Assembly (NCBI RefSeq): GCF_009932335.1
Contig: NZ_BLJF01000002.1
Coordinates: 248,001 to 312,000, forward strand
Direction of reading: 5' to 3'
DNA: 64,000 nt
From: Pseudomonas asiatica
GTDB taxonomy: Bacteria > Pseudomonadota > Gammaproteobacteria > Pseudomonadales > Pseudomonadaceae
In this document: positions 1-64,000 of the stretch, piece after piece
Position numbering within the stretch: the stretch's first letter is position 1
How the letters are laid out: every line of letters starts with the position of its first letter
The notes under the pieces: generated by a model
What the model was told of the DNA's origin: nothing
Databases searched by the model: none
The model's input: only the letters and a program-made list of their open reading frames with translations
Position numbers and translations under genes: made by a program

Positions 1-1259
1 CCTACCTGGTGCTGCTCACCGAAAACCCCGGGGCCTTGCGCCGCTTGCTGACACTGTGCGCCGCCAGCCCGTGGATTGCCGAGCAGATTGCCCGCTACCC
101 GCTGCTGCTCGACGAGCTACTTAACGAAGGCCGCCTGTTCAGCCCGCCACTGGCGCCGGAGCTGGCCAGCGAACTGCGCGAACGCCTGACACGCATTCCC
201 GAGGACGACCTGGAACAGCAAATGGAGGCGCTGCGCCACTTCAAGCTGGCCCACAGCCTGCGCGTGGCCGCTTCGGAAATCAGCGGCAACCTGCCGCTGA
301 TGAAAGTCAGCGACTACCTGACCTGGCTGGCCGAGGCCATCCTCGACCAGGTACTGGCCCTGGCCTGGCGCCAGACCGTGGCCCGCCACGGCCAGCCCAA
401 GCGCAGCGACGGCAGCCTGTGCGACCCGGGCTTCATCATCATCGGCTACGGCAAGGTAGGTGGCCTGGAGCTGGGTCACGGATCGGACCTGGACCTGGTA
501 TTCATCCATGACGGCGACCCGCAGGCGGAAACCGACGGCGCCAAGCCGATCGACAGTGCGCAGTTCTTCACGCGCCTCGGCCAGCGCATCATTCACCTGC
601 TGACCACCCAGACCAACTCGGGCCAGCTGTATGACGTGGACATGCGCCTGCGCCCGTCGGGTGCCTCGGGCCTGCTGGTGAGCTCGCTGGGAGCGTTCGA
701 GCGCTACCAGCAGAACGAGGCCTGGACCTGGGAGCACCAGGCCCTGGTGCGGGCCCGGGTGCTGGTGGGCTGCAAGCAGGTGGGCACGGCATTCGAAGGC
801 GTGCGCGCCAAGGTGTTGGGCCAGGCCCGCGACCTGGAAAAACTGCGCAGCGAAGTGAGCGAAATGCGCGCCAAGATGCGCGACAACCTCGGCACCAAGG
901 CCACCGCTGCCGGTACCGCAGCCAACGCCTTCGAGGCCGGTGTGCCGTTCGATATCAAGCAGGATGCCGGCGGTATCGTCGATATCGAATTTATGGTGCA
1001 ATACGCCGCTTTGGCCTGGTCCCACGACCACCCGGCCATACTCCGATGGACCGATAACATCCGCATTCTGGAAGAGCTGGAGCAGGCGGGTTTGATGCCG
1101 GCCAGTGACGCGGTGCTGTTGCGTGAAGTGTACAAGGCGTTCCGCTCGGCCTCGCACCGCCAGGCCCTGCAGAAGCAGGCCGGGGTTATCGATGCGGCGC
1201 AGTTTGCCGATGAACGCCGCGAAGTGCGGCGGATCTGGGGTGAATTGGGTTTGACTTGA
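1..1259 (+). CDS. glnE: Glutamine synthetase adenylyltransferase/deadenylase, C-terminal part (5' end outside window)
   Basis: GlnE adds or removes AMP on glutamine synthetase according to PII state, so it couples nitrogen status to glutamine synthesis in the cytoplasm. The open frame runs off the left edge of the window (first full codon at base 3), leaving about 418 C-terminal residues of a protein that is usually close to 980. The nucleotidyltransferase signature is visible as LGHGSDLDLVFIHDG, followed by a second conserved stretch DMRLRPSG. These belong to the C-terminal adenylyltransferase domain, and the rest is the helical tail (QDAGGIVDIEFMVQ, then SHRQALQKQ). The gene ends with TGA and is followed at once by a REP pair. 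Family assignment is firm; the start cannot be judged. Confidence 0.95.
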   Translation, partial: YLVLLTENPGALRRLLTLCAASPWIAEQIARYPLLLDELLNEGRLFSPPLAPELASELRERLTRIPEDDLEQQMEALRHFKLAHSLRVAASEISGNLPLMKVSDYLTWLAEAILDQVLALAWRQTVARHGQPKRSDGSLCDPGFIIIGYGKVGGLELGHGSDLDLVFIHDGDPQAETDGAKPIDSAQFFTRLGQRIIHLLTTQTNSGQLYDVDMRLRPSGASGLLVSSLGAFERYQQNEAWTWEHQALVRARVLVGCKQVGTAFEGVRAKVLGQARDLEKLRSEVSEMRAKMRDNLGTKATAAGTAANAFEAGVPFDIKQDAGGIVDIEFMVQYAALAWSHDHPAILRWTDNIRILEELEQAGLMPASDAVLLREVYKAFRSASHRQALQKQAGVIDAAQFADERREVRRIWGELGLT

Positions 1260-1265
1260 GATTGC

Positions 1266-1369
1266 TGGGGCCGCTTTGCGGCCCATCGCGACACAAGGCC
1301 GCTCCTACAGGAGATCGCATTCCCTTGTAGGAGCGGCCTTGTGTCGCGATGGGCTGCAAAGCAGCCCCA
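1266..1369. repeat. REP pair (type with CGACACAAGGCCGCTCC core)
   Basis: Two inverted copies of a REP sequence separated by about 15 bases. Each arm holds the core CGCGACACAAGGCCGCTCC and a GC-rich foot (GGGGCCGCTTTGCGGCCC on one side, GGGCTGCAAAGCAGCCCC on the other). It lies between glnE and waaF and could fold into a long hairpin in the transcript. Confidence 0.93.
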
Positions 1370-1427
1370 AAGGCTCATGCCTCACCACCGGTGGTACACT
1401 GTCCGCCACATAGCCTGAATATAAAGA

Positions 1428-1464
1428 GGGGAGGCCAGGCTGTATCGCAGCCTGTAGCCTCCCC
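1428..1464 (+). promoter_or_regulatory. Strong hairpin in the waaF leader
   Basis: GGGGAGGC-CAGGCTG pairs with CAGCCTG-TA-GCCTCCCC: 15 base pairs, a two-base bulge and a five-base loop, ending 20 bases before the waaF ATG. No run of T follows, so it is not a typical intrinsic terminator. It could be an mRNA stabiliser, a leader regulatory hairpin or a protein-binding site. Seen directly; function unknown. Confidence 0.6.
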
Positions 1465-1483
1465 GAGCGTTTCTGGACTAAGC

Positions 1484-2533
1484 ATGAGAATACTGATCAT
1501 TGGCCCCAGCTGGGTCGGCGACATGGTGATGGCGCAGACCCTGTTCCAGTGCCTGAAACAGCAGCATCCCGACTGCGTGATCGATGTGCTGGCCCCCGAG
1601 TGGAGCCGGCCGATCCTCGAACGCATGCCCGAGGTCCGTCAGGCCCTGAGCTTCCCGCTCGGCCACGGCGCACTGGAACTGGCCACGCGGCGACGCATCG
1701 GCAAGTCCTTGGCCGGCCAGTACGACCAGGCCATCCTGCTGCCCAACTCGCTGAAGTCGGCGCTGGTGCCGTTCTTTGCCGGTATCCCCAAGCGCACCGG
1801 CTGGCGCGGCGAAATGCGCTTCGGCCTGCTCAACGACGTGCGCAAGCTGGACAAGGCCCGTTACCCGCTGATGATCGAGCGCTTCATGGCCCTGGCTTAC
1901 GCACCCGGCGCCGAGCTGCCGCAGCCGTACCCGCGCCCCAGCCTGCAGATCGAAGCGCAAAGCCGCGACGCCGCCCTGGCCAAGTTCGGCCTGGAGCTGG
2001 ACCGCCCGGTGCTGGCGCTGTGCCCCGGTGCCGAGTTCGGCGAGGCCAAGCGCTGGCCGGCCGAGCACTACGCCACCGTGGCCGATGCGATGATCCGCCA
2101 GGGCTGGCAGGTGTGGCTGTTCGGCTCGAAGAACGATCACCCGGTCGGTGAGCAGATTCGCGATCGGCTGATCCCGGGCTTGCGTGAAGAGTCGTCCAAC
2201 CTGGCCGGCGAAACCTCGCTGGCCGAGGCCATCGACCTGATGTCCTGCGCCCATGCCGTGGTGTCCAACGACTCGGGCCTGATGCACGTGGCCGCCGCGC
2301 TGAACCGCCCGCTGGTGGCGGTGTACGGCTCGACCTCGCCGGGCTTTACCCCGCCGCTGGCCGAGCACGTGGAAGTGGTGCGCACCGGCATCGAGTGCAG
2401 CCCGTGCTTCGACCGCACCTGCCGCTTCGGCCACTACAACTGCCTGCGCCTGCTGGAACCGGGCAAAGTCATCGCTGCCCTGCACAGCCTGACCGGGCCG
2501 GACCTGATCGATACCGTGGCCGAGGTCGACTAA
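1484..2533 (+). CDS. waaF: ADP-heptose:LPS heptosyltransferase II
   Basis: Transfers the second L-glycero-D-manno-heptose onto the LPS inner core, on the cytoplasmic face of the inner membrane. The ATG at 1484 gives 349 residues beginning MRILIIGPSWVGDMVMAQ, the usual glycosyltransferase family 9 N terminus and the usual length; a longer frame from 1349 would only read through the REP and hairpin region. The nucleotide-sugar site is suggested by ALCPGAEFGEAKRWP and the SNDSGLMHVAAAL motif near residue 255. It is the first gene of the core operon. Its TAA is followed directly by the waaC GTG. Confidence 0.95.
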   Translation: MRILIIGPSWVGDMVMAQTLFQCLKQQHPDCVIDVLAPEWSRPILERMPEVRQALSFPLGHGALELATRRRIGKSLAGQYDQAILLPNSLKSALVPFFAGIPKRTGWRGEMRFGLLNDVRKLDKARYPLMIERFMALAYAPGAELPQPYPRPSLQIEAQSRDAALAKFGLELDRPVLALCPGAEFGEAKRWPAEHYATVADAMIRQGWQVWLFGSKNDHPVGEQIRDRLIPGLREESSNLAGETSLAEAIDLMSCAHAVVSNDSGLMHVAAALNRPLVAVYGSTSPGFTPPLAEHVEVVRTGIECSPCFDRTCRFGHYNCLRLLEPGKVIAALHSLTGPDLIDTVAEVD

Positions 2534-3592
2534 GTGCGGGTACTGATCATCAAGACTTCGTCGCTGGGTGATGTGATCCACACCTTGCCGGCGCTTACCG
2601 ATGCCGCCCACGCCATCCCGGGCATCCGCTTCGACTGGGTGGTGGAAGAAGGCTTCGCCGAAATCCCCAGCTGGCACCCGGCGGTCGACCAGGTGATCCC
2701 GGTGGCCATTCGCCGCTGGCGCAAGAACCTCTGGCAAACCATCAAGAGCGGCGAGTGGAAGGCGTTCAAGCAACGTGTACGCGAGCGCAAGTACGACCTG
2801 GTGATCGACGCCCAGGGCCTGGTCAAATCGGCCTGGCTGACCCGCTACGTGAAGGCTCCGGTGGCCGGCCTGGACCGCTATTCGGCCCGCGAAGGCTGGG
2901 CCAGCCGCTTCTATGACCGGCGCCTGTCGGTTGCCACCGGCCAGCACGCGGTGGAGCGGGTGCGCCAGCTGTTCGCCATGGCCCTGGCCTACGACCTGCC
3001 GGAAGGCATCGGCAACTACGGCCTGGACCTCGAGCGCCTGCAACTGCCGCCGGCCGCCCCCTATGTGGTGTTCCTGCATGGCACCACCTGGGCGACCAAG
3101 CACTGGCCCGAAGCCTACTGGCGCGAACTGGCCGAGCGCATGGGCCGGCGCAAGCTGGAGGTGCGCCTGCCGTGGGGCAACCCGGCCGAGAAGGCGCGGG
3201 CCGAGCGCATCGCCCAGGGCTTGAACAACTGCCAGGTGCTCCCCAAATTGAACCTTGCCGGCGTCGCACGCGTGTTGGCGGCGGCAAAAGCCTGCGTGGC
3301 GGTCGATACCGGCCTCGGCCACCTGGCGGCGGCACTCGATGTGCCCACCATTTCGCTGTTCGGCCCTACCAACCCGGGCCTGACTGGCGCCTACGGACGG
3401 ACCCAGATTCACCAGGCCAGTGACTGGCCCTGCGCGCCCTGCCTGCAGAAGAAGTGCACCTACAAACCGAGCGCCGACGACCTGCGCCGGTTCGATCTGA
3501 AACGCGAGTGGCCATTGTGCTTCACTCGCCTGAATCCCGAGCATGTGGCGAGCCGCTTGAGCGCGTTGCTGCTGGCTGAGGATGTCCGTTGA
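2534..3592 (+). CDS. waaC: ADP-heptose:LPS heptosyltransferase I
   Basis: Adds the first heptose to Kdo2-lipid A, the step before WaaF. It is 352 residues, starting at a GTG that abuts the waaF stop codon, with the N terminus (M)RVLIIKTSSLGDVIHTLPA typical of family 9 heptosyltransferases. The acceptor and nucleotide-sugar region is seen in FLHGTTWATKHWPEAYW and AVDTGLGHLAAALDVPT. The zero-base gap to waaF and the one-base overlap with waaG point to translational coupling in one operon. Confidence 0.95.
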   Translation: MRVLIIKTSSLGDVIHTLPALTDAAHAIPGIRFDWVVEEGFAEIPSWHPAVDQVIPVAIRRWRKNLWQTIKSGEWKAFKQRVRERKYDLVIDAQGLVKSAWLTRYVKAPVAGLDRYSAREGWASRFYDRRLSVATGQHAVERVRQLFAMALAYDLPEGIGNYGLDLERLQLPPAAPYVVFLHGTTWATKHWPEAYWRELAERMGRRKLEVRLPWGNPAEKARAERIAQGLNNCQVLPKLNLAGVARVLAAAKACVAVDTGLGHLAAALDVPTISLFGPTNPGLTGAYGRTQIHQASDWPCAPCLQKKCTYKPSADDLRRFDLKREWPLCFTRLNPEHVASRLSALLLAEDVR

Positions 3593-4716
3593 TGCAACTG
3601 GCTTTCGTGCTTTACAAATATTTCCCCTTCGGCGGGCTGCAGCGCGACTTCATGCGCATTGCCCTGGAATGCCAGAAGCGGGGCCACCAGATCCGTGTGT
3701 ACACGTTGATCTGGGAGGGTGACATTCCGCCGGGCTTCGAAGTGCTGGTGGCGCCGGTGAAGGCGATTTTCAACCACCGCCGCAACGAGAAGCTCAGCGC
3801 CTGGATGGCCGCCGACCTGGCCAAGCGCCCGGTCGACCGCCTGATCGGCTTCAACAAGATGCCTGGGCTGGATGTGTACTACGCCGCCGACGGCTGCTTC
3901 GAGGACAAGGCGCAGACCCTGCGTGGCGGCCTGTACCGCCGCTGGGGTCGTTACCGGCACTTTGCCGAATACGAACGCGCGGTGTTCGCCAAGGACGCCC
4001 ATACCGAAGTGCTGATGATTTCCGAAGTGCAGCAGCCGCTATTCATCAAGCACTACGGCACCCCGGTGGAGCGTTTCCACCTGCTGCCGCCGGGCATTTC
4101 CCAGGACCGCCGCGCGCCGGCCAATGCCGGCGAAATCCGCACCGAGTTCCGCAAGGAATTCAACCTGGGCAATGACGACCTGCTGCTGGTGCAGATTGGC
4201 TCGGGCTTCAAGACCAAGGGTGTTGACCGCAGCCTGAAGGCCCTGGCCGCACTGCCGTCGACCCTGCGCAAACGCACCAGGCTGATGGTGATCGGCCAGG
4301 ATGACCCCAAGGTGTTCCAGCTGCAAAGCGCTACCTTGGGCCTGGGCGAGCAGGTGCAGTTCCTCAAGGGCCGCAGCGACATCCCGCGCTTTCTGCTTGG
4401 CGCCGACCTGCTGATCCACCCGGCGTACAACGAGAACACCGGCACGGTGCTGCTCGAGGCACTGGTGGCCGGCCTGCCGGTGCTGGTCTCCAAAGTATGC
4501 GGCTACGCCCACTATATCGCTGAGGCCGACAGTGGCCTGGTGCTGGACGAGCCGTTCGAGCAGGAACAGCTCAATGGCTACCTGCAGCGCATGCTCGAAG
4601 ACCAGCAGGCCCGCGCCAGTTGGTCGCGCAACGGCCTGGCGTTTGCTGAAACCGCCGATCTGTACAGCATGCCGCAGCATGCCGCCGACGTGATCCTGGG
4701 GCAGGAGTCCGCATGA
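3592..4716 (+). CDS. waaG: LPS core glucosyl/galactosaminyl transferase WaaG (GT4)
   Basis: Glycosyltransferase family 4 enzyme that adds the first hexose(-amine) of the LPS outer core onto heptose II. The ATG at 3592 overlaps the waaC TGA by one base and gives 374 residues, the usual WaaG length. The N terminus MQLAFVLYKYFPFGGLQRDF and the C-terminal stretch NENTGTVLLEALVAGLPV (donor-binding E-x7-E type) are diagnostic. In pseudomonads the sugar is usually galactosamine; that detail is family knowledge, not visible here. The next gene starts inside its last codons (ATGA overlap). Confidence 0.94.
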   Translation: MQLAFVLYKYFPFGGLQRDFMRIALECQKRGHQIRVYTLIWEGDIPPGFEVLVAPVKAIFNHRRNEKLSAWMAADLAKRPVDRLIGFNKMPGLDVYYAADGCFEDKAQTLRGGLYRRWGRYRHFAEYERAVFAKDAHTEVLMISEVQQPLFIKHYGTPVERFHLLPPGISQDRRAPANAGEIRTEFRKEFNLGNDDLLLVQIGSGFKTKGVDRSLKALAALPSTLRKRTRLMVIGQDDPKVFQLQSATLGLGEQVQFLKGRSDIPRFLLGADLLIHPAYNENTGTVLLEALVAGLPVLVSKVCGYAHYIAEADSGLVLDEPFEQEQLNGYLQRMLEDQQARASWSRNGLAFAETADLYSMPQHAADVILGQESA

Positions 4717-5519
4717 AGCTGATACTGGCCGAACCGTTCAAGCGCCTGTGGGCCGGGCGTGATGCCTTCGATGCCGTGGAGGCGCTGCAAGGCGAGGTCT
4801 ATCGCGAACTGGAAGGGCGCCGCACGCTGCGCACCGAAGTCGCTGGCGAGGGCTTTTTCGTCAAGATCCACCGCGGCATCGGCTGGGGCGAGATCTTCAA
4901 GAACCTGCTCACCGCCAAGCTGCCGGTACTCGGCGCCGGCCAGGAATGGCAGGCCATACAGCGCCTGCACCAGGTTGGCGTGCCGACCATGACAGCCGTC
5001 GCCTATGGCGAGCGTGGCAGCAACCCGGCCGCGCAGCACTCGTTCATCATCACCGAAGAGCTGGCGCCGACCATCAGCCTGGAAGACTTCAGCATCGACT
5101 GGGTCAGGCAGCCGCCCGAGCCGCGCCTGAAGCGCGCGCTGATCGCCGAAGTGGCGAAGATGACCGGCGGCATGCACCGCGCCGGGGTCAACCACCGCGA
5201 CTGCTACATCTGCCACTTCCTGCTGCACACCGACCGCCCGGTGACGGCGGAAGACTTCAAACTGTCGGTAATCGACCTGCACCGCGCGCAGACCCGGGCG
5301 AAAATCAGCCGCCGCTGGCGCGACAAGGACCTGGCCGCGCTGTACTTCTCGGCGCTGGACATCGGCCTGACCCAGCGCGACAAGCTGCGCTTCCTGCGCG
5401 GTTACTTCCAGCGCCCGCTGCGGCAAGTCCTGAAGGATGAAGCCGCGCTGCTCGCCTGGCTGGAGCGCAAGGCGCAGAAACTCTACGATCGCAAGCAACG
5501 CTATGGGGATGCACTCTGA
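4713..5519 (+). CDS. waaP: LPS heptose I kinase WaaP
   Basis: Phosphorylates heptose I of the inner core. In Pseudomonas aeruginosa the phosphates are needed for LPS export and viability. The protein is 268 residues with the eukaryote-like kinase fold: a lysine region in EGFFVKIHRG, a catalytic loop HRAGVNHRDCYICHF (catalytic Asp in HRD) and a metal-binding Asp in SVIDLHRAQ. It overlaps waaG by four bases (ATGA) and the next gene by one base. Assignment is firm from both motifs and position. Confidence 0.95.
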   Translation: MKLILAEPFKRLWAGRDAFDAVEALQGEVYRELEGRRTLRTEVAGEGFFVKIHRGIGWGEIFKNLLTAKLPVLGAGQEWQAIQRLHQVGVPTMTAVAYGERGSNPAAQHSFIITEELAPTISLEDFSIDWVRQPPEPRLKRALIAEVAKMTGGMHRAGVNHRDCYICHFLLHTDRPVTAEDFKLSVIDLHRAQTRAKISRRWRDKDLAALYFSALDIGLTQRDKLRFLRGYFQRPLRQVLKDEAALLAWLERKAQKLYDRKQRYGDAL

Positions 5520-6253
5520 TGGCGGGGTGGACACTGGCGCCGGGCTACGAACACCTGGCGGCGGACTTCGGCAGCCTCGATGCTGTATTTGCCCTGCAAG
5601 GCGAGCGCCTGACCCGCGACCCGCTCAGTGAGGTGGTGCGTATCACGCGTGACGGGGTCAATTATTACGTCAAGCGCTACACCGGGGCCGGCAAGCACAT
5701 GCGCCGTTACCTGGGCCGGCCGCGGATCAAGGCCGAATGGCAGAACCTCAAGCAGTTCGCCAAGTGGGACATCCCCACTGCCGAAGTGGTGGCCTGGGGC
5801 CTGGAGCGCAATGGCCTGGCCTTTGGCCGGGGGGCCATGATCACCCGCGAACTGCCGCATACCGAAGACTTGTCGGCGCTGGCCGAGCGCAACGATGCAC
5901 GCCTGGCCGATCGCGCCTGGGTCGGGCATGTCAGCAGCCAGCTGGCGCGCCACACCCGGGTCATGCACCAGCACCACTTCGCCCATAACGACCTGAAATG
6001 GCGCAACTTGCTGGTCGACGACCAGGGCACGCTATTCTTCATCGACTGCCCCACCGGCGATTTCTGGCGCGGCTTCATGTGGCGGCACCGGATGATCAAG
6101 GACCTTGCATGCCTGGACAAAGTGGCCAAATACCATCTGTCGGCGACCCAGCGCCTGCGTTTCTACCTGCAATATCGTGGCCGCGATCGGCTGAATGTGC
6201 GTGACAAGAAGCGCATTCGCCAGGTGGTGAGCTTTTTCGAGGGAAGGGAATGA
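5519..6253 (+). CDS. wapP: Inner-core LPS kinase-like protein (WapP type)
   Basis: A 244-residue member of the lipopolysaccharide kinase (Kdo/WaaP, InaA-like) family. A catalytic loop FAHNDLKWRNLLV with the expected Asp and Asn is followed by the metal-binding Asp in FFIDCPTGDF, so it looks catalytically competent. It begins at the ATG overlapping the waaP stop. In P. aeruginosa the gene in this place is called wapP and is linked to inner-core heptose phosphorylation. The symbol rests on gene order and kinase motifs recalled from that species, not on an alignment. Confidence 0.8.
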   Translation: MAGWTLAPGYEHLAADFGSLDAVFALQGERLTRDPLSEVVRITRDGVNYYVKRYTGAGKHMRRYLGRPRIKAEWQNLKQFAKWDIPTAEVVAWGLERNGLAFGRGAMITRELPHTEDLSALAERNDARLADRAWVGHVSSQLARHTRVMHQHHFAHNDLKWRNLLVDDQGTLFFIDCPTGDFWRGFMWRHRMIKDLACLDKVAKYHLSATQRLRFYLQYRGRDRLNVRDKKRIRQVVSFFEGRE

Positions 6254-7002
6254 CCGATTACCTGGCCAGCGCGGACCTCGCGCTGCTCAAGCGCCATGGC
6301 CTGGACGACTTCGAGGCGCTGTGGGCGCTGCAACTGGATGCCGTGGACGAACCGAACACCGGCCGCGGTGGCTGGAGCAGCGTGTACCGCCTGGAACTCG
6401 AGGGCAAGGGCTACTACCTCAAGCGCCAGAGCGACTACCTGACCCGTACCCTCCACCGGCCATTCGGCGAGCCGACCTTCGCCCGCGAATTCCGCAACAT
6501 CAGCCGTTACCAGAAACTGCAGATTCCGGCCTTGCAGGCGGTGTTCTACGGCGAGCGCAAGAAAGGCGGCACGCACCGGGCGATCCTGATGACTCGTGCT
6601 CTGGACGAATGGGCCGACCTCGACAGCTTGTTGGCCCGGTGGCCACAACTGAGCGATGCCGAACGCAATGGTGTCCTGCAGGCCTGCGGCCAGCTGGCGC
6701 GCACCCTGCACCGTGCCGGCCAGGTGCATGGTTGCTTCTACCCCAAGCACATCTTCCTGCGTCAGCGCCGCGAAGGCTGGGACGCGCAACTGATCGACCT
6801 GGAGAAGACCCGACCCCTGCTGTTCGGCATGCGTGACCGCCTCAAGGACCTGGAGCCGTTGCTGCGCCGCGCACCGGTCTGGGGCGAGCGCGATGTACGT
6901 ACCTTGCTGGCCAGCTACCTGGCGCAGCCTGCCGATGGCACGCTGGTCGATACCTGGCTGCAACGCCTGACGCAACGCCGTCGTGAAAAAGAGGCCCGCT
7001 GA
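6250..7002 (+). CDS. wapQ: Kinase-like inner-core protein with altered catalytic loop (WapQ type)
   Basis: A 250-residue protein of the same kinase superfamily, overlapping wapP by four bases. The N-lobe lysine is plausible in YYLKRQSDYL and the metal-binding Asp is present in AQLIDLEKTRP. The catalytic loop reads QVHGCFYPKHIFL: where waaP has HRD and wapP has HND, this protein has HGC, so the usual catalytic Asp is missing and the Asn is replaced by His. It may use another residue, or act as a pseudokinase that supports its neighbours. The symbol follows gene order in P. aeruginosa. Confidence 0.75.
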   Translation: MTDYLASADLALLKRHGLDDFEALWALQLDAVDEPNTGRGGWSSVYRLELEGKGYYLKRQSDYLTRTLHRPFGEPTFAREFRNISRYQKLQIPALQAVFYGERKKGGTHRAILMTRALDEWADLDSLLARWPQLSDAERNGVLQACGQLARTLHRAGQVHGCFYPKHIFLRQRREGWDAQLIDLEKTRPLLFGMRDRLKDLEPLLRRAPVWGERDVRTLLASYLAQPADGTLVDTWLQRLTQRRREKEAR

Positions 7003-8444
7003 TGCGTTTGTCTGAATTGAAAGAGGCCGGGCGCAGCCCCTCGTTGCCCCTGAGCATCACCCTGGCCGATGCCGCCGGCACGGCCGACCTGCAATTGCTC
7101 AGCCTGCTGCGCGTGCTGCCGGGCCAGCGCTATGTGGGTGCCGGCGTGTGGCGCGGTACCCCGGTGCTGGCCAAGCTGCTGGTCGGTGGTAACGCTGCAC
7201 GGCATTTCCAGCGCGAATTGCAAGGCGTGAAACTGCTGGCCGAGCAGGGCCTGACCACGCCGAAGCTGCTGGCCGACGGCCTCAAGGAAGGCGAGGGCGG
7301 CTGGCTGCTGTTCGAATTCCTCGACGGCGCCGAGAGCCTGGCCGATGCCTGGGCGGCAGTGGAGAGCTTGCCGGTGTTGGCAGACGAGCAGCATCTGGTG
7401 CTGGGCGAGGCGCTCACCGCAGTGGCGCACATGCACGCCCGGGGCCTGTGGCAGGAAGACCTGCACCTGGACAACCTGCTGCGCCACGGCGGCAAGCTGT
7501 ACCTGATCGACGGCGCCGGCATCAAGGCCGAAACGCCTGGCCAGCAGCTGTCACGCCCGCGTGTGCTGGAAAACCTGGGGGTGTTCTTCGCTCAGCTCCC
7601 CAAGCGCCTGGAGCCTTTCATCGAAGAATTGCTGGTGCACTATCTGCTGGCCAACGCCGAGCATGCGCTGCCGCTGGAAGCCCTGCAGAAGCAGGTAGAC
7701 AAGGTGCGCAGCTGGCGCCAGAAGGATTACCTGGAAAAGGCTGGTCGTGAATGCAGCCTGTTCAGTGTCGAGCGCAGCCTTTCGGGCTTGCGGGCAATCC
7801 GCCGCGACGAGGTCGAAGCCATGCTGCCGGTACTGGAGCAGGCCGATGCGTTGATCGACCAGGGTCACCTGTACAAGACCGGTGGTGCGGCCAGTGTGGC
7901 GCGCATCGAGGTTGGCGGGCGCACGCTGGTGCTCAAGCGCTACAACATCAAGAACACCGCGCACTGGTTCAAGCGCTTCTGGCGCCCGAGCCGGGCCTGG
8001 CATTCCTGGATCGAAGGCCATCGCCTGGAGTTCCTCGACATTGCCACGCCGCGTCCACTCGCGGTGCTGGAGCAACGGGTGATGGGGCTGCGAAGCCGTG
8101 CCTACCTGGTCACCGAGTATATCGATGGCCCAGACCTGGCCGAATGCTTCGCGCCCTACGTGGATAACGGCGATGCGCCTGAGGAGCAGGTGGATGCCCT
8201 GGTGCATGTGATGCAGCAACTGATTCGCGAGCGTATCAGCCACGGCGACTTCAAGGGCCACAACCTGTTCTGGCACAACGGCCAATGGTCGCTGATCGAC
8301 CTCGACGCCATGTGCCAGCACGCCACCCAGCTCAGCTTCGCCCCGGCCTACGCCCGTGATCGGGCGCGGCTGCTGCGCAACTGGCCGAGTGGCAGTGCCT
8401 TGCATCAGCGGCTGGACCGGCTGTTGCCCAAGCTGGCCGAGTAA
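7002..8444 (+). CDS. Tandem kinase-fold protein of the LPS core cluster
   Basis: A 480-residue protein that appears to hold two kinase modules in one chain. Module 1 (about residues 40-230) has the loop LWQEDLHLDNLL and then LYLIDGAG. Module 2 (about 285-475) starts with a glycine-rich GGAASVARIEVGG, then LVLKRYNIKN (likely ATP lysine), the loop ISHGDFKGHNLFW and the metal site SLIDLDAM. It starts at the ATG overlapping the wapQ TGA and ends the operon. The position matches an uncharacterised gene next to waaP/wapP/wapQ in other pseudomonads. The substrate is unknown; an inner-core sugar is the natural guess. Its last 40 bases overlap the 3' end of the convergent gene. Confidence 0.8.
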   Translation: MRLSELKEAGRSPSLPLSITLADAAGTADLQLLSLLRVLPGQRYVGAGVWRGTPVLAKLLVGGNAARHFQRELQGVKLLAEQGLTTPKLLADGLKEGEGGWLLFEFLDGAESLADAWAAVESLPVLADEQHLVLGEALTAVAHMHARGLWQEDLHLDNLLRHGGKLYLIDGAGIKAETPGQQLSRPRVLENLGVFFAQLPKRLEPFIEELLVHYLLANAEHALPLEALQKQVDKVRSWRQKDYLEKAGRECSLFSVERSLSGLRAIRRDEVEAMLPVLEQADALIDQGHLYKTGGAASVARIEVGGRTLVLKRYNIKNTAHWFKRFWRPSRAWHSWIEGHRLEFLDIATPRPLAVLEQRVMGLRSRAYLVTEYIDGPDLAECFAPYVDNGDAPEEQVDALVHVMQQLIRERISHGDFKGHNLFWHNGQWSLIDLDAMCQHATQLSFAPAYARDRARLLRNWPSGSALHQRLDRLLPKLAE

Positions 8445-11224
8445 TCCGCCGGCAGTGCCAGCCAGTCGCTGCTGCGGCCTGGCTGGCGCACGCGAATGCG
8501 CCATTGGCCGCCCTGTTGGCGCAATACTGCCCAGGCGTGGACTGCGCCCAGTGCCTTCTCGGGCAGCAGCAAATGGTATTGCCCGGCAAGCAGGTGCCGT
8601 CGAACCGGCAACTGATGGTTACCCAACTGCAAATAGAGTTGCCCCCCAGCGTCGTGCAGGTCGGCGTCCCCTGCCACCGGTTCGCCCGCTAATGGTTGTT
8701 GCAGGCGTACCTCTTCCAACAGGTGGGCTATGTCAGGCAACCCGTCATGCCAAAGCACGATGGAATCGACCACCCAATTGCCGTTGCGCAGCCGTTTGAT
8801 CGGCAGTTGCGCGTAGGCATCCGGCTGCCTGGGGTCGAGAACCCGCCAGCGATAGCCGTCGAAGTGGACGTTGTACAACCTCCCCTGGCTGTCCTTGACG
8901 AAGTACCGGTCCGGGCCTGGCACGCTGTTGATCTGTTCGTACACTTCCTCGCCATGAACGCCGTCGATCCGGTAGCGCAGCTTGCTCACATCCACGGCCG
9001 CTTCGTGGGTATTCGGCAGTGGGCGCGGAGGTTGCGGCGGCAGGCCGCGCATCGCCCGGCGCATGAGGGGCGAACCAGCGAAACTGGACAACCCGTCGGC
9101 GCTGTGGCTCAAAGCAGCCATGGCGTGGTGGAAGGTCGCTGCATAATCCTCTTTTTCCAGGGCTTCGAAGCCGTCCCACAGCGAAATCGACATACGGCCG
9201 AAGGCCAGGGCTGACATTGTCGGGGCCGGTAGCACGAGGCTGATCATGTCGAGAACCAGGCGCAGCGTCGACAGCCCGTACTCGCCGAGCAGCTCGCGGT
9301 TGCTGCGGCTGTTGGTATCGACCTCGGCGATCATGGCGTGGACCTGGGCCTTGTAAAGGGCATCGAAGAGGTTGCCGTTGATCATTGGTCTTTGCACATA
9401 TGGCCCGAGGCGGCCTTTGCGCACCAACTTGTCGAGCCGCTTGCCATCAGCCAGAGGCGCGCGCTGGATCAGGTACTTTCGCAAGGACGGCGTGCTGCGA
9501 AGGGTTCTGAGCAGCGCCCGGGTATCGGGGTATTCACGCCATGCGCGCCGGTCGGGAGCGTCCGGCGTATACAGCACCAGCGACGGCTGGTTGTCGCTCT
9601 CGGCATTGAGCAGCAGTACCCCTTGCAGCGTGTGCCCGTCGATGATCAGTTGGCGCACCGCGATACGATGCTCGTCGATGGTAGGGCGCCAATTGTTGTC
9701 GGGGTGGTCGGTGACGGCTTTGACCCAGCGATAGCCCCGCTCGTGGGTATCGTTCAGAAAGTGCCTGGCATAGCGGGCCTTGGCCGCCTCGGCGCGCATG
9801 CGGGCGCGGTTCATGTTGCCGTGGCATTGCATGCGCCAGCGCGCACCTGGAGACTCCAGCAGGTGGGTTCGCAGGTAGCGGATGTAGCCACTGCCGGCGT
9901 CCAGCTCACGCACCAGGCGCTTTACCCCTTCCGCGGATATTGATTCCAGCGTGGAGCCGTCCTCGTTGTGTATCCGGGCAGTCAGCCAGTAATCGACGTC
10001 GAACCAGCCGATGTTCAACAGGGCCAGCTCGTCCAGGCGGTAGGTGGTGGTTACCAGTTCGATGGTGCCACCGACATGGCGACGGTTGGCAACGGCCACG
10101 TAACCCGAAGGTGCCAGCGGGTTGATCAGCGGGCCGGTGCGGTGTGCAAGCGTGACGGTTATGCAGACTTTTTCGGCAGGCAAGTCGATGGAGAATTCGC
10201 GCCGCAGCGCCTTGCCAAGGCGTTCGCGCACCCATGCCAGCAGGTGGTGGCGATTGCCGAACGCCTCCAGGGTCAAAAGGCCGGGTGCAGCAGCCTGGGT
10301 GATGGCCCCGGCGAGCTCCTGGATCGTTTGCATGATGTGCGTCAGGTTTTGCGTGGAGCTCTGGCGCAGCCAGGCGGGCAGGTGTTTTTCCAGCAGCAGC
10401 GCATAACGGGTGGACAACGCATATTGGCTGCCCATGAGATCGTTCAGTGACTGCTGTTTGGCCAGGGTGCTTTTCAGCGCCGGCAGATCCGGGTTCTGGT
10501 CAAGCGCCCAGGCGGCGTGCCAGGCGATGGTGAGCCGTTGATGCTGCGCGTCGATCACGTCAGTGGCCTGTTGTTCGACCAGGTCGCCGGTAAACCACTC
10601 GTATCGCAGCCGGTCGGCACACCGGACCAGTTGCTGGTCCTGCAGGCGGGGTAGCAGTTGCAGCATTGGCCGGCTTTGCATGGGGTCGTCCAGGCGCTCG
10701 CACAGCTCCCTATGCAGTTCGGCCAGGTTGGCGAAGCCTTCAACGCCATGAGAAACGCTGCACAGCAGTGCCTGGCCTGTGGCTGTTGCAGGCTCGGCAA
10801 CGGCCCCTTCCGGTGCGTCTGCCACCAATACCAGCACGCCGGGTAACGGCAACCGGCCATGGGGCCTTGAACGGTTGAATACCGGCCGATAAACCTGGGC
10901 CCGGTGGGTGTCTGGCAGGTGGTTGCGCTGCCAGGGTAGCGGCAGCTCCAGGGAGGTGCGCAGCAGGCTGATGTGGCTGTAGTCCAGGGTCTGGTCGGCG
11001 AGGCGCAGCTCCAGTTCGGCCAGAAGTTGCTCATGACGCAGTTCGCGCAGCTGCTGGACGCGGCTGTGGCCTGCTTCGACAGGGTCGTTCCAGAACGCTG
11101 CCAGGTCACCAAAAAAACGCTGACGCATGGCGGCCGGTTCCGTTTCGCCCGTCAGTTCGGGTTTGCCTTGCTCAAGGGCGATGAGTTGTTGATCGAGCGC
11201 TTCGAGGCGCTGCAAAGGTGTCAT
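8405..11224 (-). CDS. Large DUF6543 (dermonecrotic-toxin-like) protein
   Basis: A 939-residue protein. The start at 11224 is chosen because AAGGAG lies eight bases upstream and the frame then begins MTPLQRLEALDQQLIALEQG. The N-terminal two thirds resemble the Pseudomonas proteins annotated as dermonecrotic toxin domain (DUF6543), which are long, mostly helical and usually lack a signal peptide; none is seen here. A less polar stretch around residues 660-700 (LDMISLVLPAPTMSALAF) could be membrane-active. The C-terminal 200 residues are beta-rich (YFVKDSQGRLYNVHFDGYRW). No immunity gene, chaperone, vgrG or PAAR gene adjoins it. It overlaps the 3' end of the LPS kinase gene by 40 bases on the opposite strand. 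Toxin activity is inference from the family name only. Confidence 0.7.
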   Translation of the reverse strand: MTPLQRLEALDQQLIALEQGKPELTGETEPAAMRQRFFGDLAAFWNDPVEAGHSRVQQLRELRHEQLLAELELRLADQTLDYSHISLLRTSLELPLPWQRNHLPDTHRAQVYRPVFNRSRPHGRLPLPGVLVLVADAPEGAVAEPATATGQALLCSVSHGVEGFANLAELHRELCERLDDPMQSRPMLQLLPRLQDQQLVRCADRLRYEWFTGDLVEQQATDVIDAQHQRLTIAWHAAWALDQNPDLPALKSTLAKQQSLNDLMGSQYALSTRYALLLEKHLPAWLRQSSTQNLTHIMQTIQELAGAITQAAAPGLLTLEAFGNRHHLLAWVRERLGKALRREFSIDLPAEKVCITVTLAHRTGPLINPLAPSGYVAVANRRHVGGTIELVTTTYRLDELALLNIGWFDVDYWLTARIHNEDGSTLESISAEGVKRLVRELDAGSGYIRYLRTHLLESPGARWRMQCHGNMNRARMRAEAAKARYARHFLNDTHERGYRWVKAVTDHPDNNWRPTIDEHRIAVRQLIIDGHTLQGVLLLNAESDNQPSLVLYTPDAPDRRAWREYPDTRALLRTLRSTPSLRKYLIQRAPLADGKRLDKLVRKGRLGPYVQRPMINGNLFDALYKAQVHAMIAEVDTNSRSNRELLGEYGLSTLRLVLDMISLVLPAPTMSALAFGRMSISLWDGFEALEKEDYAATFHHAMAALSHSADGLSSFAGSPLMRRAMRGLPPQPPRPLPNTHEAAVDVSKLRYRIDGVHGEEVYEQINSVPGPDRYFVKDSQGRLYNVHFDGYRWRVLDPRQPDAYAQLPIKRLRNGNWVVDSIVLWHDGLPDIAHLLEEVRLQQPLAGEPVAGDADLHDAGGQLYLQLGNHQLPVRRHLLAGQYHLLLPEKALGAVHAWAVLRQQGGQWRIRVRQPGRSSDWLALPADYSASLGNSRSSR

Positions 11225-11290
11225 GGTATGGCTCCTTGGAAAATGGGAGCCAACCATGTCGCGGCAAAAGAGGGTGCGGGTATTACCCGG

Positions 11291-11476
11291 TTACTGCCGT
11301 GGACGAGGGTAGAAACCTTGCAGGCCGAGAGCCGCCGACACCCCCAGGCCGAGCCAGGCCAGGCTGTCCCAGACCCCGTCCCCCAGCAAGGCGGCAAACA
11401 GCCCCACGGCAGTGAGCAAGGCCACGACCATCGGCCAGATGAAGATGCGCCAGGTCGGCTGTGACTTGTGGCTCAT
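11291..11476 (-). CDS. Small two-helix membrane protein
   Basis: A 61-residue protein whose ATG overlaps the stop of the PepSY gene (ATGA), so it is probably translated with it. It has two hydrophobic segments (IFIWPMVVALLTAVGLFAAL and WLGLGVSAALGLQGF) joined by a short loop. Similar small membrane proteins follow PepSY genes in other iron-uptake clusters. No function is known to me; a partner or stabiliser of the PepSY protein is the likely role. Confidence 0.75.
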   Translation of the reverse strand: MSHKSQPTWRIFIWPMVVALLTAVGLFAALLGDGVWDSLAWLGLGVSAALGLQGFYPRPRQ

Positions 11477-12585
11477 GCCCGCGCCTCCCGCTTCGTGCGT
11501 TGTTTGCCCCACCACAGGTACAAGCCGCTGCCGAGGACGATGATGGTCAGCACATCGAGTAGCGCCCACAGGATTTGCATTGGCCGGCCGCCGTAGTCGC
11601 CGAAGTGCAGTGGTTGCGACAGGCCCATGGCATCCATGTACCAGGGGCGTTCGCCGACGGCGGTCACCGCCAGTGTTCGCGCATCGATCAGCACGGGCGT
11701 GAGCAGGTGCGAGGTCAGGTGCGTGGCGCCCTTCATGAACACCGCATAGTGGTGCTCACTGGAAAAGCGTGTGCCGGGGAAGGCGATGAAGTCCGGGCGC
11801 ATGCCGGGGGCGGCCTGTTCGGCGATGGTCAGCAGGTGGGTGGCTGGGGCACGTTCGGTGAGCGGTGGGGCATCACGGTACGGGGCAACCATGGCGGCCA
11901 GGCTGTCGTTGCGCCAGGCGGCGATGACCAGGTCCGACAGCGCGCTGATGACCCCGGTCACGCCTACCGTCAGTGCCCAGGCCAAGGTGACCACGCCGAT
12001 CAGGTTGTGCAGGTCGAGCCAGCGCAGGCGACGGGATTTGCCGTGGCGCACCGTGCCGAAGTCCAGGCGACGCATGAATGGTGCATAGAGCACTGTGCCG
12101 GAGATGATCGCCACGACGAACAGCACGCCCATGAAGGCGAGCAGCAGCTTGCCGGGCAGGCCGGCGAACATGTCAACGTGCAGGCGCAGCATGGTCATCA
12201 TGAAGCCGCCGTTGGCGGCCGGCATGGCCACGGCTTCACCGGTGCGTGCGTCGAGCATGAAGGTGTGCGACGAATTGGGTTCGGTGCCGGCGGTGGCGGC
12301 GGTGATGGCCACTACGCCGTTGGCTTCGTCCTCGTCGTAGCCGAAGTACTGCATGACCTCGCCGGGGCGGTGCTGCTCGGCCTTGATCACCAACTGCTGC
12401 AGGTCCAGGTGTGGGGTATTGGCCGGCATTTCCCGCAGTTCAGGGGCATCGCCCAGCAGGTGTTCGAGTTCGTGGTTGAAGATCAGCGGCAGGCCGGTGA
12501 CTGCCAGCAATAGCAGGAACAGGGTGCAGACCAGGCTGCTCCAGGTGTGGATCACCGACCAGCGGCGGATGGTTGGGCTTTTCAT
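11473..12585 (-). CDS. PepSY-associated inner-membrane protein (ferrisiderophore reductase type)
   Basis: About 370 residues. ATG at 12585 is preferred to the GTG just before it. The first membrane helix is WSSLVCTLFLLLLAVTGLPLIF, followed by a PepSY-like periplasmic domain and further helices near residues 145-170, 195-220 and 340-362. Histidines within or next to helices (HTW, HVDMF, HNLIG) could bind haem. The gene lies downstream of a TonB receptor, as foxB lies downstream of foxA in P. aeruginosa. FoxB-type proteins reduce iron from the siderophore or move the complex across the inner membrane. The role is inferred from family and position. Confidence 0.82.
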   Translation of the reverse strand: MKSPTIRRWSVIHTWSSLVCTLFLLLLAVTGLPLIFNHELEHLLGDAPELREMPANTPHLDLQQLVIKAEQHRPGEVMQYFGYDEDEANGVVAITAATAGTEPNSSHTFMLDARTGEAVAMPAANGGFMMTMLRLHVDMFAGLPGKLLLAFMGVLFVVAIISGTVLYAPFMRRLDFGTVRHGKSRRLRWLDLHNLIGVVTLAWALTVGVTGVISALSDLVIAAWRNDSLAAMVAPYRDAPPLTERAPATHLLTIAEQAAPGMRPDFIAFPGTRFSSEHHYAVFMKGATHLTSHLLTPVLIDARTLAVTAVGERPWYMDAMGLSQPLHFGDYGGRPMQILWALLDVLTIIVLGSGLYLWWGKQRTKREARA

Positions 12586-12613
12586 CACGGTACCGATTTT
12601 TGCCTGTTGGAAG

Positions 12614-12705
12614 CTGGGGCTGCTGCGCAGCCCTTTCGCAGCGCAAGGCTGCTCCTACAGGGACCGCGTTGGCCGTTGTAGGGGCAGCCTTGTGCGGCGA
12701 ATGGC
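12614..12705. repeat. REP pair (CGCAGCGCAAGGCTGCTCC type)
   Basis: Two diverged inverted REP arms between the PepSY gene and the TonB receptor. The left foot is GGGGCTGCTGCGCAGCCC; the right arm has changes (GTTGTAGGGGCAGCCTTGTG). It sits inside the likely operon. Confidence 0.85.
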
Positions 12706-12714
12706 CCGGCTCAC

Positions 12715-15150
12715 TCAGAACTTGTAATTGACACTGGCCACCACGTTGCGCTCGTCGCCGTAGTAGCAGTAGTACCCGTCACAGGTAGACAAGTAGTCCT
12801 TGTTGAACAGGTTCTTCGCATCCACGGCTACGGTCACCCCCTTGAGGGTGCTGTTCAGGCGGCCCAGGTCGTAGTGCACCGATGCGTCGTAGACGGTGTA
12901 TGACCCCACATGGCCCCAATCGGTATTAGTGGTATTACCGTAGGTATCGCCCACGTAGCGCACGCCAACGCCGACCCCGAACCCATCCAGTGGTCCGCTG
13001 TGCCAGGTGTAGTCAGCCCAGGCAGTAGCCTGGTTGCGCGGCACCTGCGCCATGCGCTTGCCTTTCTCGTCACTGGTGCCTTTGATGATTTCGCTGTCGT
13101 TGTAGGTGTACGAACCCACCAGTTTGAGGTTCTCGGTCACATCCGAGGTAGCCTCCAGCTCCAGGCCTTTGACACGCACTTCGCCTACCTGGCGGGTGAC
13201 ACCACCCTCGGTCACCGACATGTTCTCCTGTGTCAGGTCGAACACAGCAGCGGTGAACAGGCTATTGCTGCCTGGAGGCTGGTACTTGATGCCCAGTTCG
13301 TATTGCTTGCCTTCGGTCGGTTTGAAGGCATCGGTGCTGTTGACGGTGGAACCGGTGGCAGCCTGGAACGACTCGGCATAGGAGATGTAAGGCGTCAGGC
13401 CGTTATCGAATACATAGCTGAGAGCTGCGTTACCACTGAACTTCTTGTCGCGTTGGGTGTTGGTTGCGTCGCCTTGGTTGTGGAAGGTGGTGCCGGTGTG
13501 CACCCAGTCCTCACGGCCACCAAGGGTAAGGCGCCAGTTGTCCAACGCCATCTGGTCCTGGATATACAGGCCGGTCTGCTGGGTTTTCTGGTCGTAGTCG
13601 TACATGTCGAAGTACTGAACGTTCGAGAAATCCTGACCGTAGATGGGGTTGTGGATATTGCTCGGTGGCACACCCGCCGAGCCCCAGCGCCAGCGGGCAT
13701 TACTGTCCGAGCGCTGGTGGTCGAGCCCCAGCAGCAGGGTATGGGCAACCTGCCCGGTCTGGAAGTCGGCCTGGAAGTTGTTGTCCAGGGCGAACTGTGA
13801 GATGTCCTCCTCGACGATACCGGCGGTGCGTTGCACGGTGCCATCGGCGCTGACAGCTTCGTCCGGGCCGGCTGGCCAGATCGAACCACCGGCGGTAATG
13901 CCCTTGAAGTCCAGTTCGTTACGCGCGTAGCGCAGGTTCTGACGGAACTGCCAGGTGTCGTTCAGGCGTGTTTCGAACGCATAGCCCAGGTGGTAGTAGG
14001 TGCGGTCGTAGGACTCCCAATCCGGGTCGCCCAGGTTCTTGTGGTGCGAAATCTTGCCTGCGGGGCTATCCAGTTTGGTGCCCTGCAGTGGCAGGAACTG
14101 GCCGGTGATGCCGGTGTCATCGCGGGTGTACTGGCTGATGAAAGTCAGCTTGGTGTCGTCGTTGATGTTCCAGGTCAGACTGGGCGCGATGTTGTAGCGC
14201 TTGTCCGGGATGTGATCGACCGGCGAACCGCTGTCACGCACGGTGCCGCTCACTCGGTACAGGAACTGGCCTGCATCGTCGAGCTTGCCGGTGCTGTCGA
14301 AGTTGATCTGCTTGTGGTTGTTGCTGCCAACCTGGGCTTCGACTTCGTGGCTGCTTTCCAATTGCGGCCGACGGCTGGTCATGTCAAGCAGGCCGCCTGG
14401 TGGAGTCTGGCCGTAGACCGAAGAGGCCGGGCCACGCAGTACGGCGATGCGCTCCAGGTTCCAGGGCTCGATCTTGGGGGTGGCGTAGTTGCCCTTGGGC
14501 AATGGCAGGCCATCGAGGAACTGGGTAGGCACAAAACCCCGTACCAGCAACCAGTCGCTGCGCGAGTCGGATCCATAGCCGCTGCTCTGCACGCCAGCGG
14601 TGTAGCGAAGGGCGTCGTTCAGGCTGAGCACCGGCCGGTCTTCCATCTGCTGGCGGGTGATCACGCTTACCGAGCGGGGAAGTTCGGCGATGGCGGTGTC
14701 GGTCTTGGTGCCTGCTGCTGTCCGGGTAGCGGTGTAACCCTCTACCGGTCCCCAGGCGCTTTCATAGCTGGAAGTCGCATTGATCGCAGTCTCCGGCAAC
14801 GCCAGTGTCCCTTCCGGCGTAGCCACCAGGCTGTAGCTGCCCACGCTGCTTTGCTGCAGTTGCAGGCCGGTGCCGCGCAGGGCGGCCTGCAGGGCACCAA
14901 GGCCATCGTACTGCCCGCTCACCGGGGCCGAGGTGCGACCGCTGACCAGTGCCGGGTCGATGGCCAGGGTGATGCCGGCCTGGCTGGCGATCTGGTTGAG
15001 AGTGGTGGCCAGCGGGGCGCTGGGCAGGTCGTAGGCGCGCTGAGCGGATTGCTCGGCGGCGAACAGGGCAGGGCTGGCCAATGGTGCGGTCACGGCGATG
15101 GCCAGGGCCATCAGGCTGGGGCGCAGGATACGATCAACAGCACGGGACAT
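12715..15150 (-). CDS. TonB-dependent ferrisiderophore receptor with signalling domain (FiuA/FoxA class)
   Basis: Outer-membrane receptor of 811 residues. The ATG at 15150 has GAGGAG upstream, and a longer frame would only run into the leader. A signal peptide (LMALAIAVTAPLASPALFA) is followed by an STN signalling domain (about residues 40-115, RAYDLPSAPLATTLNQIA), then plug and barrel. The C terminus NVVASVNYKF ends in an aromatic residue as barrel proteins do. The STN domain shows it belongs to a cell-surface signalling set, and the FecR and sigma genes lie just upstream. The cluster layout (sigma, FecR, receptor, PepSY) resembles foxIRA-foxB, while gene order in P. putida strains suggests the Fiu system. 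The ligand, ferrichrome or ferrioxamine, cannot be told by eye. Confidence 0.9.
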   Translation of the reverse strand: MSRAVDRILRPSLMALAIAVTAPLASPALFAAEQSAQRAYDLPSAPLATTLNQIASQAGITLAIDPALVSGRTSAPVSGQYDGLGALQAALRGTGLQLQQSSVGSYSLVATPEGTLALPETAINATSSYESAWGPVEGYTATRTAAGTKTDTAIAELPRSVSVITRQQMEDRPVLSLNDALRYTAGVQSSGYGSDSRSDWLLVRGFVPTQFLDGLPLPKGNYATPKIEPWNLERIAVLRGPASSVYGQTPPGGLLDMTSRRPQLESSHEVEAQVGSNNHKQINFDSTGKLDDAGQFLYRVSGTVRDSGSPVDHIPDKRYNIAPSLTWNINDDTKLTFISQYTRDDTGITGQFLPLQGTKLDSPAGKISHHKNLGDPDWESYDRTYYHLGYAFETRLNDTWQFRQNLRYARNELDFKGITAGGSIWPAGPDEAVSADGTVQRTAGIVEEDISQFALDNNFQADFQTGQVAHTLLLGLDHQRSDSNARWRWGSAGVPPSNIHNPIYGQDFSNVQYFDMYDYDQKTQQTGLYIQDQMALDNWRLTLGGREDWVHTGTTFHNQGDATNTQRDKKFSGNAALSYVFDNGLTPYISYAESFQAATGSTVNSTDAFKPTEGKQYELGIKYQPPGSNSLFTAAVFDLTQENMSVTEGGVTRQVGEVRVKGLELEATSDVTENLKLVGSYTYNDSEIIKGTSDEKGKRMAQVPRNQATAWADYTWHSGPLDGFGVGVGVRYVGDTYGNTTNTDWGHVGSYTVYDASVHYDLGRLNSTLKGVTVAVDAKNLFNKDYLSTCDGYYCYYGDERNVVASVNYKF

Positions 15151-15224
15151 GCAGAGGCTCCTCGACGGATAAGTGCTTTCTGCTTCCTTGCCGAGCGAGA
15201 TTTGAAAAGTGACAGGGCGAATCT

Positions 15225-15247
15225 GAAAAAAATTGAGAATTATTTGA
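15225..15247 (-). promoter_or_regulatory. AT-rich Fur-like site upstream of the receptor
   Basis: The segment around AATTGAGAATTATTTGAA resembles a degenerate Fur box and lies about 80 bases upstream of the receptor ATG. Receptors of this class are usually driven by the cognate ECF sigma factor, so direct Fur control is only a possibility. Confidence 0.3.
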
Positions 15248-15260
15248 AGTTGGCTTTTGC

Positions 15261-15369
15261 CTGTACCGGCCCTTTCGCGGGTAAACCCGCTCCCACAGGG
15301 ATCGCGGGGGCTTTGAGGCTGGTGCAATCCTGTGGGAGCGGGTTTACCCGCGAAGAGGCCAGTGCAGGC
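15261..15369. repeat. REP pair (CGCGGGTAAACCCGC type)
   Basis: Two inverted arms with the core GCGGGTTTACCCGCG flanked by CTCCCACAGG, between the receptor leader and the fecR stop codon. The right arm ends next to the fecR TAG. Confidence 0.92.
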
Positions 15370-16326
15370 CTACTTGGGACCGACGGTCACCCACCACTGG
15401 GTATGCCGCTCGACCTTCACCGGCAGTGCCGGCACCAGCGACGACAGCGCCAGGTCGGTATCGTTCAGCGGGAAGCTGCCGGTCACCCGCAGGTCGGCGA
15501 CCTGGTCGTCTACCCCAAGGTAACCGCTGCGGTACTGGCCAAGCGTGGCCAGCAGGTCAGCCAGGCGCACGTTGTCCACCACCAGCATGCCGCGGGTCCA
15601 GGCGTCGGCACCGGCTGGCACCGTGCCGATCCGGCCAAGGCCGTTGGCGTTCATCAGAACCTGCTGGCCTTCGCGCAGCACCTGTTCGTCGCCGCTGTTC
15701 AGCGGCATGGCGGCGACCGAAGCTTGCAGCACTTCCAGGCGCGTGCCGTCGTCCTCGCGGCGCACCAGGAAGCGCGTGCCCAACGGGCGCAGGCGGCCAT
15801 CGTCGGTGCGCACCAGCAGCGGGCGCGGGTCCTGATGGCCGGTTTCGACCGAAATCTCGCCTTGGTGCAGCACGATCACCCGTTGCTTGCCGGCGTAGTC
15901 GATATCCACGGCCGTGTGGCTGTTCAGGCTCAACAAGGTGCCGTCTTCCAGGCGCAGGGTACGCAGTTCGCCGGTGGCGGTACGCTGGTCGGCCAGCCAG
16001 TAGCTCGGTGCCAGCGATGGTGCGCCGACCCAGGCCAGCAGCGAGCTCAGCAGAAACATGCCGGCCAGCCCGCCGCCGACCTTGCCGATACGTCGGCGCA
16101 GCCCGGCGCGCGATTGCAGCAGGGCCTGGCGTGCCGGGCCGGCAGCGGCGCTCACGCGCTGGTCCATGGCACCGAGTTGGTGCCAGGCGCGGGCATGCTC
16201 CTCGCTGGCGGCATGCCAGCGCATGAATTCGCTGCGCTCGTCAGGTGTGCCGCTGCCGTTGTCGAGGCTGAGCTTCCAGGCAATGGCGGCTTCCAGCACC
16301 CGGGACGAAACCGGTGAACTGCTCAC
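15370..16326 (-). CDS. FecR-family anti-sigma factor / signal transducer
   Basis: A 318-residue inner-membrane regulator that receives the signal from the receptor STN domain and controls the ECF sigma factor. The start is taken as GTG at 16326, which overlaps the sigma gene stop (GTGA). An N-terminal cytoplasmic anti-sigma domain with the WHxAS-type motif (FMRWHAASEEHARAW) is followed by one membrane helix (VGGGLAGMFLLSSLLAWVGA, near residues 83-102). The periplasmic FecR domain follows (ELRTLRLEDGTLLSLNSHTA), then a C-terminal STN-like segment. Translational coupling with the sigma factor is expected. Confidence 0.92.
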   Translation of the reverse strand: MSSSPVSSRVLEAAIAWKLSLDNGSGTPDERSEFMRWHAASEEHARAWHQLGAMDQRVSAAAGPARQALLQSRAGLRRRIGKVGGGLAGMFLLSSLLAWVGAPSLAPSYWLADQRTATGELRTLRLEDGTLLSLNSHTAVDIDYAGKQRVIVLHQGEISVETGHQDPRPLLVRTDDGRLRPLGTRFLVRREDDGTRLEVLQASVAAMPLNSGDEQVLREGQQVLMNANGLGRIGTVPAGADAWTRGMLVVDNVRLADLLATLGQYRSGYLGVDDQVADLRVTGSFPLNDTDLALSSLVPALPVKVERHTQWWVTVGPK

Positions 16327-16841
16327 GTCGGCTCCCCGTACAGGGCCACGTAGCACTGGCGCATGCCCTGGGCGATGTACTGGCGCACCCGCGAAACCGA
16401 AACCCCCATGCGCTCGGCGATTTCGGCATGGCTCATACCGTCCAGGCGATTGTGCAGGAATGCTGCGCGGGCCTTGCTCGACAGCTTGCCTAGCAGGCGG
16501 TCGATGGCCTTGAGGTCCTCGAGGATCAGGTGTTGCACTTCCGGGGAAGGTTGTTCGGCTTCCGGCATCAGGGCCAGTTCAGCCAGGTAGGCTTGTTCTA
16601 GCGCGGCGCGGCGGAAGTGGTCGAACATCAGGCCCTTGGCCACGGCGGCCAGGAACGCGCGGGGTTCGCGGGGCGTATCCAGTTGCGCACGGCCGAGCAG
16701 GCGCACGAAGGTGTCCTGGCTCAGGTCTTCGGCACGTTGGCGGCAGGCCATGCTGCGTTGCAGCCAGGCGAGCAGCCAGCCGCGATGGTCGCGGTACAGC
16801 GCACCGACCAGATCGGCGTGTGGGCTCTGTGCAGAAGACAA
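16323..16841 (-). CDS. FecI-type ECF sigma-70 factor
   Basis: A 172-residue extracytoplasmic-function sigma factor, most likely activating the adjacent receptor gene. Region 2 is seen in RAEDLSQDTFVRLLGRA and region 4 in MSHAEIAERMGVSVSRVRQY, a helix-turn-helix. The best start is a TTG at 16841 with GGGGGGA about six bases upstream; no in-frame ATG gives a full region 2. A Fur-box-like sequence lies 30-50 bases upstream, fitting iron repression of the sigma gene and, through it, the receptor. Fiu or Fox type is the probable class. Confidence 0.92.
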   Translation of the reverse strand: MSSAQSPHADLVGALYRDHRGWLLAWLQRSMACRQRAEDLSQDTFVRLLGRAQLDTPREPRAFLAAVAKGLMFDHFRRAALEQAYLAELALMPEAEQPSPEVQHLILEDLKAIDRLLGKLSSKARAAFLHNRLDGMSHAEIAERMGVSVSRVRQYIAQGMRQCYVALYGEPT

Positions 16842-16872
16842 GCAGCGTCCCCCCGGAACGAATGCATTAACT

Positions 16873-16891
16873 AACGATAATTATTCGCGAT
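16873..16891 (-). promoter_or_regulatory. Fur box upstream of the ECF sigma gene
   Basis: AACGATAATTATTCGCGA matches the hexamer-array form of the Fur consensus (GATAAT followed by an inverted half). It is placed where a promoter for the sigma gene would be. Confidence 0.6.
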
Positions 16892-16962
16892 TGTTGCAGA
16901 GGGGAGGGGGTGGGTGCAATGGACGCTTATCGGATGGCCATCATGGTTGGGGCTGACGGGGT

Positions 16963-17050
16963 GTAGGGCGTGGGTGATGTAGCGTTTATGAGATCGAGCG
17001 CCGCCCGCGCGGCGCTCGATCTCACAGGCGACTCAGCGCTCACGCCCTAC
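16963..17050. repeat. Nested palindrome (cruciform-type element)
   Basis: The inner arms GAGATCGAGCGCCGC (16990-17004) and its exact complement (17009-17023) leave a four-base loop. Outside them GTAGGGCGTG (16963-16972) is exactly inverted as CACGCCCTAC (17041-17050). The right outer arm includes the stop codon of the exonuclease gene. It differs from the REP family used elsewhere in the window. No T run is present, so it is not a classical terminator. Confidence 0.75.
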
Positions 17051-17757
17051 AAACCGTGATTGTGCACCTTGCGCCTGCGCCACCCGCGCAAGCGCTGCTC
17101 CAGCTGCAGCGGGCTGTCCAGCTGCTGGCGCCGGGCCTGGCTGAACAGGATCAGCGCCAGTTCGGCGGTAACCAGCGCATCGGCGCTGGCGTGATGGCGC
17201 TCCTCTACCTGCAGGCCAAACCGCGCCACCCAGTCATCCAGCCCGGCCTCGCGCAGCACTGTGTCGGGGTTGAGCATCGGCGCCAGCTCGGCAACATCCA
17301 GGAAAGGTGACTGCAAGCGATAGCCCAGGCTTTCCTTCAGCGCGCGGGCGAGCATGCGCTGGTCGAACGGCGCATGGAATGCCAACACCGGGCTGTTGCC
17401 AATGAAGTCGAGCAGATCGAGCAAGGCCTCGGCCGGGTCGCAACCGGCAGCCAGGGCACTCGGGCCCAGGCCGTGGATCAGCACGCTGGCGTTGGTCTTC
17501 TGCAAAGGCCGGTGCAAGGTGCGTTCGAATTGCTGGGCAAAGTCGATGGCGCCGTCTTCGATGGCGACGGCACCAACCGATAACACCTGGTCACGGTTGG
17601 TGTTCAGGCCGCTGGTCTCCAGGTCAAGCACCACCCAGCGCTGCTCGCGCAGGGTACACACCCCCAATGGCGCTGACTTGGGCAGCCGGGCCAGGCGCTG
17701 GCGCGTGGCGTGGTCCAGTTCCGGCGCGCTGGGGCGCAGCCAGGCGAACAGGCTCAT
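17047..17757 (-). CDS. DnaQ-like 3'-5' exonuclease
   Basis: A 236-residue DEDD-superfamily exonuclease. Exo I is VVLDLETSGL, Exo II is LAFHAPFDQRML and Exo III is HHASADALVTAEL, giving the DEDDh set. It resembles the DNA polymerase III epsilon subunit but has no obvious polymerase-binding tail, so repair or RNA/DNA turnover is more likely than replication proofreading. The ATG overlaps the stop of the upstream cNMP/CBS/DUF294 gene by four bases. This exonuclease is often paired with that protein in Proteobacteria, which suggests a shared but undefined function. Confidence 0.9.
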   Translation of the reverse strand: MSLFAWLRPSAPELDHATRQRLARLPKSAPLGVCTLREQRWVVLDLETSGLNTNRDQVLSVGAVAIEDGAIDFAQQFERTLHRPLQKTNASVLIHGLGPSALAAGCDPAEALLDLLDFIGNSPVLAFHAPFDQRMLARALKESLGYRLQSPFLDVAELAPMLNPDTVLREAGLDDWVARFGLQVEERHHASADALVTAELALILFSQARRQQLDSPLQLEQRLRGWRRRKVHNHGL

Positions 17758-19691
17758 AGCTGGTACCGCAAGGCCAGGCTGCTTTGCAGGCGCTGGGCCT
17801 GGCGCAGGGACTCGCGCAGGATGCGCCGGTCCAGGTGGTTGAGGCTGTCCGGGTCCAGGCGGTTGGAATAGGGCAGGTTGTCGCGGGTCTGGCGCTGGTG
17901 CTGCTGCATGCGGGTTTGCTGGATGAAGTGGTAGGCCTCTTCATACGCTGCGCCATCCAGTGCCTCGATCACGCCCTTGGCCACGAGCTGGCGCAGGCGC
18001 TCCAAGGTATTGCAGGCACCGATGCCGTTGGCCAGGGCCAGCAGCCGCGCACCATCGACGAAGGGCGTCAGGCCCTGGACCTTGAGGTCGAGGGTGGCGG
18101 CCTTGTCGTTACCCTGGCGGGTCAGCACGAACTCGCGCAGGCGGCCCACCGGCGGGCGCTGGCGCAGGGCGTTGTCAGCCATCATGCGCTGGAAGATGCG
18201 GTTGTCGGCCACCTGCTCCAGCAGGCCCTGGCGCAGTTGCTCGCAACCTTGCTCGTCGCCCCACACCACACGCAGGTCGAAATAGATGCTCGAGCCCAGC
18301 AGGTTCTCCGGGCTGGCTTCACGGACAAAACTGGCAAAACGCCGCGCCCATTCAATGCGCGACAGGCACAGCTCGGGGTTGCCGGCCATGACGTTGCCCT
18401 TGCACAGGGTGAAGCCGCACTGGGCCAGGCACTGGTTTATGTATTGCGCCAGCGGCAGCAGGCGTGCGCGGATGGCGTCGGCTTCGATGCTGTCGGCGGC
18501 TTCGAAGAGGATGCCGTTGTCCTGGTCAGTGTGCAGGGTTTGTTCTTGTCGCCCCTCGCTGCCAAAGCACAGCCAGCTGAACGGCACGCCCGGGTCACCG
18601 CGCTCGGCCAGCGCCAGTTCGATCACCCGGCACACGGTGTGGTCGTTGAGCAGGGTGATGATCTGGGTAATCTGCGTGGAGGATGCGCCATGGGCCAGCA
18701 TTCGCTCGACCAGCTGGCTGATTTCGCCGCGCAGCGAGACCAGGGTATCCAGGCGTGGCGCATGGCGGATGGTGCGTGCCAGGTGCACCAGGTCGACCCG
18801 TTGCAGGGAGAACAGGTCGCGCTCCGAAACCACACCGCACAGGCGCTGGTTTTCCACCAGGCATACGTGGGCGATGTGCCGCTCGGTCATCGCCATGGCT
18901 GCGTCGAAGGCGCTGGCCTGGGGGCTGAGGTAGAACGGCTGGGCGGTCATGTGGCGCGCGATGGGTGCACCCAGGTCGGCATCGGCCGCAGCCACCACCT
19001 GGCGCAAGTCGCGCAGTGTGAAGATACCGGTGGGGTAACGCTGCTGGTCGACCACTACGATACTGCCGACCTGCTGCTCGTGCATCAGTCGCACGGCGTC
19101 TCGCAGAGGCGTTTCGGGGCTGCACACCACCGGATGGCGCATGGCCAGTTCACCCAGCGGCGTGTTCAGCGAATACTGGGTGCCGAGGGTTTCCACCGCG
19201 CGCTGGCGTACCTGCTGGTTGACCTGGTCGAGCAGGCTGCTGACCCCGCGCAGGGCAAAATCCCGAAACACTTCCGACATCGAGAACACGCGGATGAACG
19301 CGGCCTTGTTCAACTGCAGGCAGAAGGTGTCCTCACCTGCCAGATGCTCGGTGCGGGTCGCCCGCTCGCCGAGCAGGGCAGCCAGCGGGAAGCATTCGCC
19401 GCTGGTGATCTCGAAGGTAGTCTCCACACCAGGTTTGACCAGATGCTGGCGTTCGCCGACCACGCGGCCCTGCTTGACGATGTAGAAGTGCTCGACCGGC
19501 CCATCGGCAGGTTTGACGATGCTTTCGCCGCTGGCATAGAAGCGCAGCTGGCACTGTTCGACCAGGTAGGCCAGGTGGCTGTGTTCCATCTGGTTGAACG
19601 GCGGAAAACGCTGCAGGAACTGCAGGGTGCCCTGGATGTTCTGCAGCACTGCTGTCCTGCCCGCCTGGGTGTAGGCGTCCTTTTTGCTCAT
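17754..19691 (-). CDS. cNMP-binding / CBS pair / DUF294 nucleotidyltransferase-like signalling protein
   Basis: About 645 residues from the ATG at 19691 (MSKKDAYTQAGRTAVLQN). Upstream in-frame ATGs at 19748 and 19766 would place an alternating TA tract inside the gene, so I prefer the later start. Domain order is a cyclic-nucleotide-binding-like beta roll (about 15-130), two CBS motifs (about 150-275), then DUF294 with the nucleotidyltransferase signature CFGSEGRQEQTLHTDQDNG near residue 395, and a C-terminal helical domain. The layout suggests an adenylate- or nucleotide-sensing regulator that modifies a partner. It is translationally coupled to the exonuclease; the substrate is unknown. Confidence 0.88.
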   Translation of the reverse strand: MSKKDAYTQAGRTAVLQNIQGTLQFLQRFPPFNQMEHSHLAYLVEQCQLRFYASGESIVKPADGPVEHFYIVKQGRVVGERQHLVKPGVETTFEITSGECFPLAALLGERATRTEHLAGEDTFCLQLNKAAFIRVFSMSEVFRDFALRGVSSLLDQVNQQVRQRAVETLGTQYSLNTPLGELAMRHPVVCSPETPLRDAVRLMHEQQVGSIVVVDQQRYPTGIFTLRDLRQVVAAADADLGAPIARHMTAQPFYLSPQASAFDAAMAMTERHIAHVCLVENQRLCGVVSERDLFSLQRVDLVHLARTIRHAPRLDTLVSLRGEISQLVERMLAHGASSTQITQIITLLNDHTVCRVIELALAERGDPGVPFSWLCFGSEGRQEQTLHTDQDNGILFEAADSIEADAIRARLLPLAQYINQCLAQCGFTLCKGNVMAGNPELCLSRIEWARRFASFVREASPENLLGSSIYFDLRVVWGDEQGCEQLRQGLLEQVADNRIFQRMMADNALRQRPPVGRLREFVLTRQGNDKAATLDLKVQGLTPFVDGARLLALANGIGACNTLERLRQLVAKGVIEALDGAAYEEAYHFIQQTRMQQHQRQTRDNLPYSNRLDPDSLNHLDRRILRESLRQAQRLQSSLALRYQL

Positions 19692-19717
19692 GAAACTGAC
19701 CGTATCGCTATGCCGAA

Positions 19718-19736
19718 CTATATATCTATATATATA
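19718..19736 (-). promoter_or_regulatory. Alternating TA tract, probable promoter region
   Basis: A 19-base run of alternating T and A with one C, in a genome that is otherwise GC-rich, lies 27-45 bases upstream of the preferred start of the DUF294 gene. It contains several possible -10 boxes on both strands and may also serve the divergent response-regulator gene. Confidence 0.45.
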
Positions 19737-19897
19737 GGTGCCGGCCATGTTGTTCTCTGCCTCCATGGTCGGCTTGCGGCGGGATGGTGCCCATTGGACG
19801 TAAGTCTATGAGCGCCCCTGTCAAAGACCCGACGAAAGGCCAACCGGGTTACGCAAGTTCTGCGGTCCTAATGCTGAAGCGGAATTTTTTTGACGAG

Positions 19898-20347
19898 ATG
19901 AGCATGCCTGAGCAACACGACATCCTGAGTGACGCCGAGCGCGAGGCATTGGCCCTCGTAAGTGCGCCCGTGGTTGCCAAGCCCCTGGTGCTGGTGGTGG
20001 ATGACAATGCGGTGAATCGTGAGGCGCTGATCCTGTACCTGAAAAGCCGGGGGATTGACTGTGTCGGGGCGGATGGGGCCGAGGAGGCCAGGCTGTACCT
20101 GCACTACCAGCAAAGAATCGGCTTGATGATCACGGATTTGCGCATGCAGCCCGAGGATGGCCTGGACCTGATCCGCAAGGTTCGCGAATCAGAGCGGGCG
20201 GCGTTGTCGATCATCGTGGTGTCGGGCGATACCGACGTGAAAGAGGCGGTGGACGTGATGCACCTGGGGGTTGTGGATTTTCTTCTGAAGCCGGTCGACC
20301 TGGACAGGCTGCTGGAGCTGGTGAAGAAAGAACTGCAGATCGGTTAG
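19898..20347 (+). CDS. Stand-alone response regulator (receiver domain)
   Basis: A receiver-domain protein of about 149 residues from ATG 19898. In-frame starts at 19784 and 19808 exist, but that upstream stretch has unusual codon use (three Asn/Phe codons ending in T and a run of T), so I take the later start. The receiver spans about residues 30-145: acidic pair in LVLVVDDNAVNREAL, phospho-acceptor Asp in GLMITDLRMQPEDGLDL, the Thr/Ser switch in IIVVSGDTD and the Lys in VDFLLKPVDL. There is no output domain. It is divergent from the DUF294 gene; no histidine kinase is nearby. The start is uncertain. Confidence 0.85.
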   Translation: MSMPEQHDILSDAEREALALVSAPVVAKPLVLVVDDNAVNREALILYLKSRGIDCVGADGAEEARLYLHYQQRIGLMITDLRMQPEDGLDLIRKVRESERAALSIIVVSGDTDVKEAVDVMHLGVVDFLLKPVDLDRLLELVKKELQIG

Positions 20348-20361
20348 CTGAGGAGCCTGTT

Positions 20362-20470
20362 CCGGCCTCATCGCCGGCAAGCCAGCTCCCACAGGGACCG
20401 CACAGCGTTTGGGGCCTGTGCAGTCCCTGTGGGAGCTGGCTTGCCGGCGATTGGGCCGCAAAGCGGCCCC
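20362..20470. repeat. REP pair (CGCCGGCAAGCCAGCTCC type)
   Basis: Inverted arms with the core GCCGGCAAGCCAGCTCCCAC and a GGGCCGCAAAGCGGCCC foot, between the response regulator and glcB stop codons, which converge here. It could act as a bidirectional transcript end. Confidence 0.92.
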
Positions 20471-20486
20471 CTGTCGCAGATGTCGC

Positions 20487-22664
20487 TTACAGCCCGTTAC
20501 GCGCCTTGAACTCGCGGCGACGGCGGTGCAGTACCGGCTCGGTATAGCCGTTCGGCTGCTTGCCACCTTCCACCACCAGTTCTACCGCCGCCTGGAACGC
20601 GACGTTGTCGTCGAAGTTCGGTGCCATCGGGCGGTACAGAGGGTCGCTGGCGTTCTGCTGGTCCACCACCACGGCCATGCGCTTGAGGCTTTCCAGCACC
20701 TGCTCCTGGCTGACCACGCCATGGCGCAGCCAGTTGGCCAGCAGCTGGGCCGAGATGCGCAGGGTGGCGCGGTCTTCCATCAGGCCGACGTTGTTGATGT
20801 CCGGCACCTTCGAGCAACCTACGCCCTGGTCGATCCAGCGCACCACGTAGCCGAGGATGCCCTGAGCGTTGTTGTCCAGTTCGTTGCGGATCTCTTCGGC
20901 CGACCAGTTGGTGTCGGCGGCCAGCGGGATGGTGAGGATGTCATCCACCGACGCGGGTGTGCGCGAAGCCAGTTCACGCTGACGCGCCTGTACGTCCACC
21001 TTGTGGTAGTGCAGGGCATGCAGGGTGGCTGCAGTCGGCGACGGCACCCAGGCGGTGTTGGCGCCAGCCAACGGGTGGGCGATCTTCTGCTCGAGCATGG
21101 CTGCCATCAGATCGGGCATGGCCCACATGCCTTTGCCGATCTGCGCACGGCCTTGCAGGCCGGTGGCCAGGCCAACGTCGACGTTGTTGTTCTCGTAGGC
21201 ACCGATCCACTTCTCGTTTTTCATGGCGCCCTTGCGCACCACGGCGCCGGCTTCCATCGAGGTGTGGATTTCATCGCCGGTGCGATCGAGGAAGCCGGTG
21301 TTGATGAACACCACGCGCTCGGCTGCGGCCTTGATGCACGACTTGAGGTTGACCGTGGTACGGCGCTCCTCGTCCATGATGCCGACCTTGACGGTATTGC
21401 GCTTCATGCCCAGCAGGTCTTCGACCTGGCTGAAGATTTCGGCGGCGAAGGCTACTTCCTCCGGGCCGTGCATCTTCGGCTTGACGATGTACACGCTGCC
21501 GGTGCGGGTGTTCTTGCGGCTGGTGTTGCCATTGAGGTTGTGCAGGGCGATCAGGTTGGTGAACAGGCCGTCCTGAATACCTTCGGGGATTTCGTTGCCT
21601 TGGGCGTCGAGGATCGCCGGGTTGGTCATCAGGTGGCCAACGTTGCGCACGAACAGCAGCGAACGGCCATGCAGGGTCACGCTACCGCCGTTGGGCGCGG
21701 CGTACTCGCGGTCCGGGTTCATGGTGCGGGTGAAGGTTTTGCCACCCTTGCTAACGCTTTCTGCCAGGTCGCCTTTCATCAGGCCCAGCCAGTTGCGGTA
21801 GACGATCACCTTGTCGTCGGCGTCAACGGCTGCAACCGAGTCTTCGCAGTCCATGATGGTGGTCAGCGCCGATTCCATCAGGATGTCTTTCACGCCGGCG
21901 GCGTCGGTGCTGCCGACCGGGGTGCTGGCGTCGACCTGGATTTCGAAGTGCAGGCCGTTGTGCTTGAGCAGCACGGCGGTCGGCGCAGCGGCATCGCCAT
22001 GGAAGCCGATCAGCTGGGCATCGTCACGCAGGCCGCTGTTGCTGCCGCCTTTCAGGGCAACTACCAGCTTGCCGCCTTCGATGCGGTAGCCGGTGGAGTC
22101 GACGTGCGAGCCGGCCGCCAGTGGCGCGGCTTCGTCGAGGAAGGCGCGGGCGAAGGCGATGACCTTGTCGCCACGTACCTTGTTGTAGCCCTGGCCTTTC
22201 TCGGCGCCGCCTTCATCGCTGATGGCATCGGTGCCATACAGCGCGTCGTACAGCGAACCCCAACGGGCGTTGGCGGCGTTCAGGGCGAAGCGGGCGTTCA
22301 TCACCGGTACGACCAGCTGCGGGCCGGCCATGTGGGCGATTTCTTCGTCCACGTTCTGGGTGGTTGCCTGGAAATCGTCGGCTTGTGGCAGCAGGTAGCC
22401 GATTTCCTGGAGGAATGCTTTGTAGGCTACGGCGTCGTGGGCCTGGCCTTTGCGTGCCTGGTGCCAGGCGTCGATCTTGGCTTGCAGCTCGTCGCGCTTG
22501 GCGAGCAGGGCTTTGTTCTTTGGAGCGAGGTCATTGATGATCTTCTCTGCACCGGCCCAGAACTGCTCGGCGACGATGCCGGTCCCTGGGATGGCTTCGT
22601 TGTTCACGAAGTCGTACAGGACCTTGGCGACCTGAAGGCCACCGACTTGAACGTATCCAGTCAT
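20487..22664 (-). CDS. glcB: Malate synthase G
   Basis: Condenses glyoxylate with acetyl-CoA to malate, completing the glyoxylate bypass and glycolate use. The ATG at 22664 with GAGG upstream gives 725 residues, the standard size of the G isoform, starting [19 protein letters not shown]. The metal-ligand region [15 protein letters not shown] and the C-terminal catalytic Asp region [15 protein letters not shown] are both present. It is a single-gene unit with about 450 bases of non-coding DNA upstream. Confidence 0.97.
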
Positions 22665-22836
22665 TGCTTGCCTCACTCTGCTCAGCTATTTCGCTCTTCT
22701 GTATTAAGCCTGTAGCGCTTCTCTAAACACGGCACCAGTGCATGCCCCCGAGTAAACCCCGAGCGCGGCTGGGTGCGGCCTGCCAGACCGGCTGGCAGAC
22801 AGTGTGCGTATTTTCACAGGCGCCTTGGCAGACATC

Positions 22837-22850
22837 CAAACGACGTTTTG
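22837..22850 (-). promoter_or_regulatory. PsrA-like palindrome upstream of glcB
   Basis: CAAACGACGTTTTG fits the PsrA-type consensus (G/C)AAAC-N2-4-GTTT(G/C) apart from one extra T. It lies about 175 bases upstream of the glcB start. PsrA responds to long-chain fatty acids, whose use needs the glyoxylate bypass. The role is inference. Confidence 0.35.
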
Positions 22851-22874
22851 TAGTCCGCGCCACGGGATACTACA
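22849..22874. promoter_or_regulatory. Inverted repeat TGTAGT-N14-ACTACA
   Basis: A spaced inverted repeat next to the PsrA-like site in the glcB/gcvR intergenic region. Another inverted repeat, CTGCCAG-N5-CTGGCAG, lies near 22780. Apart from these the 22665-23114 interval shows only a -10-like TATACT near 23054 before the GcvR-like gene; I see no further gene. Confidence 0.35.
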
Positions 22875-23114
22875 TGAAGCAGTAGGCGGGGCAAAATCAG
22901 ACTAAAAGCGCCGTTATGCGACCCGTTGGTCGCGTATGGTCACGCTGGGAGTGAGTATGTTCGCAAAAAACAGGTGGATTGTTCCAGATAAATCTTGAAA
23001 CAGTACACGATTCGTTGTGCGGATTGCCCTGCGGCAGGTTGCCGCGCCTTGCCTATACTGAGTCGATCCCCCGATTTTCTGCCGCACGGCGCGGTCCGAC
23101 ACGAGGAAGGGCTT

Positions 23115-23633
23115 GTGGATCATCTTGTACTGACTGTGATTGCCCCTGACAAGGCCGGCCAGGTCGAGCGCATTGCCCAGTGCATCGCCGACCACAGTGG
23201 CAACTGGCTGGAAAGCCGCATGTCGCGCATGGCCGGGCAGTTTGCCGGCATCCTGCGGGTGGCGGTGCCGGCGGAAAACTACGACGAGCTGGTGGCTTCG
23301 CTGCAGGGGTTGGTCCGATATGACATTCGCGTGCTGATCGCCGAGAGTGGCATCGAGCCTTCGTGTACCTGGAAACCGATTGCCATGGAGCTGGTAGGGA
23401 ATGACCGGCCGGGGATCGTGCGTGATATCACCCGTTTGCTGGCTGAATTGCAGGTGAACGTCGAGCGGTTTTCAACAGAAGTGCGGCCGGCGCCGATGAG
23501 CAGCGAGCCGTTGTTTCATGCAGATGCGTTGTTGGCTTTGCCGCTGACTCTACCGCTCGAAGAACTGCAGCAGCGACTGGAGAGTCTGGCGGATGACTTG
23601 ATGGTGGAGTTGAAGCTGCGGCCGGAGGATTGA
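23115..23633 (+). CDS. GcvR-like tandem ACT-domain protein
   Basis: A 172-residue protein starting at GTG 23115 with AGGAAGG five bases upstream. A longer frame from 22995 has poor codon character and no ribosome site. Two ACT domains are seen: about residues 1-75 (VLTVIAPDKAGQVERIAQC) and 88-165 (AMELVGNDRPGIVRDITRLL). In E. coli, GcvR binds GcvA and glycine to repress the glycine cleavage operon. In pseudomonads similar proteins are annotated as glycine-cleavage repressors without direct proof, and no gcv gene is near. Confidence 0.8.
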   Translation: MDHLVLTVIAPDKAGQVERIAQCIADHSGNWLESRMSRMAGQFAGILRVAVPAENYDELVASLQGLVRYDIRVLIAESGIEPSCTWKPIAMELVGNDRPGIVRDITRLLAELQVNVERFSTEVRPAPMSSEPLFHADALLALPLTLPLEELQQRLESLADDLMVELKLRPED

Positions 23634-23643
23634 TCCGAGATTG

Positions 23644-23749
23644 CCGGGGCCGCTTCGCGGCCCATCGCGACACAAGGCCGCTCCTACAAGGGTTACGCGT
23701 TCCCCTGTAGGAGCGGCCTTGTGTCGCGATGGGCTGCAAAGCAGCCCCC
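23644..23749. repeat. REP pair (CGACACAAGGCCGCTCC type)
   Basis: Nearly identical to the pair after glnE: feet GGGGCCGCTTCGCGGCCC and GGGCTGCAAAGCAGCCCC, cores CGCGACACAAGGCCGCTCC, directly after the GcvR-like stop codon. Confidence 0.93.
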
Positions 23750-23754
23750 TGCGG

Positions 23755-23902
23755 TTATCCCGATATCACGGGGAAGGCCCTGTGGATAACCTGGGGGTTC
23801 CCCTCTCCAGCCCAGGCCGCGCGCGCCTTACACGGCTTTGATCAAAAAACACCCAAAAATCAGCAGCTTGTGCACAAAGCACGGGGACGAGGGTGTGGAT
23901 AA
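23755..23902. promoter_or_regulatory. Cluster of DnaA-box sequences
   Basis: Two exact consensus DnaA boxes (TTATCCACA, read on the minus strand) at 23781-23789 and 23894-23902 flank a palindromic near-match TTGTGCACAA at 23868-23877. A weaker TTATCCCGA is at 23755-23763. An AT-rich stretch with TTGATCAAAAAA lies between. The rest of the 23750-23965 gap holds no gene. This is not the chromosomal origin: no dnaA, dnaN, gyrB or rnpA is near. It may titrate DnaA or control rarD. Confidence 0.55.
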
Positions 23903-23951
23903 CCTTTGGAGATGTCTCTGCAGGCCATGAACTACAGGGGCCGCAGAGTTG

Positions 23952-23968
23952 TGATCATTTTTTGATCA
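23952..23968 (-). terminator. Inverted repeat TGATCA-T5-TGATCA at the rarD stop
   Basis: A perfect six-base inverted repeat with a five-T loop overlaps the rarD stop codon. The stem is short and no T run follows, so terminator function is weak; it could equally be a protein-binding site. Confidence 0.3.
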
Positions 23969-24853
23969 GCTGCGCTTGCGCAAACTGACCCACGCATCGA
24001 CGCTGTAAATCGCCAAACCCGCCCAGATGAACATGAACGCCACCAAGGTGCTCGGCGACAAATGCTCATCGAACAGCAGCACCGCCTGCAGCAGCACCAG
24101 GGTCGGCGCCAGGTACTGCAGGAAGCCCAGCGTGGTGTACGGCAAGTGCCGCGCAGCAGCGTTGAAGCACACCAGCGGCACCAGTGTCACCGGCCCCGCA
24201 GCCATCAGCCACAACGCTTCGCTGCTGGTGTAGAACGCGCCTTGGGCACTTGTCGCCGCCGGATGCAGCAATAGCCAGCCAAGCGCCAGCGGTACCAGCA
24301 TCCAGGTTTCCACCACCAGGCCCGGCAGCGCCGCCACCGGTGCCTGCTTGCGAATCAGCCCGTAGAAGCCGAAGCTCAGCGCCAGTACCAGCGACACCCA
24401 CGGCAGGCTGCCCACCTGCCACACCTGCTGAGCCACACCCACCGCGGCCATGGCCACGGCCAGCCACTGAAGCCGACGCAGGCGCTCGCCAAGAATCAGC
24501 ATGCCCAGCAGCACGTTGATCAGCGGGTTGATGTAGTAACCCAGGCTGGCCTCGAGCATGCGCCCGTTGTTCACCGACCATACGTAGGTCAGCCAATTGC
24601 CGGCGATCAGCGCCCCGCTCAGGGCCAGGATGCCCAACCGGCGCGGGTTGTCACGCAGTTCACGCCACCAGCCGGGGTGTTTCCACACCAGTAGCAACAG
24701 CGAGCCGAACAGTGCCGACCACAGCACCCGGTGGACAATGATCTCCACCGCCGGAACGCTCTGGATTGCCTTGAAGTACAGGGGGAAAAGACCCCAGATG
24801 ATGTAGGCGCTGAGGCCCAGTAGGTACCCGCGACGCGGGTTTGCGGCGTGCAT
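23966..24853 (-). CDS. rarD: EamA-family transporter RarD
   Basis: An inner-membrane permease of 295 residues with about ten hydrophobic helices in two EamA repeats. The N terminus RGYLLGLSAYIIWGLFPLYF is characteristic of RarD (chloramphenicol-sensitive protein family). The C-terminal repeat includes FLQYLAPTLVLLQAVLLF. The true substrate of RarD proteins is not settled. The gene follows srkA on the same strand after 64 bases, which may allow cotranscription. Confidence 0.9.
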   Translation of the reverse strand: MHAANPRRGYLLGLSAYIIWGLFPLYFKAIQSVPAVEIIVHRVLWSALFGSLLLLVWKHPGWWRELRDNPRRLGILALSGALIAGNWLTYVWSVNNGRMLEASLGYYINPLINVLLGMLILGERLRRLQWLAVAMAAVGVAQQVWQVGSLPWVSLVLALSFGFYGLIRKQAPVAALPGLVVETWMLVPLALGWLLLHPAATSAQGAFYTSSEALWLMAAGPVTLVPLVCFNAAARHLPYTTLGFLQYLAPTLVLLQAVLLFDEHLSPSTLVAFMFIWAGLAIYSVDAWVSLRKRS

Positions 24854-24917
24854 GCAGAATCCTTGCTTAGGTAGCTAAATAAAGCGACGCCTATTGTAGA
24901 CAGAGGCGGGCGTGCTT

Positions 24918-25892
24918 CTAGAACAATTTCAGCGGCGCTTCATCCAGTGCGGCCATTTGCTCGCGCAGGGCGAGGATCTGGTCTCCCCAGTAGCGTGGCT
25001 GGCCGAACCAGGGGAAGCTCGGCGGAAATGCCGGATCGTCCCAGCGCCGCGCCAGCCAGGCGCTGTAGTGCAACTGGCGCAGGGCGCGCAGGGGCTCGAT
25101 CAGGGCCAGCTCGCGCGGGTCGAAGTCGTGGAACTCGTTGTAGCCGTCGATCAGTTCGGCCAGTTGCCCCAGGCGCTCCTCGCGGCTGCCGGCCAGCATC
25201 ATCCACAAGTCCTGCACCGCCGGGCCCATGCGGCAGTCGTCGAGGTCGACCACGTGGTACACCTCGTCGCGGTGCATAAGGTTGCCGGGGTGCAGGTCGC
25301 CATGCAGGCGGATGAGCTTGTGCGGGGTGCGGGCATAGATGTCCTCCACTCGCTTGAGCAGGTCGCGGGCCACCGATTCGAACGCCGGCAGCAGTTCGCG
25401 AGGGACGAAATCGCCTTCCAGCAGGGTATTCAGCGAGGCGTGGCCGAAGTTGTCCACAGCCAGCGCTTCGCGGTGCTCGAACGGTTTGCTGGCACCCACG
25501 GCATGCAGGCGGCCGAGCAACTGGCCAAGACGGTAGAGCTGGTCGAGGTTACCCGGCTCTGGCGCGTGGCCGCCGCGGCGGGGGAACAGGGTGAAGCGGA
25601 AGCCCTGGTGTTCGAACAGGGTGCGGCCGTCGTGCTGCAGCGGGGCGACCACCGGCACTTCGCATTGGGCCAGTTCGGCAGTGAAGCTGTGCTCTTCGAG
25701 GATGGCCGCGTCGCTCCAGCGGCCTGGGCGGTAGAACTTGGCGATCAGCGGTTGCGCGCCCTCGATGCCCACCTGGTAGACGCGGTTTTCGTAGCTGTTC
25801 AGCGCCAGCACCCGGGCATCGCTGAGAAAGCCCAGGCTTTCCACGGCGTCCAGGACCAGGTCGGGGGTGAGGGTATCGAAGGGGTGGGACAT
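24918..25892 (-). CDS. srkA: Stress response serine/threonine kinase SrkA (YihE)
   Basis: A cytoplasmic kinase of 324 residues starting at ATG 25892 (MSHPFDTLTPDLVLDAVES) with GGAG upstream. The kinase fold shows the N-lobe Lys in PLIAKFYRPGRW, the catalytic loop IRLHGDLHPGNLM and the metal Asp in VVDLDDCRMGP. In E. coli SrkA (YihE) counteracts MazEF-linked death and responds to envelope stress. Length and motifs match the family well. Confidence 0.92.
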   Translation of the reverse strand: MSHPFDTLTPDLVLDAVESLGFLSDARVLALNSYENRVYQVGIEGAQPLIAKFYRPGRWSDAAILEEHSFTAELAQCEVPVVAPLQHDGRTLFEHQGFRFTLFPRRGGHAPEPGNLDQLYRLGQLLGRLHAVGASKPFEHREALAVDNFGHASLNTLLEGDFVPRELLPAFESVARDLLKRVEDIYARTPHKLIRLHGDLHPGNLMHRDEVYHVVDLDDCRMGPAVQDLWMMLAGSREERLGQLAELIDGYNEFHDFDPRELALIEPLRALRQLHYSAWLARRWDDPAFPPSFPWFGQPRYWGDQILALREQMAALDEAPLKLF

Positions 25893-25940
25893 GGGGGCTC
25901 CGGGGATAGGCGGCGTGGGGACCATGGTAACGCGTTATGC

Positions 25941-25990
25941 CTGTACCGGCCTCTTCGCGGGTAAACCCGCGAACCGCGCAAAGCGCGGCC
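25941..25990. repeat. Single REP arm (GCGGGTAAACCCGC type)
   Basis: One arm, CCTCTTCGCGGGTAAACCCGCG, followed by a short unrelated hairpin CCGCGCAAAGCGCGG. The expected second arm is absent. It lies between the srkA start and the ModE gene stop. Confidence 0.75.
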
Positions 25991-25993
25991 AGG

Positions 25994-26764
25994 CTATGCA
26001 GGAATCCCAAGCAATACATAAGAGGGATGAAATTGAACCCGCACCGAACTGCCTGCTGCCACCCGCTGCCCAGCCAACCAATCCGTCTCGGCAAACGCAC
26101 ACAACGTCTGCCCATTCCCCAACGCCAACCGGACCTCACCAGGCCCATCAGCCTCCGCCAGCACCTCCTCCACCGTCGCCCGTAGGCAATTGCTATCCGC
26201 TTCGGCCTGTTCCTCGTCGGCCAGCAACCTCACCCACCCCGCCTTGAGCAGCGCCACTACCGTCGTCCCCAGCGTCAGTTCCAGCCGTGCGGTGCTGTCG
26301 TGGGTGATCAACGCCTCGATCTCCAACCCTCCGCCCAACGCCAGGCTGACGCGATCATGCCGTCCCTCGCGGCGCAGGCCGCTGACCTGGCCCTGCAACT
26401 GGTTGCGCGCGCTGGTACGCAGCATCAGCCGGCCGAGCAGGTCGAGGTCGCTGGACTCTTCGGCCGCTTCGAGGATTTGCGCCTGAAGGGCCTGCAGCCT
26501 CTGGTACAGGCGCAGCACCCGCTGGCCTTCCGGCGACAGACGGGCACCACCGCCACCACGCCCGCCGGTACTGCGCTCGACAAGGGGCTGGCTGGCCAGG
26601 TTGTTGAGTTCGTCGATGGCGTCCCAGGCGGCCTTGTAGCTGATGCCCGCAGCCTTGGCGGCGCGGGTGATCGAACCTTCTTCGGCAATGTACTGCAGCA
26701 GCGCGATGCGTTGGGGGCGGCGAGCGATGTGCTGGGTAAGGTGGGGGGGCAGGGGCATGGGCAT
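25994..26764 (-). CDS. modE: ModE-family molybdate-responsive regulator
   Basis: About 256 residues from ATG 26764; an alternative ATG lies two codons later. The N-terminal winged helix-turn-helix of ModE type (IAEEGSITRAAKAAGISYKA, about residues 28-50) carries the glycine-rich wing VERSTGGRGGGGARLS. Two Mop-like molybdate-binding segments follow (about 125-185 and 190-255, with RNQLQGQVSGL). ModE represses molybdate uptake genes when molybdate is bound. No modABC genes are in the window, so here it is an orphan regulator acting elsewhere. Confidence 0.87.
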   Translation of the reverse strand: MPMPLPPHLTQHIARRPQRIALLQYIAEEGSITRAAKAAGISYKAAWDAIDELNNLASQPLVERSTGGRGGGGARLSPEGQRVLRLYQRLQALQAQILEAAEESSDLDLLGRLMLRTSARNQLQGQVSGLRREGRHDRVSLALGGGLEIEALITHDSTARLELTLGTTVVALLKAGWVRLLADEEQAEADSNCLRATVEEVLAEADGPGEVRLALGNGQTLCAFAETDWLAGQRVAAGSSVRVQFHPSYVLLGIPA

Positions 26765-26795
26765 TCGGTCTTGTGGGGGCCTGAGGGTGGATAGT

Positions 26796-26912
26796 GTGTA
26801 GGAGCGGCCTTGTGTCGCGAAAGGGGCGCGAAGCGGCCCCACGATTCATGCCTTGGCAAATATCGCTGGGGCTGCTGCGCAGCCCGATCGCGACACAGGG
26901 CCGCTCCTACAC
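26796..26912. repeat. REP pair in outward orientation
   Basis: The same CGACACAAGGCCGCTCC core as the pair after glnE, but with the order of the arms reversed (TGTAGGAGCGGCCTTGTGTCGCG first, GATCGCGACACAGGGCCGCTCCTACA last), so the CG-rich feet face inward. It lies between the ModE gene start and the comF stop. Confidence 0.9.
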
Positions 26913-26930
26913 CGGGCAATTCGCGCTTGC

Positions 26931-27662
26931 TCATACATACCCCGGCTTGGGCGTACGCGCCAGGCAATACACATCCACCCGCCGCGCACCGGCCTTGCGC
27001 AGCACTTCGGCAACCGCTTGCGCGGTCGCACCGGTGGTCAACACGTCATCGACAATGGCGACATGCTTGCCCGTCAGCTTGCCCGTGACGGTAAACGCCT
27101 GGCGCAAGTTGCGTCGCCTGGCCTTGGCGTCCAGTTGTTGCTGCGCAGGTGTCTCCCGTGTGCGCAGCAGCAACCGCTCGTCGCAACGTACCCCCACGTG
27201 CGACGACAGCCAGCGCCCGAGCATCCCCGCCTGGTTGAACCCCCGCTCCCGTAGTCGACGTTTGGCCAAGGGTACAGGCAACAACAGGTCGGGGCGCGGC
27301 AGCCCTTCGGTAAAGCGGTGCAGCAGCCCATGCGCGAGCAATTCGGCCATCAGGCGCCCCAAGGGCCACTGGCGGTTGTGCTTGAAACGGCTGATCAGCG
27401 TGTCCACCGGAAAGCCGAAATGCCACAGTGCAAGCACCTGCTCGAAGGCCGGTGCGCGGCGCTGGCATTGAGCGCAAGTCAGGCCGGCTATCGGCAATGG
27501 CAGGGCGCAGCGCAGGCAATGATCGCCCAGCCAGGGCAGTTCCTGCTCGCAGGCGACGCACAGCGGGTAGGCCTGCTCGGCAGGTTCATCGCACAGCAAA
27601 CACAATTGATTAATAAGTGAGCACTTGTAAACCAGTCTTTTCCAGTGTGGTTGACAGTTCAT
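26931..27662 (-). CDS. comF: ComF-family phosphoribosyltransferase-like protein
   Basis: 243 residues. A zinc-finger-like N terminus with paired cysteines (CLLC, CVAC, CLRC, CAQC) is followed by a type I phosphoribosyltransferase domain. Its PRPP motif is VAIVDDVLTTGATAQ near residue 200, with the RGFNQAG motif at about 140. ComF helps single-stranded DNA handling in natural transformation; in pseudomonads it is little studied. It starts at ATG 27662 with GGAAGG close upstream. The first 20 codons are unusually AT-rich because they coincide with the BirA-type operator of the divergent bio operon. Confidence 0.9.
   Translation of the reverse strand: MNCQPHWKRLVYKCSLINQLCLLCDEPAEQAYPLCVACEQELPWLGDHCLRCALPLPIAGLTCAQCQRRAPAFEQVLALWHFGFPVDTLISRFKHNRQWPLGRLMAELLAHGLLHRFTEGLPRPDLLLPVPLAKRRLRERGFNQAGMLGRWLSSHVGVRCDERLLLRTRETPAQQQLDAKARRRNLRQAFTVTGKLTGKHVAIVDDVLTTGATAQAVAEVLRKAGARRVDVYCLARTPKPGYV
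27625..27657 (+). promoter_or_regulatory. BirA operator (bio box) and -35 element of the biotin operon
   Basis: TTGTAAACC, 15 bases, GGTTGACAG: this matches the BirA operator form TTGTAAACC-N15/16-GGTTTACAA with two mismatches in the right half. A consensus -35 TTGACA lies within the right half (27651-27656), with a weak -10 about 17 bases on (near 27674). It is about 95 bases upstream of bioB, and inside the first codons of comF on the other strand. Confidence 0.75.
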
Positions 27663-27751
27663 AGGCCTTCCATGACTATGCGAGCTATCCGTGATGCGCT
27701 GGCGGGCTTTCCTGTCCCGGCGCCTGCTTCAGCCTAAACAAGGAAACGCCA

Positions 27752-28810
27752 ATGAGCGCCAGCACAACTGCAACAACACGTCACGACTGGTCCCTGGCCG
27801 AGGTCAAGGCGCTGTTCCAGCAACCGTTCAATGACCTGCTGTTCCAGGCGCAGACCGTGCACCGCGCGCATTTCGACCCGAACCGCGTGCAGGTTTCGAC
27901 CCTGTTGTCGATCAAGACCGGCGCCTGCCCGGAAGATTGCAAATATTGTCCACAGTCCGGCCACTACAACACCGGGCTGGAAAAACAGAAGCTGATGGAA
28001 GTGCAGAAGGTGCTGGAAGAAGCCGCCCGCGCCAAAGCCATTGGTTCTACCCGCTTCTGCATGGGCGCGGCGTGGAAGCACCCGTCGGCCAAAGACATGC
28101 CCTACGTGCTGGAGATGGTCAAAGGCGTGAAGGCCATGGGCCTGGAAACCTGCATGACCCTCGGCAAGCTCGACCAGGAGCAGACCAAGGCCCTGGCTCA
28201 GGCCGGCCTGGACTACTACAACCACAACCTCGACACCTCGCCTGAGTTCTACGGCAGCATCATCACCACCCGCACCTACAGCGAGCGCCTGCAGACCCTG
28301 GCCTACGTGCGCGATGCCGGGATGAAGATCTGCTCCGGCGGCATCCTCGGCATGGGTGAGTCGCTGGACGACCGCGCCGGCCTGCTGATCCAGCTGGCCA
28401 ACCTGCCCGAACACCCGGAGTCGGTTCCAATCAACATGCTGGTCAAGGTGGCCGGCACGCCGCTGGCCGAGGAAGAGGACGTCGACCCGTTCGACTTCAT
28501 CCGCATGCTGGCCGTGGCCCGTATCCTCATGCCCAAGTCGCACGTGCGCCTGTCCGCCGGCCGCGAGCAGATGAACGAGCAGATGCAGGCCCTGGCCTTC
28601 ATGGCTGGTGCCAACTCGATCTTCTACGGCGAAAAACTGCTGACCACCGCCAACCCGCAGGCCGACAAGGACATGCAGCTGTTCGCACGCCTGGGCATCA
28701 AGCCCGAAGCGCGTGAAGAGCACGCCGACGAAGTGCACCAGGCGGCCATCGAGCAGGCGCTGGTCGAGCAGCGCAGCAGCGAGATGTTCTACAACGCCGC
28801 GACAGCCTGA
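27752..28810 (+). CDS. bioB: Biotin synthase
   Basis: Radical-SAM enzyme that inserts sulfur into dethiobiotin, the last step of biotin synthesis. 352 residues with the cluster motif [11 protein letters not shown] (Cys 59, 63, 66) and the conserved [10 protein letters not shown] and [11 protein letters not shown] stretches. It starts at ATG 27752 with AAGGAAA upstream and is the first gene of bioBFHCD. A BirA-type site overlaps its promoter, so repression by biotinyl-5'-AMP-bound BirA is expected. Confidence 0.98.
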
Positions 28811-28811
28811 A

Positions 28812-29984
28812 ATGGCCTTCGACTTGGCAGCGCGCCTGGCCGAACGGCGCGCCGCAGACCTGTATCGGCAGCGGCCATTGCTGGAAAGCCCGCAGGGGCC
28901 GGAAGTGGTGGTCGATGGCCAGTGTTTGCTGGCCTTCTGCAGCAATGACTACCTGGGCTTGGCCAACCACCCCGAGGTGATTGCCGCCTGGCAGGCCGGC
29001 GCCAAGCGCTGGGGTGTCGGTGGCGGTGCCTCGCACCTGGTGATCGGCCACAGTACGCCGCACCACCAGGTGGAAGAGGCCCTGGCCGAACTCACCGGGC
29101 GCCCGCGCGCGCTGCTGTTCTCCACCGGCTACATGGCCAACCTGGGCGCCATCACCGCGCTGGTGGGGCAGGGCGACACGGTGCTGCAGGACCGCCTGAA
29201 CCACGCTTCGCTGCTGGATGGCGGGTTGCTCAGTGGTGCCCGTTTCAACCGCTACCTGCACAACGACCCGGCCAGCCTGGCCAGCCGCCTGGACAAGGCC
29301 GTAGGCAATACCCTGGTAGTGACCGATGGCGTGTTCAGCATGGACGGCGACCTGGCCGACCTGCCGGCGCTGGCCGATGTCGCCCGCGCTCGCGGTGCCT
29401 GGCTGATGGTTGACGATGCCCATGGCTTGGGCACCCTCGGCACCCGGGGCGGCGGTATCGTCGAGCACTTCGGCCTGGGCGTTGAGGATGTGCCGGTGTT
29501 GATCGGTACGCTGGGCAAGGCTTGTGGTACCGCCGGTGCCTTTGTGGCCGGCAGCGAAGAGCTGATCGAGGCGCTGGTGCAGTTCGCCCGCCCGTACATC
29601 TATACAACCAGCCAGCCACCGGCGCTGGCCTGCGCCACCCTCAAGAGCCTGGAATTGCTGCGCCGCGAAACCTGGCGCCGCGAGCACCTGGCCGCGCTGA
29701 TCCGCCAGTTCCGTGAAGGTGCGCAGCAGATCGGCCTGGAATTGATGGACAGCCCGACGCCGATCCAGCCCATCGTCATCGGCGACAGCGCAAAGGCCCT
29801 GCGCCTGTCACGCATGCTGCGCGAGCGCGGCTTGCTGGTGACGGCCATCCGCCCGCCCACCGTGCCGGCGGGCAGCGCACGCCTGCGGGTGACATTGAGC
29901 GCCGCGCACAGCGGGGCGCAGGTGCAGCTATTGTTGAATGCATTGGCCGAGTGTTATCCACAGTTGGAGAGCGCCGATGCGTAA
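28812..29984 (+). CDS. bioF: 8-amino-7-oxononanoate synthase
   Basis: PLP enzyme that joins pimeloyl-ACP (or -CoA) with alanine to make 8-amino-7-oxononanoate. 390 residues from the ATG one base after the bioB stop. PLP-site residues are seen in [12 protein letters not shown] (Asp and His) and in [14 protein letters not shown] (Lys forming the Schiff base). Conserved [11 protein letters not shown] lies near the N terminus. Its last codons overlap the bioH start. Confidence 0.97.
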
Positions 29985-30708
29985 TCGACTTGTTCTGTTG
30001 CCTGGCTGGGGCTTGGGCACTGCTTCCCTGGAGCCGCTGGCCGCCAGCCTGCGTGCCCAGGACGCCCGCCTGCAGGTAGAGCTGATGCCCTTGCCGGAAC
30101 TGGCCCATAGCGATGTGCAGGCCTGGGTCGACCACCTCGACCGCAAGCTGCCGAGCGATGTCTGGCTGGGTGGCTGGTCGTTAGGCGGCATGCTGGCCAG
30201 CGCGCTGGCGCACAAGCGCGGCGACCATTGCTGCGGCCTGCTGACTCTGGCCAGCAACCCCAGTTTCGTGGCTCGCCCCGACTGGCCCCACGGCATGGCC
30301 GAAGACACTTTTGGCACGTTCCTCGACGGCTGCCGCAGCCATACCCAGGTCACCCTGAAGCGCTTCCGTACCTTGTGCAGTGACGGTGCCCTGCAACCGC
30401 GCACCCTGCTACGCCAACTGGGTGTCGGCGTACCGGACACCGACCCGCTGTACCTGGCCACCGGCCTTGAAGTGCTGGCCAAGCTGGACACCCGCGAAGC
30501 ACTGCAGGCCTACGGAGGCCCGCAGTTGCACCTGTTCGCCGGCAGCGATGCGCTGGTGCCGGCAGAGGCGGCAAAGGCGCTGAGCGAGTTGCTGCCCGAT
30601 GTGGAAGTGGGCCTGGTCGAAGAAAGCTCCCACGCGTTCCTGCTGGAATACCCGCAGGAACTGGCGGCGGGCATCAAGAGTTTCCTGCATGAGAGTGGCG
30701 ATGACTGA
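29977..30708 (+). CDS. bioH: Pimeloyl-ACP methyl ester carboxylesterase
   Basis: Alpha/beta hydrolase that removes the methyl ester from pimeloyl-ACP methyl ester, ending the BioC-BioH route. 243 residues from ATG 29977, overlapping bioF by eight bases. The nucleophile elbow is GGWSLGG (Ser 68), the acid is likely in FAGSDALVP and the base in [11 protein letters not shown]. The WG motif near the N terminus (PGWGLG) is usual in BioH. Placement between bioF and bioC supports the call. Confidence 0.94.
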
Positions 30709-31519
30709 CCTTTCCCGTCCGACCCTGCCCGGCGCGCTGCCCGACAAGCGCCAGGTAGCGGCCTCGTTCTCCCGCGCCGCAGCCAGCTACGACAGCGTGG
30801 CAGCCTTGCAGCGTGCGGTGGGTTCGAGCTTGCTGGAGCAGTTGCCGGAAGGCCTGCAGCCGTCACGCTGGCTGGACCTGGGCAGCGGCACCGGTCATTT
30901 CAGCAGGGCGTTGGCCGAGCGGTTCACCCAGGCCAGCGGCGTTGCGGTGGATATCGCCGAAGGCATGTTGTGCCATGCCCGCAACGAACAGGGCGGGGCG
31001 CTCTATCACGTGGCCGGTGACGCCGAGCGTTTGCCGCTGCGTGATGCCAGTGTCGACCTGGTGTTTACCAGCCTGGCCGTGCAGTGGTGCGGCCAGTTCG
31101 CCAGCGTGCTGGCAGAAGCGCTGCGAGTGCTGCGCCCGGGCGGCGTGCTGGCCTTCAGCAGCCTGTGTGTGGGTACCCTCGATGAACTGCGCGCCAGTTG
31201 GCAGGCGGTGGATGGCCTAGTGCATGTGAACCGCTTCCGCCGTTTCGAGGACTATCAGCGCCTGTGCGCAGCCAGCGGCTTCGAACAGCTTGGTCTGCAG
31301 CGTTGTCCGCACGTGCTGCACTACCCGGATGTACGCAGCCTTACCCATGAACTCAAGGCTCTCGGCGCCCACAACCTGAACCCCGGCCGACCTTCCGGGC
31401 TTACCGGCCGGGCACGCATGCAGGGCCTGTTGCAGGCGTATGAGGCATTTCGCCAGCCCGAGGGGCTGCCAGCCACCTACCAGGTGGTCTATGGTGTGTT
31501 GCGCAAGCCACAGGCTTAA
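30701..31519 (+). CDS. bioC: Malonyl-ACP O-methyltransferase
   Basis: SAM-dependent methyltransferase that methylates malonyl-ACP so that fatty-acid synthase can build the pimeloyl chain. 272 residues from ATG 30701 ([20 protein letters not shown]), overlapping bioH by eight bases. SAM motif I is [30 protein letters not shown] is the usual post-motif. BioC and BioH together show that this organism starts biotin from malonyl-ACP and not from free pimelate. Confidence 0.95.
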
Positions 31520-31529
31520 GGGGAGCGAG

Positions 31530-32210
31530 ATGAGCCAGGCCTATTTCATTGCCGGTACCGATACCGATGTCGGCAAAACCACCATCGCTGCCGGCCTGCT
31601 GCATGCGGCACGGTTGCAGGGCATGAGCACGTTGGGAGCCAAGCCGGTGGCCTCCGGTTGCACGATGACGCCCAAAGGCTTGCGCAACAGCGACGCTCAG
31701 GCGCTGATCGATGAAAGCACGATCAAGATGCCCTACGAACAGGTCAACCCGTTTGCCTTCGAGCCTGCGATTGCGCCGCATGTGGCCGCACGTGAGGCAG
31801 GGGTGACGCTGGCCGTGTCGGACCTGCTGGCTGCGATGCGGAATGTGCTGCAACAAAATGCCGATTTCACCCTGATCGAGGGAGCCGGAGGCTGGCGCGT
31901 GCCGTTGTCGGGGCTGGAAAACCTGTCCGACCTTGCGGTGGCCCTGCGGCTGCCGGTGATTCTGGTGGTCGGGGTGCGGCTCGGCTGTATCAGCCATGCC
32001 TTGTTAAGCGCTGAGGCGATCGAGCGTGACGGGCTGCAACTGGCTGGATGGGTGGCGAACATCATCGAGCCGCGTACTTCGCGCCTGGAAGAGAACCTGG
32101 CCAGCCTGGCCGAGCGTTTGCCGGCGCCATGCCTGGGGCGGGTGCCCAAGTTGAAGCAGGCCAGTGCCGACATGGTTGCTGAACACCTTCAGCTGGATCT
32201 GCTGGATTAG
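31530..32210 (+). CDS. bioD: Dethiobiotin synthetase
   Basis: ATP-dependent carboxylation of 7,8-diaminononanoate to dethiobiotin. 226 residues with the P-loop GTDTDVGKTTIAAG at residues 9-22 and the conserved ANLIEGAGGW-type segment (FTLIEGAGGWRVPLSG). ATG 31530 has GGGGAG upstream, ten bases after bioC. bioA, which makes its substrate, is not in this window. A REP pair follows the stop. Confidence 0.97.
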   Translation: MSQAYFIAGTDTDVGKTTIAAGLLHAARLQGMSTLGAKPVASGCTMTPKGLRNSDAQALIDESTIKMPYEQVNPFAFEPAIAPHVAAREAGVTLAVSDLLAAMRNVLQQNADFTLIEGAGGWRVPLSGLENLSDLAVALRLPVILVVGVRLGCISHALLSAEAIERDGLQLAGWVANIIEPRTSRLEENLASLAERLPAPCLGRVPKLKQASADMVAEHLQLDLLD

Positions 32211-32222
32211 CCGTTTCCAGGC

Positions 32223-32326
32223 TTGGCCCTTTCGCGGGCTTGCCCGCTCCCACAGGTACAGCGCAGGGTTCAGGTATCGCGCGGTCCCCTGTAGGAGCGG
32301 GCAAGCCCGCGAAGAGGCCGGTACAG
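32223..32326. repeat. REP pair (CGCGGGCTTGCCCGC type)
   Basis: Inverted arms with core GCGGGCTTGCCCGCTCC and its complement GGAGCGGGCAAGCCCGC, just after bioD. Confidence 0.92.
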
Positions 32327-32440
32327 GAATACCCAAGGCCTATCAAATGGCACGAGGCCATTAGGGATTTAAACGGGCCTTTTCGCCCCTGGCCTGCTTT
32401 AATGGGCCTGTTCGCCATCCAGCGTCAATGGAGTCCTGAC

Positions 32441-32737
32441 ATGGAAATCACCGGTAGCTCCGCCTATTACGCGGGCCTGAGCGCAATCCAGACCGGCCAG
32501 AACCGCGTCGATCAGGCTGCCAGCCAGATCGCCAGCACCACCGCCGAACGTAGCGCCACCAGCCAGTCCAGCGATTTTCAGGCCGAACGCCTGCGCGCGG
32601 TCGACCGCAGCCAGCAAATGGACCTGGCCACCAGCACCGTGCAGCTGGCCGTGGGCAAACTCGAAGTCGAGCTTGGCGCAAAGGTCGCCAAGGCTTCCGA
32701 CGAAATGCTCGGCCGGATCATCGACACCTACGCCTGA
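32441..32737 (+). CDS. Small conserved hypothetical protein
   Basis: 98 residues from ATG 32441 with GGAG upstream; longer in-frame starts would run through the REP pair. The N-terminal 40 residues (ITGSSAYYAGLSAIQTGQNR, then VDQAASQIAS) resemble the helical start of flagellar rod/hook-type proteins, where similar small residues and a Gln/Asp-Ala pattern recur. No flagellar gene is near. No signal peptide or membrane helix is present; the protein is predicted to be mostly helical and polar. Function unknown. Confidence 0.75.
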   Translation: MEITGSSAYYAGLSAIQTGQNRVDQAASQIASTTAERSATSQSSDFQAERLRAVDRSQQMDLATSTVQLAVGKLEVELGAKVAKASDEMLGRIIDTYA

Positions 32738-32767
32738 CACGGCGGCCTTTCCCGAACATAACGCTAT

Positions 32768-32861
32768 CCCTGTGGGAGCGGGTTTACCCGCGAATGCGTC
32801 CGCCCGGAAACCTCTGTTTTCCGGGCTGGCCCATTCGCGGGTAAACCCGCTCCCACAGGGG
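32768..32861. repeat. REP pair (GCGGGTTTACCCGC type)
   Basis: Arms CCTGTGGGAGCGGGTTTACC and the complement flank a short CCGGAAA..TTTCCGG hairpin; it is placed directly after the small hypothetical gene. Confidence 0.92.
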
Positions 32862-32923
32862 GACTTATCATGGCTTGACGCTTTTGCCATTTTTCGTGGC
32901 GTAAATGGCACCATAGTCCATCC

Positions 32924-32968
32924 TTGACATAAGGCGGAGCTAAACGTAAGTTTCAAACAACTGTTTGA
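32924..32968 (+). promoter_or_regulatory. Promoter with PsrA-type operator for the acyl-CoA dehydrogenase
   Basis: A consensus -35 TTGACA (32924-32929) is followed 17 bases later by a weak -10 TAAGTT and then by TCAAAC-AACT-GTTTGA (32953-32968). The last is an exact fit to the PsrA pattern (G/C)AAAC-N2-4-GTTT(G/C). The site covers the expected transcription start, fitting repression that is lifted by long-chain acyl-CoA. Confidence 0.65.
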
Positions 32969-33023
32969 TCGACGGCCGCCACGTGCTGGTCACCCCACAG
33001 AACTCACCTAGAGGTTCATCGCA

Positions 33024-34829
33024 ATGCCTGATTACAAAGCCCCCTTGCGTGATATCCGCTTCGTTCGCGACGAGCTGCTCGGCTATGAGGCGCACTATCA
33101 GAGCCTGCCGGGTTGCCAGGACGCCACGCCCGACATGGTCGACGCGATCCTCGAAGAAGGCGCGAAGTTCTGTGAGCAGGTGCTGTCGCCGCTGAACCGC
33201 GTGGGTGACCAGGAGGGCTGCACCTGGAGCGAGTCGGGCGTTAAAACCCCGACCGGCTTCAAAGCGGCCTACGAACAGTTCGTAGAAGGCGGCTGGCCGA
33301 GCCTGGCGCATGACGTCGAGCACGGCGGCCAGGGCCTGCCGGAGTCGCTGGGCCTGGCGCTGAGCGAAATGGTCGGCGGTGCGAACTGGTCGTGGGGCAT
33401 GTACCCGGGCCTGTCCCATGGCGCGATGAACACCATCTCTGCGCACGGCACCCCCGAGCAGCAGCACACCTACCTGACCAAGCTGGTATCCGGCGAGTGG
33501 ACCGGTACCATGTGCCTGACCGAGCCGCACTGCGGTACCGACCTGGGCATGCTGCGCACCAAGGCCGAGCCACAGGCCGACGGCAGCTACAAGGTGTCGG
33601 GCACCAAGATCTTCATTTCGGCCGGTGAGCACGACATGGCCGACAACATCGTCCATATCGTCCTGGCCCGCCTGCCGGACGCACCGGCTGGCACCAAGGG
33701 CATCTCGCTGTTCATCGTGCCGAAGTTCCTGCCCAACGCCGAAGGCGGTGTGGGCGAGCGCAACGGCGTGAGCTGCGGCTCGATCGAACACAAGATGGGT
33801 ATCCACGGCAACGCCACCTGCGTGATGAACTTCGACGGCGCTACCGGCTACCTGATCGGCCCGGCTAACAAAGGTCTGAACTGCATGTTCACCTTCATGA
33901 ACACCGCTCGCCTGGGTACCGCGCTGCAAGGCCTGGCCCACGCCGAAGTCGCGTTCCAGGGTGGCCTGAAGTACGCCCGTGAGCGCCTGCAGATGCGCTC
34001 CCTGACTGGCCCGAAAGCACCGGACAAGGCTGCTGACCCGATCATCGTCCACCCGGACGTGCGTCGCATGCTGCTGACCATGAAGGCCTTCGCCGAAGGC
34101 AACCGCGCGATGGTGTACTTCACTGCCAAGCAGGTGGACATCGTCAAGTACAGCCAGGATGAAGAAGAGCGCAAGAAGGCCGATGCCCTGCTGGCGTTCC
34201 TGACCCCGATCGCCAAGGCGTTCATGACCGAGGTCGGCTTCGAAGCCGCCAACCATGGCGTGCAGATCTACGGTGGCCACGGCTTCATCGCCGAATGGGG
34301 CATGGAGCAGAACGTACGGGACAGCCGCATTTCCATGTTGTACGAAGGCACCACCGGCATCCAGGCCCTGGACCTGCTCGGCCGCAAGGTGCTGATGACC
34401 CAAGGCGAAGCGCTGAAGGGCTTCACCAAGATCGTGCACAAGTTCTGCCAGGCGCAGGAAGGCAACGAAGCGGTCAAGGAGTTCGTCGAACCGCTGGCGG
34501 CGCTGAACAAGGAATGGGGCGAGCTGACCATGAAAGTGGGTATGGCCGCCATGAAGGACCGCGAAGAAGTGGGTGCGGCCTCGGTCGATTACCTGATGTA
34601 TTCCGGCTACGCCTGCCTGGCCTACTTCTGGGCTGACATCGCCCGCCTGGCGGCGGAGAAACTGGCTGCCGGCACCAGCGAAGAAGCCTTCTACACCGCC
34701 AAGTTGCAGACCGCGCGCTTCTACTTCCAGCGCATCCTGCCGCGTACCCGTACCCATGTGGCGACCATGCTGTCGGGTGCCAACAACCTGATGGCGATGG
34801 ACGAAGAACACTTCGGCCTGTCGTACTGA
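33024..34829 (+). CDS. Acyl-CoA dehydrogenase (601-residue FadE-like type)
   Basis: FAD enzyme for the first oxidation of beta-oxidation. 601 residues, longer than the 380-residue classical form, with the extra C-terminal domain typical of the large acyl-CoA dehydrogenases with an N-terminal extension ([20 protein letters not shown]). FAD and substrate stretches include [20 protein letters not shown] and [20 protein letters not shown]; the catalytic Glu is expected near [15 protein letters not shown] PsrA-like operator lies upstream. It is a close paralogue of the gene at 36506. In P. putida this pair is associated with medium-chain and phenylalkanoyl-CoA substrates; I recall that but cannot show it. 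Confidence 0.93.
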
Positions 34830-34849
34830 TCCTGCCGCTGTACACGAAA

Positions 34850-34881
34850 CCCGTCTGCCTTCACCGGCAGGCGGGTTTTTT
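34850..34881 (+). terminator. Intrinsic terminator after the acyl-CoA dehydrogenase
   Basis: Stem CCCGTCTGCC / GGCAGGCGGG (10 pairs), six-base loop, then TTTTTTC. It lies 20 bases after the stop codon. Confidence 0.9.
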
Positions 34882-34907
34882 CATTCTGCGGCCTGATGCC
34901 TATCTCT

Positions 34908-35002
34908 TTGTAGGAGCAGCCTTGTGCTGCGAAGAGGCCATAGCTGCCACAGAAAATCTTTTGTCATTGCGGCCTTTTCGCAGCACAAGGCTGCTCCTAC
35001 AA
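34908..35002. repeat. REP pair (CGCAGCACAAGGCTGCTCC type)
   Basis: Arms TAGGAGCAGCCTTGTGCTGC and the exact complement, between the terminator and the GGDEF gene. Confidence 0.92.
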
Positions 35003-35098
35003 GGAAAAGCGTCTGATTCGATATTCAACTGTTCATGTGCACTGCCGATGAAGTAAGGGCACAATGCCACCATTGATCTGCCGGGTTGGAGATTACCC

Positions 35099-36382
35099 TT
35101 GTTTCGTTTTAACGCTGTTCGCGCGAGTCACTTCCTGCCTTCGCTGATTCTTTTGCTGGCAGGACTCGCCGCGGCCTATGTGAGAGACCTCAGTGTCTTT
35201 TTCACATCGCTGTTCAACGTCCTGCCCACCTTGGTCCTGCTGCTGGGTGGCGCCTACTGTGCGGTGTACCGTCGCCAGCGCGAGCTGTTCCTGATGCTCA
35301 CGGTGTACATCGCCTACTACCTGCTCGACACCCAGACCGACTTCTACCGTGACCATGGCCGCGTTCGCGAGGACGCGGCGGTGATCTTCCACCTCGTGTG
35401 CCTGCTGCTACCCGCCCTGTTCGGGCTGTATGGTGCCTGGCAGGAGCGCACCCACCTGCTGCAGGACCTGGTCGCCCGTGGCGCCGTGCTGTTCGCCGTG
35501 GGTAGCGTGGCGGTGGCCCTGGAGCAAAGCTACCCCCAAGCACTACTGACCTGGTTGGCGGAAATCCGCTGGCCAACCTTGCATGGCCAGTGGATGAGCC
35601 TGATCCAGATGGTCTATCCGCTGTTCCTCGGCGTGTTCATCCTGCTGGTGGTGCAATACCTGCGTGCACCACGGCCGCTGCACGCTGCGCAGGTGATGGG
35701 CCTGCTGGGCATCTTCTGGATGTTGCCGCAAACCTTCATCCTGCCGTTTACCCTGAACATCATGTGCAGCCAGGTCATGCTGATGATCGCCGCAGCGGTG
35801 GCGCACGAGGCCTACCAGATGGCTTTCCGCGACGAACTGACCGGCCTGCCGGGGCGCCGTGCGCTGAACGAGCGCATGCAGCGCCTGGGACGCAACTATG
35901 TGATCGCCATGACCGATGTCGACCACTTCAAGAAATTCAACGACACCCACGGCCACGATGTCGGCGACCAGGTGCTGCGCCTGGTTGCCAGCCGCCTGTC
36001 CAAGGTTACCGGGGGGGGCCGTGCCTACCGCTATGGCGGCGAGGAGTTCGCTCTGGTGTTTGCCGGCAAGACCGCCGAGGAATGCGTGCCCCATGTTGAA
36101 GCCGTGCGCGAAATGATCGCCAACTACGTGATGCACCTGCGCGACCAGCACAACCGCCCGCAGGACGATACCGCCGGGCGCCAGCGGCGGGCGGGCAGCA
36201 GTGGGGGTACGGTTTCGGTCACCATCAGCATCGGTGTGGCGGAGCGCCAGGCCGATCATCGTAACCCCGAAGCGGTGCTGAAATCCGCTGACCAGGCGCT
36301 GTACAGCGCCAAGGGCGCAGGGCGCAATTGTGTCATGGTACATGGGCAACAAGCGCAGCGAGGGGCGGTGCGCACGGCGTGA
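35099..36382 (+). CDS. Membrane diguanylate cyclase (GGDEF)
   Basis: 427 residues, apparently starting at TTG 35099 with GGAG eight bases upstream. About six membrane helices (residues 12-30, 38-56, 95-112, 122-140, 170-190, 200-240) form a sensor of unknown type. The GGDEF domain spans about 245-415: FRDELTGLPGRRALNERM, MTDVDHFKKFNDTHGHDVGD and the active-site motif RYGGEEFALVF (GGEEF). An inserted Gln/Arg/Gly-rich loop after residue 345 interrupts the domain before VSVTISIGVA. An active enzyme that makes cyclic-di-GMP is expected. It is flanked on both sides by paralogous acyl-CoA dehydrogenases. Confidence 0.9.
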   Translation: MFRFNAVRASHFLPSLILLLAGLAAAYVRDLSVFFTSLFNVLPTLVLLLGGAYCAVYRRQRELFLMLTVYIAYYLLDTQTDFYRDHGRVREDAAVIFHLVCLLLPALFGLYGAWQERTHLLQDLVARGAVLFAVGSVAVALEQSYPQALLTWLAEIRWPTLHGQWMSLIQMVYPLFLGVFILLVVQYLRAPRPLHAAQVMGLLGIFWMLPQTFILPFTLNIMCSQVMLMIAAAVAHEAYQMAFRDELTGLPGRRALNERMQRLGRNYVIAMTDVDHFKKFNDTHGHDVGDQVLRLVASRLSKVTGGGRAYRYGGEEFALVFAGKTAEECVPHVEAVREMIANYVMHLRDQHNRPQDDTAGRQRRAGSSGGTVSVTISIGVAERQADHRNPEAVLKSADQALYSAKGAGRNCVMVHGQQAQRGAVRTA

Positions 36383-36439
36383 CCGAGTTAGACTATACGG
36401 TCTATTGATGACCCTATGTCTCGTAAAAGTTGTTCGGTT

Positions 36440-36460
36440 ACACTGGCTGCAACCCAGTGT
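36440..36460 (+). promoter_or_regulatory. Hairpin in the leader of the second acyl-CoA dehydrogenase
   Basis: ACACTGG and CCAGTGT form a seven-pair hairpin 45 bases upstream of the start codon. Just before it, near 36391, TAGAC-N6-GTCTA is a small inverted repeat over a -10-like TATACG. No PsrA-type site was found here, unlike the paralogue. Confidence 0.35.
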
Positions 36461-36505
36461 CGCGGTTCCCCGAGACCGCTCCGACCCGACTAGCGAGAGG
36501 TTGTC

Positions 36506-38284
36506 ATGGCTGAATATAAAGCGCCCCTGCGCGACATGCGCTTCGTACTGAATGAAGTCTTCAACGTGGCCGAGCAGTGGGCGCAGTTGCCCGGGTTGGC
36601 CGAGGTTGTCGATGCCGACACAGCCATGGCCGTGCTGGAAGAAGCCGGCAAGGTCACCGCCAAGTCCATCGCACCGCTCAGCCGTGCCGCCGACGAAGAG
36701 GGCTGTCACTGGGAAAACGGCGCAGTAAGTACCCCAGCCGGTTTCATCGAGGCGTACAAAACCTACGCCGAAGGCGGTTGGGTGGGTGTGGGTGGCGACC
36801 CGCTGTTCGGCGGTATGGGCATGCCCAAGGTCATCTCGGCCCAGGTCGAGGAAATGGTCAACGCCTCCAGCCTGTCCTTCGGCCTGTACCCGATGCTGAC
36901 TGCTGGCGCCTGTCTGTCGATCAACGCCCACGCCAGTGAAGCGCTGAAGGAAAAGTACCTGCCAAACATGTACGCCGGCGTGTGGGCCGGCTCCATGTGC
37001 CTGACCGAGCCGCACGCCGGTACCGATCTGGGCATCATCCGCACCAAGGCCGAGCCCCAGGCCGACGGCAGCTACAAGGTCAGCGGCACCAAGATCTTCA
37101 TCACCGGCGGCGAGCACGACCTGACCGAGAACATCATCCACCTGGTGCTGGCCAAGCTGCCGGACGCACCAGCGGGGCCGAAAGGCATTTCGCTGTTCCT
37201 GGTGCCGAAGTTCCTGGTCAATGAAGACGGCAGCCTGGGGGCGCGCAACCCGGCCACCTGCGGCTCGATCGAGCACAAGATGGGTATCCAGGCCTCGGCC
37301 ACCTGCGTGATGAACTTCGATCAAGCGGTCGGCTATATCGTCGGTGAGCCGAACAAGGGCCTGGCGGCCATGTTCACCATGATGAACTACGAGCGCCTTG
37401 GCGTTGGTATCCAGGGCCTGGCCTCGGCCGAGCGCTCCTACCAGAATGCCGTGGAGTACGCCCGCGACCGCCTGCAGAGCCGCGCCCCGACCGGGCCACA
37501 AGCCAAGGACAAGGCCGCTGACCCGATCATCGTCCACCCGGACGTGCGCCGCATGCTGTTGACCATGAAGGCGCTGATCGAGGGTGGCCGTGCCTTCTCC
37601 AGCTATGTGGCCATGCAGCTGGACAGTGCCAAGTTCAGCGAAGACACCGCCGTGCGCAAGCGCAGCGAAGAACTGGTGGCACTGCTGACGCCGGTTGCCA
37701 AGGCCTTCCTCACCGACCTGGGCCTGGAGTGCGCGGTGCACGGCCAGCAGGTGTTCGGCGGGCATGGCTACATTCGCGAATGGGGGCAGGAGCAACTGGT
37801 GCGCGATGTGCGTATCACGCAGATCTACGAAGGCACCAACGGCATCCAGGCCCTCGACCTGATGGGGCGCAAGGTGGTGGCCAGTGGCGGGGCGTACTAC
37901 CGGCTGTTCTCCGACGAGATTCGCCAGTTCATTGCCAGCGCAGGTAGCGAGCTGGATGAATTTGCCAAGCCGTTGGGTGCCTGTCTCGATCAGCTCGACG
38001 GGCTGACCGAGTGGGTGCTGGAACAGGCCAAGGGCAACCCGAACGAAATCGGAGCGGCTTCGGTCGAGTACCTGCATGCCTTTGGTTATGTCGCCTATGC
38101 CTACATGTGGGCATTGATGGCGCGGGCGGCGAAGGCGGGTGAAGGGGATGAGGCGTTCTATACGGGCAAGCTGGGTACGGCGCGGTTCTACTTTGCGCGG
38201 TTGCTGCCGCGGGTGGACTCGCTGGTGGCTTCGGTGAAGGCGGGGAGTGAGTCGTTGTACCTGCTGGATGCCGAACAGTTCTGA
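36506..38284 (+). CDS. Acyl-CoA dehydrogenase, paralogue of the 33024 gene
   Basis: 592 residues with the same layout as the upstream paralogue: MAEYKAPLRDMRFVLNEVFN at the N terminus, MCLTEPHAGTDLGIIRTKAE, FGGHGYIREWGQEQLVRDVR and YEGTNGIQALDLMG. The two are clearly an ancient tandem duplication, now separated by the diguanylate cyclase. Chain-length preference probably differs. ATG 36506 has a GAGAGG ribosome site. The C-terminal end has more G-ending codons, which is a minor local bias. Confidence 0.92.
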   Translation: MAEYKAPLRDMRFVLNEVFNVAEQWAQLPGLAEVVDADTAMAVLEEAGKVTAKSIAPLSRAADEEGCHWENGAVSTPAGFIEAYKTYAEGGWVGVGGDPLFGGMGMPKVISAQVEEMVNASSLSFGLYPMLTAGACLSINAHASEALKEKYLPNMYAGVWAGSMCLTEPHAGTDLGIIRTKAEPQADGSYKVSGTKIFITGGEHDLTENIIHLVLAKLPDAPAGPKGISLFLVPKFLVNEDGSLGARNPATCGSIEHKMGIQASATCVMNFDQAVGYIVGEPNKGLAAMFTMMNYERLGVGIQGLASAERSYQNAVEYARDRLQSRAPTGPQAKDKAADPIIVHPDVRRMLLTMKALIEGGRAFSSYVAMQLDSAKFSEDTAVRKRSEELVALLTPVAKAFLTDLGLECAVHGQQVFGGHGYIREWGQEQLVRDVRITQIYEGTNGIQALDLMGRKVVASGGAYYRLFSDEIRQFIASAGSELDEFAKPLGACLDQLDGLTEWVLEQAKGNPNEIGAASVEYLHAFGYVAYAYMWALMARAAKAGEGDEAFYTGKLGTARFYFARLLPRVDSLVASVKAGSESLYLLDAEQF

Positions 38285-38292
38285 CAGATTTG

Positions 38293-38413
38293 GGGGCTGC
38301 TTTGCAGCCCATCGCGACACAAGGCCGCTCCCACAGGTACCGTGCAAGCTCGAATGGCTATGCGTTCCCCTGTGGGAGCGGCCTTGTGTCGCGATGGGCC
38401 GCAAAGCGGCCCC
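38293..38413. repeat. REP pair (CGACACAAGGCCGCTCC type)
   Basis: Two inverted arms with feet GGGGCTGCTTTGCAGCCC and GGGCCGCAAAGCGGCCC. The pair ends six bases before the GacA upstream element of rsmY. Confidence 0.93.
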
Positions 38414-38418
38414 TGTCG

Positions 38419-38436
38419 TGTAAGCCTTTTCCTACA
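38419..38436 (+). promoter_or_regulatory. GacA upstream activating sequence of rsmY
   Basis: TGTAAGCCTTTTCCTACA fits the GacA-box consensus TGTAAG-N6-CTTACA with one mismatch. It lies about 65 bases before the likely -10 (TATTCT, 38482-38487). A second palindrome, GTGGTGA-N4-TCACCAC (38441-38458), lies between them. Confidence 0.85.
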
Positions 38437-38493
38437 CAACGTGGTGACTTTTCACCACTGTTCTCAGATTGGATCCACGGTTATTCTTTACCA

Positions 38494-38622
38494 CATGGAC
38501 GTTGCGCAGGAAGCGCAAAGGACAGATCAAGGATGACGACGAAGGACACCTGCCAGGATGGCGGGGCGATACGGATGTCACAGGGAAACAGTCTGGAAAA
38601 CCCCGCTTCGGCGGGGTTTTCT
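38494..38622 (+). ncRNA. rsmY: RsmY small regulatory RNA
   Basis: About 128 nucleotides that titrate RsmA/CsrA-type proteins. Many GGA motifs are present: TGGACG, the perfect hairpin-displayed GCGC-AGGAA-GCGC, AAGGACA, AAGGATG, GAAGGACA, CCAGGATGG, CAGGGA and CTGGA. It ends in a strong terminator, CCCCGC-TTCG-GCGGGG with TTTT after it (38601-38620). The GacA box upstream and the position beside a LysR gene agree with rsmY of other fluorescent pseudomonads. The 5' end is estimated from the -10. The terminator may also serve the convergent LysR gene, whose stop is 17 bases away. Confidence 0.88.
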
Positions 38623-38638
38623 TTGTGCGCGTGTTTTT

Positions 38639-39562
38639 TCAGCCCAGCACATCCAGCGGTGATGCACCCAACAGGCGGGCGTCCGTCTCTTCCTCCAGCA
38701 GCGTGCGCAGCAGCTCCACAGATGCCTGCTGGCGTTGGGCATCGCGGAACACCAAGCCAACCTTCAGCGGTACCCGTGGCTCGCTCAATGGCTTCCACAG
38801 CAGCCCCTGGTCATCCTCGGCGGCCTCCTTGGCCCGCCCCGGCAGGATGGTGGCCAGCGCGGTATGGGCCAGGCTGTCGAGAATCCCCGCCATGTTGTTC
38901 ATCTCTGCCTGCACCTGCGGCCGACGCCCCTGGCTGGCCAGTTGCGCCTGCCAGATCTGGCGGATCTGGAATTCCTCGCCCAGCATCAGCATGGGCAGCT
39001 CGGCGGCCTGGCGAATGGACACCTTCTTGAAGTCCTTTAGCGGGTGGGTAGCGGGGATGACCAGTTGCAGTTCATCTTCATAGAGCAGCAGACCATGCAG
39101 CCCCGGCTGGCGTGGCGGCAGGTAACTGATACCGATGTCCAGGCTGCCATTGAGCAAGCGCCGTTCGATCTCCAGCCCTGACAATTCGTAGATCTGCACC
39201 ACCAGGTGCGGCTGTGCCCTGCGCAGGCGTTCAAGCAGCTGCGGCACCAGGCTCGGCCGCACGGTCTGCAGCACGCCGATGGCCAAGGTACGCAGCGACT
39301 GGCCCTTGAAGTTGCGCATGGCCTCGTGGGCGCGCTGCAGGCCGTCGAGCAACGGCAGGGCGTGGTTGTACAGGGTGTGGGCGGCCAGAGTCGGCAGCAG
39401 GCGCTTGTTGCTGCGTTCGAACAGGCTCAGGTCGAGGCTGTGCTCCAGCTGGCGTATCTGCTGGGAAAGCGCTGGCTGGGACAGCGACAGGCGCTCGGCG
39501 GCGCGGCCCACGTGGCCTTCTTCATACACCGCGACGAAATAACGCAGTTGGCGGAAATCCAT
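38639..39562 (-). CDS. LysR-family regulator
   Basis: 307 residues, N-terminal winged helix-turn-helix MDFRQLRYFVAVYEEGHVGR, AAERLSLSQPALSQQIRQLE, then a co-inducer domain with LAIGVLQTVRPSLVPQLLERL. It is divergent from the aminotransferase gene and probably controls it. In Pseudomonas fluorescens B16 the extended pqq cluster ends with a regulator (pqqH), aminotransferase (pqqI) and small proteins in this same order, so this gene may be pqqH; that link is from memory. A palindrome covers its own start codon, which suggests autoregulation. Confidence 0.9.
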   Translation of the reverse strand: MDFRQLRYFVAVYEEGHVGRAAERLSLSQPALSQQIRQLEHSLDLSLFERSNKRLLPTLAAHTLYNHALPLLDGLQRAHEAMRNFKGQSLRTLAIGVLQTVRPSLVPQLLERLRRAQPHLVVQIYELSGLEIERRLLNGSLDIGISYLPPRQPGLHGLLLYEDELQLVIPATHPLKDFKKVSIRQAAELPMLMLGEEFQIRQIWQAQLASQGRRPQVQAEMNNMAGILDSLAHTALATILPGRAKEAAEDDQGLLWKPLSEPRVPLKVGLVFRDAQRQQASVELLRTLLEEETDARLLGASPLDVLG

Positions 39563-39575
39563 AAGTGATACTTAT
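39561..39575. promoter_or_regulatory. LysR-type palindrome at the LysR start codon
   Basis: ATAAGT-GAT-ACTTAT, perfect six-base arms with the T-N11-A signature of LysR boxes. It overlaps the LysR ATG and lies 196 bases upstream of the divergent aminotransferase. Confidence 0.5.
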
Positions 39576-39770
39576 CGAAAATGCTGGAAAAACGAAATGG
39601 TCGAAACCCCTCGCGAGGCCTAGTCTATCGCCGTATTCCAAAGGGTTACAGCGATGAATCGATCGATTGTTACCCCGGATGAAAAACACTTTTGATAGGC
39701 AAGGCAAAATATCGAGTGCCGCACCCAAGCCGCACCGTGACCGCCCCTGTCGTGATTGGTTGGAGCCCTG

Positions 39771-41051
39771 ATGAACCTGTTCAACCTGCGCCGCCCGGCC
39801 CCTGCCGCCGTCGCCGAGCCCAAGCGTGCGCCGGTGATCGCGCCGGAAGCGCCGCAGCTGTCGCGTGAGCGCCTGATGCCCAGCACCGAACGCGCAGCGC
39901 AGGTATTCGTGCGTGGCCAGGGCTCCTGGTTGTGGGACAACGAAGGGCATGCCTACCTGGACTTCACCCAGGGTGGTGCAGTCAACAGCCTGGGCCACAG
40001 CCCCAGTGTGCTGGCGAAGGCGCTGGGCAGCCAGGCCCAGGCGTTGATCAACCCGGGCTCGGGCTTCCACAGCCGTGGCCTGCTGGGGCTGGTCAACCGC
40101 CTGTGCCAGAGCACCGGCAGCGACCAGGCCTACCTGCTCAACAGCGGTGCCGAAGCCTGCGAAGGCGCGATCAAGCTGGCGCGCAAGTGGGGCCAGCTGC
40201 ACCGCAACGGCGCCTATCACATCATCACCGCCACCCAGGCCTGCCATGGCCGCAGCCTGGGCGCGTTGTCAGCGTCCGACCCGCTGCCCTGCAACCGCTG
40301 CGAACCGGGCCTGCCTGGCTTCAGCAAGGTGCCATTCAACGACTTGGCGGCGCTGCACGCCGAGGTGGACTCGCGCACCGTGGCGATCATGCTCGAGCCG
40401 ATCCAAGGTGAGGCGGGTGTCATCCCGGCCACGCAGGAATACCTAAAGGGTGTGGAAACGCTGTGCCGCGAACTGGGCATCCTGCTGATCCTCGACGAGG
40501 TGCAGACCGGCATTGGCCGCTGTGGCGCGCTGCTGGCCGAGGAAACCTACGGCGTGCGCGCCGATATCATCACGCTGGGCAAGGGTTTGGGCGGTGGTGT
40601 GCCGCTGGCGGCCTTGCTGGCCCGGGGCACGGCGTGCTGCGCCGAGCCTGGCGAACTGGAAGGCAGCCACCATGGCAACGCGCTGATGTGCGCTGCCGGC
40701 CTGGCCGTGCTGGATACCGTGCTGGAGCCTGGCTTCTTCACCCAGGTGCGGGACAACGGCCGCCACCTGCGTGAAGGCCTGAGCCGGCTGGCCGGGCGCT
40801 ATGGCCAGGGCGAAGTGCGCGGGCAAGGCCTGCTGTGGGCCCTGCAGATGAAAGAAAACCTGGCCCGCCAGCTGGTGGCGGCTGCCTTGCACGAAGGCCT
40901 GTTGCTCAACGCACCGCAGGCGGATGTGGTGCGTTTTTCGCCAGCGCTGACCGTGAGCAAGGGCAACATCGACGAAATGCTGCTGCGCCTTGCCCGTGCC
41001 TTTGCCCGCCTGCATGCCCAGCAGCAGGCCCGCCGCGAAATGCCAGCCTAG
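39771..41051 (+). CDS. Class III (acetylornithine/GABA-type) aminotransferase
   Basis: PLP aminotransferase of 426 residues from ATG 39771 with GGAG six bases upstream. The PLP site is seen in LNSGAEACEGAIKLARKWG, in LLILDEVQTGIGRCG (Asp for the ring nitrogen) and in ITLGKGLGGGVPLAALL (Schiff-base Lys). Database labels for close relatives are acetylornithine or aspartate aminotransferase family. Its place next to the PQQ genes and a divergent LysR regulator suggests the pqqI gene of P. fluorescens B16 and not arginine synthesis. The substrate is unproven. Confidence 0.85.
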   Translation: MNLFNLRRPAPAAVAEPKRAPVIAPEAPQLSRERLMPSTERAAQVFVRGQGSWLWDNEGHAYLDFTQGGAVNSLGHSPSVLAKALGSQAQALINPGSGFHSRGLLGLVNRLCQSTGSDQAYLLNSGAEACEGAIKLARKWGQLHRNGAYHIITATQACHGRSLGALSASDPLPCNRCEPGLPGFSKVPFNDLAALHAEVDSRTVAIMLEPIQGEAGVIPATQEYLKGVETLCRELGILLILDEVQTGIGRCGALLAEETYGVRADIITLGKGLGGGVPLAALLARGTACCAEPGELEGSHHGNALMCAAGLAVLDTVLEPGFFTQVRDNGRHLREGLSRLAGRYGQGEVRGQGLLWALQMKENLARQLVAAALHEGLLLNAPQADVVRFSPALTVSKGNIDEMLLRLARAFARLHAQQQARREMPA

Positions 41052-41099
41052 CGGCCTGGTGACATCGAGAATTCTACGAACCGTCTGGCGTTCCTGCGC

Positions 41100-41142
41100 A
41101 TCGCCCTTGGCCTGTTTCATTCGGCCCGGGGCGTTTTTTTTT
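41100..41142 (+). terminator. Probable intrinsic terminator after the aminotransferase
   Basis: The imperfect stem CGCCC-TT-GGCC / GGCC-C-GGGGCG is followed by nine T. The loop is about ten bases. Confidence 0.65.
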
Positions 41143-41204
41143 GCCTGTTGAACCTCTGTGGCGGGCGGCTAGTCTCTGATGTAACCCCTTCAGGAGAGAC
41201 TCGC

Positions 41205-41363
41205 ATGGACTTTATACGCATCATCATCGCCATCATCCTGCCGCCGCTGGGCGTTTTCCTGCAGGTGGGGTTTGGCGGGGCGTTCTGGCTGAATATCTTG
41301 CTTACCTTGCTGGGGTACATTCCGGGGATCGTGCATGCGGTGTACATCATCGCCAAGCGCTGA
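41205..41363 (+). CDS. Pmp3/YqaE-family small membrane protein
   Basis: A 52-residue two-helix membrane protein (MDFIRIIIAIILPPLGVFLQ, then GGAFWLNILLTLLGYIPGIV). The start at 41205 has AGGAG nine bases upstream. Proteolipid Pmp3 proteins affect membrane potential and stress tolerance in other organisms. In the extended pqq cluster of P. fluorescens a small gene also occurs here (pqqJ or pqqK). A REP pair follows at once. Confidence 0.92.
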   Translation: MDFIRIIIAIILPPLGVFLQVGFGGAFWLNILLTLLGYIPGIVHAVYIIAKR

Positions 41364-41370
41364 GATTTTT

Positions 41371-41487
41371 GGGGCTGCTTTGCAGCCCATCGCGACACAA
41401 GGCCGCTCCTACAGGTACAGCGCCACATTCGGGCTTGTGCGATCCCTGTAGGAGCGGCCTTGTGTCGCGATGGGCCGCAAAGCGGCC
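41371..41487. repeat. REP pair (CGACACAAGGCCGCTCC type)
   Basis: Arms and feet as in the pair at 38293; placed between the convergent Pmp3 gene and the S9 peptidase. Confidence 0.93.
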
Positions 41488-41495
41488 CCAGAATC

Positions 41496-43319
41496 TCAGC
41501 CCCCCAACACCCGGCAATAGAATTTCCATTCTTCTTCCAGCGCATGCGCCAGGTTTTCCGCCTTGCGGAACCCGTGCCGCTCCCCCGCGTAGAAGTGCCC
41601 TTCAGCCTCGATCCCGTTAGCCTGCAGTGCCGCCAGCATCGACCGCGTCTGCTCCGGCACCACCACCGCATCCAGTTCGCCCTGGAAGAAAATCACCGGT
41701 ACCTTGATCTGCCCCGCATGCAGCAGCGGCGTACGCTGGCGATAGCGCTCGGCATCCTGCAGCGGGTCGCCAATCAGCCAGTCCAGGTAGTCCCCTTCGA
41801 ACTTGTGGGTGGCCCGGCCCAGGGCAACCGGGTCGCTGACCCCGTACAGGCTGGCACCGGCTCGGAACACATCATGGAACGCCAGGGCGCATAGGGTGGT
41901 GTAGCCGCCCGCACTACCGCCGCGGATGAACGCCTTGCGGCTGTCGATCAGCCCACGTCCGGCCAGGTAATCCACCGCCGCGCAAGCATCGGCCACATCG
42001 CTTTCGCCCCAGCGCAGGTGCAGGGCCTGGCGGTATTCACGGCCATAGCCGGTGCTGCCCCGGTAGTTCAGGTCGGCGACGGCGAAGCCGCGTTGGGTCC
42101 AGTACTGGATTCGCGGGTCGAGCACGGGATAACAGGCCGAGGTCGGGCCGCCATGGATGAACACCACCAGCGGTGCGGCTCCTTGCGACCGGGCTGCCGG
42201 GTAGAAGAAACCGTGGGCGCGATGACCGTCACTGCCGTAGTGGATCGACTGCGGCAGGCTGATATGCCTTGCCGGCAGCACTTCGGTGCCACCAGCCAAT
42301 ACGCTGACCTCGTGGTCGTTGCGGGCGATGGCGATGACCGCCGGCGGGCTGATCGGCGAGGCGGCAATGGCATACAGGTGTTCGGCATCCATGGCCAGGC
42401 TGCGAAAGCGCGTGTAGGCGCTGGCGAAACGCTCCAGTCGGCCATCGGCAGTGCGCAGGCCCAGTTGCCCGAAGCCGTCTTCGAACCAGCTGGCCAGATA
42501 GCTTCGCGGTCCCAGCGCCAACCAGGTACTGGCGCCCAGTTGCCAGGGGGCTGCGGCGTGGTCCGCCGGTTCGGCAGGCAGGGCCTGCCAACGGCCATCG
42601 ACCTCGCCCCAGGGTTGCCAGAAGCCATTGCGGTCGGACAGGCAGTAAAGTCGGCCTTCGCCATCGAAGCGTGGTTGCTGTAGCGATTCGTCGGCGCCAG
42701 CCACACATTGCGCGGGCCCCCAGTGGCCACTTGCATCACGTATGCGGCACATCAGCCTGGTGATGGTCCAGGGTTGTGCCGGGCGGTCCCATTCGACCCA
42801 CGCCAGGCGCTGGCCGTCGATACTTACCGTAGGCGATGCATAGAAGTCGGCCCCCTCGGCGAGCACTTCGCGGGCTTGTTCACCCAGGGCGACCAAGCGA
42901 TGCTCGACCCGTTCGCCATGCTGCTCCTCGACCGCCAGCACCAGGCCGTCCTGCCACTGCACATCGCCGTAGCGGCAGCTGGCATCATCGGTCATGGCGC
43001 GCGGTGCTGCGCCTTCCAGGGCCTGGGTATAGACCTGCTGGTCCTTTTCGTTGACGAACAGCAGCCCATCGCCGCCCAGGCAAAAGCTGCCACCGCCGTA
43101 TTCGTAAACCCGGCTACGCACACTGAAGCCATCGGGGGTCAGGCAGCGGGCCTGCTGGTGCTGCCAGTGCCAGATGCGACAGGCACCATCGGCCGGGCGA
43201 AACTCGTTCCAGAACAGCCCCGCAGCGCTGACCTTGAGTTCGGCGAAGTCGGTGCCGGCCGCAACAGCCTGGGCCGCGCTGAACTCAGCCGCGGACGATG
43301 ACACGGGAGTTTCGTTCAT
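41496..43319 (-). CDS. S9-family (prolyl oligopeptidase-type) peptidase
   Basis: 607 residues. An N-terminal beta-propeller-like region (repeats of about 45 residues up to about 360) is followed by an alpha/beta hydrolase domain. The oxyanion region is [15 protein letters not shown], the nucleophile motif [15 protein letters not shown], the Asp lies near [13 protein letters not shown] and the catalytic His in [12 protein letters not shown]. The start at 43319 overlaps the pqqE 3' end by 35 bases, so it is cotranscribed with the PQQ genes. It is probably the pqqM gene of the P. fluorescens cluster, a second protease possibly involved in PqqA turnover. Confidence 0.88.
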
Positions 43320-44445
43320 TGCGGAAGGTCATCTGTTCAATGGTGAGCTGGGCGCTTTCCGCCTCCTCGCGGGCCTTGAGGATGATGCCGTGGTCGGCCG
43401 ACTTGGCGCACACCGGGTCGGCGTTGCTGGCATCGCCGGTGAGCATGAAGGCCTGGCAGCGGCAGCCGCCGAAGTCCTTTTCCTTCTCGTCGCAGGAACG
43501 GCAGGGTTCGGGCATCCACTCATAGCCACGGAAGCGGTTGAAGCCGAACGAGTCGTACCAGATGTGGTGCAGGTCGTGGTCGCGCACGTTGGGGAACTGC
43601 ACCGGCAGCTGGCGCGCGCCGTGGCAGGGCAGGGCAGTGCCGTCCGGGGTGATGGTGAGGAACAGGCTGCCCCAGCCATTCATGCAGGCCTTGGGGCGCT
43701 CCTCGTAGTAGTCCGGTGTGACGAAGATCAGCTTGCACGGGTTGCCCTCGGCCTTGAGCTTTTCCCGATACTCGTTGGTAATGCGTTCGGCCCGTTCCAG
43801 CTGCGCGCGGGTTGGCAGCAGGCCCAGCCGGTTGAGGTGGGCCCAGCCGTAGAACTGGCAGGTGGCAAGCTCGACGAAGTCGGCTTCCAGGGCGATGCAC
43901 AGCTCGATGATGCGGTCGATCTTGTCGATGTTGTGCCGGTGGGTGACGAAGTTGAGCACCATCGGGTAGCCATGGGCCTTCACCGCACGGGCCATTTCCA
44001 GCTTTTGCGCAAAGGCCTTCTTCGAGCCGGCCAGCAGATTGTTGACCTGCTCGTCACTGGCCTGGAAGCTGATCTGGATATGGTCCAGGCCGGCCTTCTT
44101 GAAGTCGGCGATGCGCGCCTCGGTCAGGCCGATGCCCGAGGTGATCAGGTTGGTGTAGTAGCCCAGCCGGCGGGCCTCGCCGATCAGTTCGGCGAGGTCC
44201 TGACGTACCAGCGGTTCTCCGCCGGAGAAACCGATTTGCGCGGCACCCATTTCCCGGGCTTCGGCCATCACCTTGAACCACTGTGCGGTACTCAGCTCCT
44301 GGCCCTGGGCTGCGAAGTCCAGTGGGTTGGAGCAGTACGGGCACTGCAGCGGGCAACGGTAGGTCAGCTCGGCCAGCAGCCACAGCGGCAGGCCGACTGC
44401 GGGCGTGGGCGGTAACTCAGGCGAGGACGATCCAGTGTTCGGCAC
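43285..44445 (-). CDS. pqqE: PQQ biosynthesis radical SAM protein
   Basis: Forms the carbon-carbon bond between Glu and Tyr of PqqA, with PqqD as chaperone. The radical-SAM motif is [19 protein letters not shown] and the auxiliary cluster cysteines lie in the C-terminal SPASM region ([20 protein letters not shown]). GTG 44445 is chosen as start because GGAGG lies six bases upstream, giving 386 residues and a 29-base overlap with pqqD. Published PqqE proteins are near 376-390. Earlier in-frame ATGs lie deep in pqqD. A later start cannot be excluded. Confidence 0.95.
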
Positions 44446-44692
44446 GGGCCACCTCCATGAACTGCTCGATGTCATCGGCCACTTCCGGGACACCGGGGAA
44501 CTGTTGTTCGAGTTCGCTGATGATCGCGGCAACGTCGCGTTGGCCGTCGATCAGGCCACCGATCAGGGCCGCGCTGTCGTTGAGCTTGATCATGCCCTCG
44601 GGGTACAGCAGCACATGGCCCTTTTGCGCCGGCTCGTACTGGAAGCGGTAGCCGGGGCGCCAGGCTGGCACTTGATTACGGTCGAAACTCAT
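44417..44692 (-). CDS. pqqD: PqqA-binding chaperone PqqD
   Basis: Binds the PqqA peptide and presents it to PqqE. 91 residues from ATG 44692, overlapping pqqC by four bases. It matches the family in length and in the pattern [20 protein letters not shown]. Contiguous with pqqC and pqqE. Confidence 0.95.
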
Positions 44693-45444
44693 AGGGTGAT
44701 CCCTTTGTGCCACACCCGTTCCTGGGTGACGGAATGATAGGGCGGGCGGTTCAGCTCGTAGGCCATGCTCATGGCGTCGAGCATGCTCCAGAGAATATCC
44801 AGCTTGAACTGCAGTATCTCCAGCATACGCTCCTGGCCCGCGCGGGTGGTGTAGTGCTGCAAGGTAATCGCCAGGCCATGCTCCACGTCACGCCGGGCCT
44901 GGCCCAGGCGGGTGCGGAAGTATTCGTAGCCGGCCGGGTCGATCCACGGGTAGTGCTGCGGCCAGCTGTCCAGGCGCGACTGGTGGATCTGCGGGGCGAA
45001 CAGTTCGGTCAACGAGCTGCTGGCCGCTTCCTGCCAACTGGCCCGGCGGGCGAAGTTGACGTAGGCGTCCACGGCAAAGCGCACACCGGGCAGTACCAGC
45101 TCCTGGGAGCGCAGCTGGTCCGGGTCCAGGCCCACGGCCTGGCCCAGGCGCAGCCAGGCTTCGATACCACCGTCCTCGCCGGGCGCGCCATCGTGGTCGA
45201 GCAGGCGCTGGATCCACTCGCGGCGTACTTCGCGGTCCGGGCAGTTGGCCAGGATCGCGGCATCCTTCATCGGGATGTTGACCTGGTAGTAGAAGCGGTT
45301 GGCTACCCAGCCCTGGATCTGTTCGCGGGTGGCGCGACCCTGGTACATCGCCACGTGGTACGGGTGATGAATGTGATAGTAGGCGCCCTTGGCGCGCAGG
45401 GCCTGCTCGAATTCGGCAGGGGACATTGGCAGTGCGTCGCTCAT
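44689..45444 (-). CDS. pqqC: Pyrroloquinoline-quinone synthase
   Basis: Cofactorless oxidase for the last step of PQQ formation. 251 residues from ATG 45444 with AGGAG upstream; a longer frame from 45537 runs through a REP pair. All-helical haem-oxygenase-like fold with conserved [20 protein letters not shown] and the histidine-rich later segment. It heads the pqqCDE block after a REP pair. Confidence 0.96.
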
Positions 45445-45485
45445 TCGGCTGGCTCCTGTAAAGCTGAGTCTCGGCTCACCTCGCC

Positions 45486-45576
45486 CCCTGTGGGAGCGGG
45501 CGTGCCCGCGAACACCGGCGAAGCCGGTGCCATACACCGTGTTGGATTTTTCGCGGGCATGCCCGCTCCCACAGGG
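45486..45576. repeat. REP pair (GCGGGCGTGCCCGC type) inside the pqq operon
   Basis: Arms TGTGGGAGCGGGCGTGCCCG and GCGGGCATGCCCGCTCC lie between pqqB and pqqC and could set differential mRNA stability. Confidence 0.92.
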
Positions 45577-45600
45577 GGTTGTGTCAACTCGCAGACCTTT

Positions 45601-46512
45601 TTACAACTCGATACTCATGCCATCGAAGGCCACTTCCACACCCCGGCGCAGCACTTCGGCACGCTCGGGCGAGTCTTCGTCGAGAATCGGGTTGGTGTTG
45701 TTGATGTGGATAAGTACCTTGCGCTGGCGCGGGAAGCCATCCAGCACCTCCAGCATGCCGCCGGGGCCGTTCTGCGCCAGGTGGCCCATCTCGCGGCCGG
45801 TGCGGGTGCCTACGCCACGGCGCTGCATTTCATCATCTTCCCACAGGGTGCCGTCGACCAGCAGGCAGTCGGCGCCTTGCATCATCGTCAGCAGCTTGTT
45901 GTCTACCTGGCCCAGGCCTGGGGCGTAGAACAGCTTGCCGCCGGTGCGGGTGTCCTCGACCAGCAGGCCAAGGTTGTCGCCCGGGTGCGGGTCGAAGCGG
46001 TGTGGCGAGTAGGGCGGCGCGGCGCTGCGCAGGGGGAACGGGGTGAAGCGCAGGTTGGGGCAGGCGTCGATGACGAAGCTGCCTTCCAGCTCGATGCGGT
46101 TCCACTGCAGGCCGCCGTTCCAGTGGCTGAGCATGTTGAACAGCGGAAAGCCCGTGGTCAGGTCCTGGTGGACCATGTCGGTGCACCACACCTGGTGCGG
46201 GCAGCCTTCGCGCAGGCTGAGCAGGCCAGTGGTGTGGTCGATCTGGCTGTCCAGCAGGATGATGGCGTTGATGCCGGTGTCGCGCAGGGCACGGGCCGGC
46301 TGCATCGGCGCAAAGGCCTGGAGCTGGGCGCGGATATCGGGCGAGGCATTGCACAGCACCCAGTGCACGCCATCGTCGGACAGGGCGATGGAGGACTGGG
46401 TGCGCGGCGTGGCCCGCAAGGTGCCGTCACGCAAGCCCTTGCAGTTGACGCAGTTGCAGTTCCACTGGGGGAACCCGCCGCCGGCGGCGGAACCGAGAAC
46501 CTGGATGTACAT
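45601..46512 (-). CDS. pqqB: PQQ biosynthesis protein PqqB
   Basis: Metallo-beta-lactamase-fold protein, a hydroxylase acting on the Tyr/Glu intermediate. 303 residues from ATG 46512 ([19 protein letters not shown]). The conserved [20 protein letters not shown] and HINNTNPIL stretches are present. It is separated from pqqA by an attenuator-like hairpin. Confidence 0.95.
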
Positions 46513-46539
46513 GGCCACTCTCTCTGCAGAAACCGTAGC

Positions 46540-46574
46540 GAAAAAACGAAAACGCCCCGGCAGGCCGAGGCGTT
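46540..46574 (-). terminator. Attenuator-type hairpin between pqqA and pqqB
   Basis: On the minus strand AACGCC-T-CGGC pairs with GCCG-G-GGCGTT, followed by TTCGTTTTTT. Partial termination here would give more pqqA than pqqBCDE mRNA, as reported for several pqq operons. Confidence 0.7.
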
Positions 46575-46590
46575 GAACCGTAAGCCGGGC

Positions 46591-46662
46591 TTAGCGGTTG
46601 GCGAAGTACATGGTGACTTCGAAGCCGATGCGCAGATCAGTGTATGCAGGTTTGGTCCACAT
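46591..46662 (-). CDS. pqqA: PqqA precursor peptide
   Basis: A 23-residue peptide ([20 protein letters not shown] then ANR) that supplies the Glu and Tyr backbone of PQQ; the EVTMY segment holds both residues. ATG 46662 has AAGGAG eight bases upstream. Reading length, motif and place before pqqB make the call certain. Confidence 0.97.
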
Positions 46663-46820
46663 GGAATTACTCCTTCCGGATGAGGGGGTGGGTTTGTCAG
46701 CTACTACTTGGGTACCGCCAATGGCTGGAGGTTCCCATGGCTGGGATTGCGCTATCTTACAAGAAAAATTTGTACCGAAAGGTTAATTATTCGAAAACTC
46801 CGTTGCGGTTTTCGTAACAA

Positions 46821-49121
46821 TCATGGGTTTGAACCCAGCCAGGAAGCATCTGGTGCGGCTGCGTTGGCAAGGCATAGCCAAGTGGAATCTGTATCGAGCA
46901 AGTGGTTCAGCAACTGGTCCAGATCCGTCTGCCGCGTTTTCAGGATAGACCTGCGCAGTGCATCCAGCCTGCCGGGTTGTGTGGCCAGGAATGTCTGCCA
47001 CGCCCATTCGGCGACTTCGGCGTTGCCCATCGCCGGTTCATCGAATTGCGCGGCCAGGGCCTGACCAGCGGCAGGGGCCAGGGTAACGCCCTGGCGCAGC
47101 AAGGTGAGCAGGTGGTCGAGGATCTGTACCTGGCTGGCATGAGGCGACTGGACCCCGAACAGCAGGCCGCCGACCCCCTCGACCTGACGAAAGGTACTGA
47201 ACACCGCATAGCCGAGTTGCAGTTCTACCCGTAGCCGTTGGTAAACCGGCCCTTGCAGCAACTGCGCGAGCAGGCGGCCAGCGGCTTCCATGGCCGCTGG
47301 CAGTGGGCAGAACAGCAGCAGGGCATGCTCACTGCCGGGTACTTCGGCATGTTGCCAACGGTGCTTGGCCCAGGCGGGCAGAGGGCCAGGCGCCGAGCCT
47401 TGGCCAGGGCAGTGCTGCAGCACGGTGCCCAATGCGTTCAGGGCGGCATCGTCGAAGCCGGCAGCCAGGCCGTGCCAGCGTGTTTGCTGCCACAGGCTGT
47501 CGAGATGCGTCTGTGCCAGGGTGCAGGCCGGAGCAGGTGCAGGCGCGGCGCCCAGAACTGCGTCGGGTAGCTGCTTGAGCAGGGCACGGATGGGGATCAG
47601 TGCCGGAGGCTGCGTCGAACTCGGCAGCCAGCTTCCTGCCGGGGGCTTGAGCATCAGTGCCAAGGCCTGTTCCACAGTGCGCAATACCGCTGCCGGCAGC
47701 CCGGCGCAGCGCAGTTGCCAATATTCGCCAGCGGTACTGAACTGCAGCTGCACCGATACGCGCTCGCAGCGCTCCTGCAGGGGGTGCAAGGCGCGCTCGA
47801 GCAGCGCATGCAGGCGCTGGCGCAACGGCGAAGGGACATGCCAGCGCAGGTACAGCGCCGCGTACTGACGAGCACCAGGCAGCTGGTCGCTGACTTTCAA
47901 TGCCGCTGGCAGTGGGTGCGGACTGGCATCAGGCAAGTCGGCCAGAAGCAGGGGGTCGATGGAGGGCAGTTGCCAATGCCCATGTGCGCGGCCCGGCAGG
48001 CCTTCCAGCAGGGCTCGGAGCGCCTGCAAGCCTTGTGTGTCCAAACCGCTGAACGGCTGGCCGGCGCTGTCCCGGCGGGCCAGCTCAAGCGCACTGGCAC
48101 TGCGTTCGCGGCTTTGCTGCAGCAGCTCGAATTCGGCACTCAATTGCTCAGGGGCGGCCTGGCGGATGAAGCCGAACCAGCCCTGCAACAGGGCATTGGC
48201 TTCCTCTGGGCAGGCGTCCTCGCTCAGCTTCAGATCAATGTGCCACAGCAACTGCCCGGCGAAGGCATACAGCGCCTCAGCCTTGAAGCCTTGCAGCCAG
48301 CCACGCTGGCGAAGTGCATCCAGCCAGGTGCCCGGGCGGCTATCGCCGAGGCTGGCGATGAGCAACTCAAGGGCCTGCTCGGCACCTGCCGGCAGGTTTT
48401 CGTGGCTGAACAGCAGGTGCGTGTCGGTCGCCGATAAAGGCGGTGGCAGAGCTTGTGGCACCCGTTCACCTGTTGCGAACAGCTTGGCATGCTGCCGGCC
48501 CAGTAATTCCAGTTCATCCAGCGATTGCGGGCCGCACAGGCTCAGGGTGACCTGGCCGCCTTGGTAGAAGCGCTGGTGAAAGCCACCGAGCGCTTGCTGG
48601 AAGGCAGGATCCTGCAAGGCCAGGGTGTGCCGGTTACCGGCATGAAAAGCGCCCAATGGATGGCCGGGCGCTGCCGATTGCAGCAAGGCGAACTGCTGCT
48701 GGGCCTGCGGGCTGCGCGACCAGGCAATGAACTCGGCATGGATTACTTCGCGTTCGCGGCGTTGGCGCTCGATACCCAAATCTGGCTCGGCCAACATCTG
48801 GCACAGGCGCTCCAGCCCCCCGGCCAGGGCGCTGGGCGGGACCTCGAAGAAGAAGTCGGTGGTGCGTTCGCGAGTGCTGGCATTGACCTGGCCGCCGAGG
48901 GCCTGCACGTAGCGCATCAGGCCGTCGTCCAGAGGGAAGCGCGAGGTGCCGAGGAAGAACAGGTGCTCCAGGAAGTGGGCCAGGCCGGGCCATCTGGTCG
49001 GCGCGTCGTGGCTACCCGCGTGCACCCGCAGGGCCGCGGCCGAGCGCTTCAGGCGCGGGGCGTGGCGCAGGGTCAGCTGCAGGCCGTTGGCGAGGGTGAG
49101 GTGGCGGGTGGCGTCAGGCAT
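46821..49121 (-). CDS. pqqF: PQQ biosynthesis zinc protease
   Basis: M16-family (pitrilysin) protease that cuts the cross-linked PqqA to release the Glu-Tyr unit. 766 residues from ATG 49121 with GGAG upstream. The inverted zinc motif HFLEH is at residues 49-53, with the distal Glu in REREVIHAEF. The second half is a degenerate M16 repeat. It lies 158 bases upstream of pqqA, which probably has its own promoter there (AT-rich around 46750-46810). Confidence 0.95.
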   Translation of the reverse strand: MPDATRHLTLANGLQLTLRHAPRLKRSAAALRVHAGSHDAPTRWPGLAHFLEHLFFLGTSRFPLDDGLMRYVQALGGQVNASTRERTTDFFFEVPPSALAGGLERLCQMLAEPDLGIERQRREREVIHAEFIAWSRSPQAQQQFALLQSAAPGHPLGAFHAGNRHTLALQDPAFQQALGGFHQRFYQGGQVTLSLCGPQSLDELELLGRQHAKLFATGERVPQALPPPLSATDTHLLFSHENLPAGAEQALELLIASLGDSRPGTWLDALRQRGWLQGFKAEALYAFAGQLLWHIDLKLSEDACPEEANALLQGWFGFIRQAAPEQLSAEFELLQQSRERSASALELARRDSAGQPFSGLDTQGLQALRALLEGLPGRAHGHWQLPSIDPLLLADLPDASPHPLPAALKVSDQLPGARQYAALYLRWHVPSPLRQRLHALLERALHPLQERCERVSVQLQFSTAGEYWQLRCAGLPAAVLRTVEQALALMLKPPAGSWLPSSTQPPALIPIRALLKQLPDAVLGAAPAPAPACTLAQTHLDSLWQQTRWHGLAAGFDDAALNALGTVLQHCPGQGSAPGPLPAWAKHRWQHAEVPGSEHALLLFCPLPAAMEAAGRLLAQLLQGPVYQRLRVELQLGYAVFSTFRQVEGVGGLLFGVQSPHASQVQILDHLLTLLRQGVTLAPAAGQALAAQFDEPAMGNAEVAEWAWQTFLATQPGRLDALRRSILKTRQTDLDQLLNHLLDTDSTWLCLANAAAPDASWLGSNP

Positions 49122-49169
49122 GGAAACTCCGGGGCAGGTGTTCATGCTAACCCATTTGTGTTGGCAGGC

Positions 49170-49277
49170 TTGGCCCTATCGCCGGCAAGCCGGCTCCCGC
49201 AGGGAATGCAAATGCCTTGAAACCGGTGCGGTCGAGGTGGGAGCCGGCTTGCCGGCGAATGGGCCGCACAGCGGCCC
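49170..49277. repeat. REP pair (GCCGGCAAGCCGGCTCC type)
   Basis: Arms CGCCGGCAAGCCGGCTCC and complement plus a GGGCCGCACAGCGGCCCC foot, between pqqF and davA. Confidence 0.92.
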
Positions 49278-49280
49278 CTG

Positions 49281-50075
49281 TCAGCCCTTACGCAGGTGCA
49301 GCTCCTGGCGCAGATCGCTCAGGTAAGGAAACGCCGCCCGCCCCTGTACCACCCGCTCATGCTCCAGCTCCGCCAGCAACTGGCACTCGTCCCGCCCGGC
49401 CATGGCCAGCAGGCTGCCATCCGGGCCGACGATGCTGCTCTGCCCGCAATACTGGATATCGTCTTCCGAGCCGCAGTAGTTGGCATACACCAGGTAGCAC
49501 TGATTCTCCTGCGCCCGCGCCCTCACTGTCACCTGGCAGATGAAGTCGTACGGCGACATGTTCGCCGTCGGCACCAGGATCAGCTCGGCACCGTCCAGCG
49601 CCAGGCGTCGCGCGTTTTCCGGGAACTCGATGTCGTAGCAGATCAGCAGGCCGACCTTCCAGCCATCCAGCTCCACCACCGGGAAGTGATCGGCACCTGC
49701 GCTGAACATCGAGCGGTCCAGCTCGCCGAACAGGTGGGTCTTGCGATAGTTGCTCAGGCTGCGGCCGTGCGCATCGATCAACTGCACGCTGTTGTAGATC
49801 GCGCCATCATCGCCACGCTCCGGATACCCGTAGACGATGGCGATGCGGTGCGCCTGGGCGATTTCCACCACCTCCATGGCCGCCGGGCCATCGGCGGCCT
49901 CGGCCAGGCGCTCGACCTGGGCCAGGCCGATGTTGTAGCCGGTCAGGAACATCTCCGGGCACACCAGCAAACTGGCCCCGCGTTCGGCCGCCAGTTGCGC
50001 CTGGTGGCGCAACCGTTGCAGGTTGCCGGGCACGTCCAGTGGCTTGGGTGCGCCCTGGAACAGAGCGATGCGCAT
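49281..50075 (-). CDS. davA: 5-aminopentanamidase (delta-aminovaleramidase)
   Basis: Carbon-nitrogen hydrolase that turns 5-aminovaleramide into 5-aminovalerate in the lysine aminovalerate pathway. 264 residues from ATG 50075 with AAGGAGG upstream. Nitrilase-type triad: Glu in LVCPEMFLTGY (Glu 41), Lys in YRKTHLFGELD and Cys in LLICYDIEFPE. It lies 14 bases after davB and works directly on its product. Confidence 0.93.
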   Translation of the reverse strand: MRIALFQGAPKPLDVPGNLQRLRHQAQLAAERGASLLVCPEMFLTGYNIGLAQVERLAEAADGPAAMEVVEIAQAHRIAIVYGYPERGDDGAIYNSVQLIDAHGRSLSNYRKTHLFGELDRSMFSAGADHFPVVELDGWKVGLLICYDIEFPENARRLALDGAELILVPTANMSPYDFICQVTVRARAQENQCYLVYANYCGSEDDIQYCGQSSIVGPDGSLLAMAGRDECQLLAELEHERVVQGRAAFPYLSDLRQELHLRKG

Positions 50076-50089
50076 GCTGCCTCCTTGTC

Positions 50090-51772
50090 TCAGTCCGGCA
50101 GGGCGATCGGGCCGATTTCGTCGAACACATCGCCTGGGCCGGGGTTGTCCGGGTGGGTGCGGCCACCGAAGTGATTCATGATACCCCACACCGCATTCAG
50201 CGATGTTTGTACCGCGCCTTCCACCCAGGCCGGCGTCCACGACACATCGTCACCGGCGATGAACATGCCGCGCTGCTCGGCAGGCATGTCCTGCTGCATG
50301 AAGTGCGCGTACATGCGCTGGTTGTAGCGGTAGTGCCCAGGCAACGCGCCCTTGAAGGCGCCGAGGAAGTGCGGGTCGGCTTCCCAGGAAACGGTGATCG
50401 GGTCGCCGATGATGTGCCCGGCGATGTCGGTCTTCGGGTAGATCTTCTTCAGTGCATCCAGAGCCAGTTGCACGCGTTTTTCCACCGGGTGCGGCAGCAT
50501 CTTCAGCGCGTCGCTCATCCACGAGTAGGACAGGCAGATCACCCCCGGCTTGTCGTCACCGTTATCGAACAAGTAGGTGCCACGGGTGAGGCGATCGGTG
50601 AGGGTCATGCTCATCAGGTCGCGGCCGGTTTCCGGGTCCTTGTCCTTCCAGAACGGCCGGTCGACCATGACGAAGGTCTTCGACGACTGCATGTAGCGGG
50701 TGCGGTCCAGGGCCATCCACATCTTTTGCGAGAACAGCGATTCCTCGCAGTCGATCTGGGTGGTCAGCAGCCAGGTCTGGCAGGTGACGAGCACGGCACT
50801 GTAGTGACGGGTGTCGCCCCAGTTGTCGGTGACCGCCAGGCGGCCATCGGCAGCGCGGGCGATGCGCTTGACCCCGGTACGCGGTGCGCCGCCATGCAGC
50901 CCGCTCAGGCTGGTGCCTTCCGGCCAATGCACGCAGCGCTCCGGTACATGGCGCCAGATGCCTTGCGGTACCTGTTCCACACCGCCGACTACCAGGTGCT
51001 GGTGGTCGTCGCAGTTGGTCATCACCACGCGGAAGATTTCCAGCATCGAGTTGGGGAAGTCCGAGTCCCAGCCGCCGGTGCCGAAGCCGACCTGGCCGAA
51101 CACTTCGCGGTGCTGGAAGCTCAGCTGGGCGAACGAGCGCGAGGTGGCGACGAAGTCGTAGAACGTGCGGTCGTCCCACAGCGGTACCAGCTTGTTCCAA
51201 AGCTCTTTCAGGCGCGGTACGTCACGGTCGCGGATGGCCTGCTGGATGTCGGCGAACTGGGCACCGCTTTCCAGCGCGTCGGCCCAGGCATCGGCCACTT
51301 CGTGGAACAACTTGGGCAGGTCGGTGGGTTTTTCGGCGTAGTAGGTCTGGCCTTCCAGGTCGATCACAGTGCTGCCCGAGGCCGGGGTCAGTGGGTTGGG
51401 GAACGGTTTGGTCTCCAGGCCCAGCTTGTCCACGTAGTGGTAGAAGGCAGTGGACGACACCGGGAAGCGCATGCCACCCAGTTCGGCGATGATCCCGTCA
51501 GTGCCGTTGAAGGTTTGCGAGCGCAGCCGGCCACCCAGCTTGGATGCTTCGTACACCACCGGCTTTAGGCCCAGCTTCATCAGCTCGTAGGCCGCCACCA
51601 GGCCGGCGATACCGGCGCCCACGATTGCCACTTCCTCACCATGGCGCTCGGCCGGGATGCTGCCCAGGCCTGCGGGGTGTTCCAGCCAATCGTCGAAGGC
51701 GAAGGGGAAATCCGGGCCGAAGATGGTGACGGGTTTTTTACCATCGGCGGGGTGGCGGTTTTTCTTGTTCAT
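50090..51772 (-). CDS. davB: L-lysine 2-monooxygenase
   Basis: FAD amine oxidase family enzyme that converts L-lysine with O2 into 5-aminovaleramide and CO2. 560 residues from ATG 51772; a longer frame includes unrelated leader and a REP region. The dinucleotide motif is EEVAIVGAGIAGLVAAYELM near residue 47, followed by YEASKLGGRLRSQ. It is close in type to tryptophan 2-monooxygenase, but the adjacent davA fixes the lysine assignment. A -10-like TATACT lies near 51815 on the same strand. Confidence 0.92.
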   Translation of the reverse strand: MNKKNRHPADGKKPVTIFGPDFPFAFDDWLEHPAGLGSIPAERHGEEVAIVGAGIAGLVAAYELMKLGLKPVVYEASKLGGRLRSQTFNGTDGIIAELGGMRFPVSSTAFYHYVDKLGLETKPFPNPLTPASGSTVIDLEGQTYYAEKPTDLPKLFHEVADAWADALESGAQFADIQQAIRDRDVPRLKELWNKLVPLWDDRTFYDFVATSRSFAQLSFQHREVFGQVGFGTGGWDSDFPNSMLEIFRVVMTNCDDHQHLVVGGVEQVPQGIWRHVPERCVHWPEGTSLSGLHGGAPRTGVKRIARAADGRLAVTDNWGDTRHYSAVLVTCQTWLLTTQIDCEESLFSQKMWMALDRTRYMQSSKTFVMVDRPFWKDKDPETGRDLMSMTLTDRLTRGTYLFDNGDDKPGVICLSYSWMSDALKMLPHPVEKRVQLALDALKKIYPKTDIAGHIIGDPITVSWEADPHFLGAFKGALPGHYRYNQRMYAHFMQQDMPAEQRGMFIAGDDVSWTPAWVEGAVQTSLNAVWGIMNHFGGRTHPDNPGPGDVFDEIGPIALPD

Positions 51773-51968
51773 GAAGTGACCTTGCCAGAGAGGCTGCGCA
51801 GGGGCGGAGCCTGAGTATAGGAGATGCCTGGAGGCCATTTTAGGGAGTGGGGTGTTCGTTATTAAGGTGCATATTGTTGTCTGAATGTAGCTTGAATCGT
51901 CGAAATGTATAAACAAGATTGCTTTATGACGAACAGGAAGCCTACCCATCTCAAGCACAGCATCGGCC

Positions 51969-52058
51969 CCCTGTGGGAGCGGGCGAGCCCGCGAAGAAGC
52001 CCCCGCGGTGTATGGCACGGGCTTCGCCCGTGTTCGCGGGCACGCCCGCTCCCACAGG
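51969..52058. repeat. REP pair (GCGGGCGAGCCCGC type)
   Basis: Arms TGTGGGAGCGGGCGAGCCCG and GCGGGCACGCCCGCTCC, with an inner CACGGGCTTCGCCCGTG hairpin, in the 600-base gap between davB and the DUF3077 gene. Confidence 0.92.
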
Positions 52059-52138
52059 GTGTGATCAGACAGTTCCTACACCCATGCCATGAATTAAAGA
52101 ATTACCCTACGCCCGCTATAGCCTCGGTCTGGCTGCGT

Positions 52139-52348
52139 GGGAAACGCCTCATCGTTAACTTCACTGGGTCGCCGCTGTTCGGGCGACTGGGTGTGAGAAC
52201 CCATCTCCAACTTCGTACCAAGGCTTATGTCATGGCAGCTGTGCGCGGGCAGGCTTTCGCCTGGCCGGATTTCCAAGTTGGCCGGTTCTCACCCCGTGCA
52301 TGGCTGCCACCTATTTCCCGTGAGAAGGAGTTGGTAGGCGGTTTTCTC
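52139..52348 (+). ncRNA. Candidate structured RNA leader with pseudoknot
   Basis: Nested complementary segments suggest a folded RNA. P1: GAAACGCCT (52141-52149) with AGGCGGTTTTC (52336-52346). Hairpin: GTCGCC (52168) with GGCGAC (52182). P3: GTGAGAACC (52193-52201) with GGTTCTCAC (52284-52292), continued by CCAACTT (52207) with AAGTTGG (52275). Hairpin CAGGC/GCCTG lies at 52250. TGGCAGC inside the P3 loop (52233-52239) can pair with GCTGCCA outside it (52303-52309), which would be a pseudoknot. It ends 25 bases before the DUF3077 ATG. I know no name for it. Confidence 0.55.
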
Positions 52349-52372
52349 AAGACTCAATTTGGAAACTGCATC

Positions 52373-52663
52373 ATGAAGAAGACTTATTCCGACCAACCCG
52401 AAAAACTGAAACCCACCGCAGAAAAAACCTTCTGCAACTGCGAAACCAGCCACCCGCCATTATTCGCCATACGCCCCGGCATCGACGCCGCAGACGCCTT
52501 GGTCCACGCCTGCCTGCTGGCCCGTGGCCTCAATCAGATCGCCACCGACTATGCCCAGCATCACGCCCCCGAGCGCAGCCGTGACATCGTCTGGTCGATG
52601 CAGCATTCCGCCGAAAGCCTTTCGGCGATTCTGGAAGGCCTGCTCGACGGCCAGGAGGCCTGA
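52373..52663 (+). CDS. DUF3077-type small protein
   Basis: 96 residues from ATG 52373. The frame stays open far upstream, but that stretch is the structured leader and a REP pair, so the short start is preferred. The central part (LFAIRPGIDAADALVHACLL) matches the small Pseudomonas DUF3077 proteins, which are helical and occur in many copies per genome. An upstream AAGGAG at 52325 is too far from the ATG to serve it; GGAAAC before the ATG is a weak site. Function unknown. It converges with the Lrp gene, 13 bases apart. Confidence 0.75.
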   Translation: MKKTYSDQPEKLKPTAEKTFCNCETSHPPLFAIRPGIDAADALVHACLLARGLNQIATDYAQHHAPERSRDIVWSMQHSAESLSAILEGLLDGQEA

Positions 52664-52676
52664 CCGCCAGCCAGGT

Positions 52677-53138
52677 TCAGAGCGGCTGCCCTCGGTCCAC
52701 CTTGCTGCTGAGAATGATCGACGTGGTGGTCTTCTCCACCCCGTCGACACTGCCGATCTGGTCGAGCAACTGGTCCAGTTGCTCGGGCGAATCCGTACGC
52801 AGCCAGGCCACATAGTCGAACTCGCCGCTCACTGCGCACAGCTGCTGTACCTGGCCCATGGCACTCAGGCGCCGCACCACCTCCTTGCCCGAGCGCGGCT
52901 GCACCTTGATCCCCACATACGCCTGCAGCCCACCCCCCATCACCCGCTGGCCCAGGCGCACGCCATAGCCGGAGATGACCTTGTTCTTCTCCAGCCGCTC
53001 CAGACGCGAGTTGACGGTAGTACGAGCGATGCCCAGCTGGCGGGCGAGGGTGGCGACGCTTTCGCGGGCGTTTATCTGCAACAGGGCGATCAGCTGGCGA
53101 TCGATTTCATCCAGCGTGATGGAGCGGGAATCCGACAT
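52677..53138 (-). CDS. Lrp/AsnC-family regulator
   Basis: 153 residues. N-terminal helix-turn-helix (LDEIDRQLIALLQINARESV, then LARQLGIARTTVNSRLERLE) and a C-terminal RAM/ACT-like effector domain (VVRRLSAMGQVQQLCAVSGE). Lrp-type proteins sense amino acids; the nearness to davBA makes lysine a reasonable effector, though a DUF3077 gene lies between. No terminator was seen in the 13 bases before the convergent stop. Confidence 0.92.
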   Translation of the reverse strand: MSDSRSITLDEIDRQLIALLQINARESVATLARQLGIARTTVNSRLERLEKNKVISGYGVRLGQRVMGGGLQAYVGIKVQPRSGKEVVRRLSAMGQVQQLCAVSGEFDYVAWLRTDSPEQLDQLLDQIGSVDGVEKTTTSIILSSKVDRGQPL

Positions 53139-53233
53139 GGCGAGTCTCTACGGTTGACCCGCTAGCCTAGCCAGCCTGCGGTAAGCAGGGCAAGGGTAGA
53201 CAGTTGGCCATGCGTTGCATCAGTGCTGCAATC

Positions 53234-53280
53234 CCGGGGCAGCTTCGCGGCCCTTTCGCGACACAAGGCCGCTCCTACAG
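53234..53280. repeat. Single REP arm
   Basis: GGGGCAGCTTCGCGGCCC foot and the CGCGACACAAGGCCGCTCC core without the usual second arm, about 95 bases upstream of the Lrp start codon. Confidence 0.8.
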
Positions 53281-53588
53281 CTGCTGCGCCGGCATGTAAG
53301 CATCGGGCGCAATGACAGAACTGCTCGATTGGTCCGGCAGGTCGAGGTGCGGTCTAGGGTGGAATAGGAGCTCACAAAATCTAACGATTTATAGCTGTTT
53401 AGATAGCCATGCCTGAGCAGAGAATGGCCCTCTCACGAACGTTGTGTTTCGGAGGACGAGGATGCCAGCCTACTACCTTGCATCAGCTCCCTCATTGCGC
53501 AATACTGCCGACAACAACTAACCCTCACGACCGGCGTGGCATGACCATCTGGTTGGAGGGGGAAAAAGCCGGCTTAAGCCGGTTTTTT
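53281..53588 (+). other. Non-coding stretch ending in a terminator; possible small RNA
   Basis: About 300 bases with no convincing gene. AT-rich boxes near 53383-53405 (TTTATAG, TTTAGATA) could be a promoter. The stretch ends with a strong palindromic terminator, so an untranslated transcript of roughly 180 bases is possible. A 71-codon frame from 53409 has no ribosome site and poor codon character. Confidence 0.3.
53563..53588 (+). terminator. Palindromic intrinsic terminator just upstream of the NYN gene
   Basis: AAAAAGCCGGCTTAAGCCGG followed by TTTTTT. It is symmetric, so it can work in both directions, and lies only 20 bases before the NYN gene start. An upstream transcript would have to end or be attenuated here. 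Confidence 0.85.
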
Positions 53589-53607
53589 CGTTTCTGGAGT
53601 GCAAAAA

Positions 53608-54546
53608 ATGCAGAGAAAGCTTGATTCTGAGCCTCTGCGCACTCGTATCTATATCGACGGCTACAACTTCTACTACGGCTGCTTGCGCGGCACACCGTAC
53701 AAGTGGCTCGACCTGCTACCTCTCTTTGAAAAGCACATCTTGCCTTCCATACTGGTCACGGACAGCCATGGCCAGATCAGGGCATGGCGGCTCCTGGAAT
53801 CCCCCTCGATCAAATATTTCACGGCAAAGATCATCGAGTCGGTCGCCCGTGCTGGCGATTCAGTGTCGTCACAAGCTCGCTACCACACTGCTTTGCGCAA
53901 GCTGCATGACGGTCGAATAGAGCTCATCGAAGGTTATTACGCCGTCAATAAAATGAAGGTGAAGATCGTCGACCCTGAAAATCCGGACAAGGCTCCGCGT
54001 GAGTGCCAGGAAATCCAGGCCTGGAAGGTGGAGGAGAAACAGAGCGACGTGAATCTGGCCCTCCAGGCTTACCATGATTCGATCACGGGGCAGGTTGACC
54101 ATGCCGTCATCGTTACCAACGATACTGACATCGCTCCTGCACTTCAGATGATTCGTGCTCACACAGATGTGCGGATTGGCGTGGTTGTGCCGACGTCGGG
54201 GCAAAACCGCTCGGCGAATACCGACCTGATCAAGTTTGCGCACTGGAAGCGAGAGCACATCAATTCAGGCGAGCTTGCGGCCTGTCAGCTACCGAGAGTG
54301 ATTCCAGGGAGGAAACCAACCATCAAGCCGGAGTCCTGGTATGGACAACCTGAACTGCTGCAGGAAATTCTGGATTTGGCCATTCCTGTACGCGGAAGCA
54401 GGGCGGCAGCGTTCAAGTGGATGGAGCAGCCCAATCAGTTCCTCAGTGGTGAGCGGCCGATAGAGCTGGTGGAAACTGCCGAAGGTGCGACACGGGTTCT
54501 TCAGTACATACACAGCTGGATAGCCCAGCAAGAGGAGTTGCCCTAG
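53608..54546 (+). CDS. NYN-domain protein (PIN-like nuclease fold)
   Basis: 312 residues from ATG 53608 with GGAG eight bases upstream; GTG 53599 is an alternative. NYN domain about residues 8-215: first acidic motif RTRIYIDGYNFYYG, middle EEKQSDVNLALQAYHDS and VIVTNDTDIAPAL with clustered Asp for metal binding. The family includes LabA/limkain-type RNases. About 90 C-terminal residues are of unknown type. GC content is visibly lower than in neighbouring genes and codons such as ATA and AAA are more common. With a tRNA 75 bases downstream, it may be an accessory gene acquired at this site. The substrate is unknown. Confidence 0.88.
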   Translation: MQRKLDSEPLRTRIYIDGYNFYYGCLRGTPYKWLDLLPLFEKHILPSILVTDSHGQIRAWRLLESPSIKYFTAKIIESVARAGDSVSSQARYHTALRKLHDGRIELIEGYYAVNKMKVKIVDPENPDKAPRECQEIQAWKVEEKQSDVNLALQAYHDSITGQVDHAVIVTNDTDIAPALQMIRAHTDVRIGVVVPTSGQNRSANTDLIKFAHWKREHINSGELAACQLPRVIPGRKPTIKPESWYGQPELLQEILDLAIPVRGSRAAAFKWMEQPNQFLSGERPIELVETAEGATRVLQYIHSWIAQQEELP

Positions 54547-54582
54547 TCAGGAGAACATGACGACTGCAGTCCCTGAAATGAC

Positions 54583-54612
54583 AAAGGCCTACGTTCTGCA
54601 ACGTAGGCCTTT
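54583..54612. terminator. Bidirectional terminator between the NYN gene and the tRNA
   Basis: AAAGGCCTACGT-N6-ACGTAGGCCTTT: perfect 12-base arms with T-rich flanks. It serves the NYN gene on the plus strand and the tRNA on the minus strand. Confidence 0.85.
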
Positions 54613-54620
54613 GAGTTTTC

Positions 54621-54697
54621 TGGTGGGCCCACACGGACTCGAACCGTGGACCAAAGGATTATGAGTCCTCTGCTCTAACCGACTGAGCTATAGGCCC
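54621..54697 (-). tRNA. tRNA with CAT anticodon, probably tRNA-Ile2 (CAU)
   Basis: 77 bases with encoded CCA: acceptor GGGCCTA/TGGGCCC, D arm GCTCAGTCGGTTAGAGC, anticodon loop CTCATAA, T arm CACGG-TTCGAGT-CCGTG. The anticodon CAT reads Met unless the C is modified to lysidine. The pairs C4-G69 and C5-G68, which favour the lysidine enzyme TilS, and the similarity to E. coli ileX (ACTCATAATC, TTGGTC) point to isoleucine AUA. An elongator Met assignment cannot be fully excluded. Confidence 0.9.
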
Positions 54698-54712
54698 TCA
54701 GTAAGTGGCCGG

Positions 54713-54718
54713 ATTATA
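54713..54718 (-). promoter_or_regulatory. -10 box of the tRNA promoter, overlapping the rmcA stop
   Basis: A perfect TATAAT on the minus strand lies 15 bases before the tRNA 5' end. It contains the TAA stop codon of the preceding gene. No good -35 was found. Confidence 0.6.
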
Positions 54719-57700
54719 ACGAGGGTTTCGCACCTGTGCCATCTGAAAGATCCGATAGTGCTATGCGAAGAAACGTCGCCGCGAAGTCGTCCGGGGGCAG
54801 GGGCAGGCTGACGATGTAGCCCTGGATCTGCTCACAGCCCTCTGCCGCCAGGAACCGTTGCTGGGCCTGGTTTTCCACGCCCTCGGCAATGATGGTCAGC
54901 TGCATGCTGCGGCCCAGGGCGATGATGGCGCGGGCGATGGCGGCGTCATGAGGGTCGTCGGGCAGCCCGCGGATGAACGACTTGTCGATCTTGAGAATGT
55001 CCAGCGGCAGGCGCTTGAGGTAGCTCAGCGATGAATAACCGGTGCCGAAATCGTCGATGGCCAGTTGCACGCCCAGTTTCTTCAGCTGGTACAGCACGGC
55101 CAAGGCTTCCTCTGCCTGGCTCATGATGAAGTTTTCGGTGATTTCCAGCTGCAGGTCACCGGCTGTGAGCTGGTAGTGCTTCAGCAACTGTTCGATGCGC
55201 CTGGCAAGGTGGGGATGGCGTAGCTGGGCGCCGGCGAGGTTTATCGACAGCGGGCCGAAGGGGTCGTAGTGCATCTTCCAGGCCTGCATCTGCCGGCAGG
55301 CCTGCTCCAGTACCCAGTCACCGATCTGGAGTATGGTGCCGTTCTCTTCCGCCAGGTGAATGAAGTGCTCCGGCGGCACTTCACCAAAGGTCGGGTGGCT
55401 CCAGCGTATCAGCGCTTCGGCACCGACCAGGCTCTGTGTCTTGAGGCTGAGCTTGGGCTGGAAGCACAGGCTCAGTTCGTTGCGCTCGATGGCGCGGCGC
55501 AGTTCGTGCTCCAGGGCGATGCGTTCGCTGGCCTGGGCGGTGAGGTCGAGGGTGTAGGCTTCGACGCGGTTACGGCCCTTGGCCTTGGAGCGGTACATGG
55601 CGGCGTCGGCGTTGCGAATCAGTGTGGCAACGTCGGTACCGTCCTGTGGATAAAGGCTGATGCCGATGCTGGCGCTGGTGAAGAACTCATGCTCGCCAGC
55701 CTGGAATGGCGCGTTGAAGCAGGTCAGCAGCTTGTTGGCGATGGCGCTGGCGTCACTGGGTTTGTGCAGGCCGGGCAGCAGGATGATGAACTCATCGCCA
55801 CCCAGGCGGGCCACGGTGTCGACATCACGCACCTGCTCTTTCAGGCGTTGGGCGATGCCCTTGAGCAGCAGATCGCCGACCGGGTGGCCGAGGCTGTCGT
55901 TGATGTGCTTGAAACGGTCTAGGTCAAGGAACAGCACCGCGCCCTTGCGGTTGGAGACCTGCGCGCAGGTGAGCGCGGCCTGCAGGCGGTTCTCGAACAG
56001 GGCACGGTTGGGCAGGCCGGTCAGTGGGTCGTGGTGGGCCTGGTAGTCAAGCTTGGCCTGGGCGTGCTTGAGGCTGGAGATGTCGGCGAACACAGCGACG
56101 AAGTGGGTAATCTCGCGCTCGCTGTTGCGTACGGCGCTGATGGTCAGCCAGCCGGGGTACAGTTCGCCGTTCTTGCGCTTGTTATAGATCTCGCCTTGCC
56201 AATGGCCTTCATCGGTCAGCTGGTGCCACATGGCGGCATAGAACGCACTGTCGTGCTGGCCGGAGGCGAGCAGGCGTGGGGTCTGACCGAGGGCTTCGAT
56301 CTCACTGTAACCGGTGATTTCGCTGAAGGCGCGGTTTACGGCACTAATGTGCTGGTCGATGTCGGTGATCAGCACGCCTTCGGCGGTGTTCTCGAACACG
56401 GTGGCGGCCAGCTGCAGCTTTTCCTGCATCAGATGGCGCTCAGTGATGTCGCGGGCGATGGTCAGTATGCAGTCGTCGCCAGCAATCGGCAGCGGCCGTG
56501 CAGAGAGTTCGCAGAGGCGAATCTGCCCGTCGCTGCGGCGCAGGTGGCACGTGAAGTCGCGTACGAAGCCGTCGCGTTTTAGCTGTTGGACCAGACGCTT
56601 GCGCTCGTTGAGGTCGACCCAGATGCCCAGGTCCAGCGAGGTCTGGTCGATGGTCGGGCTGAGATCATAGCCGGTCAGGCGGCAGAAGCCTTCGTTCACT
56701 TCGAGCAGCAAACCGTCGCTCTGGCGCGACAGCAGCAGGCCATCGGGCGAGGCATGGAAGGCCTTGGCGAATTTCTCTTCCGAGGTTTGTAGCTGCTCCT
56801 GGGTTTCCTTGAGCTGGCTGATATCGCGTACCGCCACCACGAGCGCGAGGTTGCCGTCGAGTTCAAAGGTTTCGGCCGAGGTCAGGCCGGTGAAGAGTTG
56901 GCCGTTGCTGCGGCGGAAGCTCATTTCCAGGTTGCGGATACCGCCTTGGTGCAGGCGTTCGAGCAGCCGCGGGCCGTCGCCTTCGACGCCCCACAGGTTG
57001 AGCTCGGTGGCGGTGCGGCCAATTACCTGGCTCGGGGTGAGGCCGATCTGCTCTTCGAAGGCCTCGTTCACCTCCAGCAGGCAGCCGTCGCTGTGGCGGG
57101 CGATCAGCAGGATGTCGGGGCACTGCTGGAACACCGAGGCGAACTTCTGTTCGGACAGGCGCAGGGCGTCCTCGGTGCGCTTGGTCTCGCTGATGTCGAT
57201 CATCAGGCCACGCATCACCGGCTGGTGGCCATGCTCGATCATGCTGACGATGTTGCGTACCCACAGTGGCTGGCCATCGGCCCTGATCACCCGGTAGTCG
57301 AGGCTGTGGTCGCGGCCGGCGGCAGTCTCGCTGTCGCAGTAGGCCTGGGCCCAGAGGGCATCCTCCGGGTGCAGGATGCTGCGCCAGAAGCCAGGTTTGA
57401 GCCAGTCGGCCAATGGGTAGCCGAGCAGGCCTTCTGCGTGGGGCGAGACGTAGCTGTAGGTGAAGTCGTTGGCGTCGGCCTCCCAGGCTATGGCGGACAG
57501 GCTCTCGACCAGGCTGCGATAGTGGTACTCGCTGCTGCGCAGTTCCTGCTCCAAGGCGATGCGCCGTGAAATTTCCGAACTGAGCCGGCGGTTGATGCGG
57601 ATGACCGCTGCCAGCACGGCCATCAATACCAGCACCGTGGGCAGGCCATACACCAGCAGGTCCGACCAGAACATCCGTTGGTCGACAACATTGCCCACCC

Positions 57701-58457
57701 AGCGTTGCTGGATCTGGCTGACTTCGCTGCTGCTCATGTCGGCTATCACTTTGTCGAGAATGCCGACCAGTACTTTCTTGTCGCGCGGGGCGGCCATGGC
57801 CAGTTGGTAGCGGTAGGGCGTTTCGCCGCTGACGTAGAGGCCGTCGAGCTTGAGCTGGCGCAGGCTCCAGATGCTTGAAGCGAGGTCACCGACCACGGCG
57901 TCCACTTCGTCGGTGGCCAGGGCCTGCAGGGTAGAGCTGACGTTAGGTAGGGCCACCAGGTTGAGGTCTGGGTGTTGGGTGCGCAGCAGTTCGTGCGGGG
58001 CGTAGTTTTCGACCACGGCGATCTTCAGGCCGTAAAGGTCGTCCAGGTTGCGCGGCTGTGCACCGCCTTTGTGGGCGAGGATAACGATGGGGAAGTCGAG
58101 GTACGGCCGGGTGAAGGCCAGGTAGCCTTGGCGCTCGGGGGTGGACATGATGCCGGGCAGCAGGTCGATGCGGCTTTCGCGTGCTTGCGCCAGTACCTCG
58201 GTCCAGCTGCTGGGTTCGACCGGTTTGAGCGTCACGCCCAGGCGTTGCTGGATCGTGGCGATGTAATCGGCGGCCAATCCCTGGTACCGGCCCTCCTGGT
58301 CGCGAAACTCGAACGGTGGCCAAGAGGCGTCTACACCCAGGCTCAGCTGCGGGTGGGCAGCCAACCAGGCTTTCTCCTCGTCTGTCAGGGTCAGGGCGCC
58401 GGCCGTTGTGTTCCACAAGATCAGGAGCAGCAACAGGATGGCCGGCATCAGCGGCAT
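54714..58457 (-). CDS. rmcA: RmcA-type dual GGDEF-EAL cyclic-di-GMP enzyme
   Basis: 1247 residues. Signal peptide or anchor (LMPAILLLLLILWNTTAGA); periplasmic amino-acid-binding-type domain (about 25-240); membrane helix about 268-288 (LLVYGLPTVLVLMAVLAAVI); four PAS domains (about 305-425, 430-550, 555-670, 675-795); GGDEF domain with ARLGGDEFIILLPG; EAL domain with VGAEALIRWSHP. In P. aeruginosa PA0575 (RmcA) has this order and size, sits beside rpoD and lowers cyclic-di-GMP in response to redox state and arginine. The motifs for both activities look intact. Confidence 0.92.
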   Translation of the reverse strand: MPLMPAILLLLLILWNTTAGALTLTDEEKAWLAAHPQLSLGVDASWPPFEFRDQEGRYQGLAADYIATIQQRLGVTLKPVEPSSWTEVLAQARESRIDLLPGIMSTPERQGYLAFTRPYLDFPIVILAHKGGAQPRNLDDLYGLKIAVVENYAPHELLRTQHPDLNLVALPNVSSTLQALATDEVDAVVGDLASSIWSLRQLKLDGLYVSGETPYRYQLAMAAPRDKKVLVGILDKVIADMSSSEVSQIQQRWVGNVVDQRMFWSDLLVYGLPTVLVLMAVLAAVIRINRRLSSEISRRIALEQELRSSEYHYRSLVESLSAIAWEADANDFTYSYVSPHAEGLLGYPLADWLKPGFWRSILHPEDALWAQAYCDSETAAGRDHSLDYRVIRADGQPLWVRNIVSMIEHGHQPVMRGLMIDISETKRTEDALRLSEQKFASVFQQCPDILLIARHSDGCLLEVNEAFEEQIGLTPSQVIGRTATELNLWGVEGDGPRLLERLHQGGIRNLEMSFRRSNGQLFTGLTSAETFELDGNLALVVAVRDISQLKETQEQLQTSEEKFAKAFHASPDGLLLSRQSDGLLLEVNEGFCRLTGYDLSPTIDQTSLDLGIWVDLNERKRLVQQLKRDGFVRDFTCHLRRSDGQIRLCELSARPLPIAGDDCILTIARDITERHLMQEKLQLAATVFENTAEGVLITDIDQHISAVNRAFSEITGYSEIEALGQTPRLLASGQHDSAFYAAMWHQLTDEGHWQGEIYNKRKNGELYPGWLTISAVRNSEREITHFVAVFADISSLKHAQAKLDYQAHHDPLTGLPNRALFENRLQAALTCAQVSNRKGAVLFLDLDRFKHINDSLGHPVGDLLLKGIAQRLKEQVRDVDTVARLGGDEFIILLPGLHKPSDASAIANKLLTCFNAPFQAGEHEFFTSASIGISLYPQDGTDVATLIRNADAAMYRSKAKGRNRVEAYTLDLTAQASERIALEHELRRAIERNELSLCFQPKLSLKTQSLVGAEALIRWSHPTFGEVPPEHFIHLAEENGTILQIGDWVLEQACRQMQAWKMHYDPFGPLSINLAGAQLRHPHLARRIEQLLKHYQLTAGDLQLEITENFIMSQAEEALAVLYQLKKLGVQLAIDDFGTGYSSLSYLKRLPLDILKIDKSFIRGLPDDPHDAAIARAIIALGRSMQLTIIAEGVENQAQQRFLAAEGCEQIQGYIVSLPLPPDDFAATFLRIALSDLSDGTGAKPSL

Positions 58458-58601
58458 AGCGGCCTCACATTCAAGTGGTATGAAGTCGAGTGTAGACGGG
58501 CATTGCTGTAGGTGTGCGGTGGAAGGCAGGGTCTTTTGTCAGAGGCAACAGGGCCTTGCGGGTGTGGGGCGACCTGCATGGCCTTCATGGCATGCGCGCC
58601 C

Positions 58602-58696
58602 CCTGTAGGAGCAGCCTTGTGCTGCGAAGACGCCAGTCAGGCGAAAGATCATCTACTGTTGCAATGGACTCTTCGCAGCACAAGGCTGCTCCTACA
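58602..58696. repeat. REP pair (CGCAGCACAAGGCTGCTCC type)
   Basis: Arms TAGGAGCAGCCTTGTGCTGC and exact complement between rmcA and rpoD; same type as the pair at 34908. Confidence 0.93.
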
Positions 58697-58740
58697 GAGA
58701 TCGCGCCAGAATTCAGATTTTGCGCAACAGCCGGAAAAGA

Positions 58741-58766
58741 AAAACCCCGGCCTGGGCCGGGGTTTT
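58741..58766 (-). terminator. Intrinsic terminator of rpoD
   Basis: AAAACCCCGGCC-TG-GGCCGGGGTTTT followed on the minus strand by TTTC. It starts four bases after the rpoD stop and probably ends the rpsU-dnaG-rpoD transcript. Confidence 0.92.
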
Positions 58767-58770
58767 GTCA

Positions 58771-60621
<1,851 letters not shown>

Positions 60622-60688
60622 AACACCCTATCCACTGAAGGTCTTGGCGGGCAAAAAACAAGCCGAGGATTATACCCGAGCATGGGCC

Positions 60689-62671
60689 TCACGCGCCAGA
60701 TGAGGTCGGCGTTTGTGCGGGAACATTCCGGCTCAGCAGGGCGAGGAGCTGGGTTTTTTCCTCGCTGGTCAATTCGCTTTGACGTGATTTCCTGAGCAGT
60801 TGTTCCAGGCTGCGCTCGCGTTGGCGGGCGGACAAGCTAGTTATAGTGTCGAAAAACTGTTGTTCAAGGTTGTCGGCCACGATCAGCCATTCCTTTTCCG
60901 CCAGGGCCCGCAGCAGGCGCCCCTGTTCGGTGCCGTGCCAACGTGCGATCAACTGCATTGAGCTTAGCCCAGGATTTTTCTGCGCGGCTTCGATCAGTGC
61001 CACCAGCAGCTGGCTGTACAAGTGTTCTTCATCGGCGAAGTGGCTGGCATCTTCCACCTTGCCGGCCAGCAGAGGGTGGTGCAGCAACGTGCGCAGGGCG
61101 GCCAGGGTGGGTGGCTCGACCGGGGCCGGTACGCGTGGTGGTGCTTCGTCACGCTGCTGCCATGGCTTGCCACCCTTGCGGTTCTTGTCCCAGGGTTTGT
61201 CGCCCCACTGCTTCTTGCCAGCGCCCTTGTTCGGCTTCCACTCCTGTTCCTGATGAACGGGGGCGAAGTCGTGCTGCGGCATGTCGCCGTAATCGGGGGT
61301 ATAGCTGGCCATGGCGTCATAGTCGTAGCCAGGGTCGTAGTCCGGCACGCTGCTGGTGGCCGGGGCGTGTTGCGCCAGTTGCTCGACCTGCTGCGGGTCG
61401 AGGCCGGTGATTTCCTTAAGGCGGTTGCGCATCAGCTGGCGCAGGTTGGCGCCGGGGATCTTTTCGATCAGCGGTGCGGCAAGGGTCGCCATGTGCGCCT
61501 TGCCTTCCAGCGAGCGCGGGTCGGCTTCGACGCTTAGCTGCTCGAAGAAGTAATCGGCCAGCGGCTGGGCGTGCTGGTTGATGCGGGCCATGAAGGCGTC
61601 GGTGCCTTCGGCGCGCACCAGGCTGTCCGGGTCTTCGCCTTCGGGCAGGAACAGGAAGCGCGCGCGGCGGCCGTCCTGCAGGTTCGACAGGGTCGACTCC
61701 AGGGCGCGCCAGGCGGCCTTGCGCCCGGCCTGGTCACCGTCGAAGCAGAACAGCACGCTGGGTACCACGCGGAACAGGCGCTTGAGGTGCTCTTCGCTGG
61801 TGGCGGTGCCGAGGGTGGCCACGGCGTTGCGCAGGCCCTGCTGGGCCAGGGCAATGACGTCCATGTAGCCCTCGACGACGATGATTTCGTCGAGGTTGCG
61901 GTTGTGCTTGCGTGCCTCGTACAGGCCGTAGAGTTCCTGGCCCTTGTGGAACACCGGGGTTTCCGGGGAGTTCAGATACTTGGGCTTGTCGTCGCCGAGC
62001 ACTCGGCCACCAAAGGCGATGATGCGTCCGCGGCTGTCGCGGATCGGGAACATCACCCGGTCGCGGAAACGGTCGTAGCGCTTGCCGCTTTCGGCGTTTT
62101 CGATCAACAGGCCGGCATCGATCATCACCTTCTGCTGCAAGGTGTCGGCACCCAGGTGCTTGAGCAGGTTATCCCAGCCTGGCGGGGCGAAGCCCAGGCC
62201 GAAGTCACGGGCGATTTCCCCGGACAGGCCGCGGCCCTTGAGGTAATCCACCGCTGCCTTGCGGGTCGGGTGGCTGCGCAGGGCCTGGCGGTAGAACTCC
62301 GAGGCGGCGTCCAGCAGCGGGTACAGCGGCGAATCGGTTGGCTGGCGCGGCTTGTGGTCGCGGCGACCTTGCTCGCGGGGTACTTCCATGCCGGCGGCGC
62401 GGGCCAGCTCCTCGACCGCCTGGGGGAAGTCCAGGTTGTCGTGGTCCATGACGAAGCCCAGGGCGTTGCCGCCGGCGCCGCAGCCGAAGCAGTAGTAGAA
62501 CTGCTTGTCGGGGCTGACCGTGAAGGAAGGGGTTTTTTCCTTGTGGAACGGGCAGCAGGCGGAATAGTTCTTGCCGGTTTTTTTCAGCTGGACGCGCGAA
62601 CTCACCACGTCGACGATGTCGAGGCGGTTGATAAGGTCGTCAATGAAACTCTGGGGAATCAGCCCGGCCAT
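60689..62671 (-). CDS. dnaG: DNA primase
   Basis: Makes RNA primers at the replication fork. 660 residues: CHC2 zinc finger (CCPFHKEKTPSF then FYYCFGCGAGG), Toprim domain (EIIVVEGYMDVIALAQQG, FCFDGDQAGRKAAW) and a C-terminal helicase-binding domain. A low-complexity Gly/Lys/Trp-rich linker (around residues 470-515, KPNKGAGKKQWGDKPWDKNR) before the helicase-binding part is a local feature of pseudomonads. It lies between rpsU and rpoD. Confidence 0.98.
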   Translation of the reverse strand: MAGLIPQSFIDDLINRLDIVDVVSSRVQLKKTGKNYSACCPFHKEKTPSFTVSPDKQFYYCFGCGAGGNALGFVMDHDNLDFPQAVEELARAAGMEVPREQGRRDHKPRQPTDSPLYPLLDAASEFYRQALRSHPTRKAAVDYLKGRGLSGEIARDFGLGFAPPGWDNLLKHLGADTLQQKVMIDAGLLIENAESGKRYDRFRDRVMFPIRDSRGRIIAFGGRVLGDDKPKYLNSPETPVFHKGQELYGLYEARKHNRNLDEIIVVEGYMDVIALAQQGLRNAVATLGTATSEEHLKRLFRVVPSVLFCFDGDQAGRKAAWRALESTLSNLQDGRRARFLFLPEGEDPDSLVRAEGTDAFMARINQHAQPLADYFFEQLSVEADPRSLEGKAHMATLAAPLIEKIPGANLRQLMRNRLKEITGLDPQQVEQLAQHAPATSSVPDYDPGYDYDAMASYTPDYGDMPQHDFAPVHQEQEWKPNKGAGKKQWGDKPWDKNRKGGKPWQQRDEAPPRVPAPVEPPTLAALRTLLHHPLLAGKVEDASHFADEEHLYSQLLVALIEAAQKNPGLSSMQLIARWHGTEQGRLLRALAEKEWLIVADNLEQQFFDTITSLSARQRERSLEQLLRKSRQSELTSEEKTQLLALLSRNVPAQTPTSSGA

Positions 62672-62925
62672 GGCAGTCTCGTCATCTGGCAGCTGGCAAG
62701 TCTAATCGCTCACGCGCCGAATGGGGCGAGTGCCGCTTGGGAAAGTGCGAGGGAATGTGTGCTCGTCGCCAGCCCCTGAGGGCTCGTCAGTCGGACGTGC
62801 ACGTCTGGTCATACAACAAGGAGGACCAGCTCTGACGTTTCAGGCAGGTTGCCCATGTGCAGTTCGCATGAAGCTTGTGCAGGGCCTTGAGCTAGCTGCT
62901 CAAGTTTGAAACGACCACTGCCATC

Positions 62926-62944
62926 GCCCGGCGGTTAGCCGGGC
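62926..62944 (-). terminator. Attenuator-type hairpin downstream of rpsU
   Basis: GCCCGGC-N5-GCCGGGC without a T run, 31 bases after the rpsU stop. In E. coli a weak terminator at this place reduces dnaG expression relative to rpsU. The rest of 62672-62974 contains a perfect palindrome GACGTGCACGTC (62794-62805) and no gene. Confidence 0.55.
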
Positions 62945-62974
62945 AGGGCAGAAGCTTTGCGTAGAACGCCTGTA

Positions 62975-63190
62975 TTAGTACAGACGAACGGCGCGGCGCT
63001 GTTCGCGCTGAACTTTCTTGGCGTGACGCTTAACAGCAGCAGCTGCTTTGCGCTTACGCTCGGCGGTCGGCTTCTCGTAAAACTCGCGGCTACGAACTTC
63101 AGCCAGTACACCGGCTTTTTCGCAGGAGCGCTTGAAACGACGCAGAGCTACGTCGAAGGGTTCGTTCTCTTTAACTTTGACGGCTGGCAT
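62975..63190 (-). CDS. rpsU: 30S ribosomal protein S21
   Basis: 71 residues, [20 protein letters not shown] with a basic C terminus ([13 protein letters not shown]), identical in layout to S21 of other gamma-proteobacteria. First gene of the rpsU-dnaG-rpoD operon and divergent from tsaD. Confidence 0.98.
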
Positions 63191-63259
63191 CCAGGGCTAC
63201 CTTAATTCATTACCGGGGTAGACGTGCTCCTGGCAAAACAAAGGTGTGCTGGAGAACGT

Positions 63260-63326
63260 CGGTTTTCAAGGGTTGCGGATGTTAACCCTTAGCAAGCCGG
63301 AATGCAAAGCCTCTGATCGAAAACCG
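63260..63326. promoter_or_regulatory. Two adjacent inverted repeats between rpsU and tsaD
   Basis: CGGTTTTC (63260) is inverted at GAAAACCG (63319), enclosing AAGGGTT (63268) / AACCCTT (63284). They lie in the 204-base divergent promoter region. A -10-like TATCAT for tsaD lies at 63351. Confidence 0.4.
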
Positions 63327-63394
63327 CTGGTCGGCATCCGACACGGGGACTATCATGCGCGGCTTCGAATTCAGCCCCCACAAGGGACGAACCC

Positions 63395-64000
63395 ATGCTA
63401 GTACTGGGATTGGAAACATCCTGCGACGAAACTGGCGTCGCATTATACGACAGCGAGCGCGGTTTGTTGGCCGACGCGCTGTTCAGCCAGATCGACCTGC
63501 ACCGCGTGTTCGGCGGTGTGGTGCCAGAGCTTGCCTCGCGCGACCACGTCAAGCGCATGCTGCCACTCATCCGCCAGGTGCTGGATGAGGCCGGCTGCGT
63601 CGCCACCGAGATCGACGCCATCGCCTACACCGCAGGCCCTGGCCTGGTCGGTGCCCTGCTGGTGGGGGCCTCGTGCGCCCAGGCGCTGGCCTTTGCCTGG
63701 GACATCCCGGCGATTGGCGTACACCACATGGAAGGCCACCTGCTGGCACCCATGCTGGAAGAAAACCCACCGGAGTTTCCGTTCGTCGCTTTGTTGGTTT
63801 CCGGTGGTCACACCCAGCTGGTGCGGGTCGATGGCATCGGCCAGTACGAGCTGCTGGGCGAGAGCCTGGACGACGCCGCCGGTGAAGCGTTCGACAAGAC
63901 CGCCAAGCTGATCGGCCTGAACTACCCCGGTGGCCCGGAAATCGCCCGTCTGGCCGAACGCGGTGTGCCTGGCCGCTTCGTGTTCCCGCGGCCGATGACC
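63395..64000 (+). CDS. tsaD: tRNA N6-threonylcarbamoyladenosine transferase (3' end outside window)
   Basis: Transfers the threonylcarbamoyl group to A37 of ANN-decoding tRNAs, with TsaB and TsaE. The first 202 residues are present from ATG 63395 and the frame is open to the last base of the window. [20 protein letters not shown] is the family N terminus; metal ligands are in [11 protein letters not shown], and [12 protein letters not shown] is the nucleotide loop. AAGGGA lies ten bases upstream. It is usually near rpsU-dnaG-rpoD, as here. Confidence 0.97.

Follow-up and report, generated by a model that had tools for sequence, protein, structure and literature searches.

A predicted chromosomal C4 antisense RNA of the phage P1 type in the leader of a DUF6124-like gene of Pseudomonas asiatica

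The leader, its gene and their parts

The DNA analysed here, referred to as the window, is a 64,000-nucleotide stretch from Pseudomonas asiatica (contig NZ_BLJF01000002.1, positions 248,001 to 312,000). On its forward strand, the gene predicted to be under the control of the leader (52373..52663) encodes a 96-amino-acid, DUF6124-like small protein (52373-52660; Pfam), and the unit formed by leader and gene is flanked by an amine oxidase gene and an Lrp-family gene (Pfam), the former of which we take to be tryptophan-monooxygenase-like. Elsewhere in the window lie the gene for the RsmY sRNA (38495-38620; 115.7 bits in Rfam) and, at 53599-54546, a gene for a 315-amino-acid protein with an NYN domain and a Xre/MbcA/ParS C-terminal toxin-binding domain, near which a tRNA-Met gene is found.

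At E <= 0.001, the sole Pfam match of the small protein is to DUF6124 (PF19619; 22.3 bits against a cut-off of 27, E = 1.3e-4), and it spans positions 1-62 of the 63 in the profile; since this score is below the cut-off, the protein is called only DUF6124-like. The original prediction had taken the gene for a DUF3077 gene, a name that has to be given up, as the window protein has no match to DUF3077 (PF11275) at the same threshold. Pfam and the other searches gave it no match to a family that names a function. AlphaFold, run on 16 sequences, returned a low-confidence N-terminus and helices at residues 39-63 and 67-95 (mean pLDDT 71.8); a Foldseek search with this model found nothing at E <= 0.001 (best E-value 0.26), a sequence search of solved structures gave nothing informative (8 hits, E 0.5-0.76), and NCBIfam matched 0 of 8 proteins. 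By tblastn, the window protein was absent from 50,697 phage records (E <= 0.01) and 72,556 plasmid records (E <= 0.001), and a phage or plasmid home for it was rejected on that ground; three further proteins encoded downstream of C4 elements likewise found nothing in the phage records, and one of five proteins scanned matched PHROG 36471, a PHROG labelled as of unknown function. In evolved furfural-tolerant strains of P. putida, a mutation is reported in a DUF3077 gene that bears a pseudogene annotation, and the accessible part of that report treats such mutations as possibly causal and mentions no test of the DUF3077 gene itself (PMC9630843).

The leader had been described as an unnamed regulatory RNA family, and a search of Rfam had been proposed as a check. 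That search assigns it to a named family, C4 antisense RNA (RF01695), accompanied by a weak match to the c4-a1b1 motif (RF03163). The C4 match, one of three above threshold in the window, lies at 52228..52314 on the forward strand and is far above the gathering score (66.5 bits against 45; E = 1.1e-10 in the 64-kb window); it aligns over the full length of the model, with zero non-standard pairs marked and with the two target-binding arms, a' and b', in or beside loops.

All of the complementarities in the original prediction are present in the DNA, including a hairpin (52168-52173/52182-52187) and an inner hairpin near 52250/52259, and several of them acquire a new identity within the C4 structure. 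A seven-base complementarity read as a pseudoknot (TGGCAGC 52233-52239 with GCTGCCA 52303-52309) is the P1 stem of the C4 consensus structure; six of its seven pairs were checked and are intact in 11 of 11 sequences (the window and ten orthologs). The ‘two-part helix’ of the prediction is equally real as complementarity, and corresponds to the upstream sites a1 and b1 paired with a' (52286-52292) and with part of b' (52275-52281). The b' arm (TTTCCAAGTTGG; 52270..52281) complements b1 and the downstream site b2, and the a' arm (TTCTCAC; 52286..52292) complements a1 and the downstream site a2. Upstream, a1 (GTGAGAA; 52193..52199) is placed by the predicted fold in the loop of GGGTGTGAGAACCC and is the exact complement of a', while b1 (CCAACTT; 52207..52213) is exactly complementary to AAGTTGG within b' (52275-52281).

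Downstream of C4, the second GTGAGAA, which the prediction had noted as a complement of TTCTCAC, is the a2 target site (52320..52326), and each of its 7 pairs with a' is intact in all 11 aligned sequences. The columns of P1 and of a'-a2 hardly vary, so these retained pairs are evidence of conservation and not of covariation. The b2 target site (TTGGAAA; 52359..52365), absent from the elements originally listed, exactly complements b' and overlaps the likely Shine-Dalgarno sequence, with the ATG at 52373 beginning 7 nt further on. The AAGGAG at 52325-52330, originally noted beside the second GTGAGAA, is a poor candidate for the ribosome-binding site: it lies more than 40 nt from the ATG, and the nearer GGAAA within b2 (52361-52365) fits better. 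The prediction that two sets of pairings exclude each other holds at the level of sequence, in a form that would bear on translation and with pairs kept across orthologs. Between a2 and b2 lies a possible further element, ‘c2’ (52332..52341), an imperfect mimic of the P1 5' strand that can pair with the P1 3' strand.

When the window was aligned by eye to the C4 RNA annotated in phage P1 (48343-48419, 77 nt), the predicted mature RNA fell at about 52234-52311 (78 nt), and a GG at 52234, at the start of stem P1, occupies the position expected for the cut. When C4 and its target were co-folded, C4 kept its own structure (-62.8 together versus -47.9 and -12.8 apart), so target pairing would need to begin from the loops.

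The promoter side of the leader was approached through a permissive Rfam scan of 52000-52700, in which the c4-a1b1 element (hairpin plus a1 site; 52155..52207, forward strand) scored 25.1 bits against a gathering score of 46.7, which it thus does not reach (E = 4.4e-4 in 701 nt). That gathering score is reached by two of the 11 loci (the orthologs L057 and L062), the other nine being below it, and by 10 of 20 own-genome loci scanned. The RF03163 model opens with a TAGTCT-like box, and its positions 2-7 correspond to the annotated -10 of P1c4 in phage P1 (48218-48223); the same positions of the window match give a putative -10 box, TAACTT (52156..52161). By eye, TAGnCT or TAACnT boxes lie about 17 nt past a TTG-type -35 in several paralogs, and the window itself has a weak -35, at about 52133-52138. 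From these features transcription would be expected to start near 52168, which would leave the 5' arm of a predicted closing helix (52141-52149 with 52336-52346) upstream of the -10 box and outside the RNA. This helix was rejected: it pairs in the window and is poorly conserved, as among its nine pairs in 11 sequences four are broken in 7-9 sequences, four in 1-4 and one in none.

Several other features were seen around the upstream regions of the C4 loci. A DNA box like ATCCTACG occurs 113-124 nt upstream of the C4 start at 13 of 22 own-genome loci (52104-52112 in the window), four of the 13 having an additional copy upstream, and could be a candidate shared activator or operator site; a CTGAAC-N-CTTCAG inverted repeat occurs at five own-genome loci. 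These boxes were found with a pattern set by eye, and their recurrence is given without a chance control. At two loci with near-identical downstream genes, L021 and L023, pairing of the arms with their own upstream flank is poor within 75 nt and the c4-a1b1 matches lie further upstream; isrK (RF01394) matches overlap a1/b1 or lie just past them (44.5 and 49.3 bits, cut-off 50), and phage P1 has a weak isrK match at a similar place.

Fit between arms and targets, and coupling of C4 to small genes

The a' and b' arms of this genome pair better with their own downstream targets than with those of other loci (mean -28.1 versus -20.9 kcal/mol), and also with their own upstream flanks (mean -34.7 versus -25.5 kcal/mol for other loci), a difference reached in 0 of 20,000 permutations in each case. 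Exact-word matching gave the same picture for b' (7.68 versus 4.90 nt downstream and 6.86 versus 4.87 upstream) and for a' (7.36 versus 4.94 downstream and 7.32 versus 5.01 upstream; 0 of 20,000 permutations for each of the four comparisons). The own-target advantage was repeated (0 of 20,000) among the 52 loci with distinct b' in a wider set of 63 loci, made up of 22 from this genome, 40 from elsewhere and phage P1. An a2 match of at least 7 nt is found in 48 of these 52 loci and a b2 match of that length in 33, own b2 being the unique best word match at 18 of the 52 and tied for best at 10; the ties and non-best cases indicate that exact words alone are not always enough to pick the cognate site. 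Ranked by energy, the own downstream target comes first for just 6 of 22 arms.

Seven own-genome loci have one a' word in common, the word for GTGAGAA, and out of 5,040 permutations of their b' arms the true one alone reaches the observed sum; the 22 own-genome copies carry 21 different b' words and a small number of a' classes. From this diversity little cross-talk between the switches would be expected, and many switches may coexist in a cell while insulated from one another. The permutation tests together suggest selection on the matching of C4 to its target.

Many loci, phage P1 included, carry between a2 and b2 a copy of the P1 5' strand (like GTGGCAGC), the c2 mimic introduced above. Permuted assignments seldom equalled the fit of the mimic to its own P1 across the 63 loci (5 of 20,000), among the 40 loci from other genomes (1 of 20,000) and among 11 loci outside the genus, phage P1 being one of them (58 of 20,000), and within this genome the mimic is not specific to its own locus (8,393 of 20,000). 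As a family-level hint, c2 is a possible anti-C4 arm that would open P1.

Covariation in the proposed helices had been named as support for the original prediction, and the matching of arms to targets proves strong between loci and moderate among orthologs of the window locus. Ten loci 72-97% identical to that of the window were found in a sample of 199 genomes, with C4 above cut-off in 11 of 11 loci when the window's own (L053) is included. The b' arm varies between ortholog groups and b1/b2 tend to follow, TTTCCAA occurring with TTGGAAA and GCCTCC with GGAGGC. Grouped by b' type, II and IV arms pair far better with the b2 of II/IV than with that of I/III; the split is weaker for I and III arms, related types cross-pair (arm III reaches -18.6 with the b2 of IV versus -18.7 with its own), three of the four b' types pair better with the b2 of another type than with their own, and the type I arm reaches just -9.0 at its own b1.

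A second line of evidence is the company that C4 keeps. By eye, 17 of the 22 own-genome C4 loci precede an intact small open reading frame of like kind; 0-59 nt separate the C4 match from its first in-frame ATG, and in 11 of the 17 cases its product has a V-P-D-P-P-like N-terminus. Also by eye, the small gene looks disrupted at L026, L028 and L033, L022 is followed by short open reading frames of another look, and L042 has none; C4 is above cut-off at all four of L026, L028, L033 and L042. For ten own-genome downstream proteins, Pfam gave DUF3077 above cut-off for three, DUF6124 under cut-off for three, two of them with a DUF3077 match that is likewise under cut-off, and neither for four.

Taken from the side of the genes, 12 of 14 DUF3077 matches and three of four DUF6124 matches in this genome have a C4 no more than 700 nt upstream on their own strand. 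By the same measure, another genome (G010) has 27 of 29 DUF6124 and 2 of 2 DUF3077 matches behind a C4, with 25 of the 27 C4-coupled DUF6124 matches at 183-228 nt; conversely, 29 of its 36 C4 elements, which include one partial match under cut-off, have a DUF6124 or DUF3077 partner. The prediction of a recurrent structured RNA that accompanies DUF3077/DUF6124 genes across the genus is thus borne out. Across 40 genomes, C4 copy number and the summed copy number of DUF6124 and DUF3077 are correlated (Spearman 0.91); these genomes are related and so do not amount to 40 independent points, the two Pfam models partly overlap so that the sum may take one gene twice, DUF3077 was counted among at most 26 candidates scored per genome, and the counts take in every match at E <= 0.001, some of them under the gathering score. 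Four of the 40 genomes are without C4, and the same four are without DUF6124 and DUF3077. At L017 (C1 near 2929742), the best DUF6124 match of this genome stands without a C4 in front, and the stretch fetched there contains a match to the PrrF sRNA.

Forty C4 loci were also fetched from other genomes (30 within the genus, 10 outside), picked among the best-scoring. For the first genes of ten of these, Pfam gave DUF6124 above cut-off at L125, L131 and L141, DUF3077 at L123, Bro-N at L124 (with L153 just under cut-off), AntA at L158, Rha at L159, and no match for two. C4 therefore precedes antirepressor-type prophage genes as well as DUF genes.

Copy number, gain and loss

Similar sequences had been sought elsewhere as a check on the original prediction, and many exist. 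This genome has 22 C4 matches, every one above cut-off. C4 had matches in 0 of 14 control genomes. A C4 match is present in at least 184 of 199 genomes of the genus sample, and above cut-off in at least 183, with at most 20 candidates scored per genome. When 40 genomes were scored more deeply, C4 was found in 36, with a median of 14 and a maximum of 42 matches at E <= 0.001, some of them under the gathering score, and 17 genomes had 20 or more; in the genome with 42 (G005), 39 are above cut-off. The c4-a1b1 motif occurs in 35 of the 40 genomes, reaching 41 per genome. Across the phylum, C4 is found in at least 42 of 299 genomes, with at most 14 candidates scored in each.

The small protein of the window is encoded in 15 named Pseudomonas records, for example of P. 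juntendi, P. monteilii, P. inefficax, P. pudica, P. putida and P. entomophila, and the order of the genes that flank the unit in the window is the same in relatives with and without it. Among 28 other loci of the genus fetched by their Lrp gene, none contained the small protein (E <= 1e-5), and in the 20 of these that were scanned there was no C4 between the two flanking genes. The intergenic gap is 904 nt in the window and was measured in 14 relatives: 12 of these gaps span 140-283 nt and look like empty sites; the other two, L161 (1048 nt) and L162 (889 nt, with a run of N), contain other DNA, and in L161 a piece of the small gene, 78 nt long, survives. Compared with L163, the window carries an additional block at about 51910-52677. 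Judged from these comparisons, the module looks as if it is gained and lost. A palindromic repeat (CTGTGGGAGCGGGC...GCCCGCTCCCACAGG) that is REP-like by eye lies at 51960-52070, close to where this block begins on the left.

Three other genomes carry such elements on the far side of lrp: a C4 and a c4-a1b1 match were seen in L179, a c4-a1b1 match in L175 and the small gene in L097, which is the P. entomophila locus, where the gene lies about 1.7 kb off, across lrp. The lrp region looks as if it attracts C4-type modules.

Proposed function and relation to known systems

In phage P1, the icd/ant operon is kept silent by C4 antisense RNA. This RNA is reported to be processed by RNase P to about 77 nt at a cut marked by a GGW motif, with b' partly covering ribosome-binding sites and a' contributing specificity (PMC5320573); it inhibits antirepressor synthesis (PMC12197685), and full repression of ant requires it (PMC8198154). 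We consider it probable, at roughly 85%, that the leader in the window is a chromosomal copy of this P1-type immunity switch. The analysis identifies it as a real regulatory RNA and a member of a known family, with its mechanism taken from homology.

By analogy with P1, a single promoter would give a transcript that carries a1/b1, C4, a2/b2 and the small gene. C4 would fold into its stems and be released by a cut at the GG with which stem P1 starts, RNase P being the probable enzyme, and its a' and b' arms would then pair with a2 and b2, masking the ribosome-binding site of the DUF6124-like gene and blocking its translation. Competing pairings could set a threshold for this switch: on transcripts still uncut the arms would bind a1/b1, and the c2 mimic would bind the P1 3' strand. 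What the DNA itself establishes is a C4 match with its paired sites, a locus-specific fit between them, and a tight coupling of C4 to DUF6124/DUF3077 genes.

The original prediction pictured a purely cis-acting switch, that is, a riboswitch or switching leader of an unnamed family that works without a released antisense RNA. Mutually exclusive pairings and a recurrent leader in front of DUF3077/DUF6124 genes are what such an element would display; the fold and arms, however, match a named antisense RNA with known biology, the feature retained is a pairing of locus-variable words and not a ligand pocket, and the closing helix is poorly conserved. We regard this explanation as very unlikely, and homology points instead to an antisense RNA that would be processed from the leader and bind around the ribosome-binding site of the gene. 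Slightly less improbable, and still very unlikely, is the proposal that the main role of the chromosomal C4 RNAs is in trans, where they would serve as a store of immunity against phages with C4-targeted antirepressor operons. C4 RNA is said to be essential for P1/P7 heteroimmunity (PMC12197685), the copies are numerous and diverse, and C4 persists where the gene looks broken, all of which would suit a function in trans; yet among the 63 loci, apart from one artefact in the c2 region, no own-genome arm fits both downstream sites of another locus (a of 7, b of at least 8). Trans targeting within this set was rejected on that result, which is a weak test because few of the loci are prophage loci.

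The occurrence of C4 elsewhere before the prophage regulators noted above (AntA, Rha, Bro-N) also raises the prospect that the unit is a decayed prophage remnant whose C4 and target were retained by accident, as do the three of 22 downstream genes that look disrupted by eye and the one C4 without such a gene. Of the explanations considered we find this the least credible: the flanks are amine oxidase and Lrp-family genes in an order shared by relatives with and without the unit, the protein is missing from the phage and plasmid records searched and present in the 15 named Pseudomonas records, every one of the 11 loci has its C4, and pairing is retained though the words differ.

The reading preferred here, a chromosomal copy of the P1-type C4 switch, allows a wider proposal that we hold tentatively, at somewhat short of even odds: DUF6124 and DUF3077 genes may be the cargo of a domesticated, self-spreading C4 module, present as up to about 40 mutually insulated switches per chromosome, gained and lost intergenically, and silencing a large family of small proteins, which may be costly or toxic, for as long as neither a signal nor a phage interferes with C4 processing. 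Were this so, the copies would rank among the largest natural sets of orthogonal antisense pairs within a cell and would be a host-side counterpart to the phage immunity switch. The orphan families DUF3077 and DUF6124 gain a candidate regulator and a testable mode of control, and a phage immunity RNA is found repeated many times on Pseudomonas chromosomes, as a natural library of antisense RNA/target pairs within one organism.

The closest known system is the C4 RNA of phages P1 and P7, which shares with the window the fold, the a' and b' arms, the upstream a1/b1 and downstream a2/b2 sites, the placement of b2 at the ribosome-binding site, the GG at the expected cut and the placing of RNA and target in one leader, which for the window is predicted. 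In the annotated record of phage P1, which scores 68.8 bits for C4 and 51.0 for c4-a1b1, the order is promoter, a1, b1, C4, a2, b2 and icd start codon, and the window follows it, with a putative promoter. Unlike in the phages, the target in the window is a DUF6124-like chromosomal gene and not icd/ant, there is no recognised phage gene adjoining it, and the copy is one of 22 with 21 b' words.

The c4-a1b1 motif (RF03163; listed in Weinberg et al., 2010; PMC2864571) agrees with the window in its hairpin, -10-like box, a1 loop and order, and differs in score, given the 25.1 bits obtained against a cut-off of 46.7. Multi-copy chromosomal C4 is already known from Acinetobacter baumannii, whose Group 1 sRNAs resemble the present case in having many chromosomal C4-like RNAs per genome, processing at a GG motif and variable arms (Weiss et al., 2016; PMC5320573). 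The available portions of that paper mention no cognate downstream DUF3077/DUF6124 gene and place the differences between copies in a', whereas here b' is the most locus-specific arm (PMC5320573). The coupling of C4 to DUF6124/DUF3077 genes and the cognate target set in Pseudomonas were unreported in the literature searched (main texts, few of them from subscription journals), in which DUF6124 had no mention.

Type I toxin-antitoxin modules provide a further parallel, as they are multi-copy systems in which a locus-specific antisense RNA blocks translation of a small protein. The window is predicted to resemble them in each of these respects, and differs in that its antisense RNA and mRNA lie on the same strand and are probably parts of one transcript.
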